Shown here: one piece after another, positions 1 through 64,000 of the stretch | How positions within the stretch are numbered: the first letter of the stretch is position 1 | Layout: each line of letters opens with the position of its first letter | The notes under the pieces: generated by a model | What the model was told of the DNA's origin: nothing | The model's input: the letters and a program-made list of their open reading frames with translations, nothing else | Database searches by the model: none | Assembly (NCBI GenBank): GCA_002839675.1 | Contig: PGYM01000001.1 | Span: 858,683-922,682, forward strand | DNA: 64,000 nucleotides | Source of the DNA: Methanomicrobiales archaeon HGW-Methanomicrobiales-1 | GTDB taxonomy: Archaea; Halobacteriota; Methanomicrobia; Methanomicrobiales; Methanospirillaceae | Direction: 5' to 3' | Position numbers and translations under genes: made by a program

Positions 1-1611
1 ATAAAGGGAAGTATCGTATGAATTTGAGAGGGATATGTGGTGGTCATATCCAAAATGAAATGGACTATAAAGGGAGTTAACGCCCCCTAAAACAAGTCTT
101 TTATCTCCTACTCCGAATATAAAATCATAGAATCTTGTTGTGGGCAGATTTATTCCAGTAATCTCTAACCCTGTGTCTTTGTTATTAAAATACCAATTCA
201 TTCCAGCTACCTCTGTGTTCGTAGATTGATAACTGCTACTAAGAGTATATGGAGAAGGATATATTGTGAAAAGCCCATTTAATATTACAAACATAAGTAC
301 CAACAATCCAATTATAATAAAGAAAATTTTGAATTTAATGCCACGGAAAAATAAATCATTTGTAATTACTAGTCCACCGACATACCCAAATAATGGAATT
401 GTTAATACCATTGAATAAAATAAGAATCTAGTAGGTGCAAATCCAAATTCAAAAAATAATCCCAGTACCGCCAATGTATACAAAAAACTCAAACATATCC
501 ATATCCAAAAAATATTGTTTTTTTCTTGTTTTTTTACGAAAAAAATTATTAACGCAATTATAGAAATTATTATCGATATAAGATATACCCCGTATGTTTT
601 TATGAAATAATCTAAAATATTGTATCCATAATTGTTTGCTGCCGAAATATCATTTAAAAAAATCGCTTGCCTATAATACTCTTCATCATTAAGTGTGTTA
701 ACAATATTGGACAGTATCATATTAAATTCTTGAAATTGCATTTGCCATGACATCCATATTATTCCCAAAATTGTAAACACTAAAAAAACTGAAAAAAATT
801 TTAGATCATATTTATTATTAAAGTATTTATGATATTTCTTATCAAAAAAAACAATGCTGATTCCCATTGAAACAAATATTAGTGCCATTATCATTCCAAT
901 TAAAGGATGAAAAGTCGTAAGCAATAGAAAAACTATGAATGTTAATATTTTGAAAGCAAATTTTAAGTTATACATTGTTTTTAAAATTATAAATAAAAAA
1001 AGAGGAAATAGGCAATTAATCAATCCATTTGGAAAAAAAGCAATACAAACTCCAGGTAGAAATGAAAATCCAATAATTGTTGCAATATTTTTTTCTATTG
1101 GGTTTTTAAGCAAAATTTTGGAGATGAGGTAGATCCCTAAAGGGAAAAATAATGAAAAAAAAACTGGTAATAATAAATGCAAAATCTGAATATCAACATT
1201 CAAAATAGTGCTATATTCCGCTAAAAGGACATGTGATGCAGGATATATTATATCTTTAGGGCAAAAGCCATTCCAGAGAATTTCTTTAACTATTCCAAGG
1301 TGTGTTCCAGTATCTCCAGATAAATTCCACCAAACATATCCATGAATAATATGGGTTGATATTGAAAGAGTGTAAGTTAGATAGAGTAAAAAAAAACCTA
1401 AATATTTTTTAGTGCTTATTAATATTAGCATGATCCCAAAAATAAAATTCAAAATTAACATTGACCAATAAAAAGGAGAAACAGAAAAATATATCGAGGA
1501 TTCATAACTGGAACTAGGTGTAAGAAATAACATAAATAAACAACAAATTGAATATAATAAAAGCGATATTGCTATATATTTTATAAAATGATCTGAAATG
1601 TTTAATTTCAC
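1..1611 (-). CDS. Partial multi-spanning membrane protein of the glycan operon, cut by the window start
   Basis: I translated this frame by hand; it is open from a GTG at 1611 to the window edge (537 codons, no stop), so the C-terminus is missing. An AGAGGAG ribosome site lies 6 bases before the GTG, 20 bases after the stop of the upstream glycosyltransferase. A TTG at 1635 is an alternative start. The protein has about ten hydrophobic segments rich in Ile, Leu and Phe, with soluble loops such as WWNLSGDTGTHLGI and NDEEYYRQAIFLND, and a long polar stretch after the last segments. The architecture fits a GT-C-like glycosyltransferase or an oligosaccharide-unit polymerase, but I recognise no specific family. 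Its place at the end of a glycosyltransferase operon supports a role in building or polymerising a membrane-linked glycan. The DNA is strikingly AT-rich. Confidence 0.75.
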   Translation of the reverse strand, partial: MKLNISDHFIKYIAISLLLYSICCLFMLFLTPSSSYESSIYFSVSPFYWSMLILNFIFGIMLILISTKKYLGFFLLYLTYTLSISTHIIHGYVWWNLSGDTGTHLGIVKEILWNGFCPKDIIYPASHVLLAEYSTILNVDIQILHLLLPVFFSLFFPLGIYLISKILLKNPIEKNIATIIGFSFLPGVCIAFFPNGLINCLFPLFLFIILKTMYNLKFAFKILTFIVFLLLTTFHPLIGMIMALIFVSMGISIVFFDKKYHKYFNNKYDLKFFSVFLVFTILGIIWMSWQMQFQEFNMILSNIVNTLNDEEYYRQAIFLNDISAANNYGYNILDYFIKTYGVYLISIIISIIALIIFFVKKQEKNNIFWIWICLSFLYTLAVLGLFFEFGFAPTRFLFYSMVLTIPLFGYVGGLVITNDLFFRGIKFKIFFIIIGLLVLMFVILNGLFTIYPSPYTLSSSYQSTNTEVAGMNWYFNNKDTGLEITGINLPTTRFYDFIFGVGDKRLVLGGVNSLYSPFHFGYDHHISLSNSYDTSLY

Positions 1612-1631
1612 AAGGTGCTCCTCTAGTATTT

Positions 1632-2795
1632 TCAACTTTTTGAAGAAGTCGAAACATAAGATAATATATCAGTGTAATTATTTAAAACGGAGTTATTATT
1701 GTATTCCTCCATTACTTTTTCTCGGGCTGCAAATGATATTCGGTTAAGATCTGAATTGTTAAGGGCTTTTTGAATAATGTTTGCAATCTCACTTGGTGAA
1801 TTATTTGGTATTATGAACCCAGTTTGATTATCGATAACCACGTCTAAAATTCCACCCACTGGTGTTGCTAGTACTGGTGTGCCACATGCCATAGATTCCA
1901 GCACTGAATTGGGCAATCCCTCTTTATATGAGGGTAAAATAAATAGTTTTATTTTTGCAAAGTAAGACGGAATATCTTCTTTTTCGCACCACGGAATCAC
2001 TGATATATCGAGGTTATTATCATTTTGAATATCCATCAATAATTTTCTCATAGGCCCATCTCCAATAAATAATGCGGAGATATGCCCATGAGATTTACTG
2101 ATGATTCTCAACGATTCAATTAATTCTGCAAAACCCTTTTCTTCAGAAAATCGACCAAAGTAACCGATATCAAATGGCCTATGGTCAATGTTGGGTATAT
2201 TATGTTTAAAAAAGTAATCTTCAACAAAAAGCGGCCCTATAAAAATTTTATTCGAATATCGCTCCAAATGATAAAATTTTACCATATATTTAGATTCAGG
2301 TATAATAATATCAGAAATTGAATAATTAATTTTCTCGACAGTCTCAAATAAAAATATCTTCCATGACGGTTGACAAAAATATTGCAATGACGTCGAGGGG
2401 CGCGAATCTGTTCGGATCAAAATTTTTTTCTTTAGTATAAATAAAGTGAGAAGTGGTAAAATAAATAAATCTGCACCAAAACAAAAAATAAAAACCGTAT
2501 ACTGATTTTTTACTAATTTGAATATAGTTTGGACTATTTTTATTTGATATATGATATGATTGAAACCGCGGATAACAAAATGACGACTATCAGTCTCGCA
2601 ACTTATTTTTTTGTGAGTCAAATTGAGATTGTCAATATTAATGTCATGATTAGCAGAAATCACTGTAACATTCTTTGAAATTTTCAGAAAAATCAATACT
2701 AATTTTTGAGCAGTTAGACGTATTGAAAGATTATTAATATCCCAGTTGCCAGTTATTATAGCAACTTTTGGGCATATACAATCATTTGATCTCAT
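1632..2795 (-). CDS. GT4-family glycosyltransferase
   Basis: A 387-residue retaining glycosyltransferase of the GT-B fold. The C-terminal half carries the GT4 nucleotide-sugar site: GRFSEEKGFAELIES near residue 215, then PSYKEGLPNSVLESMACGTP near 285-305, with the E-x7-E motif, followed by ATPVGG. The N-terminal half is the acceptor domain and has less obvious motifs. The ATG overlaps the stop of the upstream gene (ATGA), so translation is probably coupled. The donor sugar cannot be read from the sequence. It lies in an AT-rich block with two other GT4 enzymes and probably adds one sugar of a surface-layer or archaellin glycan, or of an exopolysaccharide. Confidence 0.9.
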   Translation of the reverse strand: MRSNDCICPKVAIITGNWDINNLSIRLTAQKLVLIFLKISKNVTVISANHDINIDNLNLTHKKISCETDSRHFVIRGFNHIIYQIKIVQTIFKLVKNQYTVFIFCFGADLFILPLLTLFILKKKILIRTDSRPSTSLQYFCQPSWKIFLFETVEKINYSISDIIIPESKYMVKFYHLERYSNKIFIGPLFVEDYFFKHNIPNIDHRPFDIGYFGRFSEEKGFAELIESLRIISKSHGHISALFIGDGPMRKLLMDIQNDNNLDISVIPWCEKEDIPSYFAKIKLFILPSYKEGLPNSVLESMACGTPVLATPVGGILDVVIDNQTGFIIPNNSPSEIANIIQKALNNSDLNRISFAAREKVMEEYNNNSVLNNYTDILSYVSTSSKS

Positions 2796-3967
2796 AGTGA
2801 TCTATCCCTATTCGCGATCGATTCAAAGACGGATGAATACGCCTCGGTGGATATATTCAGGTTAAAATCATTAGATCTTACTATCCCAGTTCTCGAATAA
2901 CGTAAACGCAATTCTCTATTACGGATGATATCCACCATCATATTTGATAATTCGATTTCTTGGGGTGTTAAAGGATCAAGAGCACTATACATTATTCCAT
3001 CTAATGGAGACGTTAGAATTCCAAACTTTCCATCAGATAATATTTCTCTGGGGCCGTATTTACAATCTGAAGCAATAATTGGACACCCACAAGCCATTGC
3101 TTCGATAATTGAATATGGCAATGCTTCCCAAAGCGATGACGATACAAATATTGATGCTTTCGAGAGATATTTATATGGATTATCTTGCCAATCTAAAAAT
3201 TTAACATCAGATGATAAATCGAGATTTAACACTAGTTTTTCTAAATATGGTTTTAAATTCCCATTTCCACGAATTACTAATTTACAAGAAACGACTTCTC
3301 TTGTTTTTGAGAATGCCCGAATAAGGTGCCATTGCCCTTTTTGCTCAGTCAATCTACCTAAATTAAATATTATAGGAATATCTCCATTGAACCATTCATC
3401 ATTAACAGGCTGATCCGCCAAAATCTTAATTTTTTCAATATCATTCGGATTATAGATAACCTTCACAATCTCTGGATTTATCTTAAATTCATGAATTAGT
3501 TCTTGTTTCACTCCCTCAGAAACAGCTATGATCAAATCTGCACGATTATATAAAATAGTAATTAAGTGCTTTGCAATTTCATCCAGAATAGAATCTCTAA
3601 ACTTCATTGACAATGCAATATGAACCTGTAATATTGTTTTAATCCTTTTATTCCTCAAATTGGCCAAAATATTAATAAAATTATCTAATGTTAAAAAACT
3701 CATTGATATTTCTGGTTTGTGCTCAACCATGAGTTTTCTATATTTTAGAGTGCCGAATAAAAAAGCCCATAATATACTCAATATTTTTGGAGATCGAAAA
3801 TTAAAATCCAATGATATCGGGGGTTTATTACTTGCATAAGACACCTCATTAGTTAATATAACAATTTGCCTTTGAATTTGAGAATCAAGGTTTAGACTCA
3901 GCTCTGAAGCGACTCTTTCGGCCCCCCCTCCAGCGAGCGATGTTATTAACATAATCACTGAGACCAT
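2792..3967 (-). CDS. GT4-family glycosyltransferase
   Basis: A 391-residue GT-B glycosyltransferase. The N-terminus MVSVIMLITSLAGGGAERV has the glycine-rich loop typical of GT4 acceptor domains (GGGAERVASELS). The C-terminal domain has NLGRLTEQKGQWHLIRAF near 205-220 and SSSLWEALPYSIIEAMACGC near 275-295, with the paired glutamates. The region ASDCKYGPREIL resembles enzymes that transfer GalNAc or related hexosamines (PglA/PglH-like), but this is only a suggestion. The ATG shares a base with the upstream TAA (TAATG), showing tight coupling. It is AT-rich like its neighbours. Confidence 0.9.
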   Translation of the reverse strand: MVSVIMLITSLAGGGAERVASELSLNLDSQIQRQIVILTNEVSYASNKPPISLDFNFRSPKILSILWAFLFGTLKYRKLMVEHKPEISMSFLTLDNFINILANLRNKRIKTILQVHIALSMKFRDSILDEIAKHLITILYNRADLIIAVSEGVKQELIHEFKINPEIVKVIYNPNDIEKIKILADQPVNDEWFNGDIPIIFNLGRLTEQKGQWHLIRAFSKTREVVSCKLVIRGNGNLKPYLEKLVLNLDLSSDVKFLDWQDNPYKYLSKASIFVSSSLWEALPYSIIEAMACGCPIIASDCKYGPREILSDGKFGILTSPLDGIMYSALDPLTPQEIELSNMMVDIIRNRELRLRYSRTGIVRSNDFNLNISTEAYSSVFESIANRDRSL

Positions 3968-5229
3968 TACTCAATACCCCCCCTCTCCCTTTTTTTCAAT
4001 GAAATAAGTTCATGTATAATGTCCGTGTATTTATCTGCGATAAAATCTTGATTATAATTATCTGCACAAGATAATGCGTTTTGTGAAAGTGTATTACGCA
4101 ATTCATCGTTTTTTAGAAGGTCAAGTATCTTATCTGCAAGTTGTTTTGAATTTTTTTGATTGACTAAAAGACCGTTTTCCCCATCCTGGATCACTTCACA
4201 GATTCCCTTAACATTTGTTCCAATAACTGCCTTTCCAGCAGTTATGGCTTCTAATAAAACAACTGGTAAGCCCTCTTCATACCCAGAAGAGTCAACTATT
4301 GAAGGGATAACAACAATATCTGCAAGAGCATAATAGTCCCATATTTTATCATGTTCAACAAATCCTTCGAAGCGAACACAATTGTCCAAACCATACTCAG
4401 ATACACTCTTTTTTAGGGTTTCCTCTAAAGAACCACCGCCAATGATTATTAACAAAGCATCTGTCTTGTGCGCAATAACTGTTCTAAAACTTTCAATTAA
4501 GTATTCGCATCCTTTTACTTCATCAAGGCGACCTACGAAAAGAACAATGTGTCTTGAATTAAGATTTAATTGAGAACGCAGTTTTATTGTATCAATTAAA
4601 ATTTTAGATGTGCTGTGTTTAATCCCCATCGGAATTATTACAATTTTCTGTTTACATTTTTCTCGATATCTTGGAGCCAATAATGATACAAATTCATCAG
4701 CCCTATGTTTACTAACTGAAATAATTCTATCACTATTCATTGCGATAAATTGAGAAAATACTCTCCCAAAAGGTATTTTCCTGAGCATTGTCACTTCAGA
4801 TGAATGGAGTGTGGCAATATGAGGTATTTGAAGAACCTTTTTACAAATTCCCCCGACTAATCCCTGTGGTAATAACCAATGAGAATTTATGATTTCTATT
4901 TTTCGATTAAAAATGATTATTATTGTATGGGCCAATTCGGAAGCAATGAATAATGGTACTTGTATTATAGCTAAATTACTGTTTCTGATATTATATGGAA
5001 TGCCATTGCCGTATGCAAGTCTTTGCATTTTTAAAGGTAAAAAATATGGGAATCTAAAAACTTTAATGTCCCCAATCTCTTCCCAAAATTTTGATGCATC
5101 GATATGTGGTGTCAGGACTTCTATTTGCATCTCTCCTTGATTCAGACTTTTTGCATGATCAAAAATGAAATCACCCGGATCGTCTTTGTTTTTTGCAAAT
5201 GCACTGGTGATAATCAAAATTTTAGTCAT
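3967..5229 (-). CDS. GT4-family glycosyltransferase
   Basis: A glycosyltransferase of 420 residues from the ATG at 5229. I prefer this start because AGGAAGAG sits just before it and because ATG overlaps the stop of the upstream hisF-like gene (ATGA); the in-frame start at 5244 would lie inside that gene. The protein opens with TKILIITSAFAKNKDDPGDF. The donor-site region has VLFVGRLDEVKGCEYLIESF near 230-250 and VVIPSIVDSSGYEEGLPVVL near 310-330, followed by LEAITAGKAVIGTNVKG. The family is clear; the donor and acceptor are not. It probably acts on the cytoplasmic face on a lipid-linked glycan. Confidence 0.9.
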   Translation of the reverse strand: MTKILIITSAFAKNKDDPGDFIFDHAKSLNQGEMQIEVLTPHIDASKFWEEIGDIKVFRFPYFLPLKMQRLAYGNGIPYNIRNSNLAIIQVPLFIASELAHTIIIIFNRKIEIINSHWLLPQGLVGGICKKVLQIPHIATLHSSEVTMLRKIPFGRVFSQFIAMNSDRIISVSKHRADEFVSLLAPRYREKCKQKIVIIPMGIKHSTSKILIDTIKLRSQLNLNSRHIVLFVGRLDEVKGCEYLIESFRTVIAHKTDALLIIIGGGSLEETLKKSVSEYGLDNCVRFEGFVEHDKIWDYYALADIVVIPSIVDSSGYEEGLPVVLLEAITAGKAVIGTNVKGICEVIQDGENGLLVNQKNSKQLADKILDLLKNDELRNTLSQNALSCADNYNQDFIADKYTDIIHELISLKKRERGGIE

Positions 5230-6047
5230 ATTCTCTTCCTGCACACCAATTTATAATTTTTTTTTAAAAAAATTTCCTCGAGTTCACTGTGGGTAGGATA
5301 ACTGATGAGGACCGCCCTTTTCCTGCCATGGAACACAAACATACTTCCGGCAGCCATTGCCGATGCATGGCCATTCTCGTATGCATCAAAAAGATCCTCA
5401 ATCTTTCCTGCACCGCCACAGGCAATGACCGGGACACTGACCGCATCGGCAACTGTTTTGATCAACACTGTATCATATCCGGTCATCATTCCATCCTGGT
5501 CGATTGAATTGATCATCAGTTCACCGGCCCCCATCGCTGCTATATCACGGGCGAATTGCACAGGATCTTTTCCCGTTGCTTTGGTACCTCCCCGGATAAA
5601 TACTTCATATTCTCCCAGAGAATTTTTCTTAACATCTATAGATACGATGATACTCTGGTTTCCGAATATATCACTCGCCTCTTTGATGAATTCGGGATTT
5701 TCTATCGCTTGGGTGTTGATAATCACTTTTTCTACACCAATGCCGAAGAGTTTTTTAATCTCATCCGTAGTGGTAATGCCTCCGCCATAGGAAAGCGGCA
5801 TCATGCATTCACGGGAAATTTTTGCAATGAGTTCGAATGCAATAGGAGCCTGCCTGCGCAAACCGAGAAAACCGCCGCCTCGCGAGGCCATAATATCAAG
5901 GAAAACCAGCTCATCTGCTTCTTTGTCATTGAAAATCCGAACAGCATTAATGGGATCTCCGATGTACCGGGGATCCTTAAATTGGATGGTTTTTACCAGT
6001 CCTTTTTCTTTGAGTAGCAAACAAGGAATAATGCGTGGGCGGAACAT
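5226..6047 (-). CDS. hisF: HisF-like ammonia-accepting subunit dedicated to sugar amidotransfer
   Basis: A 273-residue (beta/alpha)8-barrel protein of the HisF family. Visible motifs are FRPRIIPCL at the N-terminus, the phosphate-binding PLSYGGGI, SIDVKKN (matching the Asp130 region of HisF), INSIDQDGMMTGYD and VPVIACGGAGKIED. The catalytic Asp11 of true HisF (RIIPCLDV) is replaced: position 11 here is Leu (PCLLL). In Thermotoga HisF, Asp11 and Asp130 are the catalytic pair for the cyclase reaction, so ordinary histidine synthesis is unlikely. Next to a HisH-like glutaminase and a WbpG/WbuX-type amidotransferase, it matches the HisF2/WbpI/WbuZ paralogues that feed ammonia to sugar amidine formation. 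It starts 3 bases after the hisH stop. A histidine role is the less likely alternative. Confidence 0.88.
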   Translation of the reverse strand: MFRPRIIPCLLLKEKGLVKTIQFKDPRYIGDPINAVRIFNDKEADELVFLDIMASRGGGFLGLRRQAPIAFELIAKISRECMMPLSYGGGITTTDEIKKLFGIGVEKVIINTQAIENPEFIKEASDIFGNQSIIVSIDVKKNSLGEYEVFIRGGTKATGKDPVQFARDIAAMGAGELMINSIDQDGMMTGYDTVLIKTVADAVSVPVIACGGAGKIEDLFDAYENGHASAMAAGSMFVFHGRKRAVLISYPTHSELEEIFLKKNYKLVCRKRI

Positions 6048-6050
6048 GAT

Positions 6051-6668
6051 TCAAAACCTCATGAAGTTCTGGAGGATTTTAAAACCGCTCCGGTGACTTC
6101 TCTCCGGATGACACTGGATGCCAAAAATGTTGTCCTGCCGGATAAGCGAGGGAAAGGAGTACCCGTATTCAGTTGTACCGGTTACCAGTTTTTCATCAAT
6201 GTTCGAAATATGATACGAATGGATAAAATAAAACCGATCCCCAGCATCCACACCGCTCACAATCGGACCTTCTCGTACGGGATTTACACTGTTCCATCCC
6301 ATATGGGGGATTTTTCGGTGATTATCTGCTATATCAAAACCAAATCGAACTGTTTCTGCATCGATCCATCCCAATCCTTCGGCATGGCCCTCCTCACTCC
6401 TTTTTGAGAGTAACTGCATCCCTAGGCATATGCCAAGAATTGGAACCCGGTTTGCAAGGACGCTCTTTTGCAGAGCCGGAAGGAGCCCGAGCTCGGTGAG
6501 ATTGTGCATACCCTGGTCGAACGCTCCGACCCCGGGCAGGATTAGTTTTTCTGCATCGAGAATATCCTGGGGATTTGAGGTTATCTTAGTTTCGATGTTG
6601 AGACGCTGAAATGTATTCCGGATACTGCCGAGATTTCCCATTCCATAGTCAACAATTGTAATTATCAT
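6051..6668 (-). CDS. hisH: HisH-like glutamine amidotransferase (glutaminase) subunit
   Basis: A class I glutaminase of 206 residues from the ATG at 6668. This start is preferred to an upstream in-frame one at 6818 because AGGAGG lies 7 bases before it, it begins 16 bases after the wbpG-like stop, and MIITIVDYGMGNLGSIRN is the standard HisH N-terminus. The nucleophile is the Cys of LGICLGMQLL, the oxyanion region is LPGVGAFDQGM, and the His and Glu of the triad are in GIQCHPERSHRSG. It should hydrolyse glutamine and pass ammonia to the HisF-like barrel encoded just downstream. The context shows it serves the sugar amidotransferase rather than histidine synthesis. Confidence 0.9.
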   Translation of the reverse strand: MIITIVDYGMGNLGSIRNTFQRLNIETKITSNPQDILDAEKLILPGVGAFDQGMHNLTELGLLPALQKSVLANRVPILGICLGMQLLSKRSEEGHAEGLGWIDAETVRFGFDIADNHRKIPHMGWNSVNPVREGPIVSGVDAGDRFYFIHSYHISNIDEKLVTGTTEYGYSFPSLIRQDNIFGIQCHPERSHRSGFKILQNFMRF

Positions 6669-6684
6669 CGAAAAATCCTCCTGA

Positions 6685-7824
6685 CTATCCACCGAGATAT
6701 TTTTCATAAAAAACCGGTGGGAGAAGATGAAGAGAACAAGCGAGTCCGATGGGAAACCGGGCAGCTTTGATAATTGGGTAATATGTGGGGTAATCTTTAA
6801 ACGATTTTCTTGGAGCATCCATAATTTCCTGGAACTTTTCCTTGCTAAGCCCCATTTTGGAAAGAGTATAATCGATAATCTCAGGATTGTACGAATATGG
6901 GTGCTGTACTTCGTTTAAGGCGTCCTCACGCTTCATCTGGCCTGACCTGACAAGGGCAGAATACTCCAGCTTCCGTTTGTCGATATCGAATTTTTTCGGA
7001 AGATAAAATGACTGGAAAAATTCTGTGAAAACATTCTCATGATGATGACCCCCGTAGTAGTTCCACCCGAGTTTGTTCTTTAGGACATCATCAACAACCG
7101 CTTGATTGTACTCGATGAATTCCGGGACATCGATCATTCGGATGCGTTTGATAAATGTGTAATACAGTAACTCAGAAAGGCTCATAACGGGAAAACTGGT
7201 TATCTTTTGTTTCCCGAAACGGGCATGGACACTTCGGATATACTTTCCATCCATGTAGGTCCAGCCTATTGGTGCTACACCTTCAGTACGGAAAGAATGG
7301 CCATTAAAAATATACCTCACGTGAAATTTGTTTGCGGTCTGCATGAGGACAGAAATAATTACATAGTCTGTAGGAACTTCAGCATCAGAAACCGATGCCG
7401 ACAGAAATGACTTCTGGAGGTCCTTGAACTCCTCCCAGTCAGCAACAACCGTGTGAAGGTCAATATCAAGTTTATTTGTCGCATTTTTAATATTGTTGAC
7501 AGCGATTTCAGAATTCCAGCCGTTGTCAAAATGAACCGCAAGTGGTCGTAATCCCATTTCAACTGCAGTATATAATGTATATGTACTGTCTCTCCCTCCA
7601 CTCACTCCAACAATACAATCATATGCATTGTTCCCGCCCTCTTTTTTGATTTGTTCAATAAGGGAAGTAAAATATTTTTTTCCTTCTTCATGGAGTGGAT
7701 GAGTCTTCTCTAGAGAGTCATGGATTTTGCAAAAGGAACATACACCTTTAGAATCAAAAGAAATTTCTGGTACAGTAGTATCAAGGATGCATCGCGTACA
7801 AATTTGTCCTTTTGAAGAAACCAA
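6685..7824 (-). CDS. wbpG: N-acetyl sugar amidotransferase (WbpG/WbuX/PseA type)
   Basis: A 379-residue member of the PP-loop ATP pyrophosphatase superfamily. The N-terminal cysteines CTRCILDTT and CSFCK look like a zinc knuckle; the PP-loop is VGVSGGRDSTYTL (residues about 72-84); HFDNGWNSE and NGHSFRTEG are typical of this family. Relatives convert an N-acetyl group of a nucleotide sugar to an acetamidino group with ammonia from HisH/HisF partners, as in Pseudomonas WbpG and Campylobacter PseA. In methanogens such as Methanococcus maripaludis, an acetamidino mannuronic acid in the archaellin glycan depends on similar genes. The start is TTG, supported by GGGTGA six bases before it. The exact substrate here is not visible. 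Confidence 0.9.
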   Translation of the reverse strand: MVSSKGQICTRCILDTTVPEISFDSKGVCSFCKIHDSLEKTHPLHEEGKKYFTSLIEQIKKEGGNNAYDCIVGVSGGRDSTYTLYTAVEMGLRPLAVHFDNGWNSEIAVNNIKNATNKLDIDLHTVVADWEEFKDLQKSFLSASVSDAEVPTDYVIISVLMQTANKFHVRYIFNGHSFRTEGVAPIGWTYMDGKYIRSVHARFGKQKITSFPVMSLSELLYYTFIKRIRMIDVPEFIEYNQAVVDDVLKNKLGWNYYGGHHHENVFTEFFQSFYLPKKFDIDKRKLEYSALVRSGQMKREDALNEVQHPYSYNPEIIDYTLSKMGLSKEKFQEIMDAPRKSFKDYPTYYPIIKAARFPIGLACSLHLLPPVFYEKYLGG

Positions 7825-7898
7825 GTTATTTCACCCTTCTTTTTTTATTTTGTCAATCATGGATTTGAAAAATTTAGTACAAATCTCACTCCGATGCA

Positions 7899-9593
7899 TC
7901 ACGCGTACCACCCGTTCGCAACCTTCTCCTGCTGCATGTCATAGAACATCGCAAAGAACATCGCCTGTATGCCCATGCCAAAGATGATAACTGATAAGAT
8001 CAACGGCACAAAGATTGGATATCCTTGGATAAATTTAAAATGCAAGGCATAAATTCCGCCAACGATACCGAGGACCGTAAATATCGCCCCCGCTACATAG
8101 AAAAAGACGAGCGGATGGAAGTTCAGCACCACGTACTTCATCTTTAAGCGCCAGAGAAAATCCCTCAGGAGAAGCCATGAGACCCGGCAGATGTAGGTGC
8201 TGTATTTGATCTTTGATTTCTCCATGCCATAGCGGGCAGGGTGCGGGACATTGATCACCCTAAAACCGACAACATTGAGTTTCACGAGAAGGTCATTGCA
8301 GTACCCATACCGGGTATAGATTCCGTTGAGGTTGATGCGTTCGAGCGCCCGCTTGGATATGACCGTGTACCCGTTCTGGGGATCCATCATCTGCCAGTAG
8401 CCGCTCGCAATTTTGGTGAGCAGGGTGAGAACACTGTTTCCCAGGTATCTCCACTTACTCATCCCTTTGCGGTACTCCGGGCTGATGAGGCGGTTGCCCA
8501 TGGAATAATCACATTTTTTGTCAATGACGGGATCGAGGAGGGCAGTTAAGAAATCCGGGTCCATCTGGTTGTCACCGGCCATAACGGCAACACAGTCCAT
8601 GTTGTCTTCCAGCGCCCTTCGGTAACCGGTTATGATCGCACCGCCGACACCCTGGTTCTTCTCGTGCAGGATCGGAATGACAGAAGGATCGTGTGCTGCA
8701 TAATAGGCAACAACCTCCTGGGTCCTGTCAGTGGAACAATCGTTTACGACATAGACGCGCTCGACAAAATCCGGTATCCCGGCAAGAGTGTCACCGATAA
8801 GCAACTCTTCATTGTATGCCGGCACGACAACTGCGATACTGCTCCCGCGATAATGGGGATATTCCTCCCCATTGTCCCCCGGTGTCGGAAGCTCGATCCT
8901 TTGACCCAGGGGGATTTCCTGAATGGCAAGGTGGCGCCGGGAAAAAAGGGAGATCATCAAGGGTTCAAACTGGTCATTGTCAGGAAGCAGGTCGAGCAGG
9001 GTAATTCCCTTTACACTGACCGCCCGGAATGTTGAATCCGGATCTGTGCTGTGGAATTCCTCGGATCTCTCCGGTATTTCACAGGATTTTTTTCCATTAT
9101 TGAAACGGAACGGGGGAATGCCTTTTCTTCCCAGGGTATACCGGGACCCGATGACAAGATCTGCTTCCCCGTATAATATCGGCTCTGCAAGTCGCGGAAT
9201 ATCCCGGGTAAGGTGTTTACTGAAACGGTCAATAATTACAACAGCGGTACATCCATACCCCAGCGCACGCCTGCAACCTGCCAGTATCGAATAGACCCTG
9301 CCTCCACCATATGGATCGGCATTGAGGACAACCGCACCGGCATGTTCAGCAATGGCAATGGTCTGGTCATGAGAGCCATCATCAACAACGATAACATGGG
9401 GGGTATACTGCCGAGCAAAAAGGACAAGACTACCTATAGATAATTCGCTATTTTGAACCGGGATGACAACTGCCAGTCGCGGCTCTGGAATTATTGCAGG
9501 TTCTTCTGCCTTGATCCGGAGATCCTGCATGTCATTTCGATGTTGCGAATCTAATATTTTATTTTGTTCCGAAGACACGGTGTTTTCGTTCAT
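7899..9593 (-). CDS. Tandem-domain GT2 glycosyltransferase with C-terminal membrane hairpin
   Basis: Two GT-A (GT2) modules in one chain. The second (about residues 250-470) is a full polyprenyl-phosphate hexose transferase-like domain: VVVPAYNEELLIGDTLAGI, VYVVNDCSTDRT, GVGGAIITGYRRAL, then the metal site AGDNQMDPDF and DPQNGYTVISKRAL. Two transmembrane helices follow (about 490-550), as in DPM1/AglJ-like enzymes. The first module (about 35-240) has LAVVIPVQNSELSIGSLV and VIVVDDGSHDQTIAIAE, but where GT2 enzymes have DxD-x-Q it has VIIDRFSKHLTRD, so it looks catalytically degraded. I use the ATG at 9593 (565 residues); a TTG at 9623 is also in frame and neither has a clear ribosome site. It probably starts the glycan on a lipid carrier and is the first gene of the operon. 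Confidence 0.85.
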   Translation of the reverse strand: MNENTVSSEQNKILDSQHRNDMQDLRIKAEEPAIIPEPRLAVVIPVQNSELSIGSLVLFARQYTPHVIVVDDGSHDQTIAIAEHAGAVVLNADPYGGGRVYSILAGCRRALGYGCTAVVIIDRFSKHLTRDIPRLAEPILYGEADLVIGSRYTLGRKGIPPFRFNNGKKSCEIPERSEEFHSTDPDSTFRAVSVKGITLLDLLPDNDQFEPLMISLFSRRHLAIQEIPLGQRIELPTPGDNGEEYPHYRGSSIAVVVPAYNEELLIGDTLAGIPDFVERVYVVNDCSTDRTQEVVAYYAAHDPSVIPILHEKNQGVGGAIITGYRRALEDNMDCVAVMAGDNQMDPDFLTALLDPVIDKKCDYSMGNRLISPEYRKGMSKWRYLGNSVLTLLTKIASGYWQMMDPQNGYTVISKRALERINLNGIYTRYGYCNDLLVKLNVVGFRVINVPHPARYGMEKSKIKYSTYICRVSWLLLRDFLWRLKMKYVVLNFHPLVFFYVAGAIFTVLGIVGGIYALHFKFIQGYPIFVPLILSVIIFGMGIQAMFFAMFYDMQQEKVANGWYA

Positions 9594-9665
9594 GGGAGGT
9601 CGTGAAATACCGGATATATACAAAAAATCTCATTTATGTTAATTAATAACCAATTAAGATATTTC

Positions 9666-9678
9666 TGGTATTATACCA
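9666..9678 (-). promoter_or_regulatory. 13-bp palindrome over the probable box A of the glycan operon
   Basis: TGGTATTATACCA is a perfect palindrome whose centre forms a TATA-like box on the minus strand (GTATAATA), about 75 bases before the ATG at 9593. Initiation about 25 bases downstream would give a leader of some 50 bases. A regulator bound here would block TBP, so it may be a repressor site. This is inference from sequence alone. Confidence 0.4.
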
Positions 9679-9939
9679 TTTAATCTTTTCATTTTAAGTA
9701 TTAAAATAAAAATATGGGTGAGAACCGGTCAGGATAAGGTTTTATTAATAATGATTTTTCAAAAATTCCATTAAAAAAAAGGTTAAAATTTTCCCTCCCC
9801 ACTACATTTTACTTTATCATCCAATTCCCGACCCCTCAACAACATTCTGTCGTCCTGAACAGAATTATTCTCAGGTCCGACAAAATCCAATAGTGCCAAA
9901 ATCAGATCGACATTTTTTTATTTGAATAAAGATCAGAAG
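9679..9939. other. AT-rich intergenic stretch without a recognised gene
   Basis: The space between the divergent glycan operon and the surface-protein gene holds runs of A and T, no convincing reading frame and no structured RNA that I can see. The promoters of both flanking units sit at its edges. Confidence 0.6.
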
Positions 9940-9947
9940 ATTTATAC
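9940..9947 (+). promoter_or_regulatory. Box A promoter of the anchored surface-protein gene
   Basis: ATTTATAC matches an archaeal box A. Transcription should begin about 25 bases later, near 9970. That leaves a short leader before the ATG at 9996 and argues against the in-frame TTG at 9975. Confidence 0.5.
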
Positions 9948-9995
9948 CGTGAAAGAATAATAATCTCAATAATATTGATCAAGGATGATTCAATT

Positions 9996-11411
9996 ATGAG
10001 TGGAACAAAAAGTAGGTATCGCATATTTATCGCTGCCCTGATTGTGGTGAGCATATTTCTTGCTGCAATTCCGACAGTTTCAGCGTACACTGTCGCTACG
10101 GTCACCGATCCCGCAACTTCACTGCACTCTGGAGATGCAATCACTGTTACCGTAACAGGACTCGCTGTAGGGAACACATTCAAATACCGTCTGTACTCTA
10201 ATGACCTGGACACCCCGGGAGATACGGTAATTACCAACAGTGTTACTTTGCCATTTGAGTTTAACCCGAACCCCGCTACATCCCTGAGTACGACCGGGTA
10301 TACTTTGCCCAAAGATCCATTGACGCTATCCTATAACGGAGGAGCAGCATATATCCCCGGAATAGCAGCGGGAACAAATCCAATAACTCTCAATAAAAAT
10401 ATCAATGCGGGTACTTATGACGTGTCCCTGCAGGGCACAAAAATTTCCGGCGCTGTCACCACTATTGATTATAGTGTGGATGGAACGATAGCTACAGTTC
10501 CTGCCGGCGATCAGACCCTCAGTTTCACCCTGAAAAATGTAAATACCGGGCATATAACCATAGATATCCCGAACGCAATACCCGCCTATACTCAGCAATA
10601 TACCATCACGCTGCCACCAACGCCAGAACCCGCACCGGCCCCCGGTGACGGAGGACCATCAGCACCGGCCGCTCCGGCCGCTCCTGCAGCCCCTCAGGCA
10701 ATGTTGGCTCCCCCGGGAGTTTCGCCAACGACGGTAACCATGCAGCATAATCCAGAAGGACAGGTTCTCGCAAATTATGTTGTTGAAACCGATCCGGCAG
10801 CAGGATTTTCCTCGGCATTGGATGTAGGTCTGGGCACAACGGTTCTCTCAAGTACCGGACAACCCGTAGGAGAATTATCCTTAACACCGCTTGATCCCGC
10901 AGTTGTAACAGATGTAGCAGCTGCCCAGGGAGGAATCTTTTCCTTCTCCGGATTATCCGTGGAGTGTGAACCCTCCGGTACGCAGTTTACTGGAGGCGCT
11001 GTAACAATCTCGTTCTCCCTGACACCGGCACAATGGGCGGATGCTCTGGGTAAGGTAAATGGAAATACGCAGGCCATGACCATCCAGTTCTATGATCTCA
11101 CCACCAAAACCTGGGCCGAAATTCCAACAACGGTTGATCCGGTAACTCATACGGTCAGTGCCCAGGTCACCCATTTCAGCGTGTATGCACTGTTCTATAA
11201 ACCAACTACCGAAGGGGTAACCTCGCCACAAACCTATGGCAATCTGATGCCCCCAACCCCGACAAGCATGATGCCTGCCGGAACGCCCATACCAACCGTC
11301 AAATCCATGCTGGCGCCCCCGGCACCCACTGAAACCCCCGGGCTTCCCGGTATCGTTGTCATCGGGGTCGTGGGTTTTGTCGGGTTATTCATCGCGAGAA
11401 AGAAGCAATAA
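9996..11411 (+). CDS. Secreted surface protein with C-terminal membrane anchor
   Basis: A 471-residue exported protein. From the ATG at 9996 it has a classical signal peptide (SRYRIFIAALIVVSIFLAAI, then PTVSA). A first beta-rich domain spans about residues 35-205, followed by a Pro/Ala linker (PAPAPGDGGPSAPAAPAAPA) and a second beta-rich domain of about 240-400 ending in VSAQVTHFSVYALF. A Thr/Pro-rich stalk leads to a C-terminal anchor, GLPGIVVIGVVGFVGLFIAR with a KKQ tail, reminiscent of archaeal PGF-CTERM-type anchors, though the exact PGF triplet is absent. The Thr/Pro stalk is a likely glycosylation region, which fits the nearby glycan operon. It is a structural or adhesive cell-surface protein; no enzymatic motif is visible. 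A downstream hairpin and T-rich tract probably end the transcript. Confidence 0.8.
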   Translation: MSGTKSRYRIFIAALIVVSIFLAAIPTVSAYTVATVTDPATSLHSGDAITVTVTGLAVGNTFKYRLYSNDLDTPGDTVITNSVTLPFEFNPNPATSLSTTGYTLPKDPLTLSYNGGAAYIPGIAAGTNPITLNKNINAGTYDVSLQGTKISGAVTTIDYSVDGTIATVPAGDQTLSFTLKNVNTGHITIDIPNAIPAYTQQYTITLPPTPEPAPAPGDGGPSAPAAPAAPAAPQAMLAPPGVSPTTVTMQHNPEGQVLANYVVETDPAAGFSSALDVGLGTTVLSSTGQPVGELSLTPLDPAVVTDVAAAQGGIFSFSGLSVECEPSGTQFTGGAVTISFSLTPAQWADALGKVNGNTQAMTIQFYDLTTKTWAEIPTTVDPVTHTVSAQVTHFSVYALFYKPTTEGVTSPQTYGNLMPPTPTSMMPAGTPIPTVKSMLAPPAPTETPGLPGIVVIGVVGFVGLFIARKKQ

Positions 11412-11441
11412 TAAACTCTCTATTTTTTATTATTTCAGGAG

Positions 11442-11460
11442 CAGGGATCGTTTTTCCCTG
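11442..11460 (+). terminator. Hairpin downstream of the surface-protein gene
   Basis: CAGGGA and TCCCTG form a 6-bp stem around a T-rich loop, 30 bases after the stop and just after a T-rich tract (tattttttatt). It is a plausible 3' end signal, although archaeal termination depends mainly on T-tracts. Confidence 0.4.
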
Positions 11461-11730
11461 AGGACCTGCTTTGTGTTATTCCAGTAATGAAAAGCCCCGC
11501 GTTTGTAAAATTATCTCGCCCATACATTCCGGGAGATCTCATTGTCTGGAACGGATGTTATTTCTTGCAACAAGATTGGATGGGCAGCGTCTAATTCTGG
11601 ATACTCCCGGATTATAAATCGCTCATTTTTTTTAGAATTGTTCTGCACATCGAATTCCTCATATCCAGAAATAATGAAAAAGTTGACCCTATAGAAATCC
11701 TCGTTTTCCCGTTACTTGCCAGCAGTCTTC

Positions 11731-11930
11731 AGTATATGGGAGGGTGACCCCCTCTCTCCCCCAAAGGGGGAGGCATCCCAAGGGGAGCATCCCCTTGACC
11801 CCCATTTACAGAAGTTTTCGTCAACCATATGAGATTATCGCTATATGGGGGGATGCCCGAGCGGCGGGGGCGGAAGCACGAAGTGCGTAAGCCCCCAAGA
11901 GCAACTCATCAGTTCCCCGCAAGGGTTTCT
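11731..11930. other. Structured intergenic element with several stem-loops
   Basis: In a gene-free region of 11412-12076 this GC-rich patch stands out from AT-rich flanks. It contains CTCCCCC-AAA-GGGGGAG (11756-11772), CAAGGGG-AGCAT-CCCCTTG (11779-11797) and a longer nested hairpin at 11866-11896: an outer GGGGGC/GCCCCC stem, a symmetric GGAA/GTAA internal loop and an inner GCAC/GTGC stem closed by GAA. There is no reading frame. It could be a small RNA, a repeat element or a decayed mobile element. The rest of 11461-11730 holds nothing I recognise. Confidence 0.5.
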
Positions 11931-12076
11931 ACAAAATAAAAAAGATAATTGTTAAACGGACATAAAAATTTAAAATACGGTTAGAAAAAAATCTTTTATT
12001 TTCAGAATTTACTTTAAGTATCCCCGCCTTGTTAAAAAGCAAAATTATCTGAAAAATAATACCATCAAAAAAAAAT

Positions 12077-13105
12077 TCATACTTTTTTCGCATGGTACAT
12101 ATGCCAGATCTTGCAGGCGCCTTCATGGCTGACCATGCAGGGGCCGACCGGGTTCCGGGGTGTACAAACTTTTCCGTAAAGTTTGCAGTCGGACGGTGAG
12201 GCAATTCCTCGCAGTACCCTGTCGCAGATACAGGCAGAGTGTTTGGTTACGTGTTTAAAGACAATATCGAATTTCTTCTGCGCATCGTACTGCTCGAATT
12301 CCTTTTTCAGCCTGAGTCCGGAACCCGGAATTACCGGAAAGCCCCGCCATTCGACATCGGAAGTCTCAAAGACTTCGTACATAAGTTTCTTAGCTTTCAG
12401 GTTACCTTCGCGCAATACAGCTCTCGGATAGGCATTATCGACACGGTGGGTACCTTCCTGTACCTGGTTTACAAGCATGAGCAGACCCAGCAGGATGTCT
12501 TCCGGTTCAAATCCCGCAACCACCTGGGGAACGGGGAATTGCTCGTATTCGTCATATCCCATGATGACGCAAACATGGCCGGGCAGCATGAACCCGTGAA
12601 GCTTTGCCTCGCCCTGCTCCAGCAGCCATTTCATGGCGGGAGGGACAATGCGGTGGCAGGAAAGAATGGAGAAATTTTTCGGGGGTTTTGTTAAGATCGT
12701 AGCAGCAACGGTAGGTGCAGTGGTCTCAAAACCCACGGAGATGAATACCACTTCCTTATCGGTCTTCTCGGCAATTTCCACGGCCTTGTGAACGCCCTGT
12801 ACAACGCGAATATCCCCGCCGCAGGATTCCAATGAGCCTTTTGAACCGGGGACCCTGAGAAGGTCTCCATAGGTTGCGATGATGCAGTCTTTTTCTACAA
12901 GGTCAAGGGCAGCGTCAATCTCGCCCTGCGGCGTGATACAGACCGGGCATCCCGGGCCCATTACAATCTTTAATTGTTCCGGCAGGATACTCCGCAGGCC
13001 GGAGCGTGCAATGGCCGCTTCATGCGTACCGCAGATATGCATAAAGGTCATATCCCGGTCAACTAACTCGTTGAGTTTTTTGGCTATATCTGTCCCCGTC
13101 GCCAT
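12077..13105 (-). CDS. hypD: Hydrogenase maturation protein HypD
   Basis: A 342-residue HypD, the iron-sulfur scaffold that with HypC assembles the Fe(CN)2CO group of [NiFe] hydrogenases. Family motifs are MHICGTHEAAIARSGLRS near residue 22, MGPGCPVCITP near 49-59, TYGDLLRVPGS, FISVGFETTAPT near 125 and PGHVCVIMG. The C-terminal cysteines (ACICDRVLRG, CKLYGKVCTPRNPVGPCMVS, GACKIW) supply the [4Fe-4S] site. Length is close to the family norm. It is needed for the hydrogenases of hydrogenotrophic methanogenesis. No other hyp gene lies next to it; it is divergent from the MscS gene with only 44 bases between starts. Confidence 0.97.
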   Translation of the reverse strand: MATGTDIAKKLNELVDRDMTFMHICGTHEAAIARSGLRSILPEQLKIVMGPGCPVCITPQGEIDAALDLVEKDCIIATYGDLLRVPGSKGSLESCGGDIRVVQGVHKAVEIAEKTDKEVVFISVGFETTAPTVAATILTKPPKNFSILSCHRIVPPAMKWLLEQGEAKLHGFMLPGHVCVIMGYDEYEQFPVPQVVAGFEPEDILLGLLMLVNQVQEGTHRVDNAYPRAVLREGNLKAKKLMYEVFETSDVEWRGFPVIPGSGLRLKKEFEQYDAQKKFDIVFKHVTKHSACICDRVLRGIASPSDCKLYGKVCTPRNPVGPCMVSHEGACKIWHMYHAKKV

Positions 13106-13149
13106 GTAATCTTAATATTATTTACGTTCAGTGACATAAGTCTACGTAC

Positions 13150-14196
13150 ATGGAGATACCGGTTTCAGACATCAGTTTTGTCTACGCAGCTGCAACGGTT
13201 GTATTCGGGATACTTTTTGCCCTGATAGCCCGGTTTGTGGTCAACTGGCTTAGTACAAAAGCGGGAGAAACGGAAACGAAATGGGATGATATTATTATAG
13301 CTGCGATCGGGACTCCGGTCCAGGTCGCCATTGTGGTTATTGCACTCTATTTAGCAATCAGTCAATTCGGCATCCTGCCACCGGGCCTGCAATGGATACT
13401 GGATCCGCGGTATGTTACTGCATTCTATATCGTGATCGGTGCATGGATCCTCTCTTCATTCCTGCACGATATCATTGTCATCTATGGGCACGACCTGGCA
13501 GACCAGTCGGAGGGTGACTGGGATGACCGGTTGGTAGAATTGCTTGAACTCGTGGTCAAATACGTGGTTTGGTTTGCGGCATTGATGGTGATCCTGTCCA
13601 TCTTTGAAGTAAATATTACCCCGTTCCTTGCGGGTGCCGGTATCGCCGGGCTGGCTGTTGCCCTGGCAGCGCAGGACATCATCTCGAACTTCTTTGGCGG
13701 GGCTATCATAACAATCGACAAACCGTTTAAGATCGGTGACCGGATAAAAGTAGACCAGTATTATGGTGACGTGATCAGTATCGGGCCGAGAAGCACCCGC
13801 CTAAAGACCCTGGATTACCAGATTGTCACTATCCCCAATAACCGGATCACCACCAACGTGATTGTAAATTATGCAGAACCCGACCAGAAACTCCGGATTA
13901 TTATCCCCGTTTCTGTAGCGTACGGCAGCGATCCAAAACGGATAAAAGAGATCCTGCTTGAAATTGCCCGGGATACGATTAAAAATACAGAATATCTTCT
14001 TCAAGATCCTGCTCCAAAAGCATTTTTCTCAGAATTCCAGGATTCTGGCCTGAAATTTATCCTGTATGTCTGGGCGCGGAAATACAATCTTCCCGATGAA
14101 GTAAAAGATACCATCAATACGCAGATTGCAGAACGGTTTGCCGCAGAGGGAATTGAGATTCCTTTCCCGCAGATGGAAGTCCGGTTAAAGAAATAA
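13150..14196 (+). CDS. mscS: MscS-family mechanosensitive channel
   Basis: A 348-residue small-conductance mechanosensitive channel. Four hydrophobic segments occur near residues 8-30, 50-75, 90-115 and 130-155. The pore helix follows: ITPFLAGAGIAGLAVALAAQ near 155-180, then DIISNFFGGAIITIDKPFKI, which is the MscS signature. The beta domain contains GDRIKV, GDVISIGPRSTRLKTLD and VTIPNNRI. The C-terminal cytoplasmic part ends in IPFPQMEVRLKK, a common MscS ending. It releases solutes on osmotic downshock from the cytoplasmic membrane. It stands alone and is divergent from hypD. Confidence 0.95.
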   Translation: MEIPVSDISFVYAAATVVFGILFALIARFVVNWLSTKAGETETKWDDIIIAAIGTPVQVAIVVIALYLAISQFGILPPGLQWILDPRYVTAFYIVIGAWILSSFLHDIIVIYGHDLADQSEGDWDDRLVELLELVVKYVVWFAALMVILSIFEVNITPFLAGAGIAGLAVALAAQDIISNFFGGAIITIDKPFKIGDRIKVDQYYGDVISIGPRSTRLKTLDYQIVTIPNNRITTNVIVNYAEPDQKLRIIIPVSVAYGSDPKRIKEILLEIARDTIKNTEYLLQDPAPKAFFSEFQDSGLKFILYVWARKYNLPDEVKDTINTQIAERFAAEGIEIPFPQMEVRLKK

Positions 14197-14258
14197 AATT
14201 CTTTTTTTCAATAACAACCGGGCATATTTATCAGTCTCCTCGGGAATATCACTCATTC

Positions 14259-14969
14259 ATGTTCGGGGTATCCACATTCTGTCTTCATGCAGTCGCACTT
14301 CCTGAAGCACTGGACCGGCTTTCTAGTATAACCGGTTATATCGAAGTCATGGATGAGGGATTGCATCACCTCAGTTCTTCTGAACCCCTTGAGTCCTGCA
14401 CTGCACGTTTTTCCATTCATACCCCGTGCAGGGGGACCAATATCGCAAGCCTGTTAGAACCCATCCGCCGTGCAAGTATCGAAGTGATGCAAGAATGTTT
14501 TGCCATTGCCGCAGAGGTAAATGCCCCGCTTGTCATCCACCCGGGATATTTTGCCTGGGCAGAAGAACGCGACAAAGCCGAAAAGCAGCTTCAGCAGTCT
14601 CTTTTAGATCTAAAACGTCTCTCGCAGGAATACTCGGTGCCCTTCTTTATCGAGAACATGGGCAACTGGGAATATTTTTTCTTAAAAACCCCGGCAGAAC
14701 TACCCCTTATTGGCCCTGCTGCGTTTGCCCTTGATGTGGGCCACGCACACCTGAACCAGTGCCTGCCGGCATTCCTCCGGTACCCGGCCGGGCATTATCA
14801 CCTGCATGATAACCGGGGAAAGGAGGATTCACATGATGCCGTTGGTGCGGGAACCATTGATTTTAAGGAAGTGATGGCGGTGGTTAAAAATTCAGCAATC
14901 ATTCCCATTCTTGAAATCTCAACTTTCGATGGAGTTCTGCAGAGCATAGAATATATTCGTGCGCTCTGA
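14259..14969 (+). CDS. Xylose isomerase-like TIM-barrel protein
   Basis: A 236-residue protein of the AP endonuclease 2 / sugar isomerase TIM-barrel superfamily. Metal-ligand candidates appear at the expected strand ends: E in GYIEVMDEG, H in RFSIHTP, H in LVIHPGYF, E in PFFIENMGN, D and H in ALDVGHAHL, H in HYHLHDNRG and E in IPILEIS. These fit a divalent-metal site of the hexose/xylose isomerase-like type. The substrate is unknown; relatives include sugar phosphate isomerases/epimerases and endonuclease IV. At 236 residues it is shorter than endonuclease IV. It begins 62 bases after the MscS gene on the same strand and might be co-transcribed. Confidence 0.8.
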   Translation: MFGVSTFCLHAVALPEALDRLSSITGYIEVMDEGLHHLSSSEPLESCTARFSIHTPCRGTNIASLLEPIRRASIEVMQECFAIAAEVNAPLVIHPGYFAWAEERDKAEKQLQQSLLDLKRLSQEYSVPFFIENMGNWEYFFLKTPAELPLIGPAAFALDVGHAHLNQCLPAFLRYPAGHYHLHDNRGKEDSHDAVGAGTIDFKEVMAVVKNSAIIPILEISTFDGVLQSIEYIRAL

Positions 14970-15041
14970 AGAGCCGATTGCAGGAATGTGCCCCAGGGAG
15001 TCCTACGGATCAACCGGGATTTGCCCGTTTTTTCCGCAATG

Positions 15042-15110
15042 TTTTATAGGAATAACTTACAACGTTGTTAGGCAATCCGCCTCAAGGGAACTTGAGAGAA
15101 CATATGTTCT
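15042..15110 (+). promoter_or_regulatory. Box A and consecutive palindromes in front of tRNA-Thr
   Basis: TTTTATAG (15042-15049) is a good box A, but it lies about 100 bases before the tRNA. Between them are three perfect palindromes: ACAACGTTGT (15059-15068), CTCAAG-GGAA-CTTGAG (15081-15096) and AGAACATATGTTCT (15097-15110). The last two abut. Transcription from this box would give a leader of about 80 bases with a hairpin before the mature tRNA. The stretch from 14970 to 15041 shows no gene. Confidence 0.45.
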
Positions 15111-15150
15111 GATAACGGTGATTGCGCAACAATGGTATAATTCACAACAT

Positions 15151-15224
15151 GCCTATGTGACACAGCCCGGCAGTGTGCCTCCTTGGTAAGGAGGAAGTCC
15201 CGAGTTCAAATCTCGGCATAGGCT
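15151..15224 (+). tRNA. tRNA-Thr (anticodon GGT)
   Basis: A full cloverleaf can be drawn: acceptor GCCTATG/CATAGGC, D-arm ACAC/GTGT, anticodon stem CCTCC/GGAGG with loop TTGGTAA (anticodon GGT), variable AAGTC, T-arm CCGAG-TTCAAAT-CTCGG, and discriminator T. No intron and no encoded CCA. The region 15225-15436 after it contains no gene that I recognise. Confidence 0.95.
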
Positions 15225-15436
15225 CTCATTTTATTGTTCTGTTTTTCACGCTCTGCTCAATCTCACCTCATTATTTGTTTCATTTCATCTCGGTACCGTC
15301 ACCCGGTATTTGCCGACAGGATGCTCATGTGATCTTGTACCGTTAATCATGGATGGGAGATTACCCGCTGGTTGAGTCATCCCCCAGTAAAAATCCTATT
15401 ATTCCCAGATAAAAGAGAAATTTTTGTGCAGGAATT

Positions 15437-16285
15437 TTACGCTCCGTCGTTTGTCCTGATGGTTGAAAATATATACGCTTTTAAGTTCCGGTATTTGTCA
15501 AAATTGTTATTATCGGTAATAAATCCAAAACTATACCAATGGCGCATGGTTACCATGGTTTTTTTTGTATAGGCTAAGGGATAGTATGCGGTACCTTTTG
15601 CCATCGTGACATCGTAGAATGAAATCCTGGTGTTTCCGCTTGTGAGAAATGCATAATTTCCCACATACTTTGACGCATACCCGGTCAGATCAGGATAATT
15701 ATATTCAAACTGCGCTTTGCACCATTCCAGATCCTGGTTAACCAATACCATTCCATTAAGGCCATCAGAGAAATCTGCTGAAAATGCTACCAGTTTTATC
15801 CTGCCATCGGCGCTCGTAAACGTGACAATCCGCCGTTGTTTCTTTACATTATTATCTTCGTAAAAATTGAACGGCCCGATTAATTTTGTCTCATTCTGGT
15901 AGCATACCTTATAGATCGTGGAATCAGTATCGAGATAATTTGTACAATAATAGGGGATGTACGTTGCAGTTGTTACATTCCATGCTGATGGATAATCAAG
16001 ACTGAAATCATTATCAGAATAATGTAAGAAATCAATCCTGGTGACATCGGTTGGATCTGCTTTTGGAAGGGGTGTCTTTGTTGGTATGGGGGATTTGGTT
16101 ATTACCTGAATGGGTGTTGTTTGGGGAATTGCCGAAGAATTATTGATTGCCGCAAGAGTAGTCGTTGGGAAAACCGGAGTGGGTGTCATTGAGACAACCG
16201 GAGGATCCGGCTGGCTCATGCATCCGGTTGCAAAAAGGATCCCCAAAAAAAGAACAAGGAGAACTATTGCTGAAAAATTTTTCAT
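15437..16285 (-). CDS. Predicted lipoprotein, function unknown
   Basis: A 282-residue exported protein. The N-terminus KNFSAIVLLVLFLGILFATG ends in a lipobox-like ATGC with Cys22, so lipid anchoring outside the cytoplasmic membrane is likely. A Thr/Pro-rich linker (about residues 30-80) leads to a globular domain beginning RIDFLHYSDNDFSLDYPSAW, which resembles PsbP-like or other small-molecule-binding folds seen in methanogen lipoproteins. No catalytic motif is visible. Two cysteines (YYCTNY and YKVCYQNE) may form a disulfide. It is monocistronic; the space to the next gene (16286-16489) is AT-rich and empty of genes. Confidence 0.7.
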   Translation of the reverse strand: MKNFSAIVLLVLFLGILFATGCMSQPDPPVVSMTPTPVFPTTTLAAINNSSAIPQTTPIQVITKSPIPTKTPLPKADPTDVTRIDFLHYSDNDFSLDYPSAWNVTTATYIPYYCTNYLDTDSTIYKVCYQNETKLIGPFNFYEDNNVKKQRRIVTFTSADGRIKLVAFSADFSDGLNGMVLVNQDLEWCKAQFEYNYPDLTGYASKYVGNYAFLTSGNTRISFYDVTMAKGTAYYPLAYTKKTMVTMRHWYSFGFITDNNNFDKYRNLKAYIFSTIRTNDGA

Positions 16286-16489
16286 TGTGTTTTGATACTA
16301 TTTCTCACCATTAATTATTTTGTTTTGTCATTTGTCCGGTTTTTTCTAGGGTGATATTCCGGTAAATCCGGTTGGCATCAAATACCCGGTTCTAAAAAAA
16401 AATCCCTTTTTAACGGTCCGGACGGGTGATCATTTAAAAATGCGCACATCCTACTCTTTTCATACACCCATTCAGTCACCAGGCGAAGC

Positions 16490-17713
16490 ATGAAATCCCC
16501 CATCGCATCACAAACCGGTACGAATAAAAGACCGTACCTATTTGCACCGAGAATGGCAAAAACTCCCAAATCTTTCATCCGGGAGATCCTCAAGGTTACT
16601 GAAAACCCGGAGATCATCTCCTTTGCCGGGGGACTGCCGAACCCGGCACTTATCGATGTTGACGGCATCGCACAGGCTGCCGCCCGGGTACTGGCCGCTG
16701 ACGGCCGGTCCGTTTTGCAGTATTCCACTACCGAAGGATACCTGCCGCTCCGCCAGTATATTGCAGACCGGTATAAAAAGCGGCTCGGGTTATCGGTGTC
16801 CCCGGAAGAGATTCTCATAACCAATGGTTCACAGCAATGCCTTGATCTTATCGGCAAGGTTTTTATCAATACCGGGGACAATATCGCGATAGAACGACCC
16901 GGATATCTTGGTGCAATCCAGGCATTCTCTCTTTACGAGCCGGTCTTCCATCCGGTGAACCTGCTTAACGATGGCCCGGATCCAACCGTGCTTCAAACTC
17001 TCTGCCGGCAGAACAACATCCGGCTCTTTTACGGGGTTCCCAATTCCCAGAACCCGTCAGGGATTACGTACTCCGAGGAACGAAGACGGGAAATTGCCGG
17101 TATCTTAAAAGAAACCGATACCCTGTTTATCGAAGATGATGCCTATGGCGAACTGAATTTCTCCGGCAGGTCTCTCTCGTCGTTGAGGGAATATATCCCG
17201 GACCAGACCATCATCACCGGTTCGTTCTCAAAAATTCTTGCCCCGGGTATGCGACTGGGATGGGTTGTGGCCCCGCCGGAAATTATGGAGCAGATTATTA
17301 TTGCCAAGCAGGCTTCCGATCTCCATTCCAATTACCTCTCCCAGCGAATTGCGTATGATTACCTGCAGCAGGGAACGATCGACCCACACATAACCCGGAT
17401 CCAGCGGGCGTATAAGGACCAGTGCGCATGCATGCTCAAGGCGATGGCAGAGACTTTCCCGGATACGGTTACTTATACGCAACCGCACGGGGGCATGTTC
17501 GTCTGGATCACCCTGCCGGATGGCTGTTCATCGATGGATATTTTTAATGCTGCCTTACAGGAACACGTCGCGGTATTACCGGGAACCCCGTTTTATATTG
17601 ACGGGGGCGGGAGCAAGACCATGCGGCTCAATTTCTCAAATTCTACCGATGAGAAGATCATCGCAGGTATCGGGCGGCTTGCACGGGTGATAAAAAAACA
17701 ATGCGGGGAATAA
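16490..17713 (+). CDS. PLP-dependent aminotransferase, class I/II (COG1167-like)
   Basis: A 407-residue fold-type I aminotransferase without the HTH domain of MocR regulators. Motifs: ISFAGGLPNPALID near residue 43, LQYSTTEGYLPLR near 80, NGSQQCLDLI near 110, the Asn of VPNSQNPSG near 185-193, EDDAYGEL near 219 and the PLP lysine in TGSFSKILAPGMRLGW near 245. Close relatives include 2-aminoadipate/LysN-type and aromatic or branched-chain aminotransferases, so the amino acid is uncertain. The ATG at 16490 gives a normal leader of about 20 residues before the conserved core; Met22 at 16553 is an alternative. Confidence 0.92.
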   Translation: MKSPIASQTGTNKRPYLFAPRMAKTPKSFIREILKVTENPEIISFAGGLPNPALIDVDGIAQAAARVLAADGRSVLQYSTTEGYLPLRQYIADRYKKRLGLSVSPEEILITNGSQQCLDLIGKVFINTGDNIAIERPGYLGAIQAFSLYEPVFHPVNLLNDGPDPTVLQTLCRQNNIRLFYGVPNSQNPSGITYSEERRREIAGILKETDTLFIEDDAYGELNFSGRSLSSLREYIPDQTIITGSFSKILAPGMRLGWVVAPPEIMEQIIIAKQASDLHSNYLSQRIAYDYLQQGTIDPHITRIQRAYKDQCACMLKAMAETFPDTVTYTQPHGGMFVWITLPDGCSSMDIFNAALQEHVAVLPGTPFYIDGGGSKTMRLNFSNSTDEKIIAGIGRLARVIKKQCGE

Positions 17714-17819
17714 TTTTTTTGGATCATTACCGCGTTTTTTTCCCGGTATAAAAACAGGATTGATAAATCCCTGATGTACATATATAGTACCAGAAAGAGT
17801 ATATGCCGTCCTTATAAAC

Positions 17820-17827
17820 TTTATATC
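17820..17827 (+). promoter_or_regulatory. Box A promoter of the giant TPR gene
   Basis: TTTATATC lies about 70 bases before the ATG. Initiation near 17850 would give a leader of some 45 bases, with GAGGT about 10 bases before the start codon as a weak ribosome site. Confidence 0.5.
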
Positions 17828-17893
17828 TCTTAAGTACTGCCGCGTGAAAATCAAAAAAAATCTGATAATATATCGTGCGAGGTAAAAAATTAC

Positions 17894-20800
17894 ATGAATA
17901 AGAGTGATGCTGAAGCTTTGTTGCGCCAGGGCATCGAACTCTATGACCTTGGCAAATTCCAGGAAGCCATTGTCATGTTTGATCGGGGACTTGCGCTGTT
18001 TCCCAAACTTGCAAAAGCTCATTACTTCAAAGGAATTGCCCTGTATGACCTGGGTCAATTCGAAGATGCAGTTGCATCGTATGATCTGGCCCTGGGCATA
18101 GAACCCGGAGATCCCAATGCATGGTATAACAAGGCCGCAACGCTGGCGCAGATTGGCAGGAATGAAGAAGCCTTAGACGCCTGCGAACAACTTCTCTCCA
18201 TCCGGTTTGACAATACTGAAGCCTGGATCTTAAAGGGAATTGCCTTATACGAACTGGGCCGGTTCAAAGAAGCGATAAGTGCCTACGATCATGCGCTCTC
18301 CCTGGACCCGACGCAAGCGAAGGTATATTATAATAAAGGAATTGCCCTTGGCGATCTCGGCCGGCATCACGAGGCAATTGTCGCTTATGATAAAGCGATT
18401 GAACTCGTTCCCGGGTATGCCCGGGCGTTTTATAACCGCGGTATATCCTTTTATGAAATTGGAAAATATGATGAAGCACTGGCGGCATTTGAAAAGGTCA
18501 ATGAGCTCGATCCCTCTGATATCTGGGTCTGGTATTACCGCAGTTTTATTTTAGCAAAACAGGAGCGCTATGAAGAAGCAGCTCAGTCAGCGGCAAAATT
18601 CCTTGAACATGAGCCCGATCATGCCGATATCTGGGCCATAAAAGGGATATCTCTCTTAAAATCCGGGAAATTTAACGATGCCGTCTCGGCCCTCGACCAG
18701 GCGCTTTCACTCAACCCCAAAGTAGCAGATGTCTGGTATCACAAGGGACTTGCTCATAACCAGCTCCAGCAATACCATGATGCACTCAATGCTTTCGATA
18801 AATCAGCAGAACTCAGCCCTGCACATGCCCAGACCTACTATAACCGGGGTATTGCCTTTGCGTACATTAACGAGTATGATGAAGCAGTGCAGGATTTTGA
18901 CCGGACCCTGTCTTTTGATCAATCGAATGCCGATGCCTATTATTTAAAAGGCATTTCCTGCATCAACTTAAGCCGGTATGATGAAGCCCTGGATTCTTTC
19001 AATCATGCGTTAAAGATAAAAGAAGATCATGCTGTATCGTACTATTATCGCGGCGTTGCACTGACCCGGCTGGGCAGGTACAAAGACGCACTCGAATCTT
19101 TTGATGATGCACAGGCTCTCGATCCTGCGTGTGCACCGGCATTATACCAAAAAGGCCTGTCATATGCCCATCTCGGTCGTTTTGCCGAAGCAGTAACCGC
19201 TTATGATCTTGCCCTGCAGATTCGTCCGGCATATGCGGATGCAATATATCACAAAGGATTCGCTCTTGCAAAACTGGGAAGAAATATCGAGGCAATACAG
19301 GAATTTGACCGGACCATTGCAGAACAACCGCATAATCCCCAGGCATATCACCAGAAAGGCCTCCTTCTTGCAAAACTCGGGAAATACGAAGATGCCGTGG
19401 GCGCATACCTGCAGAGTATCGAATTAAAACCTGCCTATGCACAGGCATTCTATGATATGGGTCTTGCCTGTGCAAGGCTCGACCAGTCACAAAAAGCCAT
19501 TGAAGCGTTTGAAAACGCTATTGCAATCAATCCGAATTATGTAAATGCGCATTACAACCGTGGACTTGCTCTTGCAAGCCTCGGGCAGTACAATGAGGCT
19601 TTCGATGCCTTTGACCGGGCTGTCGAGATCGATCCGTCCCACACGCTGGCACTCTACCAGCGGGGCATCATGCTTATGCAGCTGGTGCGCTATGATGAAG
19701 CGATCGATGCATTTGACAGCGTCCTTGTCCTGTCCCCGCAGAATGCCGGGGCATTATATGAAAAAGCAATGGCTCTTGTGCATCTCGACCGGCTGGAAGA
19801 GGCCGTTCATGCATTCGATGAAGCGCTGGAACAGAATCCCTCCCTGGTCAATGCATGGTTCAATAAAGCAATTGCTCTTGCAACGCTCGGGAAACTGGAT
19901 GACGCCGTTGCCGCATTCGATAAAGTAATTGTCTTAAACCCGAAACATACCGAAGCAGCGGTCCGCAAGGGAATAGCGCTGGTCAATCTTAACCGGTTTG
20001 GCGAAGCAATCGTTCTTTTTAACCGTTCTCTTGAAGACAACCCGCGGGACATCTGGGCATGGTGTTACAAAGGTGTAGCCCTGATATCCTTAAACCGGTA
20101 TGATGAGGCGATACGGGCATTCGATAAGGCACTGGAGATCGACAACCGGTTTTCCCATGCGTATTTCGAGCGGGGGAATGCATTCCTCTTTACCAACCAG
20201 TTACCTGAAGCAATACGATCCTATGACCTTGCACTGGAGATCGATCCGGAAAATCATGAAATACTCTCCCAGAAAGGCCATGCACTCATAAAAAACGGAC
20301 AATTTGAAGAAGCCATAACAACCTTTAGTCTCGTCATTGCACATGACCCTCAAAATATTACTGCACTTGATGAAAAAGCCCAGGCGCTTTTCCATATCGG
20401 AGAATATGGAAAGGCGGTCCAGGCATTCGAAGATGTTATAGAAATTAATCCAGCGTATCCCAATGCACAATATTACCGGGGAAAATCACTCGTACAGATC
20501 AACCGGTTTAATGATGCGGTTGCCGCATTTGACCAGGTACTTGCCCTCTCTCCCCGGAATGCAGATGCCGCTTATGAGAAGGGCTCAGCTCTCATGCATC
20601 TCCGGCAGTTTGAAGATGCAGATATTTCATTTAACTATGCTCTCGAACAGGATCCAGGCCTTGTTAGTGCCTGGCTCAAAAAAGGTGTAACGCTATCTCA
20701 TCTCGGATTAGAAGAAAAATCCGTTGAAGCGTTTGAACGGGCGATTGCCCTTAACCCCCAACTCACTGAAGCAACCGTAAAAAAAGGCATAGCACTGGTC

Positions 20801-23800
20801 AATCTGTCCCGGTTTTCTGATGCAATTGTGATACTGAACCAGGCCCTGGAAGACGATGCAGGAAATGTTCAGGCATGGTATTATTCCGGCCTTGCCTTTG
20901 CAGCACTGGGACAGACTGAAAAGGCCATTAAGGCTTTTGACCGGGTGCTGGAGCTCAACAGGCAGTGTGCCCCTGCATGGTATGAACGGGGAAGAGCACT
21001 TGCCCGCATGGGTAAACACCTTGAATCCGTGCTCTCCTATGATAAGGCACTTGAACTTGCTCCGGATGATCCCGAGACCCTGTATCATAAAGGACTGGCA
21101 CTTGCCCAGCGCGAACGGTATGATGATGCGATAAAGGCATTTGAACGCGTGATCATACTGGAACCAGAAAATGGTCATGCATATTACTACCTGGGAGTCT
21201 CCCTGGCCGGCCGGGAACGTTTTGATGAAGCCGTCAGGGCTTTTGACCTGGCACTTTCGCTCGATCCTTCCAATGCCCAGGCCTATTATTTCAAGGGTAT
21301 CGCGCTCATCCAGTCTGAACGATATAGCGATGCAATAAACACCTTTGAACAGGCGATTGAGCTGGATTCGGACAATTCCCAGTCTTATCATTATCTTGGG
21401 ATCGCCTATCTCCAGTCAAAACAATACGAAAAGGCATTAAAGGTTCTTACGTCTGCAACTGACATGGACCCCTCAATTTCGGACGGGTTCATGTACCAGG
21501 GAATCGCACTTGCGCATCTCTCCCGCCATGAAGAAGCGGTTATATGCCTTGACAAAAGTCTGGCAGCAAATCCCTCATTAATGGAGGCATTGATCTACCG
21601 GGCGGGATCCTTAATCCAGCTCAAACGGTACGCAGAAGCGATTGAAACCGGTGAGCGGATCCTTTCGCTCAACCCGACACTGGTCGATACCTGGCTGCAA
21701 ATTGGTGATGCAAACGTCAGCCTGGATAAAAATCCAGAGGCATTGATTGCATTTACAAAAGCCCTTGAAATTAATCCAAATCTTTCCGATGGCTGGGTGA
21801 AAAAAGGGCATGTCCTGTATGACATGGGAAAAATCCCGGAAGCAATTGTTGCCTACACCCGCGGACTGGACATAAATCCGTCACTACAGGATATCTGGAT
21901 CTTAAAAGGGGATGCCTTAAATGAACTCGGCAAAACCCTGGATGCAATTTCTGCCTATGCAAAAGCAGTAAAGATCGATCCCGGGCTGGTGGATGGCTGG
22001 GTAAAAAGTGGCAAGGCATATTACGAACTGGGAAGGTACCAGGACGCTATCGATGCATTTGATAATGCGATTGCATTGAACCAGCGGTGCATCGACGCAT
22101 TCCAGTATAAGGGAATGTCCTTAGAAAAAATCAACCGTGTCGAGGAGTGTATCCAGGTATTCGAAGTCCTCCTCGAGATTGATCCTGCCAACTTCGATGC
22201 CCAGTACCATAAGGGACTTGCTCTCTCAAAACTCGGGGAACACCGGGATGCAATTGTTGCTTTTGACAAGACGATTGCACTCAAACCATCAGCCCAGGTC
22301 TGGTATAATAAAGGGCAATCATTAACAGAAATCGGTAAGTACCAGGAAGCAGTTGATGCGTTCACACACGCCCTGGAGATGGAATCCGGGTATAACGAAG
22401 TTTATTATTATCTTGGTTACTGCTACCTAAAACTGGGTAAATATACTGAATCAATCGCATCCTTTGACCGGAATCTTGAGCATGATCCGAGTAATGCAAA
22501 AGGGCATTTCAACCGGGGTATCGCGCTCCAGAAACTTGACCGGGATACCGAAGCTCTCGAATCTTTTGATAAAGCCCTCATCTCTGATCCGGAAAATGCA
22601 CTCGCTTTTTATCACAAGGGCCAGTCCTATGCAAACCTGGAGATGTTTAACGAGGCGGTTTTCTCATTCGATAAAACCCTCCATCTCAAACCGAAATACA
22701 CCGATGCCCGGATGAAAAAGGGACTTGCCCTGTATCACCTGGGCAAACTGCGTGAATCCATCAAGGATTTTGATCGCACCATCCATGACAATCCCCGGAA
22801 TTCCCAGGCATATTATCATAAAGGCCGTGCATTATCGGATCTCGGGAAATTTATAGAAGCCAATGAATCGTACGACCGGGCACTTGATCTGAACCCGGCG
22901 TTTTGTGAAGCCTATCTCCATAAAGGGCTCGCACTCCTGGAACTATCCCAGTTTGATGATGCAATCTCATCGTTTGACCAGGCTCTTGAAATCGATTCCA
23001 ATCTTGAGGCGGCACATTATAACCGGGGGTATGCACTTGCAAAAACCGGCAGGCATAAGGAAGCGATTACTGCCTTTGACCGCTCTCTCTCGTTGATGCC
23101 CAGCGATGTATCTGCAGCATACCAAAAGGGCCTGTCCCTGTACGCGATTGGCCTCCACCGGGATGCACTCGACTCCTTTGACCGTACGCTGGAACTAAAA
23201 CCCCAATATGCCGATGCTGCTTTTTACAAATCGCTTGCATTGCATGACCTGGGGCGCAATGAAGATTCGGTAGTTGCTGCGGATCGGGCAATAGAGATTA
23301 ATCCGGAATTTTCCCGGGCCTGGTACTTAAAAGGTGTATCCCACCTGGATCTTGAACAATACGACAAGGCAGTTGGCGCATTTGACCGGACAATCGAGCT
23401 GGATAATACCAATGCCCAGGCATATTTCGACAAGGGACTTGCTCTAATTCACCTGAAAAATCCTGAAAAAGCAATCGAATCGTTCGATAAGGTACTTGAC
23501 CTGATTCCCGGATATGCCCCGGCATTTTATCAAAAAGGCATTGCGCTTAACGCGATTGGTATGTTTGAAGAAGCGGTTCTCTCGTTCAATATCGCCATTG
23601 AAATAGAACCTGATAATGCAGATGCACTCTACCAGAAGGGACTGGCTCTAACCAGCCTGGAGAATTACCCTGATGCGATTATTGTGTTTGATGCGGCTCA
23701 CGAAATTGAACCGAAACGAGCAGATATCATATACAAAAAAGGGCTTTCCTATGCTTCCTTAGTTCAGCATGAAGATGCAGTATCCGCCTTTGCCCTGGCA

Positions 23801-26800
23801 CTTGAACTGGATCCCGGATATAATGATGCCTTGTATCACAAAGGGCTCTCACTTGCGGAACTGGGGAAATTTGCCGATGCGATTGACGCTCTGTCAAAGG
23901 CACTTGAGACCAGTCCGAAGATAGCCAATGCATGGTTGATCAAAGGATTTTGTCTCGCTGCTGAGAAACGTTACCAGGAAGCTATCCTTTCCTATGACAG
24001 TGCGCTCGAGATCGATTCGAACAGTGCCCATTCATGGTTTTATAAAGGACGTGCCCAGCTCAACCTTGATGCCCTGACTGATGCAGCAGCATCCTTTGAC
24101 CGGGCCCTGGCAAATCAGCCCGCATTCGGAGAAGCCTTCTACTACAAAGGCATCGCATTGCATCGCCTGGGTAATCTGGACGATGCGGTTGCAGCTTTTG
24201 AACAGGCAAATAACCTGATGCCCGATTTCGAACCGGGGTATCTCCAGAAAGGCAGGGCACTGTCTGCTCTCGCGCGATACCAGGAAGCTGTTGATGCCTT
24301 TGCCCGGGTTATTACGGCCGATCCCAAAGATATTGCTGCGCTTTACGGCCAGGCCCGGGCATTCGATAAACTGGGGATATACGATAAAGCAATCCTCTTA
24401 TATGGCCGGGTCACCCGCCTTGATCCCGCATGTGAACGGGCATTTTTATACAAGGGTATGGCGCAGGCTAACCTGCACCATGATGAAGATGCCGTGGAAT
24501 CTTTTGACCGCACCCTTGAGATCAATGCAGTTAATGGTGATGCATTAAGCGGTAAAGGCAGAGCACTCGTCGCACTCCGGAAATACGAAACGGCAGTGGA
24601 ATCCTTTGATGCGTTCCTTGCAATCACCCCTGGCACGATCGATATCCTTTATGAAAAAGGACTGGCCTTAACCAAGTTAAAAAAGGCAGAGCCTGCTCTT
24701 GAGGTGTTCAACCAGTGCATTGCGCTCGGGCTTGATACGGCAAGAGTCCATGCAGAAAAAGGATTTGTTCTCTATGAACTGGGAAATTACCCTGAAGCCA
24801 TCCTTTCATTTGACCGGGCTTTGGCGCAGGATAGTCATGACACCCCGTCGTACCTGGCAAAAGGGCTGGCCCTTGCACAGACCGGGCGACATGAAGATGC
24901 AATTGCTGCGTTTGATGCAGTTCTTCTCATCGATCCCGAGAACGGGCAGGCACACCGGGGCAGGGGGGTAGCACTCGTTAAACTCAGGAGGTATGAAGAT
25001 GCAATCATATCCCTTGATCATGCCCTGGATTATGACAAGGCTAATCCCGATATCCTCACGTGCAAGGGATATTCCCTTTACCGGCTGAAACGGTTCAAGG
25101 AATCCGTTGAGGCACTGGGCAAATCACTCAAACTGAGATCCCAGGATGTAAAAACCCTGTTCTTCCGGGCTAAAGCCTATATGCACCTCGAACGGTGGGA
25201 AGATGCAATCTCTCACTTTGAAAAAGTGCTGGCTATAGATCCAAAGGATACGGCGGCATGGTATTACAAGGGTCTCGGATATACCCGGATGGTCCTGTTG
25301 GATGATGCATTACACGCGTTTGATAATGCACTAGTCAATGATGAGTCCTGTGCTGTTGCATGGTTTGAAAAAGCAGAGACCCTTCGCAGGAGTGAACGAT
25401 TTGAAGAATCCCTTGCAGCGTACGATCGGACGCTGGAACTCGATTCTCATCATCAGAATGCAGCTTATCACAAAGGACTGGCACTTTTCATTCTCGGGCG
25501 GAATGATGAAGCTATCGAAGCCTTTGATCATGCTCTGGCCATCGGTGTTGCGAATGCCCGGATCCAGTTCAGTCGCGGACATGCGCTCCTGGTTGCAGGA
25601 CGTTATACGGATGCGCTGAGTTCATTGGAACGTTCGATTGAACTGGCACCCGGTGATGCAGCTACCTGGTATGACAAAGGACAGGTACTGGCATTGCTGG
25701 AAAATTATAAGGGTGCAATCGAAGCCTTTGAAAAGACCCTGGAACTGGATCCAAAGGATGCTCATGCATCGTTTGGCAAAGGCCAGGCACTCTTTTTCCT
25801 TGGACAGGATGAAGATGCAATCACGGCCTTTGACCTGACCTTATCGCTGGACTCCGCTTTCGCTGATGCTGCATATGCCAGAGGAGTTGCCCTCGGCCGT
25901 CTGGGGAATTATCCCAAGGCAATCAAATCATTTGATTATACACTCGAATATGTTCCTGAACATGCAAAGGCGCACTACCAGAAAGGACTCGCACTGAATG
26001 CATCAGGGAAATATGAAAAAGCAATCCGTGAATTCAAGGCCGCAATAACCCATGATCCTTGCCTCTATGATGCCATCTTCCAGTCAGGTCTATCCTATGC
26101 GCAACTGGGTAAACATGAAAATGCCCTGCAGGTATTTGACAAGATGCTGGAGTTAACGCCGGAAGATGCAATGGTTATGTACCAGCGTGCGCTTGCCTTA
26201 ACAAAACTTCACCGGTTTAATGACGCGCTTATTCCGATCGAATCATCACTGGATCGCGAAAATAACCGGGCGGATGTATGGATTCTCAAAGGCAGCACCT
26301 TGTATGAAAGTGAACGGTACGGGGAATCCTTAGAAGCATTTGACCGGGCTCTTGCGTTAGAACCGAAAAACCCCATTGCATGGTACCGTAAAGGCAAATC
26401 CTATCTCGAACTTGAACAGACTCGAGACGCAATTCACTGTTTTGAACAGGTGCTGAATGGCGACCCGGCATGTGCCCCGGCCTGGTTCAGGAAAGGGAGC
26501 GCACATCTCTCGATAGGGGAGTTTGAGCCTGCTGTCGATGCTCTTACCCGTGCGCTTGATATCAAACCCGTATCGGCCAATGGATGGTATGATCGCGGTA
26601 TTGCACTCTTTGAACTCGGTCGATTCGAAGATGCCGTTGCATCGTATGATCAGGCCCTTGGTATTAATCCAAAATATGCCAATGCCTGTTATGATAAGGG
26701 AATTGCCCTGACCCGGCTGGGCCGGGATGCTGATGCAATCAGTACATTTGAACGTGCAACGGGAATTGATCCGCATTTTGCTACCGCATTTTTTGATACC

Positions 26801-29800
26801 GGGTTGGCATACTTCCGTCTTTCCGATTATAAAAAAGCCATTTCAGCCTTTGAAAAAGGTCTTGCAGTCAATGCTTCCTATGCACCGGCCTATTATTACA
26901 AAGGCCTCGCACTCATCCAGATTAAAAAATTAAAAGACGCTATCGTGGCTTTCGATGCAGCAATCAGCCTTGATGGCGGGAACTATGATGTCTGGTATAA
27001 CAAGGGTCTTGCCCTGTCTCAAACCCGGCAATTCGAAAAAGCGGGAGATGCATTTGACAAATCGATCAGTTTTAATTCACACGTATATGATCCCTGGTTC
27101 GAAAAAGGCTGTGCACTCTTCCGGTTATCAAAATATGACGATGCCATTGTAGCCTTTTTGCATGCTCTCTCGCTTGATGACAGCAAACGGGAAGGACACT
27201 ATGCCCTTGGTCGTACGTATGTGGCATTAAGCAGGTACGAAGATTCCCTTCCTTCCTTTAACCGGGCGATTGCATGCGATCCCGGCTTTATAAAAGCGTA
27301 TCGGGCCAAGGGTCTTGCACTCGAAGAACTTGGGCAATATGAAGAAGAGATACCTGCATTGGCAGGAGTGCTCTCGCTCGATCCGGCAGATGCCGGTGCA
27401 TGGTACCATACCGGTTTTGCCTGTGAACGCCTTGGAAACGATGATGATGCAATTGCCGCTTTAGAGAAGGCCAGGGCTGGTGATCCTTACAATATCTCCC
27501 TCCTCTTGTTGGAGGGAAGAATATTAGGACGGCTGGAAAAATATGAAGATGCCATCCATATTCTTGACATAGCACTGGGGCGTGAACCTGATAACGGAGA
27601 GATACTTTTTGAAAAAGGAATTGCTCTCTCCCATTTAGAAAGGCATGAAGAATCCACAGAAATCTTTGCATCTGCGGCAGCAAATCTTCCCGGGAAGTTT
27701 GAGCCCCTGTACGAACAGGGCATCTCACTGGTGATTCTTGGCCGTTACCATGAGGCTGAAGTTGCTTTTAATGCCGCCCTCCAGCTCAACGAGACCGATC
27801 CGGATATCTGGATTGAGAAAGGATCCGTGCTCCTGCATCTCAAGCGTTATGAAGAAGCGATTGATGCGTTCACCAATGCCATTTCGTACACCAAGGAATC
27901 GTACCGTGCATTCCTTGAACAGGGTAAGGCATATGCCTTCCTTGGAAAATGGGAAGATGCCATCCCGGCATTTGATCTTGCAATCCAGCTGAAACCTGAA
28001 GATCCGCGTGCCCTGTATGAAAAAGGCCTGGCCCTGTTCAATCTTAAAAAGTTTGCAGAATCGGTCAGGGTTCTTGATGAATCCCTGGCAGTTGATCCTG
28101 ATAATACCCGTGCACTTTATTATCGATCTTCTGCCCTTGCGGAAGCAGGGGATTATGCACAGTCAGCAGAATCCTACCGGCACCTGCTCGCATTTACCCC
28201 GGAGGATCCTGTTGCCTGGCTGGAACTGGGCCTTGTCCTTGCACGGATCAACCGGCACGACGAAGCTCTTGTCGCGTTCGATCGATGCCTGGATATCCAG
28301 CCGGATAATTTTTCAGCAGTGTATAACAAAGCACGCTCTCTGGATTCGCTCAACAGGATCAAAGAAGCAATCACAATGTACAACCAGGCTCTTTCTCTCG
28401 ATCCTGCACACGCAGAGACACACCATTTCAAAGGAATGGCCTTGTATAGTCTCGGCAGGTTTGAAGAAGCAGCAAAAGAACATGATCTGGCACTGGAGAT
28501 CAACCCTGCATTTGGCGAAGCACTCTATGATAAAGGCCGGTCACTTGCTTCCCTTGGCATGTATCGTGAAACGGTAAAAACGTTCGATAAAGCAATCGCC
28601 GTTGAAAAAAATTATGCTCCGGCCTATTATGATAAAGGTCTCGCACTCGCTCATCTTGGGCGGCATGAAGATGCAATAATTGCATTTAACAAGAATATCG
28701 ATCTCGATGCAGGCAATGCCCTGGCATATTACCACAAAGGGGTATCCCTCATAGCTACCGGACGGCAGAATGATGCCATTGATGCATTCGATCGCATGCT
28801 CAGTATCGACCCGCTATCGGTTGACGGGTGGTTGTACCGTGGACGGGCACTGGCAGATCTCGCCCGGTATAATGATGCTATCGAAGCATATGTCAAAACA
28901 TTAGAGATCGATCCTTCCAATCCCGATGCCTGGTACCTGAAAGGCAGCGCATTCTTCGCCCTCCAGGGGTATGATGATGCAATTGAAGCCTTTGCACGGG
29001 CACTGGAGATACGTCCCGAGTATACGCAGGCATTTTTCGATAAGGGGCGTTCTCTTTTCCAGCTGGGCATGTATAAAGAGGCAGTACTATCGTTTGACAA
29101 TGCACTTTCCATTGAACCAAAAAATATCGATGCCCTGTACCAGAAAGGGAGGGCTCTTATCCGGCTCGGGTTATATGAAGATGCTATTGCAGCCTTTGAT
29201 CCGGCCCTGAGGATTCGCCCGACTGCTGCTATGATCTGGACCGGGAAGGGGATCGCCCTTTCCGCGTTATCTAAAGATAAGGAAGCAATCAGTTGCTATA
29301 ACAAGGCATTGGGCATCGATAGCAAAGATGCACGGGCTCATTATAATCTCGGTGTCTCGAATGTCAACATGGGCCGTTACCAGGAAGCTATCCGGAACCT
29401 GGATGCCGCCCTGACATATAAGCCACAGTGTGCTGAAGCCTTCTTCCAGAAAGGAAAGGCACTTTCCGGCCTTTCAATGTTCCACGAGGCAATCAGTGCT
29501 TTTGACAAGGCACTTGCGCAGAAAGGAACATTTGCCGATTCATGGCTCTACCGCGGGATTGCGGAAACGAACCTGGGCAGTTACGATGCAGCACTTGACT
29601 GTTATGATCGTGCGATTGCTATCGATCCTGACTATGCGGCTCCTTACTTATACCGGGGTATTGCCCTGATCCAGTTAAAGCGGTATTCAGAAGCGGTTGA
29701 TGCTTTTGACCGGGCACTGGAATCCCGTCCGGACTATGCCGAAGCCTTATATCACAAAGGGGTTGCCCTGGTACACCAGGAACGTTATGAAGATGCAATC

Positions 29801-30943
29801 GCGCTGTTTGAGAAAGCACTGGCCCTCAATACCCGTTACAGTGAGGCATTCCAGTACAAGGGAATTGCCCTTGCACGCATTTCACGATATAACGATGCAA
29901 TCATTGCATTTGATGCAGCACTTGCCACAAATCCTGATTCCGGAGAGGCACTCTATGAAAAAGGCCGTGCCCAGATTCGTAATGAGAATCTTAAGGAAGC
30001 GATTGCTACCTTCGATCGCTTACTGGCATTAAACCCCGGTTCTGCCGGCGCACTGTATGAAAAGGGCAGGGCATATTTCTCACTGGGTAATTATGAAGAG
30101 GCGATCTCTGCATTTGTGCATGCCATCGAGATCACTCCTACCTGCAGTCCCGCATTCTTCTGGATGGGACGGGCATATGTTGAGCTTGGCGATATGGATG
30201 CTGCCATCACCGCTTACAATCATGCGCTTGAAAATAAACCCCGGTCTGCGGAAATATTTGTTTACCGGGGGATTGCCTATGCAGCACTCGACCAGTACCG
30301 GGATGCAATCCAATCCTATGACCGTGCACTTGAGATCGAGCATTCAGCTGCAACCTTTGTCCACAAAGGAGTGACTCTATCCGAACTGGGTATGACCCGC
30401 GATGCGATAGATGCATTTGACCGGGCACTCGAACTGGATGGGACCCTCGCCGATGCATGGATGGGCAAAGGCAATGCCTTTTACGATTTGGGGAAATTTA
30501 AAGAAGCGCAATCCGCCTATGAACAGGGACTGGTAATTGATCCCGAAAATGTTGTTGGCTGGACCCGTCATGGCATGTCACTTGCCGGTCAGAATATGGA
30601 TGAAGCAGCCCTGAACTCATATGATCGGGCAATTTCTTTGGATCCCACTTTTTCCATTGCCTACTTTACCAAAGGCAGTGCAATGGATGCACTGGGACGG
30701 TACGAGGAGGCGGTGGTGTCATACCGTGAAATGATCACCCTCCAGCCGGAATTTGTGGATGCATGGATCCATAAAGGACGATCCTTAAAGGAACTCGAAA
30801 AATACCAGGATGCCCTGACGGATTTCAAACATGCCGTGGAACTGGATGGATCCCGTAAAGAGATCTGGAAAGATATTGGCGGGATACTCGATACGATCGG
30901 CAAGCATGAAGAAGCCCAGATCTGTTATGAAAAATCCCGGTAA
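17894..30943 (+). CDS. Giant all-tetratricopeptide-repeat protein (4349 residues, about 128 TPRs)
   Basis: An uninterrupted 13,050-base frame. After five residues the chain is continuous TPR of the consensus A-x2-W/Y-Y-x-K-G-x-A-L-x2-L-G-x-Y-x2-A-I-x2-F-D-x-A-L-x-L-x-P. Taking 34 residues per unit, 5 + 127x34 - 2 + 28 = 4349: 127 complete repeats, a last one lacking its final six residues, and a net loss of two residues. The two short units are visible at IALKPSAQVWYNKG and at ALEIEHSAATFVHKG. There is no signal peptide, membrane helix, enzymatic domain or low-complexity linker, so it should be a cytoplasmic superhelical scaffold. A block near 19730 is duplicated exactly 816 bases (eight repeats) later. 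The lack of stops or frameshifts over 13 kb shows it is maintained. Its partners are unknown. Confidence 0.93.
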   Translation: MNKSDAEALLRQGIELYDLGKFQEAIVMFDRGLALFPKLAKAHYFKGIALYDLGQFEDAVASYDLALGIEPGDPNAWYNKAATLAQIGRNEEALDACEQLLSIRFDNTEAWILKGIALYELGRFKEAISAYDHALSLDPTQAKVYYNKGIALGDLGRHHEAIVAYDKAIELVPGYARAFYNRGISFYEIGKYDEALAAFEKVNELDPSDIWVWYYRSFILAKQERYEEAAQSAAKFLEHEPDHADIWAIKGISLLKSGKFNDAVSALDQALSLNPKVADVWYHKGLAHNQLQQYHDALNAFDKSAELSPAHAQTYYNRGIAFAYINEYDEAVQDFDRTLSFDQSNADAYYLKGISCINLSRYDEALDSFNHALKIKEDHAVSYYYRGVALTRLGRYKDALESFDDAQALDPACAPALYQKGLSYAHLGRFAEAVTAYDLALQIRPAYADAIYHKGFALAKLGRNIEAIQEFDRTIAEQPHNPQAYHQKGLLLAKLGKYEDAVGAYLQSIELKPAYAQAFYDMGLACARLDQSQKAIEAFENAIAINPNYVNAHYNRGLALASLGQYNEAFDAFDRAVEIDPSHTLALYQRGIMLMQLVRYDEAIDAFDSVLVLSPQNAGALYEKAMALVHLDRLEEAVHAFDEALEQNPSLVNAWFNKAIALATLGKLDDAVAAFDKVIVLNPKHTEAAVRKGIALVNLNRFGEAIVLFNRSLEDNPRDIWAWCYKGVALISLNRYDEAIRAFDKALEIDNRFSHAYFERGNAFLFTNQLPEAIRSYDLALEIDPENHEILSQKGHALIKNGQFEEAITTFSLVIAHDPQNITALDEKAQALFHIGEYGKAVQAFEDVIEINPAYPNAQYYRGKSLVQINRFNDAVAAFDQVLALSPRNADAAYEKGSALMHLRQFEDADISFNYALEQDPGLVSAWLKKGVTLSHLGLEEKSVEAFERAIALNPQLTEATVKKGIALVNLSRFSDAIVILNQALEDDAGNVQAWYYSGLAFAALGQTEKAIKAFDRVLELNRQCAPAWYERGRALARMGKHLESVLSYDKALELAPDDPETLYHKGLALAQRERYDDAIKAFERVIILEPENGHAYYYLGVSLAGRERFDEAVRAFDLALSLDPSNAQAYYFKGIALIQSERYSDAINTFEQAIELDSDNSQSYHYLGIAYLQSKQYEKALKVLTSATDMDPSISDGFMYQGIALAHLSRHEEAVICLDKSLAANPSLMEALIYRAGSLIQLKRYAEAIETGERILSLNPTLVDTWLQIGDANVSLDKNPEALIAFTKALEINPNLSDGWVKKGHVLYDMGKIPEAIVAYTRGLDINPSLQDIWILKGDALNELGKTLDAISAYAKAVKIDPGLVDGWVKSGKAYYELGRYQDAIDAFDNAIALNQRCIDAFQYKGMSLEKINRVEECIQVFEVLLEIDPANFDAQYHKGLALSKLGEHRDAIVAFDKTIALKPSAQVWYNKGQSLTEIGKYQEAVDAFTHALEMESGYNEVYYYLGYCYLKLGKYTESIASFDRNLEHDPSNAKGHFNRGIALQKLDRDTEALESFDKALISDPENALAFYHKGQSYANLEMFNEAVFSFDKTLHLKPKYTDARMKKGLALYHLGKLRESIKDFDRTIHDNPRNSQAYYHKGRALSDLGKFIEANESYDRALDLNPAFCEAYLHKGLALLELSQFDDAISSFDQALEIDSNLEAAHYNRGYALAKTGRHKEAITAFDRSLSLMPSDVSAAYQKGLSLYAIGLHRDALDSFDRTLELKPQYADAAFYKSLALHDLGRNEDSVVAADRAIEINPEFSRAWYLKGVSHLDLEQYDKAVGAFDRTIELDNTNAQAYFDKGLALIHLKNPEKAIESFDKVLDLIPGYAPAFYQKGIALNAIGMFEEAVLSFNIAIEIEPDNADALYQKGLALTSLENYPDAIIVFDAAHEIEPKRADIIYKKGLSYASLVQHEDAVSAFALALELDPGYNDALYHKGLSLAELGKFADAIDALSKALETSPKIANAWLIKGFCLAAEKRYQEAILSYDSALEIDSNSAHSWFYKGRAQLNLDALTDAAASFDRALANQPAFGEAFYYKGIALHRLGNLDDAVAAFEQANNLMPDFEPGYLQKGRALSALARYQEAVDAFARVITADPKDIAALYGQARAFDKLGIYDKAILLYGRVTRLDPACERAFLYKGMAQANLHHDEDAVESFDRTLEINAVNGDALSGKGRALVALRKYETAVESFDAFLAITPGTIDILYEKGLALTKLKKAEPALEVFNQCIALGLDTARVHAEKGFVLYELGNYPEAILSFDRALAQDSHDTPSYLAKGLALAQTGRHEDAIAAFDAVLLIDPENGQAHRGRGVALVKLRRYEDAIISLDHALDYDKANPDILTCKGYSLYRLKRFKESVEALGKSLKLRSQDVKTLFFRAKAYMHLERWEDAISHFEKVLAIDPKDTAAWYYKGLGYTRMVLLDDALHAFDNALVNDESCAVAWFEKAETLRRSERFEESLAAYDRTLELDSHHQNAAYHKGLALFILGRNDEAIEAFDHALAIGVANARIQFSRGHALLVAGRYTDALSSLERSIELAPGDAATWYDKGQVLALLENYKGAIEAFEKTLELDPKDAHASFGKGQALFFLGQDEDAITAFDLTLSLDSAFADAAYARGVALGRLGNYPKAIKSFDYTLEYVPEHAKAHYQKGLALNASGKYEKAIREFKAAITHDPCLYDAIFQSGLSYAQLGKHENALQVFDKMLELTPEDAMVMYQRALALTKLHRFNDALIPIESSLDRENNRADVWILKGSTLYESERYGESLEAFDRALALEPKNPIAWYRKGKSYLELEQTRDAIHCFEQVLNGDPACAPAWFRKGSAHLSIGEFEPAVDALTRALDIKPVSANGWYDRGIALFELGRFEDAVASYDQALGINPKYANACYDKGIALTRLGRDADAISTFERATGIDPHFATAFFDTGLAYFRLSDYKKAISAFEKGLAVNASYAPAYYYKGLALIQIKKLKDAIVAFDAAISLDGGNYDVWYNKGLALSQTRQFEKAGDAFDKSISFNSHVYDPWFEKGCALFRLSKYDDAIVAFLHALSLDDSKREGHYALGRTYVALSRYEDSLPSFNRAIACDPGFIKAYRAKGLALEELGQYEEEIPALAGVLSLDPADAGAWYHTGFACERLGNDDDAIAALEKARAGDPYNISLLLLEGRILGRLEKYEDAIHILDIALGREPDNGEILFEKGIALSHLERHEESTEIFASAAANLPGKFEPLYEQGISLVILGRYHEAEVAFNAALQLNETDPDIWIEKGSVLLHLKRYEEAIDAFTNAISYTKESYRAFLEQGKAYAFLGKWEDAIPAFDLAIQLKPEDPRALYEKGLALFNLKKFAESVRVLDESLAVDPDNTRALYYRSSALAEAGDYAQSAESYRHLLAFTPEDPVAWLELGLVLARINRHDEALVAFDRCLDIQPDNFSAVYNKARSLDSLNRIKEAITMYNQALSLDPAHAETHHFKGMALYSLGRFEEAAKEHDLALEINPAFGEALYDKGRSLASLGMYRETVKTFDKAIAVEKNYAPAYYDKGLALAHLGRHEDAIIAFNKNIDLDAGNALAYYHKGVSLIATGRQNDAIDAFDRMLSIDPLSVDGWLYRGRALADLARYNDAIEAYVKTLEIDPSNPDAWYLKGSAFFALQGYDDAIEAFARALEIRPEYTQAFFDKGRSLFQLGMYKEAVLSFDNALSIEPKNIDALYQKGRALIRLGLYEDAIAAFDPALRIRPTAAMIWTGKGIALSALSKDKEAISCYNKALGIDSKDARAHYNLGVSNVNMGRYQEAIRNLDAALTYKPQCAEAFFQKGKALSGLSMFHEAISAFDKALAQKGTFADSWLYRGIAETNLGSYDAALDCYDRAIAIDPDYAAPYLYRGIALIQLKRYSEAVDAFDRALESRPDYAEALYHKGVALVHQERYEDAIALFEKALALNTRYSEAFQYKGIALARISRYNDAIIAFDAALATNPDSGEALYEKGRAQIRNENLKEAIATFDRLLALNPGSAGALYEKGRAYFSLGNYEEAISAFVHAIEITPTCSPAFFWMGRAYVELGDMDAAITAYNHALENKPRSAEIFVYRGIAYAALDQYRDAIQSYDRALEIEHSAATFVHKGVTLSELGMTRDAIDAFDRALELDGTLADAWMGKGNAFYDLGKFKEAQSAYEQGLVIDPENVVGWTRHGMSLAGQNMDEAALNSYDRAISLDPTFSIAYFTKGSAMDALGRYEEAVVSYREMITLQPEFVDAWIHKGRSLKELEKYQDALTDFKHAVELDGSRKEIWKDIGGILDTIGKHEEAQICYEKSR

Positions 30944-30948
30944 TCCGG

Positions 30949-31003
30949 TTTTTTTGTTCAATGATCTTAATTTTTTTTTAGAGCAGGAATCTCTATTTTT
31001 TTT
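30949..31003 (+). terminator. T-tracts after the giant TPR gene
   Basis: Three runs of seven to nine T follow the stop within 60 bases, typical of archaeal transcription termination. The convergent small TPR gene has its own A-run (minus-strand T-tract) at 31024-31033. Confidence 0.5.
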
Positions 31004-31034
31004 CTTAAGGAATCAACAGATCCAAAAAAAAAAG

Positions 31035-31682
31035 TTAGTTCTTTTTCCTCACTTCAAGGAACCAGACAATCGCAACAATGGCAAAAAAGGAGATAATGCC
31101 GATGGTAAAAGCGTTTTTGATATACCAGGGGGTAGCTGCATCGCGGCTCTGTTCTGCAATCCGTTTGTTTGCAGCAAGATTCGGATAATCGGGACTGAGT
31201 GACTGGACCTTGTCAAATGCCGAGATGGCTTCATCATATTTTTTCATGCCGGCAAGGGAATAGCCTTTATTGAACCATGCTTCAGGATTCGAAGAATCAA
31301 GCGCAATGGCTTTTTCATAAGCTCCCAGTTCATCGTCATACCTGCCGAGATTATAGAGAATATACCCCCGGTTAATCCAGCCCTGTACATATTCCGGGTT
31401 AAGGGCCAGTGCCTTATCCGATGCAATAAGTGCCTCGCTGAACCGCTGGGCCCGGTTTAAGGCATCTGCCTTGCCATTCCAGGCTTCATAATAGTCCGGG
31501 GCAAGCGCAGTTGCATGATCATAGGCACTGATGGCTTCGGAATAATTCCTGCTTTTCATCAGTGCATTTCCCTGCGCATACCCGTCAGCAGCATCAGGAG
31601 AATATGCCAGCACCGGCATGATGCAAAGAACCAGGAAAAGAACGGTTAAAAATCCCGCGAAGAATATTTTTTTTGCGTACAT
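31035..31682 (-). CDS. Membrane-anchored TPR protein
   Basis: A 215-residue protein from the ATG at 31682; a start at 31715 is also in frame but lies in a possible box A (ATTTATGG). A signal-type helix (KKIFFAGFLTVLFLVLCIMP, residues 4-23) is followed by four to five TPRs (about 30-160), for example WINRGYILYNLGRYDDELGA. A C-terminal transmembrane helix (IKNAFTIGIISFFAIVAIVW) and a basic EVRKKN tail complete it. The TPRs should therefore face outside. It is convergent with the giant TPR gene and uses the same repeat consensus, so it may share ancestry with it. It may also be co-transcribed with the tRNA methyltransferase gene. Confidence 0.85.
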   Translation of the reverse strand: MYAKKIFFAGFLTVLFLVLCIMPVLAYSPDAADGYAQGNALMKSRNYSEAISAYDHATALAPDYYEAWNGKADALNRAQRFSEALIASDKALALNPEYVQGWINRGYILYNLGRYDDELGAYEKAIALDSSNPEAWFNKGYSLAGMKKYDEAISAFDKVQSLSPDYPNLAANKRIAEQSRDAATPWYIKNAFTIGIISFFAIVAIVWFLEVRKKN

Positions 31683-31742
31683 GACAACCGGATCATATCT
31701 TGTGCTGATGACCATAAATTATTCTTCAAAACCGGATATGTT

Positions 31743-32711
31743 TTAATGGCCGAGAACGAGAACCCGGCGGGTAAGACTCTTGTGAACGCGCTGTTCGTGC
31801 TGCTGGAGAACGGTCATATGCTGTCGGGCGATCACTGAAATGTCCTTGTGAGTTACCACAACAGCCCGTCGGCCCGGTTTTAATACACGCCGGATTTCAT
31901 CGAGTGCACCGGCATAGAGGTTATCCATGGTATCTGCTTTTTTTATACAGACTGACTGACCATAGGGCAGATCAGTTACCACTGAATCGATCGAATGATC
32001 CTTGAAGGGTAGCCGGGTTGCGTCAGCAAGCATCAGGAAAGACTGTGAACAATTCTGACGACTGCCCGATATCATCAGTGGATCGAAATCGCTGCCGATT
32101 GCATGAGCCCCCAGCAATTCTGCCTCAATAAGAATTCCCCCGGTGCCGCAGAAGGGGTCAAGGACGCGGTCTCCCGCCTGAACGCCCGCGATATTTGCCA
32201 GGGTTCTTGCCATGCGGGGCATCATTACCCCCGGGTGGAAAAAGTCCCGCTTACCGGGATTTCTCTCATCATAACCCGAACGGTTAATGGAGAAGAGGAC
32301 CCTGCCAAAATAACACTTATCCTCGGAGAGAATTGCACGGTATTCGGTTTCGGGATTGTTTAAAGATACCGGGCCGGCAATCATATCGCCAATACACCGT
32401 TCGAATTCCCGTTGTGAGGAGGGGTTGAGTTCATAAAGCCCCCCATGGACTTTCTTTGCCCTTCCGGCAAACGTACGGGTCGTGGTGATAGCAAGTTCTT
32501 TGAGTAAATTTTTAAATGCCGGGATATTCGGCTCGCATTCCCCGAGATATTCGAGCACTACCTGGGTCATTGCAAGCCGTTGTGCCTGTTCCGGGTGGGG
32601 ACAATCCACGACTGCAACCTGCAGGCGCTCTTCTAAGATAGTGCCGACACAGGAAAGTTCCGCAAAGGGGAGCGTCGGGTTCTCACCGGAAAGCTCAAAG
32701 AGCAACTTCAT
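31743..32711 (-). CDS. tRNA (guanine(10)-N2)-methyltransferase, archaeal Trm-G10 type
   Basis: A 322-residue SAM-dependent RNA methyltransferase. The N-terminal half (about 1-150) is a THUMP-like RNA-binding region; the C-terminal Rossmann domain has DRVLDPFCGTGGILIEAELL near 180-200 (SAM loop), GSDFDPLMI near 208 and the catalytic TDLPYGQS near 248-255 of N2-guanine methylases. It methylates G10 of tRNAs in archaea. The GTGGILIEA loop and the D-L-P-Y motif distinguish it from rRNA adenine methylases. It lies upstream of the membrane TPR gene with a 60-base gap to the ATG used there. Confidence 0.9.
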   Translation of the reverse strand: MKLLFELSGENPTLPFAELSCVGTILEERLQVAVVDCPHPEQAQRLAMTQVVLEYLGECEPNIPAFKNLLKELAITTTRTFAGRAKKVHGGLYELNPSSQREFERCIGDMIAGPVSLNNPETEYRAILSEDKCYFGRVLFSINRSGYDERNPGKRDFFHPGVMMPRMARTLANIAGVQAGDRVLDPFCGTGGILIEAELLGAHAIGSDFDPLMISGSRQNCSQSFLMLADATRLPFKDHSIDSVVTDLPYGQSVCIKKADTMDNLYAGALDEIRRVLKPGRRAVVVTHKDISVIARQHMTVLQQHEQRVHKSLTRRVLVLGH

Positions 32712-32780
32712 CCTTATCCCATTACATGCAGGAACTCAAATAAGTGCGTAAAAAAAGTAAAAATGAATCAGGGATTAAGG

Positions 32781-33905
32781 TTATTTTTTCCCTTTTTTCT
32801 TTCCCATAATGCCTGAGAAAAATCCACCGTTTCCGGTTGAGTGGCCTTCGAGATCGGCAAGTTTCTGGTAGAGTTCTTTTTGTTCATTGCTTAAGGATCT
32901 TGGCGTTACAATCTTTACCCGGACAAGAAGGTCGCCGGGATGACCGCGGCGTTTTACTCCCTCGCCACCAAGCTTTAAAGCAGTGTTAAATTGTATGCCC
33001 GCAGGGACTTTGAGATCGATATGACGCTTGTCTATCGTCTCAATCTCTATTGAAGTGCCCAAAACCGCCTGGGCCGGGCTGATCTCAATGGTTGTTTCAA
33101 GGTTATCGCCACTTCTCACAAAGCGGTCATGTGCCTGGACATATACTTCGATGAACAGGTCGCCGTTTGCTGCCCCGTAATCCCCGGCTTCACCATAGCC
33201 TTCCATGCGAAGCCGCATGCCATTGTCAATGCCCGCCGGGATATGCACAGAAACTTTTCGTTTCACCCGGGCATGACCGGATCCACGGCAGTCTTTACAC
33301 ACTTTCTCCGGAATTTTTCCTTTTCCCCCGCACTGGGTACAGGGTGTCATCCGGACAAACTGGCCAAACGCAGACTGTGCTGTCTGTCGCATCTGCCCGG
33401 TTCCGCCGCAACGGGGGCACGTGTTGAGGCGTTTTGTCTCGCTGCCGGATCCGCTGCAGGTGGCGCATGACTCGGTATGCATCAGTTCGATATCGCGATC
33501 CATGCCGGTAACTGCATCCTCAAGCCGGATCTGGATCCGCATGAGGAGATCGGCCCCGGGCTGGGGGCCGGACCTTCGCTGGCCCCCGCCGAAGAAATCA
33601 AAGATGTCTCCGAAACCGGAGAAGTCAGAGGAGAACCCTCCGCCGCCATGTCCTCCACCGGTGTAGGAGCCTTTTGACGCATTGGTAAACGTCTCATGGC
33701 CCATATTATCATACTGGGATTTCTTCTGTTCATCGGATAGGACGCTGTAGGCTTCGTTGATCTGTTTGAACTTCTCTTCAGCCCCTGGATCCTTGCAGAC
33801 ATCCGGGTGATACTTACGGGCGAGGTTGCGATAGGCCTTCTTTACTTCTTTGTCATCGGCATTCCGGGGTATCCCGAGAATGTCGTAGTAATCTCCTGCG
33901 CCCAT
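32781..33905 (-). CDS. dnaJ: Chaperone DnaJ (type I Hsp40)
   Basis: A 374-residue type I J-protein. The J domain (residues 5-70) has the HPD triad in [12 protein letters not shown] Gly/Phe region follows ([20 protein letters not shown]). Four zinc repeats are present: [24 protein letters not shown] and CKDCRGSG. The C-terminal substrate-binding domains carry [14 protein letters not shown] and [12 protein letters not shown]. It stimulates DnaK ATPase and delivers unfolded clients. It is the last gene of grpE-dnaK-dnaJ and starts 8 bases after the dnaK stop. The set was acquired by archaea from bacteria, which is established for methanogens. Confidence 0.98.
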
Positions 33906-33913
33906 TTTTTAGT

Positions 33914-35767
33914 TCACTCTTCTTTCACTTTGTAATCTGCATTGACGACATTATCATCGTCTTTTGTTTCCGCTTCCGGCTGGGGGCCGGCATCTGATGG
34001 CGGCTGTTGTGCAGCTGCCTGTTCGGCCTGAACTTTCTGGTAAATCTTGGTTGTCACAGCATATACTGCTTCGGTCAGTGCTTCCATGGACTTCTTGATC
34101 TCATCCAGGTTTTCCTCTTCAAGCGCTTTCTTGACTGCCGCAACACTATCTTCTACTTTCTGCTTGTCTTCCGCTTCGAGTTTGTCGCCACTCTCTTTGA
34201 GCATCTTTTCAGCAGTGAAGACGGCGGTGTCAGCCTGGTTGTGCAGCTCTATCTCATCGCGCTTCTGCTTGTCTTCATTCTCGAACGTCTTTGCGGCATC
34301 CATCATCTTCTTGATATCTTCTTCAGTGAGTTTCTTGTCACCCTTGATAGAGATGGCCTGCTGGTTACCGGAACCGAGATCCTTAGCCGAAACGTGGATG
34401 ATACCATTCGAATCGATATCGAATGTGACCTCGACCTGGGGAATGCCCCGCGGGGCCGGTGGGATACCGGTCAACTGGAATTTACCCAGGGTGAAGTTAT
34501 CCTTGGCAAGCGCACGTTCTCCCTGTACTACATGGATCTCGACACTGGTCTGGCCATCGGCTGCCGTTGAGAAAATCTGGCTTTTCCGGGTGGGAATCGT
34601 CGTGTTACGCTCGATGAGCTTGGTTGCGATGCCGCCTAATGTCTCGATACCGAGCGTGAGCGGGGTGACGTCCAGGAGAACGATATCTTTTGTCTCGCCG
34701 GTCAGGACCGCACCCTGGATTGCTGCACCGAGTGCCACACATTCATCCGGGTTAAGTCCCTTGTCCGGTTCCTTGCCGAGAAGCTTTTTGACGGTATCCT
34801 GGACAAGCGGAACACGGGTCGAGCCGCCAACGAGCAGGACATGATCGATATCTTTTGCCTCAAGTTTTGCATCGCTGAGCGCCTGCTTGACCGGGCCGAC
34901 TGTTGATTCAACCAGGTTGCCGATAAGCTGCTCGAGTTTTGCTTTTGTGAGGTCGATGTTTAAGAACTTCGGGCCGCTCTTGTCCTGCGTGATGTAGGGC
35001 AGGTTGATGTTGGTGCTCTGGCGCTGCGAGAGTTCGATCTTTGCATTCTCCGATGCATCGCGAAGGCGCTGCATGGCATAGGGATCCGTGCGCAGGTCGA
35101 TAGCTTCTTTCTTCTTGAATTCCTCAACAAGGTAATCGGTAACCAGCTGGTCGAAATCATCGCCACCGAGATGGTTATTGCCCGCAGTGGATTTCACTTC
35201 AAAGACGCCATCGCCAAGCGTGAGGATGGAAACATCGAAAGTACCGCCACCGAGATCGTAGACGAGGACGGTCGCATCCTTGTCCTTGTCGATACCATAG
35301 GCAAGGGCACTCGCGGTCGGCTCATTGATGATACGCATGACATCGAGTCCTGCGATCTTGCCGGCATCCTTGGTTGCCTGGCGCTGGGCATCATTGAAAT
35401 ATGCCGGGACCGTGATGACGGCTTTTGAGATCTTCTCGCCAAGATAGGCTTCTGCATCGATCTTGAGTTTCTGCAGGATCATCGACGAGATTTCCTGGGG
35501 CGTGTAATTCTTGTCATCAATCTTGATCTTTTCGCCGGTCCCCATCTTGCGCTTGATGGACTGGATTGTCCTCTGCGGGTTGGTCACGGCCTGCCGCTTT
35601 GCGAGACTGCCGACTAACCGCTCGCCCTCTTTAGTAAATGCTACAATCGATGCGGTTGTCCGCCCGCCTTCAGCATTCGGGATAACAATTGGTTTTCCTG
35701 CTTCCATGATGGACATACAGGAGTAAGTTGTTCCCAGATCAATTCCCAGAACTTTGTCATTTGCCAT
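33914..35767 (-). CDS. dnaK: Chaperone DnaK (Hsp70)
   Basis: A 617-residue Hsp70. The ATPase domain has the phosphate loops [15 protein letters not shown] at the N-terminus and [20 protein letters not shown] near 170-190, plus [18 protein letters not shown] near 310. The substrate-binding domain contains [17 protein letters not shown] and [19 protein letters not shown]. The C-terminal lid ends in an acidic tail ([17 protein letters not shown]). GGAGGT precedes the ATG. It folds and protects proteins in the cytoplasm with GrpE and DnaJ encoded beside it. Confidence 0.98.
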
Positions 35768-35786
35768 TTTTTTACCTCCTTTTTAA

Positions 35787-36311
35787 TTACTTTCCTTTGG
35801 ATACTGCAACTTTTGCGTGCCGGATAATTTTGTCATACATGCGATACCCGCGTGCCACTTCATCAATTACCATTCCTTCCTCTTCTTCAGAAGGAACATG
35901 GGCAATCGCCTCGTGCTCTGCCGGGTTGAAGGGTTTTTTGAGAGCTTCAACAGGTGAAATACCATGGCGTTGTAATTGTGAAATGAGCAGCTGTTGGATC
36001 TGCACGAGACCCTCGCGCAGGTGAGCATCGTCTGCTTTAATCGCCCGCTCAAAGTTATCAAGGACTTCAATAATATCGACAGCGAACCTTTCATTTGCCA
36101 GGTTCGTAATCATCTCCCGGTCACGTGCTGTGCGTTTTTTGAAATTTTCAAAATCCGCAGCAAGACGCAAGTACCGGTCATTGAGCTCGGCTACTGCCTT
36201 TCGCTGTTCATCCAGGGGATCTGAATCGGCCTGGGTGTTAACGGGGGCAGTATCCGGAATGCCGGTACTTTCTTTGCCGGTCTGTTCAACATTATGTTCT
36301 GCATCATTCAT
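35787..36311 (-). CDS. grpE: Nucleotide exchange factor GrpE
   Basis: A GrpE of 174 residues from the ATG at 36311. An in-frame GTG at 36341 would lie only about 15 bases from the box A, upstream of the expected transcript start, so I reject it. The N-terminal 40 residues are polar and acidic, then a long coiled coil (DEQRKAVAELNDRYLRLAADF, residues about 32-75) and the beta domain with GISPVEALKKPFNPAEHEAI and VARGYRMYDKIIRHAKVAVS. It releases ADP from DnaK. It is the first gene of the heat-shock operon. Confidence 0.95.
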   Translation of the reverse strand: MNDAEHNVEQTGKESTGIPDTAPVNTQADSDPLDEQRKAVAELNDRYLRLAADFENFKKRTARDREMITNLANERFAVDIIEVLDNFERAIKADDAHLREGLVQIQQLLISQLQRHGISPVEALKKPFNPAEHEAIAHVPSEEEEGMVIDEVARGYRMYDKIIRHAKVAVSKGK

Positions 36312-36355
36312 GGTGCAACCCTTACATTTTTCTAATATCACTTGTATTGTAGTTC

Positions 36356-36363
36356 TATATAAA
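36356..36363 (-). promoter_or_regulatory. Box A promoter of the grpE-dnaK-dnaJ operon
   Basis: On the minus strand this reads TTTATATA, an exact archaeal box A. Expected initiation is about 25 bases downstream, near 36333, which gives a leader of some 20 bases to the ATG at 36311. Confidence 0.65.
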
Positions 36364-36626
36364 CATTCACTTCATTCTAATGCAGGAATCGGCGCAACGA
36401 AACGGGATTCATTATTGAAGCCCAAAACCGGGACTGCCAATGTTTTTTCTATAAAACTTCACGCGGATTTCGAAATAAACCGAAAATTTTGATTATTTAT
36501 ATATTCATTTTGCATTCTTTTTCTCTCAAATGGATCCGAGAAATAATTACATGAACTCCGGTAAATTACTGAAATAATTTTTGAATCACCATACCTTTTT
36601 CTTTCCTGTCCCTCATACACTTCACC

Positions 36627-38111
36627 ATGAAGTGGGCACTGCTGTCCGTATGGGATAAGACAGGGATTATCGATCTCGCGCGAGAACTGGTAAAACAAAA
36701 ATACAATATCATGAGCTCAGGAGGTACCGGAAAGGCACTTGCCGAAGCCGGGATACCTTTTACCGAGGTCTCGAGTTATACCGGTTTTCCGGAAATGATG
36801 GATGGACGGGTCAAGACCCTGCACCCCAAAGTTCACGGAGGTTTACTGGGAAGACGACAGATCGATGATGCGGTTATGATGAAACATGGTATCAATCGCA
36901 TCGATCTCCTGGTTGTCAACCTCTACCCCTTTGAGATGATGTCCCGGAAACAGATGGGACTTGACGCCCTGATAGAGTATATCGACATCGGCGGACCGGC
37001 AATGATCCGGGCTGCGGCTAAAAATTACTGCAATGTGGTCGTAAGCGTTGATCCTTCAGATTACCCGGCGATTGTAAAAGCCATCAATGCGGGAGAAATC
37101 CCGGCAGATATGCGTCTCGACCTTGCAAGAAAAGCATTTGCCCGGACTGCCGCTTACGATGCAGCGATCAGTAACTATCTCTACCGGCTTGTTGACCCGT
37201 TTCCGGTTACTTTCTCTCTCCAGTTTACCGGTGGCCGGACGCTGCGTTATGGTGAAAATCCCCACCAGCAGGCAGCCGTCTATGGCACCAGTGGTATTGC
37301 CGGCACTGAACCCCTCCAGGGAAAGCAGATGTCTTACAACAATTATCTCGATGTAAATGCCGGGACCGGCCTTTTACGGGAATTTGAAGAACCGGCAGCA
37401 GTTATTGTCAAGCATAACAATCCGTGCGGGGTGGCAGTGGGAACAGACCTGCTGGATGCATACCTGTCAGCGCGGGATGTAGATCCGGTATCTGCCTATG
37501 GTTCGGTAATCTCATTAAACCGGGAAGTGGACCGTGTCCTGGCAGAAGAGATCTGTAAGACCTTTGTCGAAGTAGTCGTAGCTCCATCTTTTTCAAAGGA
37601 GTCGCTCGGCGTCATGAGCAGGAAAGAGACGATGAGAGTGCTCGCTCTTCCAAAGCCGTCTCCTGCGGACGAAATACGCACCATTGACGGAGGAGTACTG
37701 GTCCAGCGGACACCTGAATACCAGGAGCACTGGGAAGTGATCACCGACCGTGACCCCACTCCTGATGAGATGAAAGCTCTCCAGCTGGCATGGAAAGTCT
37801 GCAAGCATACCAAGAGCAACACGATCATATTTGCCGACCAGAAGAGGACGCTGGGAATTGGTGCCGGCCAGATGAGCAGGGTTGACTCGGCAAAGATTGC
37901 CATAGAGAAAGCCTGTGGCTCTCTCAAGGGATCTGCGGTTGCCTCCGATGCCTTCCTGCCATTCCCGGACACGCTTGAAGTAGCGGCAAAAGCCGGTGCA
38001 ACAGCCCTGGTTCAACCCGGCGGATCTATTCGTGACAAGGAAGTCATTGAAGCCGCAAATAAATTGCAGATGGCAATGGTTTTTACGGGTGTGCGATACT
38101 TCAGGCACTGA
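36627..38111 (+). CDS. purH: Bifunctional purine enzyme PurH (AICAR transformylase / IMP cyclohydrolase)
   Basis: A 494-residue PurH catalysing the last two steps of IMP synthesis. The N-terminal cyclohydrolase domain (about 1-190) has ALLSVWDKTGI, SSGGTGKALAEAGI, DGRVKTLHPKVHGGLL and GPAMIRAAAKNY. The transformylase domain has LRYGENPHQQAAVYG, the catalytic region VKHNNPCGVAVG (Lys-His) and TKSNTIIF, and ends in QPGGSIRDKEVI and ANKLQMAMVFTGVRYFRH. It is slightly shorter than typical bacterial PurH. Many methanogens use PurP and PurO instead, so PurH here reflects a bacterial-type solution. It is monocistronic. Confidence 0.97.
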   Translation: MKWALLSVWDKTGIIDLARELVKQKYNIMSSGGTGKALAEAGIPFTEVSSYTGFPEMMDGRVKTLHPKVHGGLLGRRQIDDAVMMKHGINRIDLLVVNLYPFEMMSRKQMGLDALIEYIDIGGPAMIRAAAKNYCNVVVSVDPSDYPAIVKAINAGEIPADMRLDLARKAFARTAAYDAAISNYLYRLVDPFPVTFSLQFTGGRTLRYGENPHQQAAVYGTSGIAGTEPLQGKQMSYNNYLDVNAGTGLLREFEEPAAVIVKHNNPCGVAVGTDLLDAYLSARDVDPVSAYGSVISLNREVDRVLAEEICKTFVEVVVAPSFSKESLGVMSRKETMRVLALPKPSPADEIRTIDGGVLVQRTPEYQEHWEVITDRDPTPDEMKALQLAWKVCKHTKSNTIIFADQKRTLGIGAGQMSRVDSAKIAIEKACGSLKGSAVASDAFLPFPDTLEVAAKAGATALVQPGGSIRDKEVIEAANKLQMAMVFTGVRYFRH

Positions 38112-38246
38112 TATAATCAATTATTTTCATAATCCTGCCAAGAATCGGGGATAATTATATATTCTGCGAAGTTGCCATACCTTATTTAAATCGTTTGTGG
38201 CTGACCCAGTCATAGATGGTTCAGAATAATTATTGTGGTGAATTGT

Positions 38247-38897
38247 ATGGATTACGGAAAAATGGTTGGAGACTCTTTTGCCTATGCAAAGGAGGGGCTT
38301 GTTGGAAAATGGGTGAAGTGGATCCTGCTGATCATCAGCTGTATTATCTTCCCGCTTATCCTGGGATACATGGTTCGGATCTTCAAGGGTGCAAGCCCTT
38401 CGCCTGAACTCGAGAACTGGGGTGGAATGTTTATTGACGGGATTAAACTCTTTATCGTGGCGTTGATCTATGCAATACCGATCCTCATCCTGGAATTCCT
38501 TGCCTTTGGTACTGCCCTGGTATCGGTAATGATGACCGGGGATGCAGCAGCCATGACAACGGGTCTGGCCGGTGCAGGAGTTATTTTCCTCCTCTTTGTC
38601 ATTGTGGCAATCGTGATTGGCCTGATCCTTGCAACTGCTTATGTCCGGTTTGCCCGCACTGACAGTATGGGAGAAGCGTTCAACTTCAATGCGATATTTG
38701 CCCATATTGGCAGGATCGGCTGGGTTACGTATATCATCGCACTCATCATCATGGGCATTATTGTGGGAATTATCGAGATGATCTGCATGCTTATTCCGGC
38801 AGTCGGTGGTATCATCCTGTTCATCATTCTGCCTATCCTCGTGCTCTTCTACACCCGCTACTTAACCCTGCTCTATGAAAGCGCAGGATCAGCATAA
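38247..38897 (+). CDS. DUF4013-like polytopic membrane protein
   Basis: A 216-residue integral membrane protein. The ATG at 38247 is preferred because GGTGA precedes it by five bases. It has about five hydrophobic segments, near residues 23-45, 68-95, 105-135, 155-180 and 180-205. The N-terminal DYGKMVGDSFAYAKEGLVGK and the stretch WVKWILLIISCIIFPLILGY are typical of the archaeal DUF4013 family, found widely in methanogens. Function is unknown. No neighbour gives a hint. Confidence 0.75.
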   Translation: MDYGKMVGDSFAYAKEGLVGKWVKWILLIISCIIFPLILGYMVRIFKGASPSPELENWGGMFIDGIKLFIVALIYAIPILILEFLAFGTALVSVMMTGDAAAMTTGLAGAGVIFLLFVIVAIVIGLILATAYVRFARTDSMGEAFNFNAIFAHIGRIGWVTYIIALIIMGIIVGIIEMICMLIPAVGGIILFIILPILVLFYTRYLTLLYESAGSA

Positions 38898-39140
38898 CTA
38901 CACAAATAATTTTTTTACTATTTTTAGTGCAGAACAGGTATTTTTATTCTGAAACCTGATGATTCCCGGGTAACACCAGTTTTTTTAAATGTCGTTTAAA
39001 AATATGGCATACGGTAAATTTTCCAATCGGTGTATGGTATTGAAGTATTCTGCAAAGGAAGATGACCGTAATACCTACTCAGTAAATCGTTGAATTAATC
39101 CGTCAATCAAAAAAGGGAGGAGTAATTTTCACTGGAAAAA

Positions 39141-40784
39141 TTACCGCTGCACGGCACCGAGATTTGCCTGCTCAACGGTTTTTGCATACCGGGCAAGCAC
39201 GCCGGTCAATTTCTTTTCCGGGTGTTTGAGGATATTCTTTCGTTGTTGCAGGATGGCCGCATCGACAAGGATATCGATCTTTTTTGCAAACAGATCAACG
39301 GCAATCAGGTCCCCTTCATTGATGAGGGCAATAGGTCCGCCAATCGCCGCTTCCGGTGCCACGTGTCCGATACAGGGACCCCGCGTGCCCCCGGAGAACC
39401 GTCCGTCCGTGATAAGAACAACCTTTGTGTATCCGAGACCCATAAGCGCAGATGTGGGAGAGAGCATCTCGGGCATGCCCGGTGCACCCCGGGGGCCTTC
39501 GTAACGGATGATGATAACGTCCCCTTCCTGGATTTTGCGGGCAAGAATGGCCTTCATAGCCAGTCCTTCACCATCAAAAACCCGGGCAGGTCCCGTGTGT
39601 TTCCACATCTCTTTGGGAACCGCCGCACTTTTCACAACTGCCCCGTCGGGCGCAAGAGAACCGGATAAAATTTTGAGTCCCCCTTCTTTGTTTATCGGGT
39701 TATCGAGACTGCGGATGACTTCTTCATTCCTGATGCCTGCATCTTTTGCAATCCGGAGGATTGTTTTACCTGAGACTGTGATGTTGTCGTCAAGATATGA
39801 TTCCAGTCTTTTGAGGACTGCCGGAATTCCCCCGGACCGGTGAAGGGTCTGCATGGAATGGGGACCGGATGGCTGCATATAACAGAGGTGGGGGATCTCG
39901 TCGGCAAGCGATCGGAAATCGTCAAGGGTCAGGGGGATCTCCGCTTCAACAGCAATTGCCATCAGGTGCAGGACCGTGTTGGTTGACCCGCCCAGTGCCA
40001 TATCCATCCGGATCGCATTGCGGAGACTCTCTCTCGTAATGATATCCCGGGGTTTGATTCCTTTTTTCACCAGGGGCAGGATCGCTTCTCCGGTCTCGCG
40101 TGCAATCCGTAATTTTCCGGAATCGACTGCCGGAATAGCAGCACACCCGGGAAGAGACATCCCCATGGCTTCGGTCATGCAGGCCATGGTATTTGCCGTG
40201 TAAAGGCCCTGGCAACTGCCGCATCCCGGCATGGCACATCCTTCCAGTTCGCAGAGTGATGCTTCGCTCATGGTGCCTGCGGCAACTTTTCCCACCGCCT
40301 CAAAAACATCAATGAGAGAGAGATCTTTTCCATCCAGGGACCCGGAGAGCATCGGTCCTCCCGTGAGAACAATCGTGGGAATATTTGTCCGTGCTGCTGC
40401 CATTAACATGCCCGGCACGATCTTGTCGCAGGTCCCGACACAGACAATCCCGTCAAACCGGTGGGCTTCTGCCATCAGCTCGATCGAGTCGGCGATATTT
40501 TCCCGGGATGGCAGCGAGTAGCGCATACCTTCGTGGCCCATTGCAATGCCATCACATATCCCGATGACACCAAATTCAAACGGGACACCGCCGGCCGCTG
40601 CAATACCTTCCCGGACTTTCTCCGTAAGCTGCCGGAGGTGGGTATGTCCCGGGACGATCGTATTGTAGGCGTTTGCAATTCCTATAAATGGCAGCCCCAT
40701 CTCCCGTTCAGTGACCCCGAGGGATCGCAGGAGCGAACGGTTGGGAGCCCGCTGGTATCCGGTTTTAACTTCGTCGCTGCGCAT
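39141..40784 (-). CDS. ilvD: Dihydroxy-acid dehydratase
   Basis: A 547-residue IlvD/Edd-family dehydratase for the third step of branched-chain amino acid synthesis, yielding 2-oxoisovalerate or 2-oxo-3-methylvalerate. Iron-sulfur ligands appear in [29 protein letters not shown] and [19 protein letters not shown]. The C-terminal part has [35 protein letters not shown] and [12 protein letters not shown]. The N-terminus [20 protein letters not shown] is typical of archaeal IlvD. GGTGA lies six bases before the ATG. Length matches the family. It is monocistronic, with an AT-rich 156-base gap upstream. Confidence 0.97.
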
Positions 40785-40940
40785 GAATTTTCACCAGGAT
40801 TTTTAATAATGATAGATTTGCAGTAAGACAATTATATCCTTGTGGCAAAAGGGAAAAGAGATAAAATTAAAATTCTGAAATTTTTACCCTGAAAATTAAA
40901 AAAAAGGGGAATTTCTCCCAAAACAGATATAACACTCTGA

Positions 40941-42272
40941 TCATCTGCGTGAGAACGTTACAGCCGAGGCAACCAGTGCATCAGCAAACAATGGAGTAAA
41001 GTAGGTATGTGTGTAGCATCCGAGAGCATTTCCCGAGATCAACCCGTCTTTTCCACCGTCGATACCTTTTCCCCGGGACAACTGTAATGCAAACCGGGCA
41101 TCGCTTGCGGGATCCAACCGCGAATAATGAAATTCGTGGCCGGTAACTATCTGACCGGGGGAAATGAACGAATGATTCGCGATACTTTCCCCTTTTACAT
41201 AACCCAGTGCCTGTATTCGCCCGGTCATCTCGGCGCTTGCCGGAAGGATTCCGCACATGCGGTAGGTTTTATCCGATTGGATCTCCTGGGAAAGATACAT
41301 CAGCCCGCCGCATTCCCCATACACCGGCATACCCGCATCTGCAGCTGTTTTTAGTTCCTGCGTGCACCGGGATGATTCGAGACTGGCGAGATGAAGTTCC
41401 GGGTAACCTCCCCCGAGATATACGGCATCAACATCAGGGAGTGGATCGGAAAGCGGGCTGAAAAATACCAGTTCTGCACCGGATCGTAAGAGGCAGTCAA
41501 GGTTATCCCGGTAATAAAAACAGAATGCTTCATCGAGGGCTACCCCAATCTTTGTCCGTTGGGGGGAATTTTCTTTTTCGGCAGGCACAGGATTTGTCAA
41601 GAGCGGTGCATCATTTGCAGCACCAACCAGTGCATCCAGGTTACAGGTATCTTCGATAATTTTGCCAAATTCTCCCATACTACCCGATTCGTGTGCCATC
41701 CGGAGACCGAGATGCCGGCTTTCCACGGCCAGTTCTTCCTTCCGGGGAATATAACCGAGAACAGGATATTTTACTGACGGCTCAATCATCGAGCGGTGGC
41801 GGGGAGACCCGATACGGTTGACAATCACCCCGCAGAACGAAAGGGTTGGATCATAGCGCCAGAACCCGTCAATCAGTGCACCAACGCTGCGGGACATGCC
41901 TTTGGCATCCACTACCAGTACGACAGGAGCCTTTAAGATTCGTGCGACATGAGCTGTGCTCGCCATATCTGAACCATCGAGACCGTCATATAATCCCATA
42001 ACGCCTTCGATGACGGCAATATCAGCACCTTCCGTTGCCCGGACAAATGTCTCAATACAACCCTTCTCTCCCATCATGAATGGATCAAGATTGCGGGAAA
42101 CACGCCCGCAGATCCGGGTGTGATGGGATGGATCGATAAAATCGGGTCCTACCTTGAAGGGCTGGACTTTTAATCCCCTGCTGGTGAGGGCAGCCATAAT
42201 GCCGCTTGCTATCGTGGTCTTACCACACCCGCTGTGGGTACCGGCAATAACTATGCGGGGAACCGGGTTCAT
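40941..42272 (-). CDS. cbiA: Cobyrinate / Ni-sirohydrochlorin a,c-diamide synthase (CbiA/CfbB family)
   Basis: A 443-residue ATP- and glutamine-dependent amidase. The N-terminal domain has the P-loop variant GTHSGCGKTTIASGIMAAL and KVGPDFIDPSHH; the C-terminal class I-like glutaminase has YLGGGYPELHLASLE and the nucleophile Cys in YGECGGLMYLSQEI, with late His residues. The family covers cobyrinic acid a,c-diamide synthase of cobamide synthesis and CfbB, the nickel-sirohydrochlorin amidase of coenzyme F430 synthesis; sequence alone does not let me choose. Its overlap with cbiO (ATGA) in a cobalt operon favours the cobamide role, but methanogens need both. Confidence 0.9.
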   Translation of the reverse strand: MNPVPRIVIAGTHSGCGKTTIASGIMAALTSRGLKVQPFKVGPDFIDPSHHTRICGRVSRNLDPFMMGEKGCIETFVRATEGADIAVIEGVMGLYDGLDGSDMASTAHVARILKAPVVLVVDAKGMSRSVGALIDGFWRYDPTLSFCGVIVNRIGSPRHRSMIEPSVKYPVLGYIPRKEELAVESRHLGLRMAHESGSMGEFGKIIEDTCNLDALVGAANDAPLLTNPVPAEKENSPQRTKIGVALDEAFCFYYRDNLDCLLRSGAELVFFSPLSDPLPDVDAVYLGGGYPELHLASLESSRCTQELKTAADAGMPVYGECGGLMYLSQEIQSDKTYRMCGILPASAEMTGRIQALGYVKGESIANHSFISPGQIVTGHEFHYSRLDPASDARFALQLSRGKGIDGGKDGLISGNALGCYTHTYFTPLFADALVASAVTFSRR

Positions 42273-43471
42273 GACCCACGTCCGTTTTTATCATCGCTCC
42301 ATGCCGAAGTGTCAGTCAGCGGGTGCACGGGTATGCTGACGCCGCTTTCCAGGCCATAGGCATCCACTCGCAGGGTTACCCGTTTGACCATGCTTGCCGT
42401 TGTCAGGATAAGGGAATCTTCTCCTAACAGTCCTTTAAGAATACACTTGTCGATAACCCCGTAGGTAAAATCAAGGTGAATCTGGGAATTTTCCGCATAT
42501 TGTTTTGCCCGGGTGCCCATGGCTCCGATGCTGACGCCATTATGCTCCGATAACCATTTCAATAAAAATTCCCGGTTGTCCAGATCGACATTGCAGACCG
42601 TTATTATCCCGTTCCGGCTGTGACCGCTGGATGTTTCAAAGAGCGTCTCGATGCAATGCATCATGTCCAGCACCGTTCGGGGTTTTTTACCGGGCAGCAA
42701 AAATCCCCGTTTCTGCAGTTCCATGTGAAGTTCAAGAAGGGTTGGAATCGATAAATGAGCTTTACGGACAGATTCGGGGTTGCCAAAAGCCACATCCGGT
42801 ACATCTTCTTTTAAGATACCGCCGTCAATCATCAGGATGGCACGGTCCGCCCACGGGTATGCCAGCTCGACATCATGGGTGGAAATGATAATGGTCTTGC
42901 CTTCATGGTTCAGTTCATCGAGCAGTTCCATGATATCTTCAGAGCCCGATGGATCGAGACCACTGGTGGGTTCATCGAATACCAGCACATCCGGATCCAT
43001 TGCCAGCACACCGGCAATTGCAACCCGTTTTTTCTCACCGCCCGAAAGCTGGTGAGGGGGGCGGCGCTCGAATCCCTCAAGCCCGACCTGCCGGAGTGCC
43101 ATAGTAACTGCTTCTTTTACTTCGGGTATACTATAGCCGAGATTGGTTGGACCGAATGCCACATCCTGGTATACGGTCGGTGCGATGATCTGGCGGTCCG
43201 GGTTCTGGAGGACAAAACCCACGCGTTTGCGCAGTATTCGCAGGGAAGCCGTATCGTAACGGATTGGCTGGTTGTCAAAGAGCATGATGCCGGTATCCGG
43301 CCGAATCATGCCATTGAACATGGTAAGGAGCGTGGATTTACCGGCGCCGTTCGGACCCACGAGAGCGATCTTCTCTTTTTTACGGATATGGAAACTGATG
43401 CCGCGGATCGCCTCCATACCCCGGGGGTAACGATACCTGATATCGCGGGCTTCAAGTATGATGCTGCTCAT
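42269..43471 (-). CDS. cbiO: Cobalt ECF transporter ATPase CbiO with C-terminal extension
   Basis: A 400-residue ABC ATPase from the ATG at 43471; AGGTG precedes it and overlaps the cbiQ stop, so the in-frame start at 43510 is rejected. Motifs: Walker A VGPNGAGKSTLL, Q-loop LQNPDRQI, signature HQLSGGEKKRVAIAG, Walker B VLVFDEPTSGLD and switch His in IIISTHDVEL. Ordinary CbiO proteins end near 280 residues; here about 125 more follow (GIITVCNVDLDNREFLLKWL ... QIHLDFTYGVIDKCILKGLL), a mixed alpha/beta segment with no motif I recognise. It powers cobalt uptake with CbiMNQ. Confidence 0.93.
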   Translation of the reverse strand: MSSIILEARDIRYRYPRGMEAIRGISFHIRKKEKIALVGPNGAGKSTLLTMFNGMIRPDTGIMLFDNQPIRYDTASLRILRKRVGFVLQNPDRQIIAPTVYQDVAFGPTNLGYSIPEVKEAVTMALRQVGLEGFERRPPHQLSGGEKKRVAIAGVLAMDPDVLVFDEPTSGLDPSGSEDIMELLDELNHEGKTIIISTHDVELAYPWADRAILMIDGGILKEDVPDVAFGNPESVRKAHLSIPTLLELHMELQKRGFLLPGKKPRTVLDMMHCIETLFETSSGHSRNGIITVCNVDLDNREFLLKWLSEHNGVSIGAMGTRAKQYAENSQIHLDFTYGVIDKCILKGLLGEDSLILTTASMVKRVTLRVDAYGLESGVSIPVHPLTDTSAWSDDKNGRGS

Positions 43472-43481
43472 GGTCTGACAC

Positions 43482-44270
43482 CTAAAAAATTGTAATAGTC
43501 CCTGTTGCAATCACAACGGCAGTCGACAGAACCAAAAACGTCAGAACCGCAAGACAGGGGATTCGTTCCACAGGCCGGCTCTCCCCCAGCAGGGCAAATT
43601 TTCCGTCATAACAGCGTGCATCCATGGCCCTGATTAAATCATCACCGGCATCCCAACTGGCGATAAATGTTGCCCCGCATAAGGTGGCAAAAGAATACAG
43701 GGATTCACGGTATGTGGAATAGCCAAGACGCATAATCTGCGCATGATAAATCTGGATTACCTGGTCAATAAGAATAAAGATCGTGCGGTAAATGATCATC
43801 ATCAAATCAATTACTACTTCCGGAACCCTGCACCGGCGCAGCACAATAAAGATATCAGTCATGGGGGTTGTCAGGGCAATGAAAATCATAGCCGACATCC
43901 CGCCAATGACCCTGCAGAAAACAAATACGCCCTGGTTTATGCTCTCCCGGGTAATGGATAATGCAAATCCCGGAAGGATATCCCATCGCCAGAATATATC
44001 AGAGCCCCCGGTGATGAGGATGATGCCGGAAACACTGATCAGAGCAAAAAAAAGAGGGGCTAAAAACAGTTCTGCATAGGTTTTCAGGTCCACTCGTGCA
44101 AGGATAAGAATCGCACCGGTCAGGATAAGCGCGATAAAAAGCGGGGCGAGATAACTCGCCGAGATAAGGCAGAGCAGGATTGCTCCCAGCCCTACCGTGA
44201 GTTTGAGATAAACGTTGACTTCCCGGAGCCCGTTTTTCTGGGCTATATCTTCCAGAAGTTCCTCAAACAT
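43482..44270 (-). CDS. cbiQ: Cobalt ECF transporter transmembrane protein CbiQ
   Basis: A 262-residue T component. About five to six hydrophobic segments span residues 25-125 and 235-260. The cytoplasmic coupling motifs that contact CbiO are visible: RRCRVPEVVIDLMMIIYRTI near 145-165 and a later A-x-x-A-R-G-like region, DDLIRAMDARCYDGKF near 210-225. Its short N-terminus MFEELLEDIAQKNGLREV is typical of CbiQ. It links CbiM and CbiN to the ATPase. Confidence 0.92.
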   Translation of the reverse strand: MFEELLEDIAQKNGLREVNVYLKLTVGLGAILLCLISASYLAPLFIALILTGAILILARVDLKTYAELFLAPLFFALISVSGIILITGGSDIFWRWDILPGFALSITRESINQGVFVFCRVIGGMSAMIFIALTTPMTDIFIVLRRCRVPEVVIDLMMIIYRTIFILIDQVIQIYHAQIMRLGYSTYRESLYSFATLCGATFIASWDAGDDLIRAMDARCYDGKFALLGESRPVERIPCLAVLTFLVLSTAVVIATGTITIF

Positions 44271-44295
44271 AGATAGTAGTCATCCTTTGTACCGA

Positions 44296-44598
44296 TTATG
44301 CTTTTTTCTTCTGCCCCAACCAGAACCCGAATACACCACCAACAAGAATGCCGCCAACAGCAGCCTGGAGTGCAAACAGGCAGGATTCAATCTCCCCGCT
44401 CGGGGGTTGCCACTGGGGAATCAATGGCTGGAAATTTTCAAGAGGGGTTCCGGAAAGTTCTGCAATAAGTCCCGATCCAACATTATCAGAACCGGCAAAT
44501 TCCGCCCCGCTCATGGTCGAACTCGTGTACAGGAATAATGCGCAGAAAGTCACGATTGCAATCAGGGTCAGGACTTCCAGCGTATACTGGAACTTCAT
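44296..44598 (-). CDS. cbiN: Cobalt transport protein CbiN
   Basis: A 100-residue two-helix protein. Helix 1 is near 8-27; the extracytoplasmic loop contains FAGSDNVGSGLI and WQPPSGEIESCLFALQAAVG, the diagnostic CbiN segment, leading into helix 2 and a KKKA tail. CbiN rather than NikN/NikL marks the system as a cobalt importer. Its ATG overlaps the cbiM stop (ATGA), so the genes are translationally coupled. Confidence 0.95.
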   Translation of the reverse strand: MKFQYTLEVLTLIAIVTFCALFLYTSSTMSGAEFAGSDNVGSGLIAELSGTPLENFQPLIPQWQPPSGEIESCLFALQAAVGGILVGGVFGFWLGQKKKA

Positions 44599-45290
44599 GA
44601 GTTCTCACTCCGGGCTGCATTGATCTTTTCTTCTGAAAATACTTTCAGCCGGATCAGGATATCGGGCTTGAGGGCAACGATATATTTGAACACCAGTGCC
44701 AGCACAATGCCTTCGACAATGGCAAGAGGGATCTGGGTAATGGCAAATATGCCCATGAACAGGATGAACGAGCTGGCAAATCCACCGGTTTCTGCCGGGT
44801 ATGCAAGCGCCAGTTCAAGCGAAGTTGTTACGTAGGTGAACATGTCAGCAAGGGCAGTTACCAGAAATACGGTGACATACATATTGACCGATGTGTCCCG
44901 GAGTAACCGGTATACCCCATACCCGACCAGGGGGCCGACAATTCCCATGGAAACAATGTTTGCCCCAAGAACGGAGAGGCCGCCATGGGCAAGGAACAGG
45001 CTCTGGAACAGGAGAACGATTGCACAGACAACTGCCGTAATCCAGGGACCAAAGGATATGGTTGAAAGCCCGGTTCCGGTTGGATGGGAACAACTACCCG
45101 TAACGGAAGGGAGTTTTAATGATGACAGAATAAAGATAAAACCGCCTGTCACGCCGAGCAGGGGGAGTGCTTCCCGGTCTGCTGCAAGAACTTTTTTCAA
45201 CTGGTATATTCCCAGCACCAGGCAGGGCAGGGCAATAATCCACCATACAAGGCACCATTGCCAGGGTAAGAATCCTTCCATAATGTGCAT
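44595..45290 (-). CDS. cbiM: Cobalt ECF transporter substrate-binding protein CbiM
   Basis: A 231-residue S component from the ATG at 45290. The mature N-terminus MHIMEGFLPWQWCLVWWIIA carries the metal-binding Met1-His2 of this family, and GGAGGT sits just before it; longer in-frame starts are therefore wrong. Six to seven transmembrane segments follow, with the conserved LPSVTGSCSHPTGTGLSTIS near 75-95, whose histidine binds the metal, and QSLFLAHGGLSVLGAN near 115-130. First gene of the cobalt operon, preceded by a palindromic operator candidate. Confidence 0.96.
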   Translation of the reverse strand: MHIMEGFLPWQWCLVWWIIALPCLVLGIYQLKKVLAADREALPLLGVTGGFIFILSSLKLPSVTGSCSHPTGTGLSTISFGPWITAVVCAIVLLFQSLFLAHGGLSVLGANIVSMGIVGPLVGYGVYRLLRDTSVNMYVTVFLVTALADMFTYVTTSLELALAYPAETGGFASSFILFMGIFAITQIPLAIVEGIVLALVFKYIVALKPDILIRLKVFSEEKINAARSENS

Positions 45291-45329
45291 AATAACCTCC
45301 ATTAAATGCCGGTCTGAACCGGGCAAATT

Positions 45330-45354
45330 AACTTTAATTAAAACAATTAAAGTT
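45330..45354 (-). promoter_or_regulatory. Perfect inverted repeat in front of cbiM
   Basis: AACTTTAATT and AATTAAAGTT form a perfect 10-bp inverted repeat with a 5-base spacer, 40 bases before the cbiM ATG. It is AT-rich and lies where box A or the start of transcription should be, so it may be the operator of a metal- or cobamide-responsive repressor. A role as an RNA hairpin is possible but the stem is weak. Confidence 0.5.
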
Positions 45355-45444
45355 GTATTGAAAGATTGTAGTGGCCGGTATTAATATTTTTTGAAACCGT
45401 GTGGAAGGAATGAGAAAAAAGCCGGTGGGAAAAAAACGGAAAAA

Positions 45445-47754
45445 TTATTCCGGAGTTTTGTGCTTTCGTGCATCCAGCCAGGCAGTGAACTGGCCCATGA
45501 CGGACAACACTGCCGGCATGATGAAGATTGCACCTAAGAGCGAGAAACCAACAGCAATCAATGTCACAATACCGAAGTTGCTGATAATCGGGAAGCTCGC
45601 AAGGCAGAGTGCCGAGAACCCGAAAAAGGTTGCAAGTCCTGAAACGGTAATCGCAGTGCCGATTTTCTGAACACTTTCCTGGATTGCCGCTATCGGATCA
45701 TGGAGCCGCTCTTGTTCTTCGGAATACCGTTCCATTACCAGTATGGTATACTCAGCAGCAACACCGATTGTCATGGATCCCATTGTCGCAGTCATCGGTG
45801 TATAGGCTATGCCGAGAATATACATGGCAACCGCATTCCATCCGACGATTGCAATAATCGGGACAAGTGGGGATACCGCATGGAAATGCCGGTACACTAA
45901 AACGAGATAAATAAAGATTAACAAAAATCCCAGCAGGGTCATCTCATCCTTTGATGAGGAGAGATCGTGCATTAAGGACGTGAAAAGTTCGAACCTGCCG
46001 GTCGGTTGCACCGTCATTCCTACCGGGGGTTCAAGGAATGCGATATCCGATATCATCTGTTCTTTTAAGGATGCCTGCTGGGTGGACTGGAGTTTTACCG
46101 TACCGAACTGGATCACCGCATTCATCGAGCCGCTTATATACGGTTTTTTGACGGATTCCGGGATCGTTTCCAGCACGGCATTCAGCTGGCTCTGGGTCTC
46201 GGGCATCTGGTTGTTATTATAGGCAAGGATATACGTGACGATACTGGTTGCCCGGGTCAGCTCCGCATGGTGGCTGAGCTCATAATCCTGGTATTTCTTC
46301 ACCCATTTTATGGTATCGAGGTCTGTCACCCGTGGGCCTTCTATATAGATGGCAGCAGAATCCGTAGACCCGATGACCCGGCCTACCTTGTCCATCTGGA
46401 TCTTTGCCGGCATATCGCTCGGCACAAAGGCGTTTTCATTGGTCTCAATGGCAATAACCGCATCAAGCTGGAAACCGATCACTGCAACCAACCCGACGAC
46501 CAGCAGGATCGGTATCGGGTTTTTGGCAATTTTCATCGAGGTCTCGGTGAGGAAATGCGCATAGGAAAATGAGCCTTTCTTGTTTGCGTTCTTCCGGGGA
46601 AGTCCACTTCCTTCATCGAGGGAATCACAGGCACCCTCACCCACGGCATAACAGACCGTAGGAGCGGGGCCTTTTGGTTTGTACTTGAGGAGAACGGCAA
46701 TAGTAGGCATACCGATGAGCGAGATGCAGTAACAACACATCACACCAATAATGGATACTATGCCAAAGGAACGGATCATCGGCACCGGGGAGATGAACAT
46801 TGCCAGGAAACCCATGCAGGTTGCAAGCATTGCATACAAAACAGCAGGACCCGTCCGGGTAACCGTCATAAAAACTGCATCTTCCAGGGAACCCTTCCGG
46901 GCCTCTTCATCAAAACGGGCATGAAACTGGATCGCATAATCGATCCCAAGACCGATGAGCACCGGGAAAGCCCCGACCACTGCCATGTTTAACTGGATGC
47001 CGGCCAGTCCCATGAGTCCTAATGAGGTGACAAGCCCGATTCCGACAAGGGCCACCGGCATGAAACGGTAACGGACATAGGCAAACAATATGGCCATGAC
47101 AATGATCATCAGGACCATGGCAGCGCCGATGAGCATTCCCATATCCTTGCCAAGCGAACTCGACATCTCCTTTGAAAAAGCCGGACTACCGGTCACGGTA
47201 ACCTTGGTCCCCGGTGTCGGGTCTGAGGTAGATACGACTTTCTGGACATTGGCAAGAGCACCGTTCCGGACTTTTTCTGATAAGCCCGAATCCAGCTGGA
47301 TCTGCACCAGGGTCATTATATTTGAAGGAACAGCGGTTTTCTGGACTTCCGGGGGAATCTTTGCAACAATGGTGTCGATTTCGGCTTTTGAATGAGGAAG
47401 AACTCCCCCGTTTGCACCTTTGATCAGATCGACAATACCATTGACCGATTTGATATTCTGCTGCTGTCGTACCGATGCTTCAAGGTTATCGATATAGGAC
47501 AGGACATCCGGATTGAGAGGATCATTGGTTTCAATGATCAAAATTAAGGAATCCGACTGAAATGCATCGGTGTACCGGGTGTTGAGGATCCCTTTATCAG
47601 AGTTTTTGTCCAGGTAAACCTCGTTTCCGGTCTGCATGCTGATAAAAGTCATGCCATACATTGCAATGCAGAAAACTAAGACGAGAAGCCCGGCAACCAG
47701 CGCCGGCCGCCGGTTTATGGTGCCTGCAATTGCCTCAAAGATTTTCTCTATCAT
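45445..47754 (-). CDS. RND-superfamily permease (HAE3/MMPL-like)
   Basis: A 769-residue RND transporter with the two-fold pattern of one helix, a large outer domain, then a group of five helices. The first half has TM1 near 17-37, an outer domain to about 200, and helices around 205-370 including FPVLIGLGIDYAIQFHARFD, the signature of this superfamily. The second half repeats the pattern from about 415, with TIGVAAEYTILVMERYSEEQ. At 769 residues it fits archaeal HAE3 and MMPL-like proteins, which often export lipids or hydrophobic compounds. It lies 114 bases after a COG1361 surface protein gene and probably works with it. Confidence 0.92.
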   Translation of the reverse strand: MIEKIFEAIAGTINRRPALVAGLLVLVFCIAMYGMTFISMQTGNEVYLDKNSDKGILNTRYTDAFQSDSLILIIETNDPLNPDVLSYIDNLEASVRQQQNIKSVNGIVDLIKGANGGVLPHSKAEIDTIVAKIPPEVQKTAVPSNIMTLVQIQLDSGLSEKVRNGALANVQKVVSTSDPTPGTKVTVTGSPAFSKEMSSSLGKDMGMLIGAAMVLMIIVMAILFAYVRYRFMPVALVGIGLVTSLGLMGLAGIQLNMAVVGAFPVLIGLGIDYAIQFHARFDEEARKGSLEDAVFMTVTRTGPAVLYAMLATCMGFLAMFISPVPMIRSFGIVSIIGVMCCYCISLIGMPTIAVLLKYKPKGPAPTVCYAVGEGACDSLDEGSGLPRKNANKKGSFSYAHFLTETSMKIAKNPIPILLVVGLVAVIGFQLDAVIAIETNENAFVPSDMPAKIQMDKVGRVIGSTDSAAIYIEGPRVTDLDTIKWVKKYQDYELSHHAELTRATSIVTYILAYNNNQMPETQSQLNAVLETIPESVKKPYISGSMNAVIQFGTVKLQSTQQASLKEQMISDIAFLEPPVGMTVQPTGRFELFTSLMHDLSSSKDEMTLLGFLLIFIYLVLVYRHFHAVSPLVPIIAIVGWNAVAMYILGIAYTPMTATMGSMTIGVAAEYTILVMERYSEEQERLHDPIAAIQESVQKIGTAITVSGLATFFGFSALCLASFPIISNFGIVTLIAVGFSLLGAIFIMPAVLSVMGQFTAWLDARKHKTPE

Positions 47755-47868
47755 ACATCACCGCATTTTTCTTTATAAAAAAATTTGTATCGTAAAGTGT
47801 TCATTGTCCGGATTACTGGATTTACGTGAGACGCCCGGATAAAAACCAGATAAATGGGATTTTAAAAA

Positions 47869-49161
47869 TTATTGTTTCTTCCTGAAATGATAGGCCAGGT
47901 ACAATGCACCGATTATGAGTGCTACGATGATTGAAAGGTAAATCGGATTGGACAGGATGGCAGTTGCACCCGCCGGAGCTGTAACGTTTACCTTGACTTT
48001 CATGGTATCGGAGATATAGGTATTATCGAGTTCATCCCGGTAACGGATTTCCGAATCAAGACCGTATTCCTTGATAGTGGCTGAACGATCAAGGCTCATG
48101 ACATAGGATACCGTCCGGGACTCACCGGACGTTAAGTCCCCGATATAGGCAATATCATCGTTGCTGGTAAAGGGGTCCACTGCACTTATCCGCGCCTGGG
48201 CACTTTTTACCGTGGCATCGCCGGTATTTTTATATTCTACCGTTATAACTTTTTTATTTCCCGGATTCATCTCAGCGGGTGGCGATATAATCGCAAAGTC
48301 GGCTTTGCCCCCGACTGATACGCCGACAGTATCGCTCCGGGAGGTGACAAAGTCCCCTTCATTATTCTGGTACACGACAATTACATCGATCGGATAGGTT
48401 TGTTTCTGGGCATCGCTGGAAACAGATATTTTATACCGGCAATCCACAATGCTGCCGGCTGGGAAATCCCCGATATAGACGCTGCTGTCCGTGGGGATGA
48501 TGGGGCTGTTTCCGTTCCTGATAATTTTTACAATGGATTTTACCCCGTTATCTGACCCGGTGTTCTGGATTTTCAAATCAACATAGCCTTCCGTTCCCAC
48601 GTTTACATGTTCCGGGACTGCTGAAAGGACATTGATGGAAATATCCGGTTTGATCTTTACGGGAACGCTGACAGTCTCATTAATTGTTTTATATAAATAT
48701 TGTATAGAATCTGTACCGAATTGATCAGCCGCGTAGAGGTAGGTATAGCTGATGTCCAGCGGCAGATTGTAGGTCCCTGCGGGGGCTTCCGGATTGATCT
48801 TGGCCGTGAACTGGGCTTTGACATTGGTCCCGCCTTTGAGATCGCCTAACATCTGGGGATCGGATTTGATGACCAGGGGCGCATTTCCCGGCAGTAACTT
48901 TACCGTCAGGAACTTTGCAGTGTTCGGAAGATCATCGCGGTCAACAATATTGGACTGGACAAATTTGAATTCATTCAATCCGATATTTTCAACCACTACA
49001 ATCATCTGAACATCTTGTGCCGGGCTGAACTCATTGGTGCCCGAAATGTATGCCGATAACTGCGGGCTGCCGGCCATATATTTTGTTCCTGCCATTGCAG
49101 GTGCAATCAGGCATGCACAAAAAATGAATAAAATGCATGTTATTGTTCTATAATTTACCAT
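47869..49161 (-). CDS. COG1361-type exported S-layer-domain protein
   Basis: From the ATG at 49161 (AGGAGG 10 bases upstream) it has 430 residues: a signal peptide (NYRTITCILFIFCACLIAPA, then MA), a chain of three to four beta-sandwich modules, and a C-terminal helix (SNPIYLSIIVALIIGALYLA) with tail YHFRKKQ. The modules show repeated patterns such as VNVGTEGYVDLKIQNTGSDN and MNPGNKKVITVEYKNTGDAT, typical of CARDB/NEW3-like domains in COG1361 proteins. Such proteins are commonly paired with RND permeases in archaea, as here, perhaps as an outer-face adaptor. Confidence 0.87.
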   Translation of the reverse strand: MVNYRTITCILFIFCACLIAPAMAGTKYMAGSPQLSAYISGTNEFSPAQDVQMIVVVENIGLNEFKFVQSNIVDRDDLPNTAKFLTVKLLPGNAPLVIKSDPQMLGDLKGGTNVKAQFTAKINPEAPAGTYNLPLDISYTYLYAADQFGTDSIQYLYKTINETVSVPVKIKPDISINVLSAVPEHVNVGTEGYVDLKIQNTGSDNGVKSIVKIIRNGNSPIIPTDSSVYIGDFPAGSIVDCRYKISVSSDAQKQTYPIDVIVVYQNNEGDFVTSRSDTVGVSVGGKADFAIISPPAEMNPGNKKVITVEYKNTGDATVKSAQARISAVDPFTSNDDIAYIGDLTSGESRTVSYVMSLDRSATIKEYGLDSEIRYRDELDNTYISDTMKVKVNVTAPAGATAILSNPIYLSIIVALIIGALYLAYHFRKKQ

Positions 49162-49287
49162 CGATTTATTCCCTCCTTGTACTTGCTGGTTCATTTTGCT
49201 GAATTCTCACCAGGTATCTGTTTGTTTGGGCGGGTAAATTTTACCAGGAACGCCGTTGATGTGGTATTAATGAATGTCTGATTGATA

Positions 49288-49352
49288 TTTATATATTCCT
49301 CCTATGTGTTACCGTTATTTGTTACATACAAATGAAACCTTTATTTGTTACA
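49288..49352 (+). promoter_or_regulatory. Box A and direct repeats before the HTH-PAS gene
   Basis: TTTATATAT at 49288-49296 is a strong box A. TTATTTGTTACA occurs exactly twice, at 49315-49326 and 49341-49352, 26 bases apart, covering the expected transcript start; a related TGTTAC sits at 49306-49311. Direct repeats at this place suit a repressor, possibly the encoded regulator itself or one shared with the divergent surface-protein/RND genes. Confidence 0.5.
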
Positions 49353-49393
49353 CAAACCTAATAAAAGAACAAGTCAATGGGTGTCGTCCTGAA

Positions 49394-50683
49394 ATGGAAC
49401 TTTTTAAAGAAGAATTTATCCGGATTAAAGAGATTTTAAAACAATCTCCTCAGGGAATGAGTGTGACCGAGATCGCACGCGCACTCAACAAGAACAAACA
49501 CTCCGTGGGACACTATCTTGGCATCCTGCTGGTATCCGGTCATGTGCAGATGCGCAATTATGGAAAAGCAAAAGTCTTCTCTCTCTCCTCACGGGTGCCC
49601 CTGGATGCCATGTTCGGCTATACCGATGATATGATCCTTGTCCTTGACCAGAATGAACGGGTTGTCCGGATTAACGATCCTTTTCTTGCCATTATACAAC
49701 AGGCGCGAACAGAAATTATCGGGAACTTATTTTCTTCACTGAAATGCGGAGGAACGGCCGGTGAAGAGATCATCGAAAGGATCCGGGAATCCTTAAAAAC
49801 CGGTATTTTAGATCAGGAGATAGAAATAAAAAAACCTGCACTCCGGTTTTATCGCCAGAAGATACTTCCCGCCGTTTTTGATGACGGTAAACAGGGAATG
49901 ATCATAGTTCTTGAAGATATTACCCTGAAAAAATCTGCAGAGCAGGCTTTGCGTTCGAGTGAAGAAAAGTTCCGCCTCATGGCAGAAAATCTTCAGGACG
50001 GGCTCATAATATATGAAAACGGGAAAATCACCTATGCGAACAGTCGCATTGAGGAAATATTCGGGTATACCCGGCAGGAGTTATCGCTTTTTACCCCTTC
50101 GGATCTTGCAGCCCCCGATGAGCGTGAACGGGTAAAAAAGATCATCGAGGAATGTTTTGTCTCCCGGAATATACCCTCAGATATCCGGTTCTGGATCCTG
50201 AGGAAAGATGGATCCCGCCGGTATATTTATAACCGGATTACTTCCATTGAACACGAAAATTCTATTTTACGGTACATTGTCATTACCGATATCACCGAGT
50301 GGAAACATGCCCAGGATGCGCTTGAAGATCACCTGGGATTTTTACAACACATGATCGATACGTTCCCAAGCCCGATATTTTACCAGGATACGAATGAACG
50401 ATTCCTGGGCTGCAACCGATCCTTTTCAAAACTTACCGGAAAAAGTTTTGCTGACATTGCCGGCAAAACCAGCGGGGAAATCTTTGACCCGGATACCGCC
50501 CGGATTTTAAGTTCCCATGATGATGAGCTTGTAAAAAAGCCGGGTATGCTTACCTACACCGGTGATATCAACCTCCCCGGTCGCTCGAAACGCACTATCA
50601 CCATCCAGAAATCCACCTTCTCTACAAAAGATGGTGCCATGGCCGGCATTGTCGGCCTTATCCTCCCCGATAAGGAACATTAA
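49394..50683 (+). CDS. HTH-PAS sensor regulator
   Basis: A 429-residue protein from the ATG at 49394; an in-frame start at 49304 would place translation inside the promoter repeats. An N-terminal winged-helix domain (residues 1-60: FIRIKEILKQSPQGMSVTEI ... HSVGHYLGILLVSGHVQ) is followed by three PAS domains: about 75-185, 190-310 with EEIFGYTRQELS and a PAC end YIVITDITEWKHAQ, and 315-425 with FLGCNRSFSKLTGKSFADI. There is no kinase or receiver domain, so it probably senses a ligand or redox signal and binds DNA directly. It is divergent from the COG1361/RND genes, which are likely targets. Confidence 0.88.
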   Translation: MELFKEEFIRIKEILKQSPQGMSVTEIARALNKNKHSVGHYLGILLVSGHVQMRNYGKAKVFSLSSRVPLDAMFGYTDDMILVLDQNERVVRINDPFLAIIQQARTEIIGNLFSSLKCGGTAGEEIIERIRESLKTGILDQEIEIKKPALRFYRQKILPAVFDDGKQGMIIVLEDITLKKSAEQALRSSEEKFRLMAENLQDGLIIYENGKITYANSRIEEIFGYTRQELSLFTPSDLAAPDERERVKKIIEECFVSRNIPSDIRFWILRKDGSRRYIYNRITSIEHENSILRYIVITDITEWKHAQDALEDHLGFLQHMIDTFPSPIFYQDTNERFLGCNRSFSKLTGKSFADIAGKTSGEIFDPDTARILSSHDDELVKKPGMLTYTGDINLPGRSKRTITIQKSTFSTKDGAMAGIVGLILPDKEH

Positions 50684-50853
50684 GTTATTCCCGGTTTTGT
50701 TGCACATTAAAATCCATAACAATGTATCCCCTTCTTTTCCCGATATGGCCTAAATTAAGCCCGTTGGAGTTGTAAAAGACCCCAACAAGGGCTGAATTTC
50801 CTTCAAACTTCTTAAAAAGCCTTATTTATGATGAAACACTCACTATCTGTTTA

Positions 50854-51543
50854 ATGAAAGCGCTGGTTTGCTACCTGATCCTGGGGATGATCTTACTATT
50901 ATCGGTCAGTTTATCCGGTTGCGTGGCACCCCCAGCAGAAAAACCGATAATTCCTGCGGGCACGTATGAGCCGGATCAACCGGCTTCTGAGGAAACAACA
51001 ATCCCCACGCCCATCATCGGTTTTGTCACGATAGAGACTCCCTATGTGACTCTTGAACCGGTTTCAGTATCAGGAACCGCAAACCCCTCCGCATATACCA
51101 CACTTTCCCCGGTTACCCCCATCCCGGAAGATTATGTGGTCATTTATTCAATCAATAACCAACCATTTGCCTACAATAAAACTGCAGTATCGTTCGACCT
51201 GAAAAACCCCCCGATGCGTATCGATTTTACCTTATCTGTTACTAATACAACGAGAAATATTGAGGGCGACAGCCGGACACTTACAAATGAATGGACTTCC
51301 TTTAGCGTAAGTAATTTTGATCCAACTGCATATTTTGAAGTAACGGTTCGTGAAAAAGCATCCGGCAAAATCATACTACAGGATGGTTTTGGTCAGAGTA
51401 AACAATATGGAACAGAAAATCCCCGTCATTTGAAAATACTCACCCGGGGAGATTATCTCATTGAATTTGGCGGAAATAAGGTTTTTGCGAATATAAATCT
51501 GTCCGTGAAACGAGAGGGAAATATAAATCAAAGTGTAGAATGA
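50854..51543 (+). CDS. Predicted lipoprotein, function unknown
   Basis: A 229-residue exported protein. The N-terminal helix VCYLILGMILLLSVSLSG runs into a lipobox LSGC with Cys23. A Thr/Pro-rich linker spans about 30-95; the C-terminal domain (about 100-220) is beta-rich (FTLSVTNTTRNIEGDSRTLT, FSVSNFDPTAYFEVTVRE) and resembles immunoglobulin-like or CARDB-type folds. No enzymatic motif is seen. It stands alone. The similar layout to the lipoprotein at 15437-16285 (lipobox, Thr/Pro stalk, globular domain) suggests the same type of surface display. Confidence 0.7.
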   Translation: MKALVCYLILGMILLLSVSLSGCVAPPAEKPIIPAGTYEPDQPASEETTIPTPIIGFVTIETPYVTLEPVSVSGTANPSAYTTLSPVTPIPEDYVVIYSINNQPFAYNKTAVSFDLKNPPMRIDFTLSVTNTTRNIEGDSRTLTNEWTSFSVSNFDPTAYFEVTVREKASGKIILQDGFGQSKQYGTENPRHLKILTRGDYLIEFGGNKVFANINLSVKREGNINQSVE

Positions 51544-51649
51544 TATCTCCATTTTTTCATAATCCGGTCCTTATAATCAAATGTTATTTTTCAAAACGGT
51601 GAATTATTTAAGCGATGACAACATTTTATGTAAAGCAGAAAGTAATCGG

Positions 51650-51721
51650 GTCCCGGTAGGGTAGTGGACATCCTAAAAGATTGCGGATCTTTTGACCCGG
51701 GTTCAAGTCCCGGCCGGGGCG
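51650..51721 (+). tRNA. tRNA-Arg (anticodon GCG)
   Basis: A cloverleaf can be drawn: acceptor GTCCCGG/CCGGGGC (one G-U pair), D-arm GGGT/ATCC, anticodon stem AAAGA/TCTTT with loop TTGCGGA (anticodon GCG), variable TGAC, T-arm CCGGG-TTCAAGT-CCCGG, discriminator G. No intron. A TATA-like ATTATTTAAG lies about 45 bases upstream. Confidence 0.93.
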
Positions 51722-51864
51722 TACAACATTTTTCTCATGAAAGTTTTCTGAGATTTTTTTAAAGTTTTTTAATTAGTCAAACCCTTTTTAAAAAAGATGG
51801 AAACCTAACTGGGATTTGCCCGACAGGTCCCCGTGAAAGTATCTCTCTTTAATCTGTGACTGAC

Positions 51865-52659
51865 TCAGAGCATTTGTTTCATGATCAATGCAGTATACCC
51901 GCATCCCACGATTACCAGAACCGCAATCGTGGCATAATCTCTCTTCTGGAACGCAAACTCCCGAAGCCGCGTCCGGGTTCCCGTACGATACCCCCGGATA
52001 TCAATGGTAAGACCCAGGACGGTGGCCCGGGCAAGGGCATTGGAGACCAGCGGGATGACAATCGGTGCAACACTGCGGACTTTTCCTATAATACCGTCTC
52101 CCGGGTTATACCCGCGTGCCAGCTGGGCTTCATGAATACGCTTTCCTTCAATCTGGAGAGTGGGGATGAAACGCAGGGCAATAAGGAACATAAGGGTATA
52201 ATCGACCGGGATTTTCAGGCGCTCCATGGTATGGACAATATCCCGCGGCTGTGTTGAGATTACAAAGAGCTGGAAGACGCAGATGAGCACCATGAACCTG
52301 AGCGTCAGGACCAGCCCGAATTCTATTGCCCCGGTAGTGATCGGGATATGACCCCCGATAAGGGGAATTACTAACGGGATCAAGTAACCAATCGTCTCGC
52401 CGCTGGGCATCGTGATGATGGTGAGGCCGATGAGAATGATGCTCATGAGAGCAATCAGCTTGAACTGCTGCATCACTTCGGTACTGAGACTGGCGACATA
52501 GGCAATGATGAGGATGGTGATGACCAGCAGCAGCAGGAACAACAGGTTGGTCGACAGGATGGACATTATGCCGAACAGGAGGATGAAAGCGATCTTGGTA
52601 AATGGGTGAAGGCGATGGAAGAAACCGTCCTTATGGACATACGCGAGAATCTCTGCCAT
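51865..52659 (-). CDS. ecfT: ECF transporter transmembrane component EcfT
   Basis: A 264-residue T component. Helices lie near residues 20-75 and 95-140 and at the C-terminus (ATIAVLVIVGCGYTALIM). The two coupling motifs that grip the ATPases are present: MERLKIPVDYTLMFLIALRF near 145-165 and EAQLARGYNPGDG near 177-190, with the A-x-x-A/L-A-R-G pattern. It begins right after the ATPase stop (GGAGGTGCATAAATG), so it is coupled to ecfA. The vitamin or metal imported depends on the S component. Confidence 0.92.
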   Translation of the reverse strand: MAEILAYVHKDGFFHRLHPFTKIAFILLFGIMSILSTNLLFLLLLVITILIIAYVASLSTEVMQQFKLIALMSIILIGLTIITMPSGETIGYLIPLVIPLIGGHIPITTGAIEFGLVLTLRFMVLICVFQLFVISTQPRDIVHTMERLKIPVDYTLMFLIALRFIPTLQIEGKRIHEAQLARGYNPGDGIIGKVRSVAPIVIPLVSNALARATVLGLTIDIRGYRTGTRTRLREFAFQKRDYATIAVLVIVGCGYTALIMKQML

Positions 52660-54114
52660 TTATGCACCTCCCGGTATCAATGAATCAGAAATAATCCTGC
52701 CTTTTTCCATGGCAACGATCCGGTCTGCACAGGTTATGGCAATATCCTGGTTATGGGTGATGATGATGATCGTATGTCCCTTTTCCTGAAGTGCTTTTAA
52801 TATTTCAAGGACAAGACGCGCCTCATTTCCGTCGAGACCAGTGGTCGGCTCATCCAGGACAATAATTGCCGGCTGCATGGCAATCACGCAGGCTATTGCG
52901 AGACGCTGCCGCTCGCCGCGGGAAAGCCACCGGGGGTAAAGGTCTTTTGTATGTTCCAGCCCGACTTCGGAGAGTGCCGCATCAATGATGGGTTTGCAAT
53001 CCGTAATGCCGAGGTTGTTCAACCCGAACGCGACCTCATCGTAAACCGTATCGGCAAAGAACATATGATCCGGGTTCTGGAATACGAGCCCGACATGCCG
53101 TGCAAGTTCGGTAATTGTGCAGTCGCGGGTGTTTTTGCCCCGGATAATAACATCGCCACGGGTGGGTGTCAGCAGCCGGTTGAAATGCTTGACCAGCGTG
53201 GTCTTCCCGGACCCGTTCTCCCCGACAAGGGCAATGAATTCACCGGGCTGGACCGTAAGATTGATCGAATCGAGTGCCGGGATATCCCCGTAGGCATAGG
53301 ACAGGTCCTGGACCTGGATGATGGGAGATGAAACCGGGGAACCTGTTTCCGGTTTTACCTGGTGGCCGGGTTTCCGGATGCCGGAAAAGTCAGCAATAAC
53401 GATCCTTCCCAGCCGTTCATCAGCAAGAATCTCATCGGGTTTCCCGATAGCGCTGATGGTCCCGTTCTCCATTACCACGAGCAGGTCTACCATGTCCTTA
53501 AAATGCGCATACTTGTGCTCAATGAGAAGGATGGTCTTTCCCTGTTTTTTCAGATCGGTAAGAATGGCAACAATCCGCTTTGTTGCGTGTTCGTCCAGTT
53601 CGGACGTGGGCTCATCGAGAATCAGGATATCGTTTCCCAGTGCAAGGGTTGCTGCGAGTGCTACCCGCTGTTTCTGGCCCCCCGAGAGATTGTGTGGCGA
53701 GCGGTTGCGCAACTCGCCCAGGTACGTGGTGGTGATGATATTTGCGAGCCGCTCTTCTGTTGCTGCTGCATCTAAACCCCGGTGTTCGATGGCCGAGAGG
53801 ATCTCTTCTTCAACCGTCGTAAAAATCATCTGTGCTTCTGCATCGTCAAAAACAATGCCGATCTTCTGGGCAAGCGCTGTTAAGTCGGGATAATCTTTTA
53901 CATCCCGGGCGTCAACGGTCACCCGTCCTTCTTTTTTACCCCCGTATTCATGGTGAAGGATGCCGGCAGCTGCAAGACAGAGCGTTGTTTTTCCGGCACC
54001 GGATGGCCCGGTCACCATGATGCAGCAGCCCCGGGGTAATGAAAAAGAAAGATTATCCAGGGCCTTCTGCACGGTGTGGGGGTAGGTGTAACTGATATTT
54101 TCGAGCCTTATCAT
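52660..54114 (-). CDS. ecfA: Fused double ECF ATPase (EcfA-EcfA')
   Basis: A 484-residue protein with two ABC ATPase domains in one chain. Domain 1 (about 1-230): Walker A TGPSGAGKTTLCL, signature HNLSGGQKQRVALAA, Walker B ILILDEPTSELD. Domain 2 (about 255-480): Walker A VGENGSGKTTLVKHF, signature RWLSRGERQRLAIA (LSRGE rather than LSGGQ) and Walker B IIVLDEPTTGLD. Both keep switch histidines (LIEHKYAH, IITHNQDI). The fusion replaces the usual EcfA1/EcfA2 pair. Its ATG overlaps the S-component stop. Confidence 0.95.
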   Translation of the reverse strand: MIRLENISYTYPHTVQKALDNLSFSLPRGCCIMVTGPSGAGKTTLCLAAAGILHHEYGGKKEGRVTVDARDVKDYPDLTALAQKIGIVFDDAEAQMIFTTVEEEILSAIEHRGLDAAATEERLANIITTTYLGELRNRSPHNLSGGQKQRVALAATLALGNDILILDEPTSELDEHATKRIVAILTDLKKQGKTILLIEHKYAHFKDMVDLLVVMENGTISAIGKPDEILADERLGRIVIADFSGIRKPGHQVKPETGSPVSSPIIQVQDLSYAYGDIPALDSINLTVQPGEFIALVGENGSGKTTLVKHFNRLLTPTRGDVIIRGKNTRDCTITELARHVGLVFQNPDHMFFADTVYDEVAFGLNNLGITDCKPIIDAALSEVGLEHTKDLYPRWLSRGERQRLAIACVIAMQPAIIVLDEPTTGLDGNEARLVLEILKALQEKGHTIIIITHNQDIAITCADRIVAMEKGRIISDSLIPGGA

Positions 54115-54635
54115 TCCTGTCCTCGTGACAATACCCTGCTGGAGGGTATGTAGAGGATTTGGACGATAATCGCATTAAATACCGCAGTTATGACAACGAT
54201 GGGTACAAAGACGATCATGAACCCTTCCATCGTAGCGTACTTTGCAAGGATCTGGGGTGCAACTGCGAAGAGCGCGAGCGCGGCAAAGGTAAAACCGCTG
54301 GCAAGGGTTGCAAGGAACGTTGTGGCTACCGGTGCAAACTGGGATTTGGTCCGGATCAGTGCATAGATGCCGAAACAGACCAGGGCGCCGACCGGTTCAC
54401 TGATCAGGTTGGCGGGAGGGAATATGGAACCCGAGATCAGCATCGAGAGAATACCGGCAACAAGGCCGATACCAAACGCCTCGAAGACCTTGGGGCGGAT
54501 GAGGATGATCGCAAGACAGTAGAATGCGATGATCATGTTCGGTGTGAGCGGGGTATGGAGCATCGCGAGGAAATAGCGAAGGATCGCCCCGATGGCAAGC
54601 AAAATTCCGACTATGGCAATATCTTTTGACTTCAT
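54111..54635 (-). CDS. ECF transporter S component, substrate unknown
   Basis: A 174-residue integral membrane protein of six hydrophobic segments from the ATG at 54635 (AGGAT nine bases upstream; the in-frame GTG at 54644 is too close to it). The start KSKDIAIVGILLAIGAILRY and the loop LTPNMIIAFYCLAIILIRPK resemble ECF S components such as the TrpP-like group, but I cannot assign a ligand. It is the first gene of the S-A-T operon, as is typical for dedicated ECF transporters. The 350 bases upstream contain promoter-like TATA sequences but no riboswitch that I recognise. Confidence 0.8.
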   Translation of the reverse strand: MKSKDIAIVGILLAIGAILRYFLAMLHTPLTPNMIIAFYCLAIILIRPKVFEAFGIGLVAGILSMLISGSIFPPANLISEPVGALVCFGIYALIRTKSQFAPVATTFLATLASGFTFAALALFAVAPQILAKYATMEGFMIVFVPIVVITAVFNAIIVQILYIPSSRVLSRGQE

Positions 54636-54996
54636 GGTAAACACATCCTGATTTAAGATTCTGGTAAGCAGGTGATGGGACGCATACGACTCCGGTAACC
54701 TATAAGTTGCCTAGATTATACGCTGATGTATATTTCTGTTCATTCGTGTATTAAAATGTAACTTTCTAGCAGGTGCTGAAATGGAACCCGGTTACCTGGG
54801 TCAAGTCTTATTTTTCCGTGTGAAAACAAAGGTGAACCGAGATTTTCCCGGAATTGCCCGGAATCTTCTTTTTCCGGAATGCCGGCGCAATTATACACGG
54901 ATATAAGCCATAAAATCCGGTATTAAAACCCTTTTTTGCTCTTAGGATAACATTCATTGCCTTTCACGCGCTCTTTTCACATAAGGAGCAGTCACG
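54636..54996. other. Divergent promoter region without a gene
   Basis: The space between the ECF operon and the malic enzyme gene holds several TATA-like stretches (for example around 54700-54730 and 54895-54905) and AAGGAG just before the malic enzyme ATG. No reading frame or stable structure stands out. Confidence 0.6.
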
Positions 54997-56211
54997 ATGC
55001 TGTTTACACCGGGAAGTGACGAGATCTATAAAGAAGCGCTTGCGCTGCATGCAGCCCATAAGGGCAAACTTGAGATACGGTCCAAAGTCCCGCTAAAAAC
55101 CAAACACGATCTCTCCCTTGCGTACACACCCGGGGTGGCAGAAGTCTGCCGGGAAATTGCGAAAGACCGGAACCTTGCGTACAAATACACGTTAAAAGCG
55201 AACACGATTGCTATCGTAACTGATGGCTCGGCAGTTCTTGGACTAGGAAATATCGGCGGGTATGCAGCAATTCCGGTGATGGAGGGAAAGGCAATTCTCT
55301 TCAAGGAATTTGCCGGTGTCGATGCTTTTCCCATCTGTTTTGAAAATTACGAGACGGATTTTGTGGACCAGGTAAAAAATATCGCGCCGGTCTTTGGCGG
55401 CATCAATCTCGAAGATATCGCAGCCCCGAAATGTTTTGAAGTCGAAGATGCGCTCCAGGATATTGGTATTCCGGTGATGCATGACGACCAGCACGGGACT
55501 GCGGTCGTGGTACTTGCCGCACTGCTCAATGCCTGCAGGGTTACCGGCAAGAAATTCGAGAACTTGAATATCGTTATCTGCGGGGCAGGAGCGGCCGGGT
55601 TTGCCATCACCCGCCTGTTAAAATGCATCGGGTATAATCCCAATGTCTGTACCAAGGTAAACGAGATCATTGTCTGCGATACCCAGGGTACGATCTTCCG
55701 GGGCCGGGAAGAGCTCTACAAAAACAAGTACAAGTTCATTATTGCCGAAGAGACGAACCGCCCGGCACTCTCCGGAAAACTTGAGGATGCGATGAACGGT
55801 GCCGATGTCTTTATCGGGGTCTCTGCACCTGGCGTGGTATCAGAAGAGATGGTAAGATCGATGGGTAAGGATGCCATTGTCTTTGCCATGGCAAACCCGG
55901 TGCCGGAGATCTGGCCGGATGCAGCAAAACGTGCCGGTGCGGCAGTGGTTGGTACCGGTCGCAGCGACTTTCCCAACCAGATCAATAATGTGCTCGCATT
56001 TCCCGGTATTTTCCGGGGAGCACTCGATGCCCGGGCCACCCGCATCACCGATGAAATGAAGATCGCAGCAGCGCACGCAATCGCCAATTGCGTTTCAAAA
56101 CCCCAGCGCGACCGGATTATGCCCAACATCCTTGACAAGGACGTAACAAAAGCGGTTGCAAAAGCCGTGGCAGATGCTGCGGTACAATGCGGGTGCAGCC
56201 GGCACCTCTGA
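54997..56211 (+). CDS. Malic enzyme (malate dehydrogenase, oxaloacetate-decarboxylating)
   Basis: A 404-residue short-form malic enzyme converting malate to pyruvate and CO2 with NAD(P). The N-terminal domain has LSLAYTPGVAEVCREIAKD near 45 and TDGSAVLGLGNIGGYAAIPV near 75-95, with GKAILFKEFAGVDAFPICFE. The metal region is LEDIAAPKCFEVE, and IPVMHDDQHGTAVVVLAALL follows near 160-180. The Rossmann loop is VICGAGAAGFAITRLL near 197. VFAMANPVPEIWPDAAKRAG and GRSDFPNQINNVLAFPGIFR complete the family pattern. AAGGAG precedes the ATG. It lacks the phosphotransacetylase domain of large bacterial forms. Confidence 0.96.
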   Translation: MLFTPGSDEIYKEALALHAAHKGKLEIRSKVPLKTKHDLSLAYTPGVAEVCREIAKDRNLAYKYTLKANTIAIVTDGSAVLGLGNIGGYAAIPVMEGKAILFKEFAGVDAFPICFENYETDFVDQVKNIAPVFGGINLEDIAAPKCFEVEDALQDIGIPVMHDDQHGTAVVVLAALLNACRVTGKKFENLNIVICGAGAAGFAITRLLKCIGYNPNVCTKVNEIIVCDTQGTIFRGREELYKNKYKFIIAEETNRPALSGKLEDAMNGADVFIGVSAPGVVSEEMVRSMGKDAIVFAMANPVPEIWPDAAKRAGAAVVGTGRSDFPNQINNVLAFPGIFRGALDARATRITDEMKIAAAHAIANCVSKPQRDRIMPNILDKDVTKAVAKAVADAAVQCGCSRHL

Positions 56212-56218
56212 AATACGG

Positions 56219-56527
56219 TCAGTGCACTTCGTGCTCGTAGCGCTGCGCGGCTTCACTTCCGCTGGTACAGAAATTATGGTACTTCAGGTCAAGGCCTGAA
56301 GGTATCGCGCATTCCTTGCAGGTGCATCCCCGGTCTTCTGCTATGCAGAGCGGACTTTTTCCGGTAATGCAATAGACTAATTCCTTACTTCCCTCGGCGC
56401 AGTGGTTATACGAGGGGCATTTCGGGCAGGTGCAGGCTGCCTTTTTGACCGCCATGTACTCCTTGCGTTCCCGGGCAGGCTGCTGCCAGAATGTATCCAG
56501 CCATTGTTCAAACGCATCCATACCCAT
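56219..56527 (-). CDS. Cysteine-rich DUF2769-type protein
   Basis: A 102-residue protein with many cysteines: CTCPKCPSYNHC near 32-43, YCITGKSPLC near 52-61, GCTCKEC near 67-73 and a late NFC near 87. The spacing suits iron-sulfur or zinc binding and matches the DUF2769 family of methanogens, whose function is unknown. It starts 2 bases after the stop of the thioredoxin-like gene and is surely co-expressed, so a redox partnership is reasonable. It ends 7 bases after the convergent malic enzyme stop. Confidence 0.8.
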   Translation of the reverse strand: MGMDAFEQWLDTFWQQPARERKEYMAVKKAACTCPKCPSYNHCAEGSKELVYCITGKSPLCIAEDRGCTCKECAIPSGLDLKYHNFCTSGSEAAQRYEHEVH

Positions 56528-56529
56528 CC

Positions 56530-56922
56530 CTACCCGTACCCGGTGATCTCGTAATCGATGGTAGTAGAATTATTGGCACATTCCTTGCCATGGACCAGCA
56601 CTTCTTCGATCATCTTCTTGAGGAGCGCCGGGTATATGGCTCCTACCATCTCCTGTACCGGCTTGCCATTACAGAAAAATTTGAATGTCGGGGTGCTTTT
56701 TACGCCATACCGTTCGGCAGTCCAGAGATTATTCATGATATTGATCTTCGCAAACAGGATAGAATTTTTGAACACTTCAGCATAATTTTTAAAATACGGT
56801 TCCATCTGGTGGCAGAATGCGCAGGTCGGGCTGTAGAACATCACGGCAACCGGCAGGGTCCCCCTCTCCACGGTTTTTTCCCAGACAAGATCATTGACTT
56901 CAATGAGCAGTTCTTCGGTCAT
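56530..56922 (-). CDS. Thioredoxin-like protein
   Basis: A 130-residue thioredoxin-fold protein from the ATG at 56922 (an in-frame GTG at 56934 is possible). The active site is FYSPTCAFCHQMEPYFKNYA, a CxxC motif with Ala-Phe between the cysteines rather than the usual Gly-Pro. The cis-proline loop is KSTPTFKFFCNGKPVQ. It has no signal peptide, so it is cytoplasmic. The C-terminus is longer than a standard thioredoxin and has one more cysteine (HGKECANN). Paired with the cysteine-rich DUF2769 gene. Confidence 0.9.
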   Translation of the reverse strand: MTEELLIEVNDLVWEKTVERGTLPVAVMFYSPTCAFCHQMEPYFKNYAEVFKNSILFAKINIMNNLWTAERYGVKSTPTFKFFCNGKPVQEMVGAIYPALLKKMIEEVLVHGKECANNSTTIDYEITGYG

Positions 56923-57031
56923 TAGTATCCCCACTCAGGCTGAGATCAGAGGAGCCTGCTCATATAGTTTATCCTTAGGGAAACAGGGTTCCTGAAAAAT
57001 TCCCGGGGCACCGCCGGTTATTGGATTTGGC

Positions 57032-57196
57032 GATATGTTTACGTTGGACTGGTTGCCGATATGTTTACGTTGGACTGGTTGCCGATATGCTTACACAAAA
57101 CGGATTGCCGGTATGTTTACCCAGAACTGATTACCGATATGCTTACACAAAACGGATTGCCGGTATGTTTACCCAGAACTGATTACCGGCATGTTA
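57032..57196. repeat. 26-bp tandem repeat array, six units plus a partial
   Basis: Units start at 57032, 57058, 57084, 57110, 57136 and 57162, with a partial copy at 57188. All share GRTATGYTTAC at the left. Units 1 and 2 are identical (type A), 3 and 5 are identical (type B), and 4 and 6 are identical (type C), so the order is A-A-B-C-B-C: a 26-bp and a later 52-bp duplication. The array is not a multiple of three and is not coding. It lies 125-290 bases before the aldehyde dehydrogenase start, upstream of a TTTTAT box near 57265. Confidence 0.95.
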
Positions 57197-57320
57197 AGGT
57201 CGGGTATAGGTCGCCGTCTTTAGTCCGCAGGAATACCAGCTCATCTCATCTGCCCACCACTTCCTTTTATTGCACAGCCGGTGCATATTCCGATAAGGTA
57301 CAACAGGAGAGGATTTTTTT

Positions 57321-58751
57321 ATGCTGATGCGGATTGGCGGGAATGATACCAGTGGGATCGATGAGCGCTGGATAGAGGTAAAGAATCCGGCAACCGGTGA
57401 GGTGATCGACCGGGTTCCCTCCGGGACACCGGACGATGTTGCTCAGGCTGTGGATGCAGCGGATGCAGCAACCGGTGGCTGGAAGAAAAAATCCCAGCGG
57501 GAACGGGGCATGATCCTGTTCCACGCTGCCGGGCTGGTAAGAGAGCAGCACAAGGACATCGCGCAACTCCTGACCCGGGAGCAGGGAAAACCGCTCCGGG
57601 AATCCATCGACGAAGTCCGGGGGTTTGCCAATATCCTGGAGTTCTATGCCGGGATCTCCGCCCATTCCACCGGTGAAGCAGTCCGCCTCGGCGTTGCCGG
57701 TGACTGCATGGTAGTGCACGAACCCCTGGGTATCTGCGGTGCCATCATCCCGTGGAATATGCCGGTCATCATCATGGGCTGGAAAGTCGGCCCTGCACTC
57801 CTTGCCGGCAATACTATGGTACTCAAACCCGCGTCAACAACTCCCCTATCGAGCCTGAAACTCGCAGGAATACTCGACAAAGCCGGCCTCCCACCAGGGG
57901 TGCTCAACGTTGTGACGGGTAGTGGTGAATCCGTAGGTGCAGCCATTGTCCGGCACCCCCTCATCCGCAAAGTTTCCTTTACCGGTGACTGTGCAACCGG
58001 TGAAAAGATCCGCCAGATGGCATCGGCGCAGGTAAAGGATCTTACGCTGGAACTTGGGGGTTCGGACCCGATGATCGTTATGGAAGATGCTGCCATTGAC
58101 AAAGCCGTGGAAGGTGCGCTCCGCGGTCGCTTCTACAATGCCGGCCAGACCTGCACCGCAGTCAAGCGCCTGTACGTGCATGAAAAAATTGCCGAGACTT
58201 TTGTTAAGAAACTCAAAGAGCGCGTGGAATCCTTGAAAACAGGAAACGGTCTCGAACCGGGGATCGATCTGGGACCGATGAACAGTGCGGAAGGGCGGCA
58301 GCGAATCTCTGCAATGGTTGAGGAGGTAACGGAAAAAGAAGAAGGAACAATTCTTACTGGTGGTTGCCCCCTTGCCGGACCTGCATATGCGGCGGGGCAT
58401 TTCTACAGCCCCACGCTGGTTACCGGTGTCGCACCCGGAGCCCGGCTCCTGACCGATGAGATCTTCGGGCCGGTCTTACCGGTGATGACGGTCCCCGATC
58501 TCGACACGGCAATCCGTGAAGCAAACCGGTCCCGTTATGGCCTTGGCGCTTCGGTCTGGACTACCGATCTTGCGACCACAAAACGCGTGTTTGACGAGGT
58601 GCATGCAGGCATCATCTGGGTGAACCGCCATCTCACCGTGCCACCGGAGATCCCGTTTGGCGGTATGAACGACAGCGGCATCGGGCGGGAGAATGGAACG
58701 CATGCGCTGGAAAGTTACAGCCGGACCAAAACGCTGTTCCTTGGCTGGTAA
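57321..58751 (+). CDS. Aldehyde dehydrogenase (NAD(P)-dependent)
   Basis: A 476-residue member of the ALDH superfamily. Motifs: IIPWNMPVIIMGWKVGPALL near 140-160 with the catalytic Asn, KPASTTPLSSLKLA near 170, the NAD-site SFTGDCATGEKI near 220, the general-base Glu in LTLELGGSDPMIV near 245, and the nucleophile Cys in FYNAGQTCTAVKRLYVHE near 277. EIFGPVLPV and PFGGMNDSGIGRENG follow. It resembles succinate-semialdehyde or lactaldehyde dehydrogenases; the substrate is not certain. AGGAGAGG lies eight bases before the ATG. The promoter region contains the tandem repeats described above. Confidence 0.95.
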   Translation: MLMRIGGNDTSGIDERWIEVKNPATGEVIDRVPSGTPDDVAQAVDAADAATGGWKKKSQRERGMILFHAAGLVREQHKDIAQLLTREQGKPLRESIDEVRGFANILEFYAGISAHSTGEAVRLGVAGDCMVVHEPLGICGAIIPWNMPVIIMGWKVGPALLAGNTMVLKPASTTPLSSLKLAGILDKAGLPPGVLNVVTGSGESVGAAIVRHPLIRKVSFTGDCATGEKIRQMASAQVKDLTLELGGSDPMIVMEDAAIDKAVEGALRGRFYNAGQTCTAVKRLYVHEKIAETFVKKLKERVESLKTGNGLEPGIDLGPMNSAEGRQRISAMVEEVTEKEEGTILTGGCPLAGPAYAAGHFYSPTLVTGVAPGARLLTDEIFGPVLPVMTVPDLDTAIREANRSRYGLGASVWTTDLATTKRVFDEVHAGIIWVNRHLTVPPEIPFGGMNDSGIGRENGTHALESYSRTKTLFLGW

Positions 58752-58816
58752 GTTTTGAACAATGAATTACTTTTTCGCCGTTTTGCATAAGACAGATAAA
58801 AAAAATGAAATTATTT

Positions 58817-58987
58817 GCGATGCTCCCCCGCCTCAGGGCCTCTCCGAGGCACGGCGGGGCAATGAATATTCTGGAAATTTTTATTTTTTTTATTTTTGAG
58901 TTTAGTCATCAATCCGCCGCGGGGCGCCGTTCGGGGCGGCGGCGTTATCGTAACGGGGGTATGGGGGTCTCAACCCCCATCATAATT
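58817..58987 (+). repeat. Structured repeat element, left copy
   Basis: The first 46 bases match the right copy (60276 downwards) at 44 positions. After an AT-rich variable middle, a second block starts TCATCAATCCGCCGCGGGGC and ends with a match of over 30 bases finishing CAACCCCCATCATAATT. It forms three hairpins: CCCCGCC...GGCGGGG, CCGCC...GGCGG and ATGGGGGT-CTCA-ACCCCCAT. It follows the aldehyde dehydrogenase gene in sense orientation. The remaining bases up to 59078 are AT-rich without a gene. Confidence 0.9.
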
Positions 58988-59078
58988 ACTGAAAGAATAT
59001 TTTGTTTAAGAATATTTTTTCGGGGGAACTCAGCACGTTCAGATTCCATTCAGAAAATCCAAAGATTAGCAAAAAAAA

Positions 59079-59984
59079 TTACCGGTTATTATACTGCCCC
59101 GCCGGCGATTTCCGATACTCCCCGAAATAATTCCCGATAAGATCCGTTTCCAGTTCCCTGAGCTGGTGTGGGAAAATGGTTTTTTCCTGGCAATGGAGTG
59201 AGACCTGCAGGATCCTTTCGTCTCCGGGTTTAGTGGTTAAATCTGCAAGCCGGTGTGCACAATCCCCGGACTGGCCGATGGCAATAATCTCTCCAGCACC
59301 CGCATCGGACAGAATATACAGGCACGGCCCTGCGGGTGTTGACGGGGTTTTTTCCGATGCCAGGACCACCGGGCTGCTCCAGGTAAGCCCCATCCAGCCC
59401 GGTTCCCCGGGTTTTCCTACCGGGCTGAGCGGGGGTTGACTGGGGTTGCCGGCAGGATTGTCTTTCTGACCATCTTCTAATTTTCCGCCCCGCAGATTCC
59501 CGCTACGGCGCGAGGAACTCCGGTAGCGCGGGTGGAACTGCCCGAAATTACAGAGCGGAGATTTGCCGTGTTCCTGGCGGTACTGGTACAGGAGATATGC
59601 CTCCATCCCCATCCTTCCGTTTGCCGTGGCATCGAGTGGGGCTGCGGAACACTCGTAGGCAAACCCTTCTGCATCCTGCCATGCCCACAGGCACGCTGCT
59701 TCTGCATGGGGATCGGCCCAGGGCATCAGGTTCCCACTCCGGAGTTCCATGCGAAGGTCGTTCAGGCGCTTGAAAAGCGAGGTCCGGGTCTCGCCGATAT
59801 ACATAAAGAATTCTTCTCCCACCGGGCGTATGCGGTAAAGCCCGGGCTCAACGGGGATTTGCCGGAATTCCTGTTTGTCGGCAGTAAATGGTACCCACGG
59901 TGACCAGGAGAGCGAATCTCCTACCGGGGTAGGACAATCGGTATCATTCGTTTCGGGTTTTAACAAGTCGGGATTGGAAGGCAT
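59079..59984 (-). CDS. Tandem GIY-YIG-domain protein
   Basis: A 301-residue protein in which I see two GIY-YIG nuclease-like modules. Module 1: PGLYRI (48-52), MYIGETRTSLFKRL (61-74, conserved Arg73), GMEAYLLYQY with Glu128, and CNFGQF with Asn146. Module 2: PCLYIL (220-225), IAIGQSGDCAHRL (234-246, Arg245), ELETDLIG with Glu279, and GQYNN with Asn299. All catalytic positions of the superfamily (Tyr, Tyr or its substitute, Arg, Glu, Asn) can be placed in module 1; module 2 has A-I-G instead of Y-I-G. A Pro/Gly/Ser-rich linker (about 150-200) joins them. Each module is preceded by a WS-containing segment, suggesting internal duplication. The gene is bracketed by inverted copies of a structured repeat. 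Substrate unknown. Confidence 0.75.
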   Translation of the reverse strand: MPSNPDLLKPETNDTDCPTPVGDSLSWSPWVPFTADKQEFRQIPVEPGLYRIRPVGEEFFMYIGETRTSLFKRLNDLRMELRSGNLMPWADPHAEAACLWAWQDAEGFAYECSAAPLDATANGRMGMEAYLLYQYRQEHGKSPLCNFGQFHPRYRSSSRRSGNLRGGKLEDGQKDNPAGNPSQPPLSPVGKPGEPGWMGLTWSSPVVLASEKTPSTPAGPCLYILSDAGAGEIIAIGQSGDCAHRLADLTTKPGDERILQVSLHCQEKTIFPHQLRELETDLIGNYFGEYRKSPAGQYNNR

Positions 59985-60118
59985 CTGTGATCATCGTTAG
60001 GGTGAGAGCAATGATAAGAATGGCGGCGGTTTTTGCCGGAAATGAAATTGAATTTCCTGTGGCACCCAAGAGCGATTCGTGTTTTTTCACAGAAATTTTA
60101 TGAAAATATTTTTTCATG

Positions 60119-60276
60119 AATTATGATGGGGGTTGAGACCCCCATACCCCCGGAAAGGATAAGTGCCGCCGCCCCGAAGGGCGCCCCGCGGCGGATTGAT
60201 GACCGTGATTTTAAAAAAACTAAAACCTCTTTGCCCCGCCGTGCCTCGGAGAGGCCCTGAGGCGGGGAGGCATCGC
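60119..60276 (-). repeat. Structured repeat element, right copy (inverted)
   Basis: The reverse complement of the left copy, with the same three hairpins and near-identical end blocks; the AT-rich middle and a segment near 60155-60165 differ. It follows the kinase gene in sense orientation, about 130 bases after its stop. Flanking bases 59985-60118 and 60277-60405 hold no gene. No transposase is present. Confidence 0.9.
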
Positions 60277-60405
60277 TAAAGATAAAAAATTCTTGCAGCA
60301 ATGATCCAAACTCAATCAATTTCTTAATATTTCAGCAGATTTTTTTGAGTCAATTCCGGAAATTACCTGAAACATCATATTCCGATAAGCAGAGCATTCT
60401 CCCGC

Positions 60406-62424
60406 TCACCGCTTAGAGATCAGCGGAAGAATAATCCCGTCGATCTCCTTCATTATCAATTCTTCCGGGGTGCGGCTGAACACTTCGAAATCCGCCTCGG
60501 CCTTGGCAAGTTCCCGGGCCCGTTTCTCGACAGCGGGCCGGAGCGAGACCCGCTTCTTTATGATATCCTGCTGTACCCGCTGCAATTTTAAGATGCCCTG
60601 CAAAAGATCCCGCTCAACGGGTTTTATCATTGGCTGGTACTTGTGGATGACCGGTTTGATATCGGAACGCTCGATTCCCCGGGTGGAATCGAAAAGGAAA
60701 TTGCCCTCTGTCTTCTCACGCCAGAGGAGGAGACTGTTTATCAGGGTGTTGTCGAGCTGGGGAATGCTGCGCAACCGGTTCGGTGAAATATCGGCAGCCG
60801 TGCGTATCCCGGTATTCCTCAGGATACTTTTCAGCCCGGGGGTGACCCGGGGCAGCGTGCAGCTGTCGATGTTGCAGTGCTCCAAAAATTTTTTCTGCTG
60901 GCGTTCTTTTGCAGTCCGCTCCAATGTCTGGAGTGTAGCCCGGTACTCCCGTTCAATATGCTCGTATTTTCCCTTGAGCATCCGCAGGCGGTTCAGCTGC
61001 GCAAAAAAAGCCCCGTCTCCTGCTTCTGCTATCCACTTCCGGTTCCATAAATCCCACATGTAGCGTGCGCTTTCGAGGTTGGTCTTTCTCCGCTTTTTCT
61101 CCCCGGCCGCTTCACCCGGGAATAAGAGGAGGGCTGCCACAATGACGGCAATCGGAAGGAGCGTGAGATAATCAGTAATCATATCCATCAGGGCCAGGAT
61201 GAGACAGCCAGCAATAATTGCTATGCCCATAAACAGGCGCATATTCCGGAACCCGAGGGACCGTTCTATGCCCGGCGAAATGGGCTCTGCCCGGACAAGG
61301 AAATTGCCGGGACTTATGGGCGGTATCGGCCCCGGGGGAACAATCGCTTCAACTCTCTGCCACTCGCGCTGGAGATCGATTTTTGTGATCCGGTCTGCGC
61401 TGAGGAAGAGCAGGAGACCGGAACTTTCCTCGAGTTTGCACCACGGGCATGCCGAAAGTCCTGAATAATAACTGTGCACGGAGTCGGCAGTGCACCGCCG
61501 CATTCTCTTCTCCAGGTCCTCGAATGCATCCCACCAGTCCCCGGCAGCAGGCCGGCCATCTGGCCGGGCACCGTTCTCGGCAAAGGCTTGCTCAAAGAGC
61601 CCGGCTACCTGTGACGGTACTACTGACAGGCCCACAGAATTCGGCGGAGGAGCGATCGACTTGAGCGGGGAATTTTTCCCGTAGGCAAACCGGAATTCGG
61701 CAATGGATTTTTCAAGCGGCATATCCTCTTTTCCCGCATACACGCCCGAGTAGGGATGCCGGCCGAAAAAGAGGAGCTGGAACGAGAGAATTGCCAGGCC
61801 GAAATTGTCATGGTTTGCCATCCGCTCCATCCGGAAATGCTTGGTGTGCAGGATCTCGGGCGGGGTGAACTGGGCAACGCCGACTTCGCAGTAATAGAGC
61901 TGGTCCCGGGTCCGGACCTGGAACGAATCGCAGTCGATGAGCCGGACGCAGGCTTCATCATTGACGAGAATATTTCCTTCGTTGACATCACCGATCACGT
62001 ACCCGAACTTGTGGATTACAAAGAACGCGGCTGCCAGGTTTTTTGCCGTGCGGACTAAGAACCGCCAGTCCGCGTGAGGGAAGTGCTCTTTGCGGTGCGT
62101 GGGGCCGTACACCTTGTGCACCGGTTCGTAATCGGAAATTCTCGGCATCAGAAAGCCGACAACCGGCCCGCGTTCGGTTGCATAGAGCACGTCAGTAGGC
62201 CAGGCCGAGATGCTCTTGAGTTCATCATTGCATCCCCGCGCCATGAGAAGCAGTTTCTCCTGCTTCTGCCGCTCGAGCGGCTTGTGATAGATCTTGGCTA
62301 CCTCATTTTTGTGCAGGGGCAGGCACTCGTACACGTCCCCTTCGCCGCCGCTCCCGATCTTCTTCCCCAGGGTAATCCGGGTACCGGTACTATCATAAAA
62401 AGACCTGAGAGGAACAGCAGCCAA
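60406..62424 (-). CDS. Membrane-associated Hanks-type kinase with helix-hairpin-helix domain (YegI/TerY-P type)
   Basis: A 672-residue protein. The kinase domain (about 15-310) has the glycine loop GKKIGSGGEGDVYE, Lys44 in VAKIYHK, catalytic Asp146 and Asn151 in IGDVNEGNILV (HRD replaced by IGD), and Asp164 in LIDCDSF for DFG. A CPWC pair lies at 326-329. Two hydrophobic segments (about 396-436) suggest membrane attachment. A coiled coil (445-512) leads to a helix-hairpin-helix DNA-binding motif (about 524-570: LPRVTPGLKSILRNTGIRTA ... SIPQLDNTLINSLLLW) and a C-terminal coiled coil. The start is TTG, with GGGTGA formed by the PP2C stop. It is the last gene of a vWA-PP2C-kinase unit. Confidence 0.88.
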   Translation of the reverse strand: MAAVPLRSFYDSTGTRITLGKKIGSGGEGDVYECLPLHKNEVAKIYHKPLERQKQEKLLLMARGCNDELKSISAWPTDVLYATERGPVVGFLMPRISDYEPVHKVYGPTHRKEHFPHADWRFLVRTAKNLAAAFFVIHKFGYVIGDVNEGNILVNDEACVRLIDCDSFQVRTRDQLYYCEVGVAQFTPPEILHTKHFRMERMANHDNFGLAILSFQLLFFGRHPYSGVYAGKEDMPLEKSIAEFRFAYGKNSPLKSIAPPPNSVGLSVVPSQVAGLFEQAFAENGARPDGRPAAGDWWDAFEDLEKRMRRCTADSVHSYYSGLSACPWCKLEESSGLLLFLSADRITKIDLQREWQRVEAIVPPGPIPPISPGNFLVRAEPISPGIERSLGFRNMRLFMGIAIIAGCLILALMDMITDYLTLLPIAVIVAALLLFPGEAAGEKKRRKTNLESARYMWDLWNRKWIAEAGDGAFFAQLNRLRMLKGKYEHIEREYRATLQTLERTAKERQQKKFLEHCNIDSCTLPRVTPGLKSILRNTGIRTAADISPNRLRSIPQLDNTLINSLLLWREKTEGNFLFDSTRGIERSDIKPVIHKYQPMIKPVERDLLQGILKLQRVQQDIIKKRVSLRPAVEKRARELAKAEADFEVFSRTPEELIMKEIDGIILPLISKR

Positions 62425-62428
62425 ACGA

Positions 62429-63193
62429 TCACCCGGTAAGCCGGACTGCTAAGACGAGCGTCTTGTCATCATCGCTTCGCGCAGCAATATCCTCCCGGGA
62501 GAGGAAGGTTTGCAACCTGGTGGCAAACGGCAAAAACCCGCTCTCCGGGTGTTGTTGCAGTGCGGAAAAGAGCGGCTGGAAAAATCCGGGATGGGCTTTT
62601 TTCAGTGCAAACGAGAGAACGAGATTCTGCAAACCGTCGGTGAATAACGCGATCTGATCCGGCAATTCCGCATGGAGGATATGCAGCCGGTCGAGATATT
62701 GCTCGTCAGTTATGAAATAGGTTGTATTGGCGTACTCTCCCTGTTCCGGCCAGAAGATGGTCTGGTATTCCGTGCCATTCCCGGTGACAATTGCGCCATC
62801 GCCAATCTGGAAAAATAGGGCGCCGCCGTTTCCCGCAACCGCGCCAAGGATCGTGCAGGCAAATTCCCGCAGCCGTTTCCCTTCGGACTGGGTTTCAGCA
62901 GTTATTGCTTCCCGGGCCGCAGTGATCCAGATCTTCACCGTTTCATCAGTGATTTGTGAAATATCGTCCTGTTCGCGGAGTGTTTCTGCGATATGCGTGT
63001 ACAGGATTTCGCACGCGATCTCTGCGCCGCGTCCGCCATCCGTGGTACTTCCCGCCCCGTCCGCGGCAATCCCGATAAAAAATTCTGAATCTCCCAGCTG
63101 GATGGTGCCGGCCCGGGATGCGTCCTGGCCGTTCTCACCGCGCTGCGTGTGGGCTTTTCCGGTAACAGATGCGCAGGTGTACTTCCATCTCAT
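62429..63193 (-). CDS. PP2C-family protein phosphatase (YegK/TerY-P type)
   Basis: A 254-residue PP2C-like phosphatase. The metal-binding aspartates are visible: NGQDASRAG near 22-28, [20 protein letters not shown] near 42-62, [10 protein letters not shown] near 128-135, [10 protein letters not shown] near 182-190 and [11 protein letters not shown] at the C-terminus. The length and variant motifs (ADGAGS rather than DGMGG) fit the group found beside vWA and HhH-kinase genes. Its ATG overlaps the vWA stop (ATGA), and it ends 4 bases before the kinase start. It should reverse phosphorylation by the adjacent kinase. Confidence 0.9.
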
Positions 63194-63870
63194 ATCTCAC
63201 TCCAGCCAAGGGGTGGAGCGAGCATAATTTTGTCCCCGGGATTGCTACGGGACGCAGATTTCATCGAGTTGGAAAGCCACTGGAAAAATTCCCGGAACTT
63301 TAAGCCCTGGAGCTTGACCGGATCCCGGACCGAGATCTGTTTTAAGACCTTCATATCCGCTTTGTTAACGCCGATGGCAAAGAAGGCAAAGGATTTTGCA
63401 TTCTCGCCTTCGCGAACCAGGGAGGCAGCGCTCTGCCACTCGTCGGTCGGGGCGCCGTCCGTGATTAAGAATATCCAGGGCCGGTAGAACGAGATGCCGT
63501 TTGCCCGGTACTGTTCTTTCCGGGTCTTGATGAGGTCGATGCCTTTCCGGATTGCTTCTCCCATGGGCGTATCGCCTTCAGCCTTGAGTTCGGGATCAAA
63601 GAAACATTCGGCAGTATTGAACTCGGAGATGAGCCTGACCGGACCGAATGAAAGCAGCGCGACTTCAACTCTTTTTATTGCGAGCGAGTCGTTCTGCAGT
63701 TCATTGTAAAAATCACGGATACCGGCATTGAGTTCGGCGATGGGCTGGCCCGCCATCGATCCCGAGGTATCGAGCAATAAAAGGCAGGGGCACCGTGGCT
63801 CCGGATTTTCTGCAAAGGTCACCGCACCGAGCGGTTGCTGGTCGGGGAGTAAATCAAGATCGTTGCTCAT
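63190..63870 (-). CDS. vWA-domain protein (TerY/YegL type)
   Basis: A 226-residue protein made mainly of one von Willebrand factor A domain. The MIDAS metal site is intact: DTSGSM near 34-39, Thr in GDTPMGEAI near 99 and Asp in [12 protein letters not shown] near 134-145. Its architecture and neighbours match TerY and YegL. GGTGA lies six bases before the ATG, and TATA-like sequences occur at 63913-63950. It probably acts as a metal-dependent adaptor for the kinase-phosphatase pair. It is the first gene of the unit. No function can be assigned to 63951-64000. Confidence 0.9.
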
Positions 63871-64000
63871 GATATTTCACCGTAAAATGTCGGTAGTAAA
63901 CTATCGGCTCTCTATAATACTTAGCGTTCTTTTGTTTTAAATTAAATTTTTTCTGCATGGAGAAAAAGATGCAGTGATCAGATTATCCGTACACAACCTT

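Follow-up and report, generated by a model that had tools for sequence, protein, structure and literature searches.

A 128-repeat TPR protein of methanogenic archaea whose length appears to evolve almost always by eight repeats, one predicted superhelical turn

The locus studied here lies in a window of 64,000 nucleotides, by which we mean the whole stretch of DNA that was analysed, from a 2.47-Mb genome in five contigs (G000). It raises the question of what an archaeon does with a single reading frame built entirely of TPR units, and of how such a protein changes in length. An ATG opens the frame at 17894-30943 (+), which runs for 4,349 codons without a stop, and its product (hereafter the giant) has 4,349 residues, a mass of 485 kDa and an acidic pI of 5.1. 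When a position-specific matrix made from the protein's own units was chained along it by dynamic programming, 128 contiguous units were obtained. Successive units start 34 residues apart in 125 cases and 33 apart in two (following units 43 and 122), and the array closes with a unit of 28. The first-pass annotation had arrived at 128 TPRs by arithmetic (5 + 127x34 - 2 + 28), and the two counts agree exactly. With the own-unit matrix every complete unit scored at least 9.8 bits, compared with a best score anywhere below 0 in 20 shuffles of the protein. The top Pfam families were TPR or TPR-like, with 2121 bits for TPR_1; no enzyme or catalytic domain was found among the 25 best-scoring families, and the units run to the last residue, which bears out the earlier description of a protein that is TPR from end to end without another domain. 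It had also been described as free of signal and membrane helices, and none was apparent from its start (MNKSDAEALL) or from a hydropathy scan, in which the maximum over 19 residues was 1.3, so that by sequence it is probably cytoplasmic.

The features of the gene and of its upstream region are as follows.

17812..17819, + strand: TATA-like element TTATAAAC, upstream of the giant gene; read directly, with a putative promoter function.
17879..17883, + strand: ribosome-binding site GAGGT, 10 bases before the ATG; read directly.
17894..30943, + strand: giant TPR gene, 4,349 aa, 128 units; from the frame, the own-unit matrix, Pfam, AlphaFold models of both ends and orthologues under purifying selection.
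17894..17908, + strand: five lead residues MNKSD, followed by a strongly conserved unit 1; the N-terminus is conserved across orthologues.
22193..22291, + strand: unit 43, one of the two units of 33 residues; own-unit matrix.
30248..30346, + strand: unit 122, the other 33-residue unit; own-unit matrix, kept in most orthologues.
30857..30940, + strand: unit 128, the last, with 28 residues and a conserved C-terminal end; own-unit matrix and orthologues.

Among 127 units, the signature residues were G8 in 114, A20 in 112, P32 in 91, F24 in 83 and A27 in 71. Position 4 was W, L, Y or F in most units, and positions 7 (K/R) and 11 (L) depart from the classical L7/Y11. With tandem 34-residue units and these signature residues, the giant is a TPR protein. 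On average, two units shared 30% of their amino acids and 45% of their nucleotides, no exact DNA repeat in the gene exceeded 19 bp, and Tandem Repeats Finder reported no array in it; the repeats are thus old and diverged, and assembly collapse is no concern. The GC content at third codon positions was 0.466 in the giant and 0.55-0.62 in the adjoining genes.

The TTATAAA upstream of the gene is kept in close sisters and in G040 and G014, and the GAGGT site is kept in the giant's own clade and in several other orthologues. The locus itself is conserved, with an aminotransferase gene upstream and, downstream, a convergent gene for a 226-aa TPR protein, a methyltransferase gene and a DnaJ-DnaK cluster; a terminator scan 3' of the giant gene found nothing. 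The 226-aa protein (31035-31715, - strand) has a hydrophobic leader and a C-terminal hydrophobic helix. In both genera in which the giant occurs, many of the orthologous loci have this protein alongside it, and it could possibly be a membrane partner. A 282-aa protein with a lipobox-like leader (LFATGCMSQ) is encoded at 15437-16285 (-); it had no match in Pfam or NCBIfam and no counterpart in the orthologous loci fetched. An assignment of function from operon context was considered and rejected, as the giant gene is a solitary one, preceded by a promoter-like region of its own, among genes that are metabolic, housekeeping or convergent.

Orthologues are widespread in Methanoregula. Among 39 genomes of this genus, the N-terminal eight units were found in 31, the C-terminal end in 32 and either of them in 33, and one or other end was carried by 22 of the 23 genomes with at least 90% completeness and at most 5% contamination. 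The giant was also present in five of eight genomes of a second genus of the family. The search covered 232 genomes of the order and, outside these two genera, gave at the same threshold a single match, to a TPR protein of 37% identity. Records of the gene that carry a name belong to Methanoregula and Methanomicrobiales assemblies. In the 94%-complete congener G048 neither end was found, possibly a true loss. Six single-contig genomes (G011, G018, G021, G040, G053 and G178) carry an intact frame; it has frame breaks in G016, also a single contig, and likewise in G043. Between orthologue pairs for which dS could be estimated, dN/dS was about 0.08-0.16 over the whole length. These sequence comparisons confirm that the giant is under purifying selection and represents an orthologous family at one conserved locus, with the similar-length orthologues in other methanogens for which the first-pass annotation had proposed a search.

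AlphaFold models of the two ends, one of units 1-20 and one of the last 20 units (mean pLDDT 95.3 and 95.6, 40 helices each, pTM 0.65), predict continuous helix pairs forming a right-handed superhelix, and model residues 40-311 and 6-277 superpose on the eight-repeat chains 8chy and 9qhb of designed consensus TPRs (CTPR) at 1.8 A over 272 residues. The CTPR superhelix has been reported to have seven to eight repeats a turn and a pitch of ~72 A (PMC4191447), eight repeats making one full turn of 7.2 nm (PMC12060649). The giant is accordingly expected to form a right-handed TPR superhelix, probably with about eight repeats per turn. With 16 turns x 7.2 nm taken from the published CTPR geometry, the rod would have about 15-16 turns, a width of ~4 nm and a length of about 110 nm, in line with the earlier estimate of the order of 100 nm.

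How the length of this predicted rod changes can be seen when orthologues are aligned unit by unit, for which ordinary affine gaps, which favour no multiple, were used. The total was 112 units in G047, G053 and G176, and in G002 and G179, which are cut by a contig end and were completed by alignment; 120 in G003, G010, G011, G014, G019, G040 and G052, and in G043 with its frame breaks; 128 in G000, G018, G021, G054 and G178, and in G020, which has an assembly gap; 136 in G001, G015, G022 and G042; and 144 in G006 and G008. Totals outside multiples of eight were confined to two clades, one with 134, 151 and 159 units and the other with 121 and 121; G016 belongs with the former and has 159 units after allowing for its frame breaks. 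Relatives differ by blocks of 8, 16 or 24 units, or of 7 or 15 in the exceptional clades; changes of a single unit are few and are tolerated in two clades. Parsimony on a tree of the conserved ends required 19 length changes, 14 of which were multiples of eight, and each of the other five (15, -7, -1, -1 and -9) was within one of such a multiple. A uniform spread of step sizes would make this pattern very unlikely, with the reservation that the 19 events are not fully independent, because an existing 816-bp tandem duplication lets homologous recombination give further changes of ±8 units even if phase is not selected. As judged from the alignments, the length of the giant appears to evolve almost always by eight repeats, that is, by one predicted superhelical turn. 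The parts of the gene concerned are the following.

19541..20356, + strand: units 17-24, first of the two copies left by an old tandem duplication of eight units; identity to units 25-32, at lag eight, is 44%.
20357..21172, + strand: units 25-32, second copy of the same duplication; lag-eight comparison.
25148..28309, + strand: units 72-102, where most orthologue gains and losses of 8, 16 and 24 units fall; unit-level alignments.
25760..25761, + strand: approximate point, between units 77 and 78, of the extra units of the closest sisters (+8 in G001, G015 and G022; +16 in G006 and G008).

Comparison of units within each array showed that the inserted blocks are tandem copies. In eight-unit windows, the identity at lag eight was 97% in G005, 88% in G041, 74% in G001, 73% in G042, 72% in G054, 60% in G003, 56% in G010 and, for the old duplication listed above, 44%, so that copies of very different age have a common period. 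Several other clades are without one eight-unit block in the region of units 17-24. Separate sites of eight-unit duplication are the window's own units 17-32, units 38-53 in G003 and G011, and units 44-59 in G010. Clear duplications in the giant had a period of 8, 16 or 24 only, plus 15 in one clade; the best windows at lags other than these reached an identity of about 0.45 or less, and no clear duplication of one to five units was found in the orthologues. A general eight-unit super-repeat in the sequence was also considered and rejected, since the mean identity at lags 24-56 equalled the baseline.

Non-orthologous TPR arrays from this and related genomes served as controls under a similar windowed measure, and their strongest duplications were mostly at lags 1-5. 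The control L077 (G015:C3:1-12000), a 3,032-codon TPR frame of 88 units with recent single-unit duplications at 90% identity, belongs to this short-lag majority and comes from a congener whose genome also carries an orthologous giant. In another family of the order, a 6,719-codon frame of 196 TPR units (L058 and L059; G025:C6, ~153.8-173.9 kb) has single-unit duplications, at lag one, close to its N-terminus; it was rejected as an orthologue of the giant, from which its unit alignment and ends differ. A 396-codon array of 11 units in the window's own genome (L002; G000:C4, ~500-1700) likewise has its strongest duplication at lag one; it adjoins the very end of a contig and is perhaps cut by the assembly.

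A period close to the predicted turn was also seen in surface charge, which is evidence separate from the length changes. The net charge per unit, averaged over orthologues, had its strongest period at 8.25 units (p ~0.01 over periods 2.5 to 20), and this period is in phase along the array, with phases of -2.78, 3.10 (equal to -3.18) and -3.01 rad in its three thirds. With duplicated regions masked, p was 0.025. The signal is carried mainly by helix B, the outer, convex side, and not by the concave helix-A positions; folded on the 8.25-unit period, the mean charge per unit is -2.6 on one side and climbs to -0.1 close to the opposite one. No such period was present in the control arrays of 88 (L077) and 196 (G025) units. 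We regard the charge signal as a moderate one, in which the averaged orthologues have common ancestry and 8.25 is not exactly eight. Conservation of the outer face near 8.1-8.4 units is only suggestive: of six clades, two had a clear signal and four a weak one, with band p between 0.006 and 0.47 depending on the clade, and it is therefore not relied on. For the conservation of all residues, an eight-unit period was absent in near and far comparisons with the window's own protein, present in clade X and weak in other clades. Hydropathy, consensus match, G8 and Y17 had no period near eight, and P32 (period 7.9, band p 0.016) and W4 were marginal among many tests. Positions on the helix-A side are partly conserved, and their conservation along the giant has a period of ~13.4 units (p 0.002-0.015).

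Taken together, length changes and charge would be explained if the giant were a single-chain, cytoplasmic, one-sided rod or scaffold that is lengthened by whole turns with its rotational phase kept, a reading that we hold to be evenly balanced between right and wrong. The outer surface of such a rod would be uneven around its circumference, strongly acidic on one side and nearly neutral on the opposite, and since its two outer sides differ in charge, one of them may lie along an extended partner, which could be a membrane, a filament, a nucleic acid or a second rod. An insertion or deletion other than a full turn would rotate the downstream part away from this partner, and the sole changes to survive would then be those of roughly eight repeats, one turn, or of several turns, while the total length would be rather free. 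The data show the array, its conservation under purifying selection, the steps of eight repeats, the 8.25-unit charge period and the predicted fold; a binding face marked by the charge pattern, selection for phase and a place in the cytoplasm are what we infer from them. The wider proposal, for which our confidence falls a little short of even, is that of a conserved family of giant single-chain superhelical rods in which selection on the angular position of an outer face confines length evolution to whole turns, perhaps as part of a novel internal scaffold in a group of sheathless methanogens. Methanoregula has been described as dimorphic and without the sheath proteins of its relatives (PMC11576556), and a link of the giant to cell shape is only a lead. 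Where the first-pass annotation had suggested a scaffold or a spring, a one-sided rod or scaffold is now favoured, from which a spring is not distinguished.

The main rival to a phase-locked rod is a mutational ratchet, in which a chance 816-bp duplication was followed by unequal recombination of ±8 units, with length nearly neutral and without selection for phase. Most events fall at units 72-102, a region with tandem eight-unit copies that differ in age, and the recent copies of G005, 93-99% identical in DNA, would recombine readily, as this explanation expects. However, the eight-unit duplications at separate sites would each have to be founded independently by an event of equal size, and one- to five-unit duplications, the usual sizes in other TPR arrays, are not clearly seen. 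Furthermore, the 8.25-unit charge period persists when duplicated regions are masked, and identity at baseline for lags 24-56 indicates that no residual eight-unit homology extends over the rest of the array. We therefore consider this explanation unlikely, although it deserves to be taken seriously.

Selection might instead act on the inner face, if the giant were a multivalent hub or chaperone in which each eight-repeat turn forms one concave ligand groove and whole sites are added or removed. TPR grooves usually bind peptides on their concave face, the helix-A-side positions of the giant are partly conserved, and a DnaK-DnaJ cluster lies nearby. This is a doubtful alternative, because the eight-unit charge signal is on convex helix B rather than at concave helix-A positions and the chaperone genes are convergent housekeeping neighbours. 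More improbable again is a molecular ruler, a role that had also been suggested for this locus, in which total length would be the selected trait and set the size of another structure. The predicted rod-like fold of definable length and the conservation of both ends would suit such a role, but the number of units varies from 112 to 159 among close relatives, with differences of 8 to 24 between sister species, which disfavours a strict ruler. An assembly artefact in the repeats, which the first-pass annotation had named as grounds for withdrawing its reading, or a frame not translated as one protein, can practically be dismissed, for the frame breaks of G016 and G043 are outweighed by intact frames in six single-contig genomes, the lack of long exact repeats and a dN/dS of ~0.1 over the whole length. 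The one-sided rod remains our preferred reading.

TPR proteins are usually said to have 2-20 repeats (PMC7279152), compared with the intact protein of 112-159 repeats that is under strong selection in these archaea. A survey of proteins of at least 5,000 aa makes no mention of TPR (PMC11573180), a search for Methanoregula together with TPR gave one joint match, an unrelated metagenome clustering paper, and none of the open-access papers searched was found to describe a natural, selected array of 112-159 TPRs whose length evolves by whole turns. The closest structural likeness is to the designed CTPR superhelices (CTPR8, CTPR20; PDB 2FO7, 2AVP, 8CHY, 9QHB), which have the same 34-residue units and continuous right-handed superhelix; in contrast to CTPR20, the giant is natural, has 128 diverged units (30% identity), is ~6x longer, and has conserved ends and a periodic surface charge. 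The TPR domain of O-GlcNAc transferase (1W3B, 6EOU, 7NTF) is a natural TPR superhelix with a high structural score, but it has ~12 repeats plus an enzyme domain, whereas the giant has ~10x more repeats without one. MamA and PilF/PilW, further structural matches, are short TPR proteins of only a few repeats; for the neighbouring 226-aa TPR protein, MamA also came out as the best NCBIfam match, far below the cut-off. The arrays of G025 (196 units) and L077 (88) are very long, of the same repeat family and from the same order, yet the first is non-orthologous by its ends and unit alignment, the second is at another locus, and both have lag-one duplications and no 8.25-unit period. If the preferred reading is true, the whole-turn length changes and the matching charge period would show, on sequence evidence alone, that natural selection can see the rotational phase of a protein superhelix. 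The TPR repeat and its superhelix are known; giant selected arrays with whole-turn length evolution would be new.
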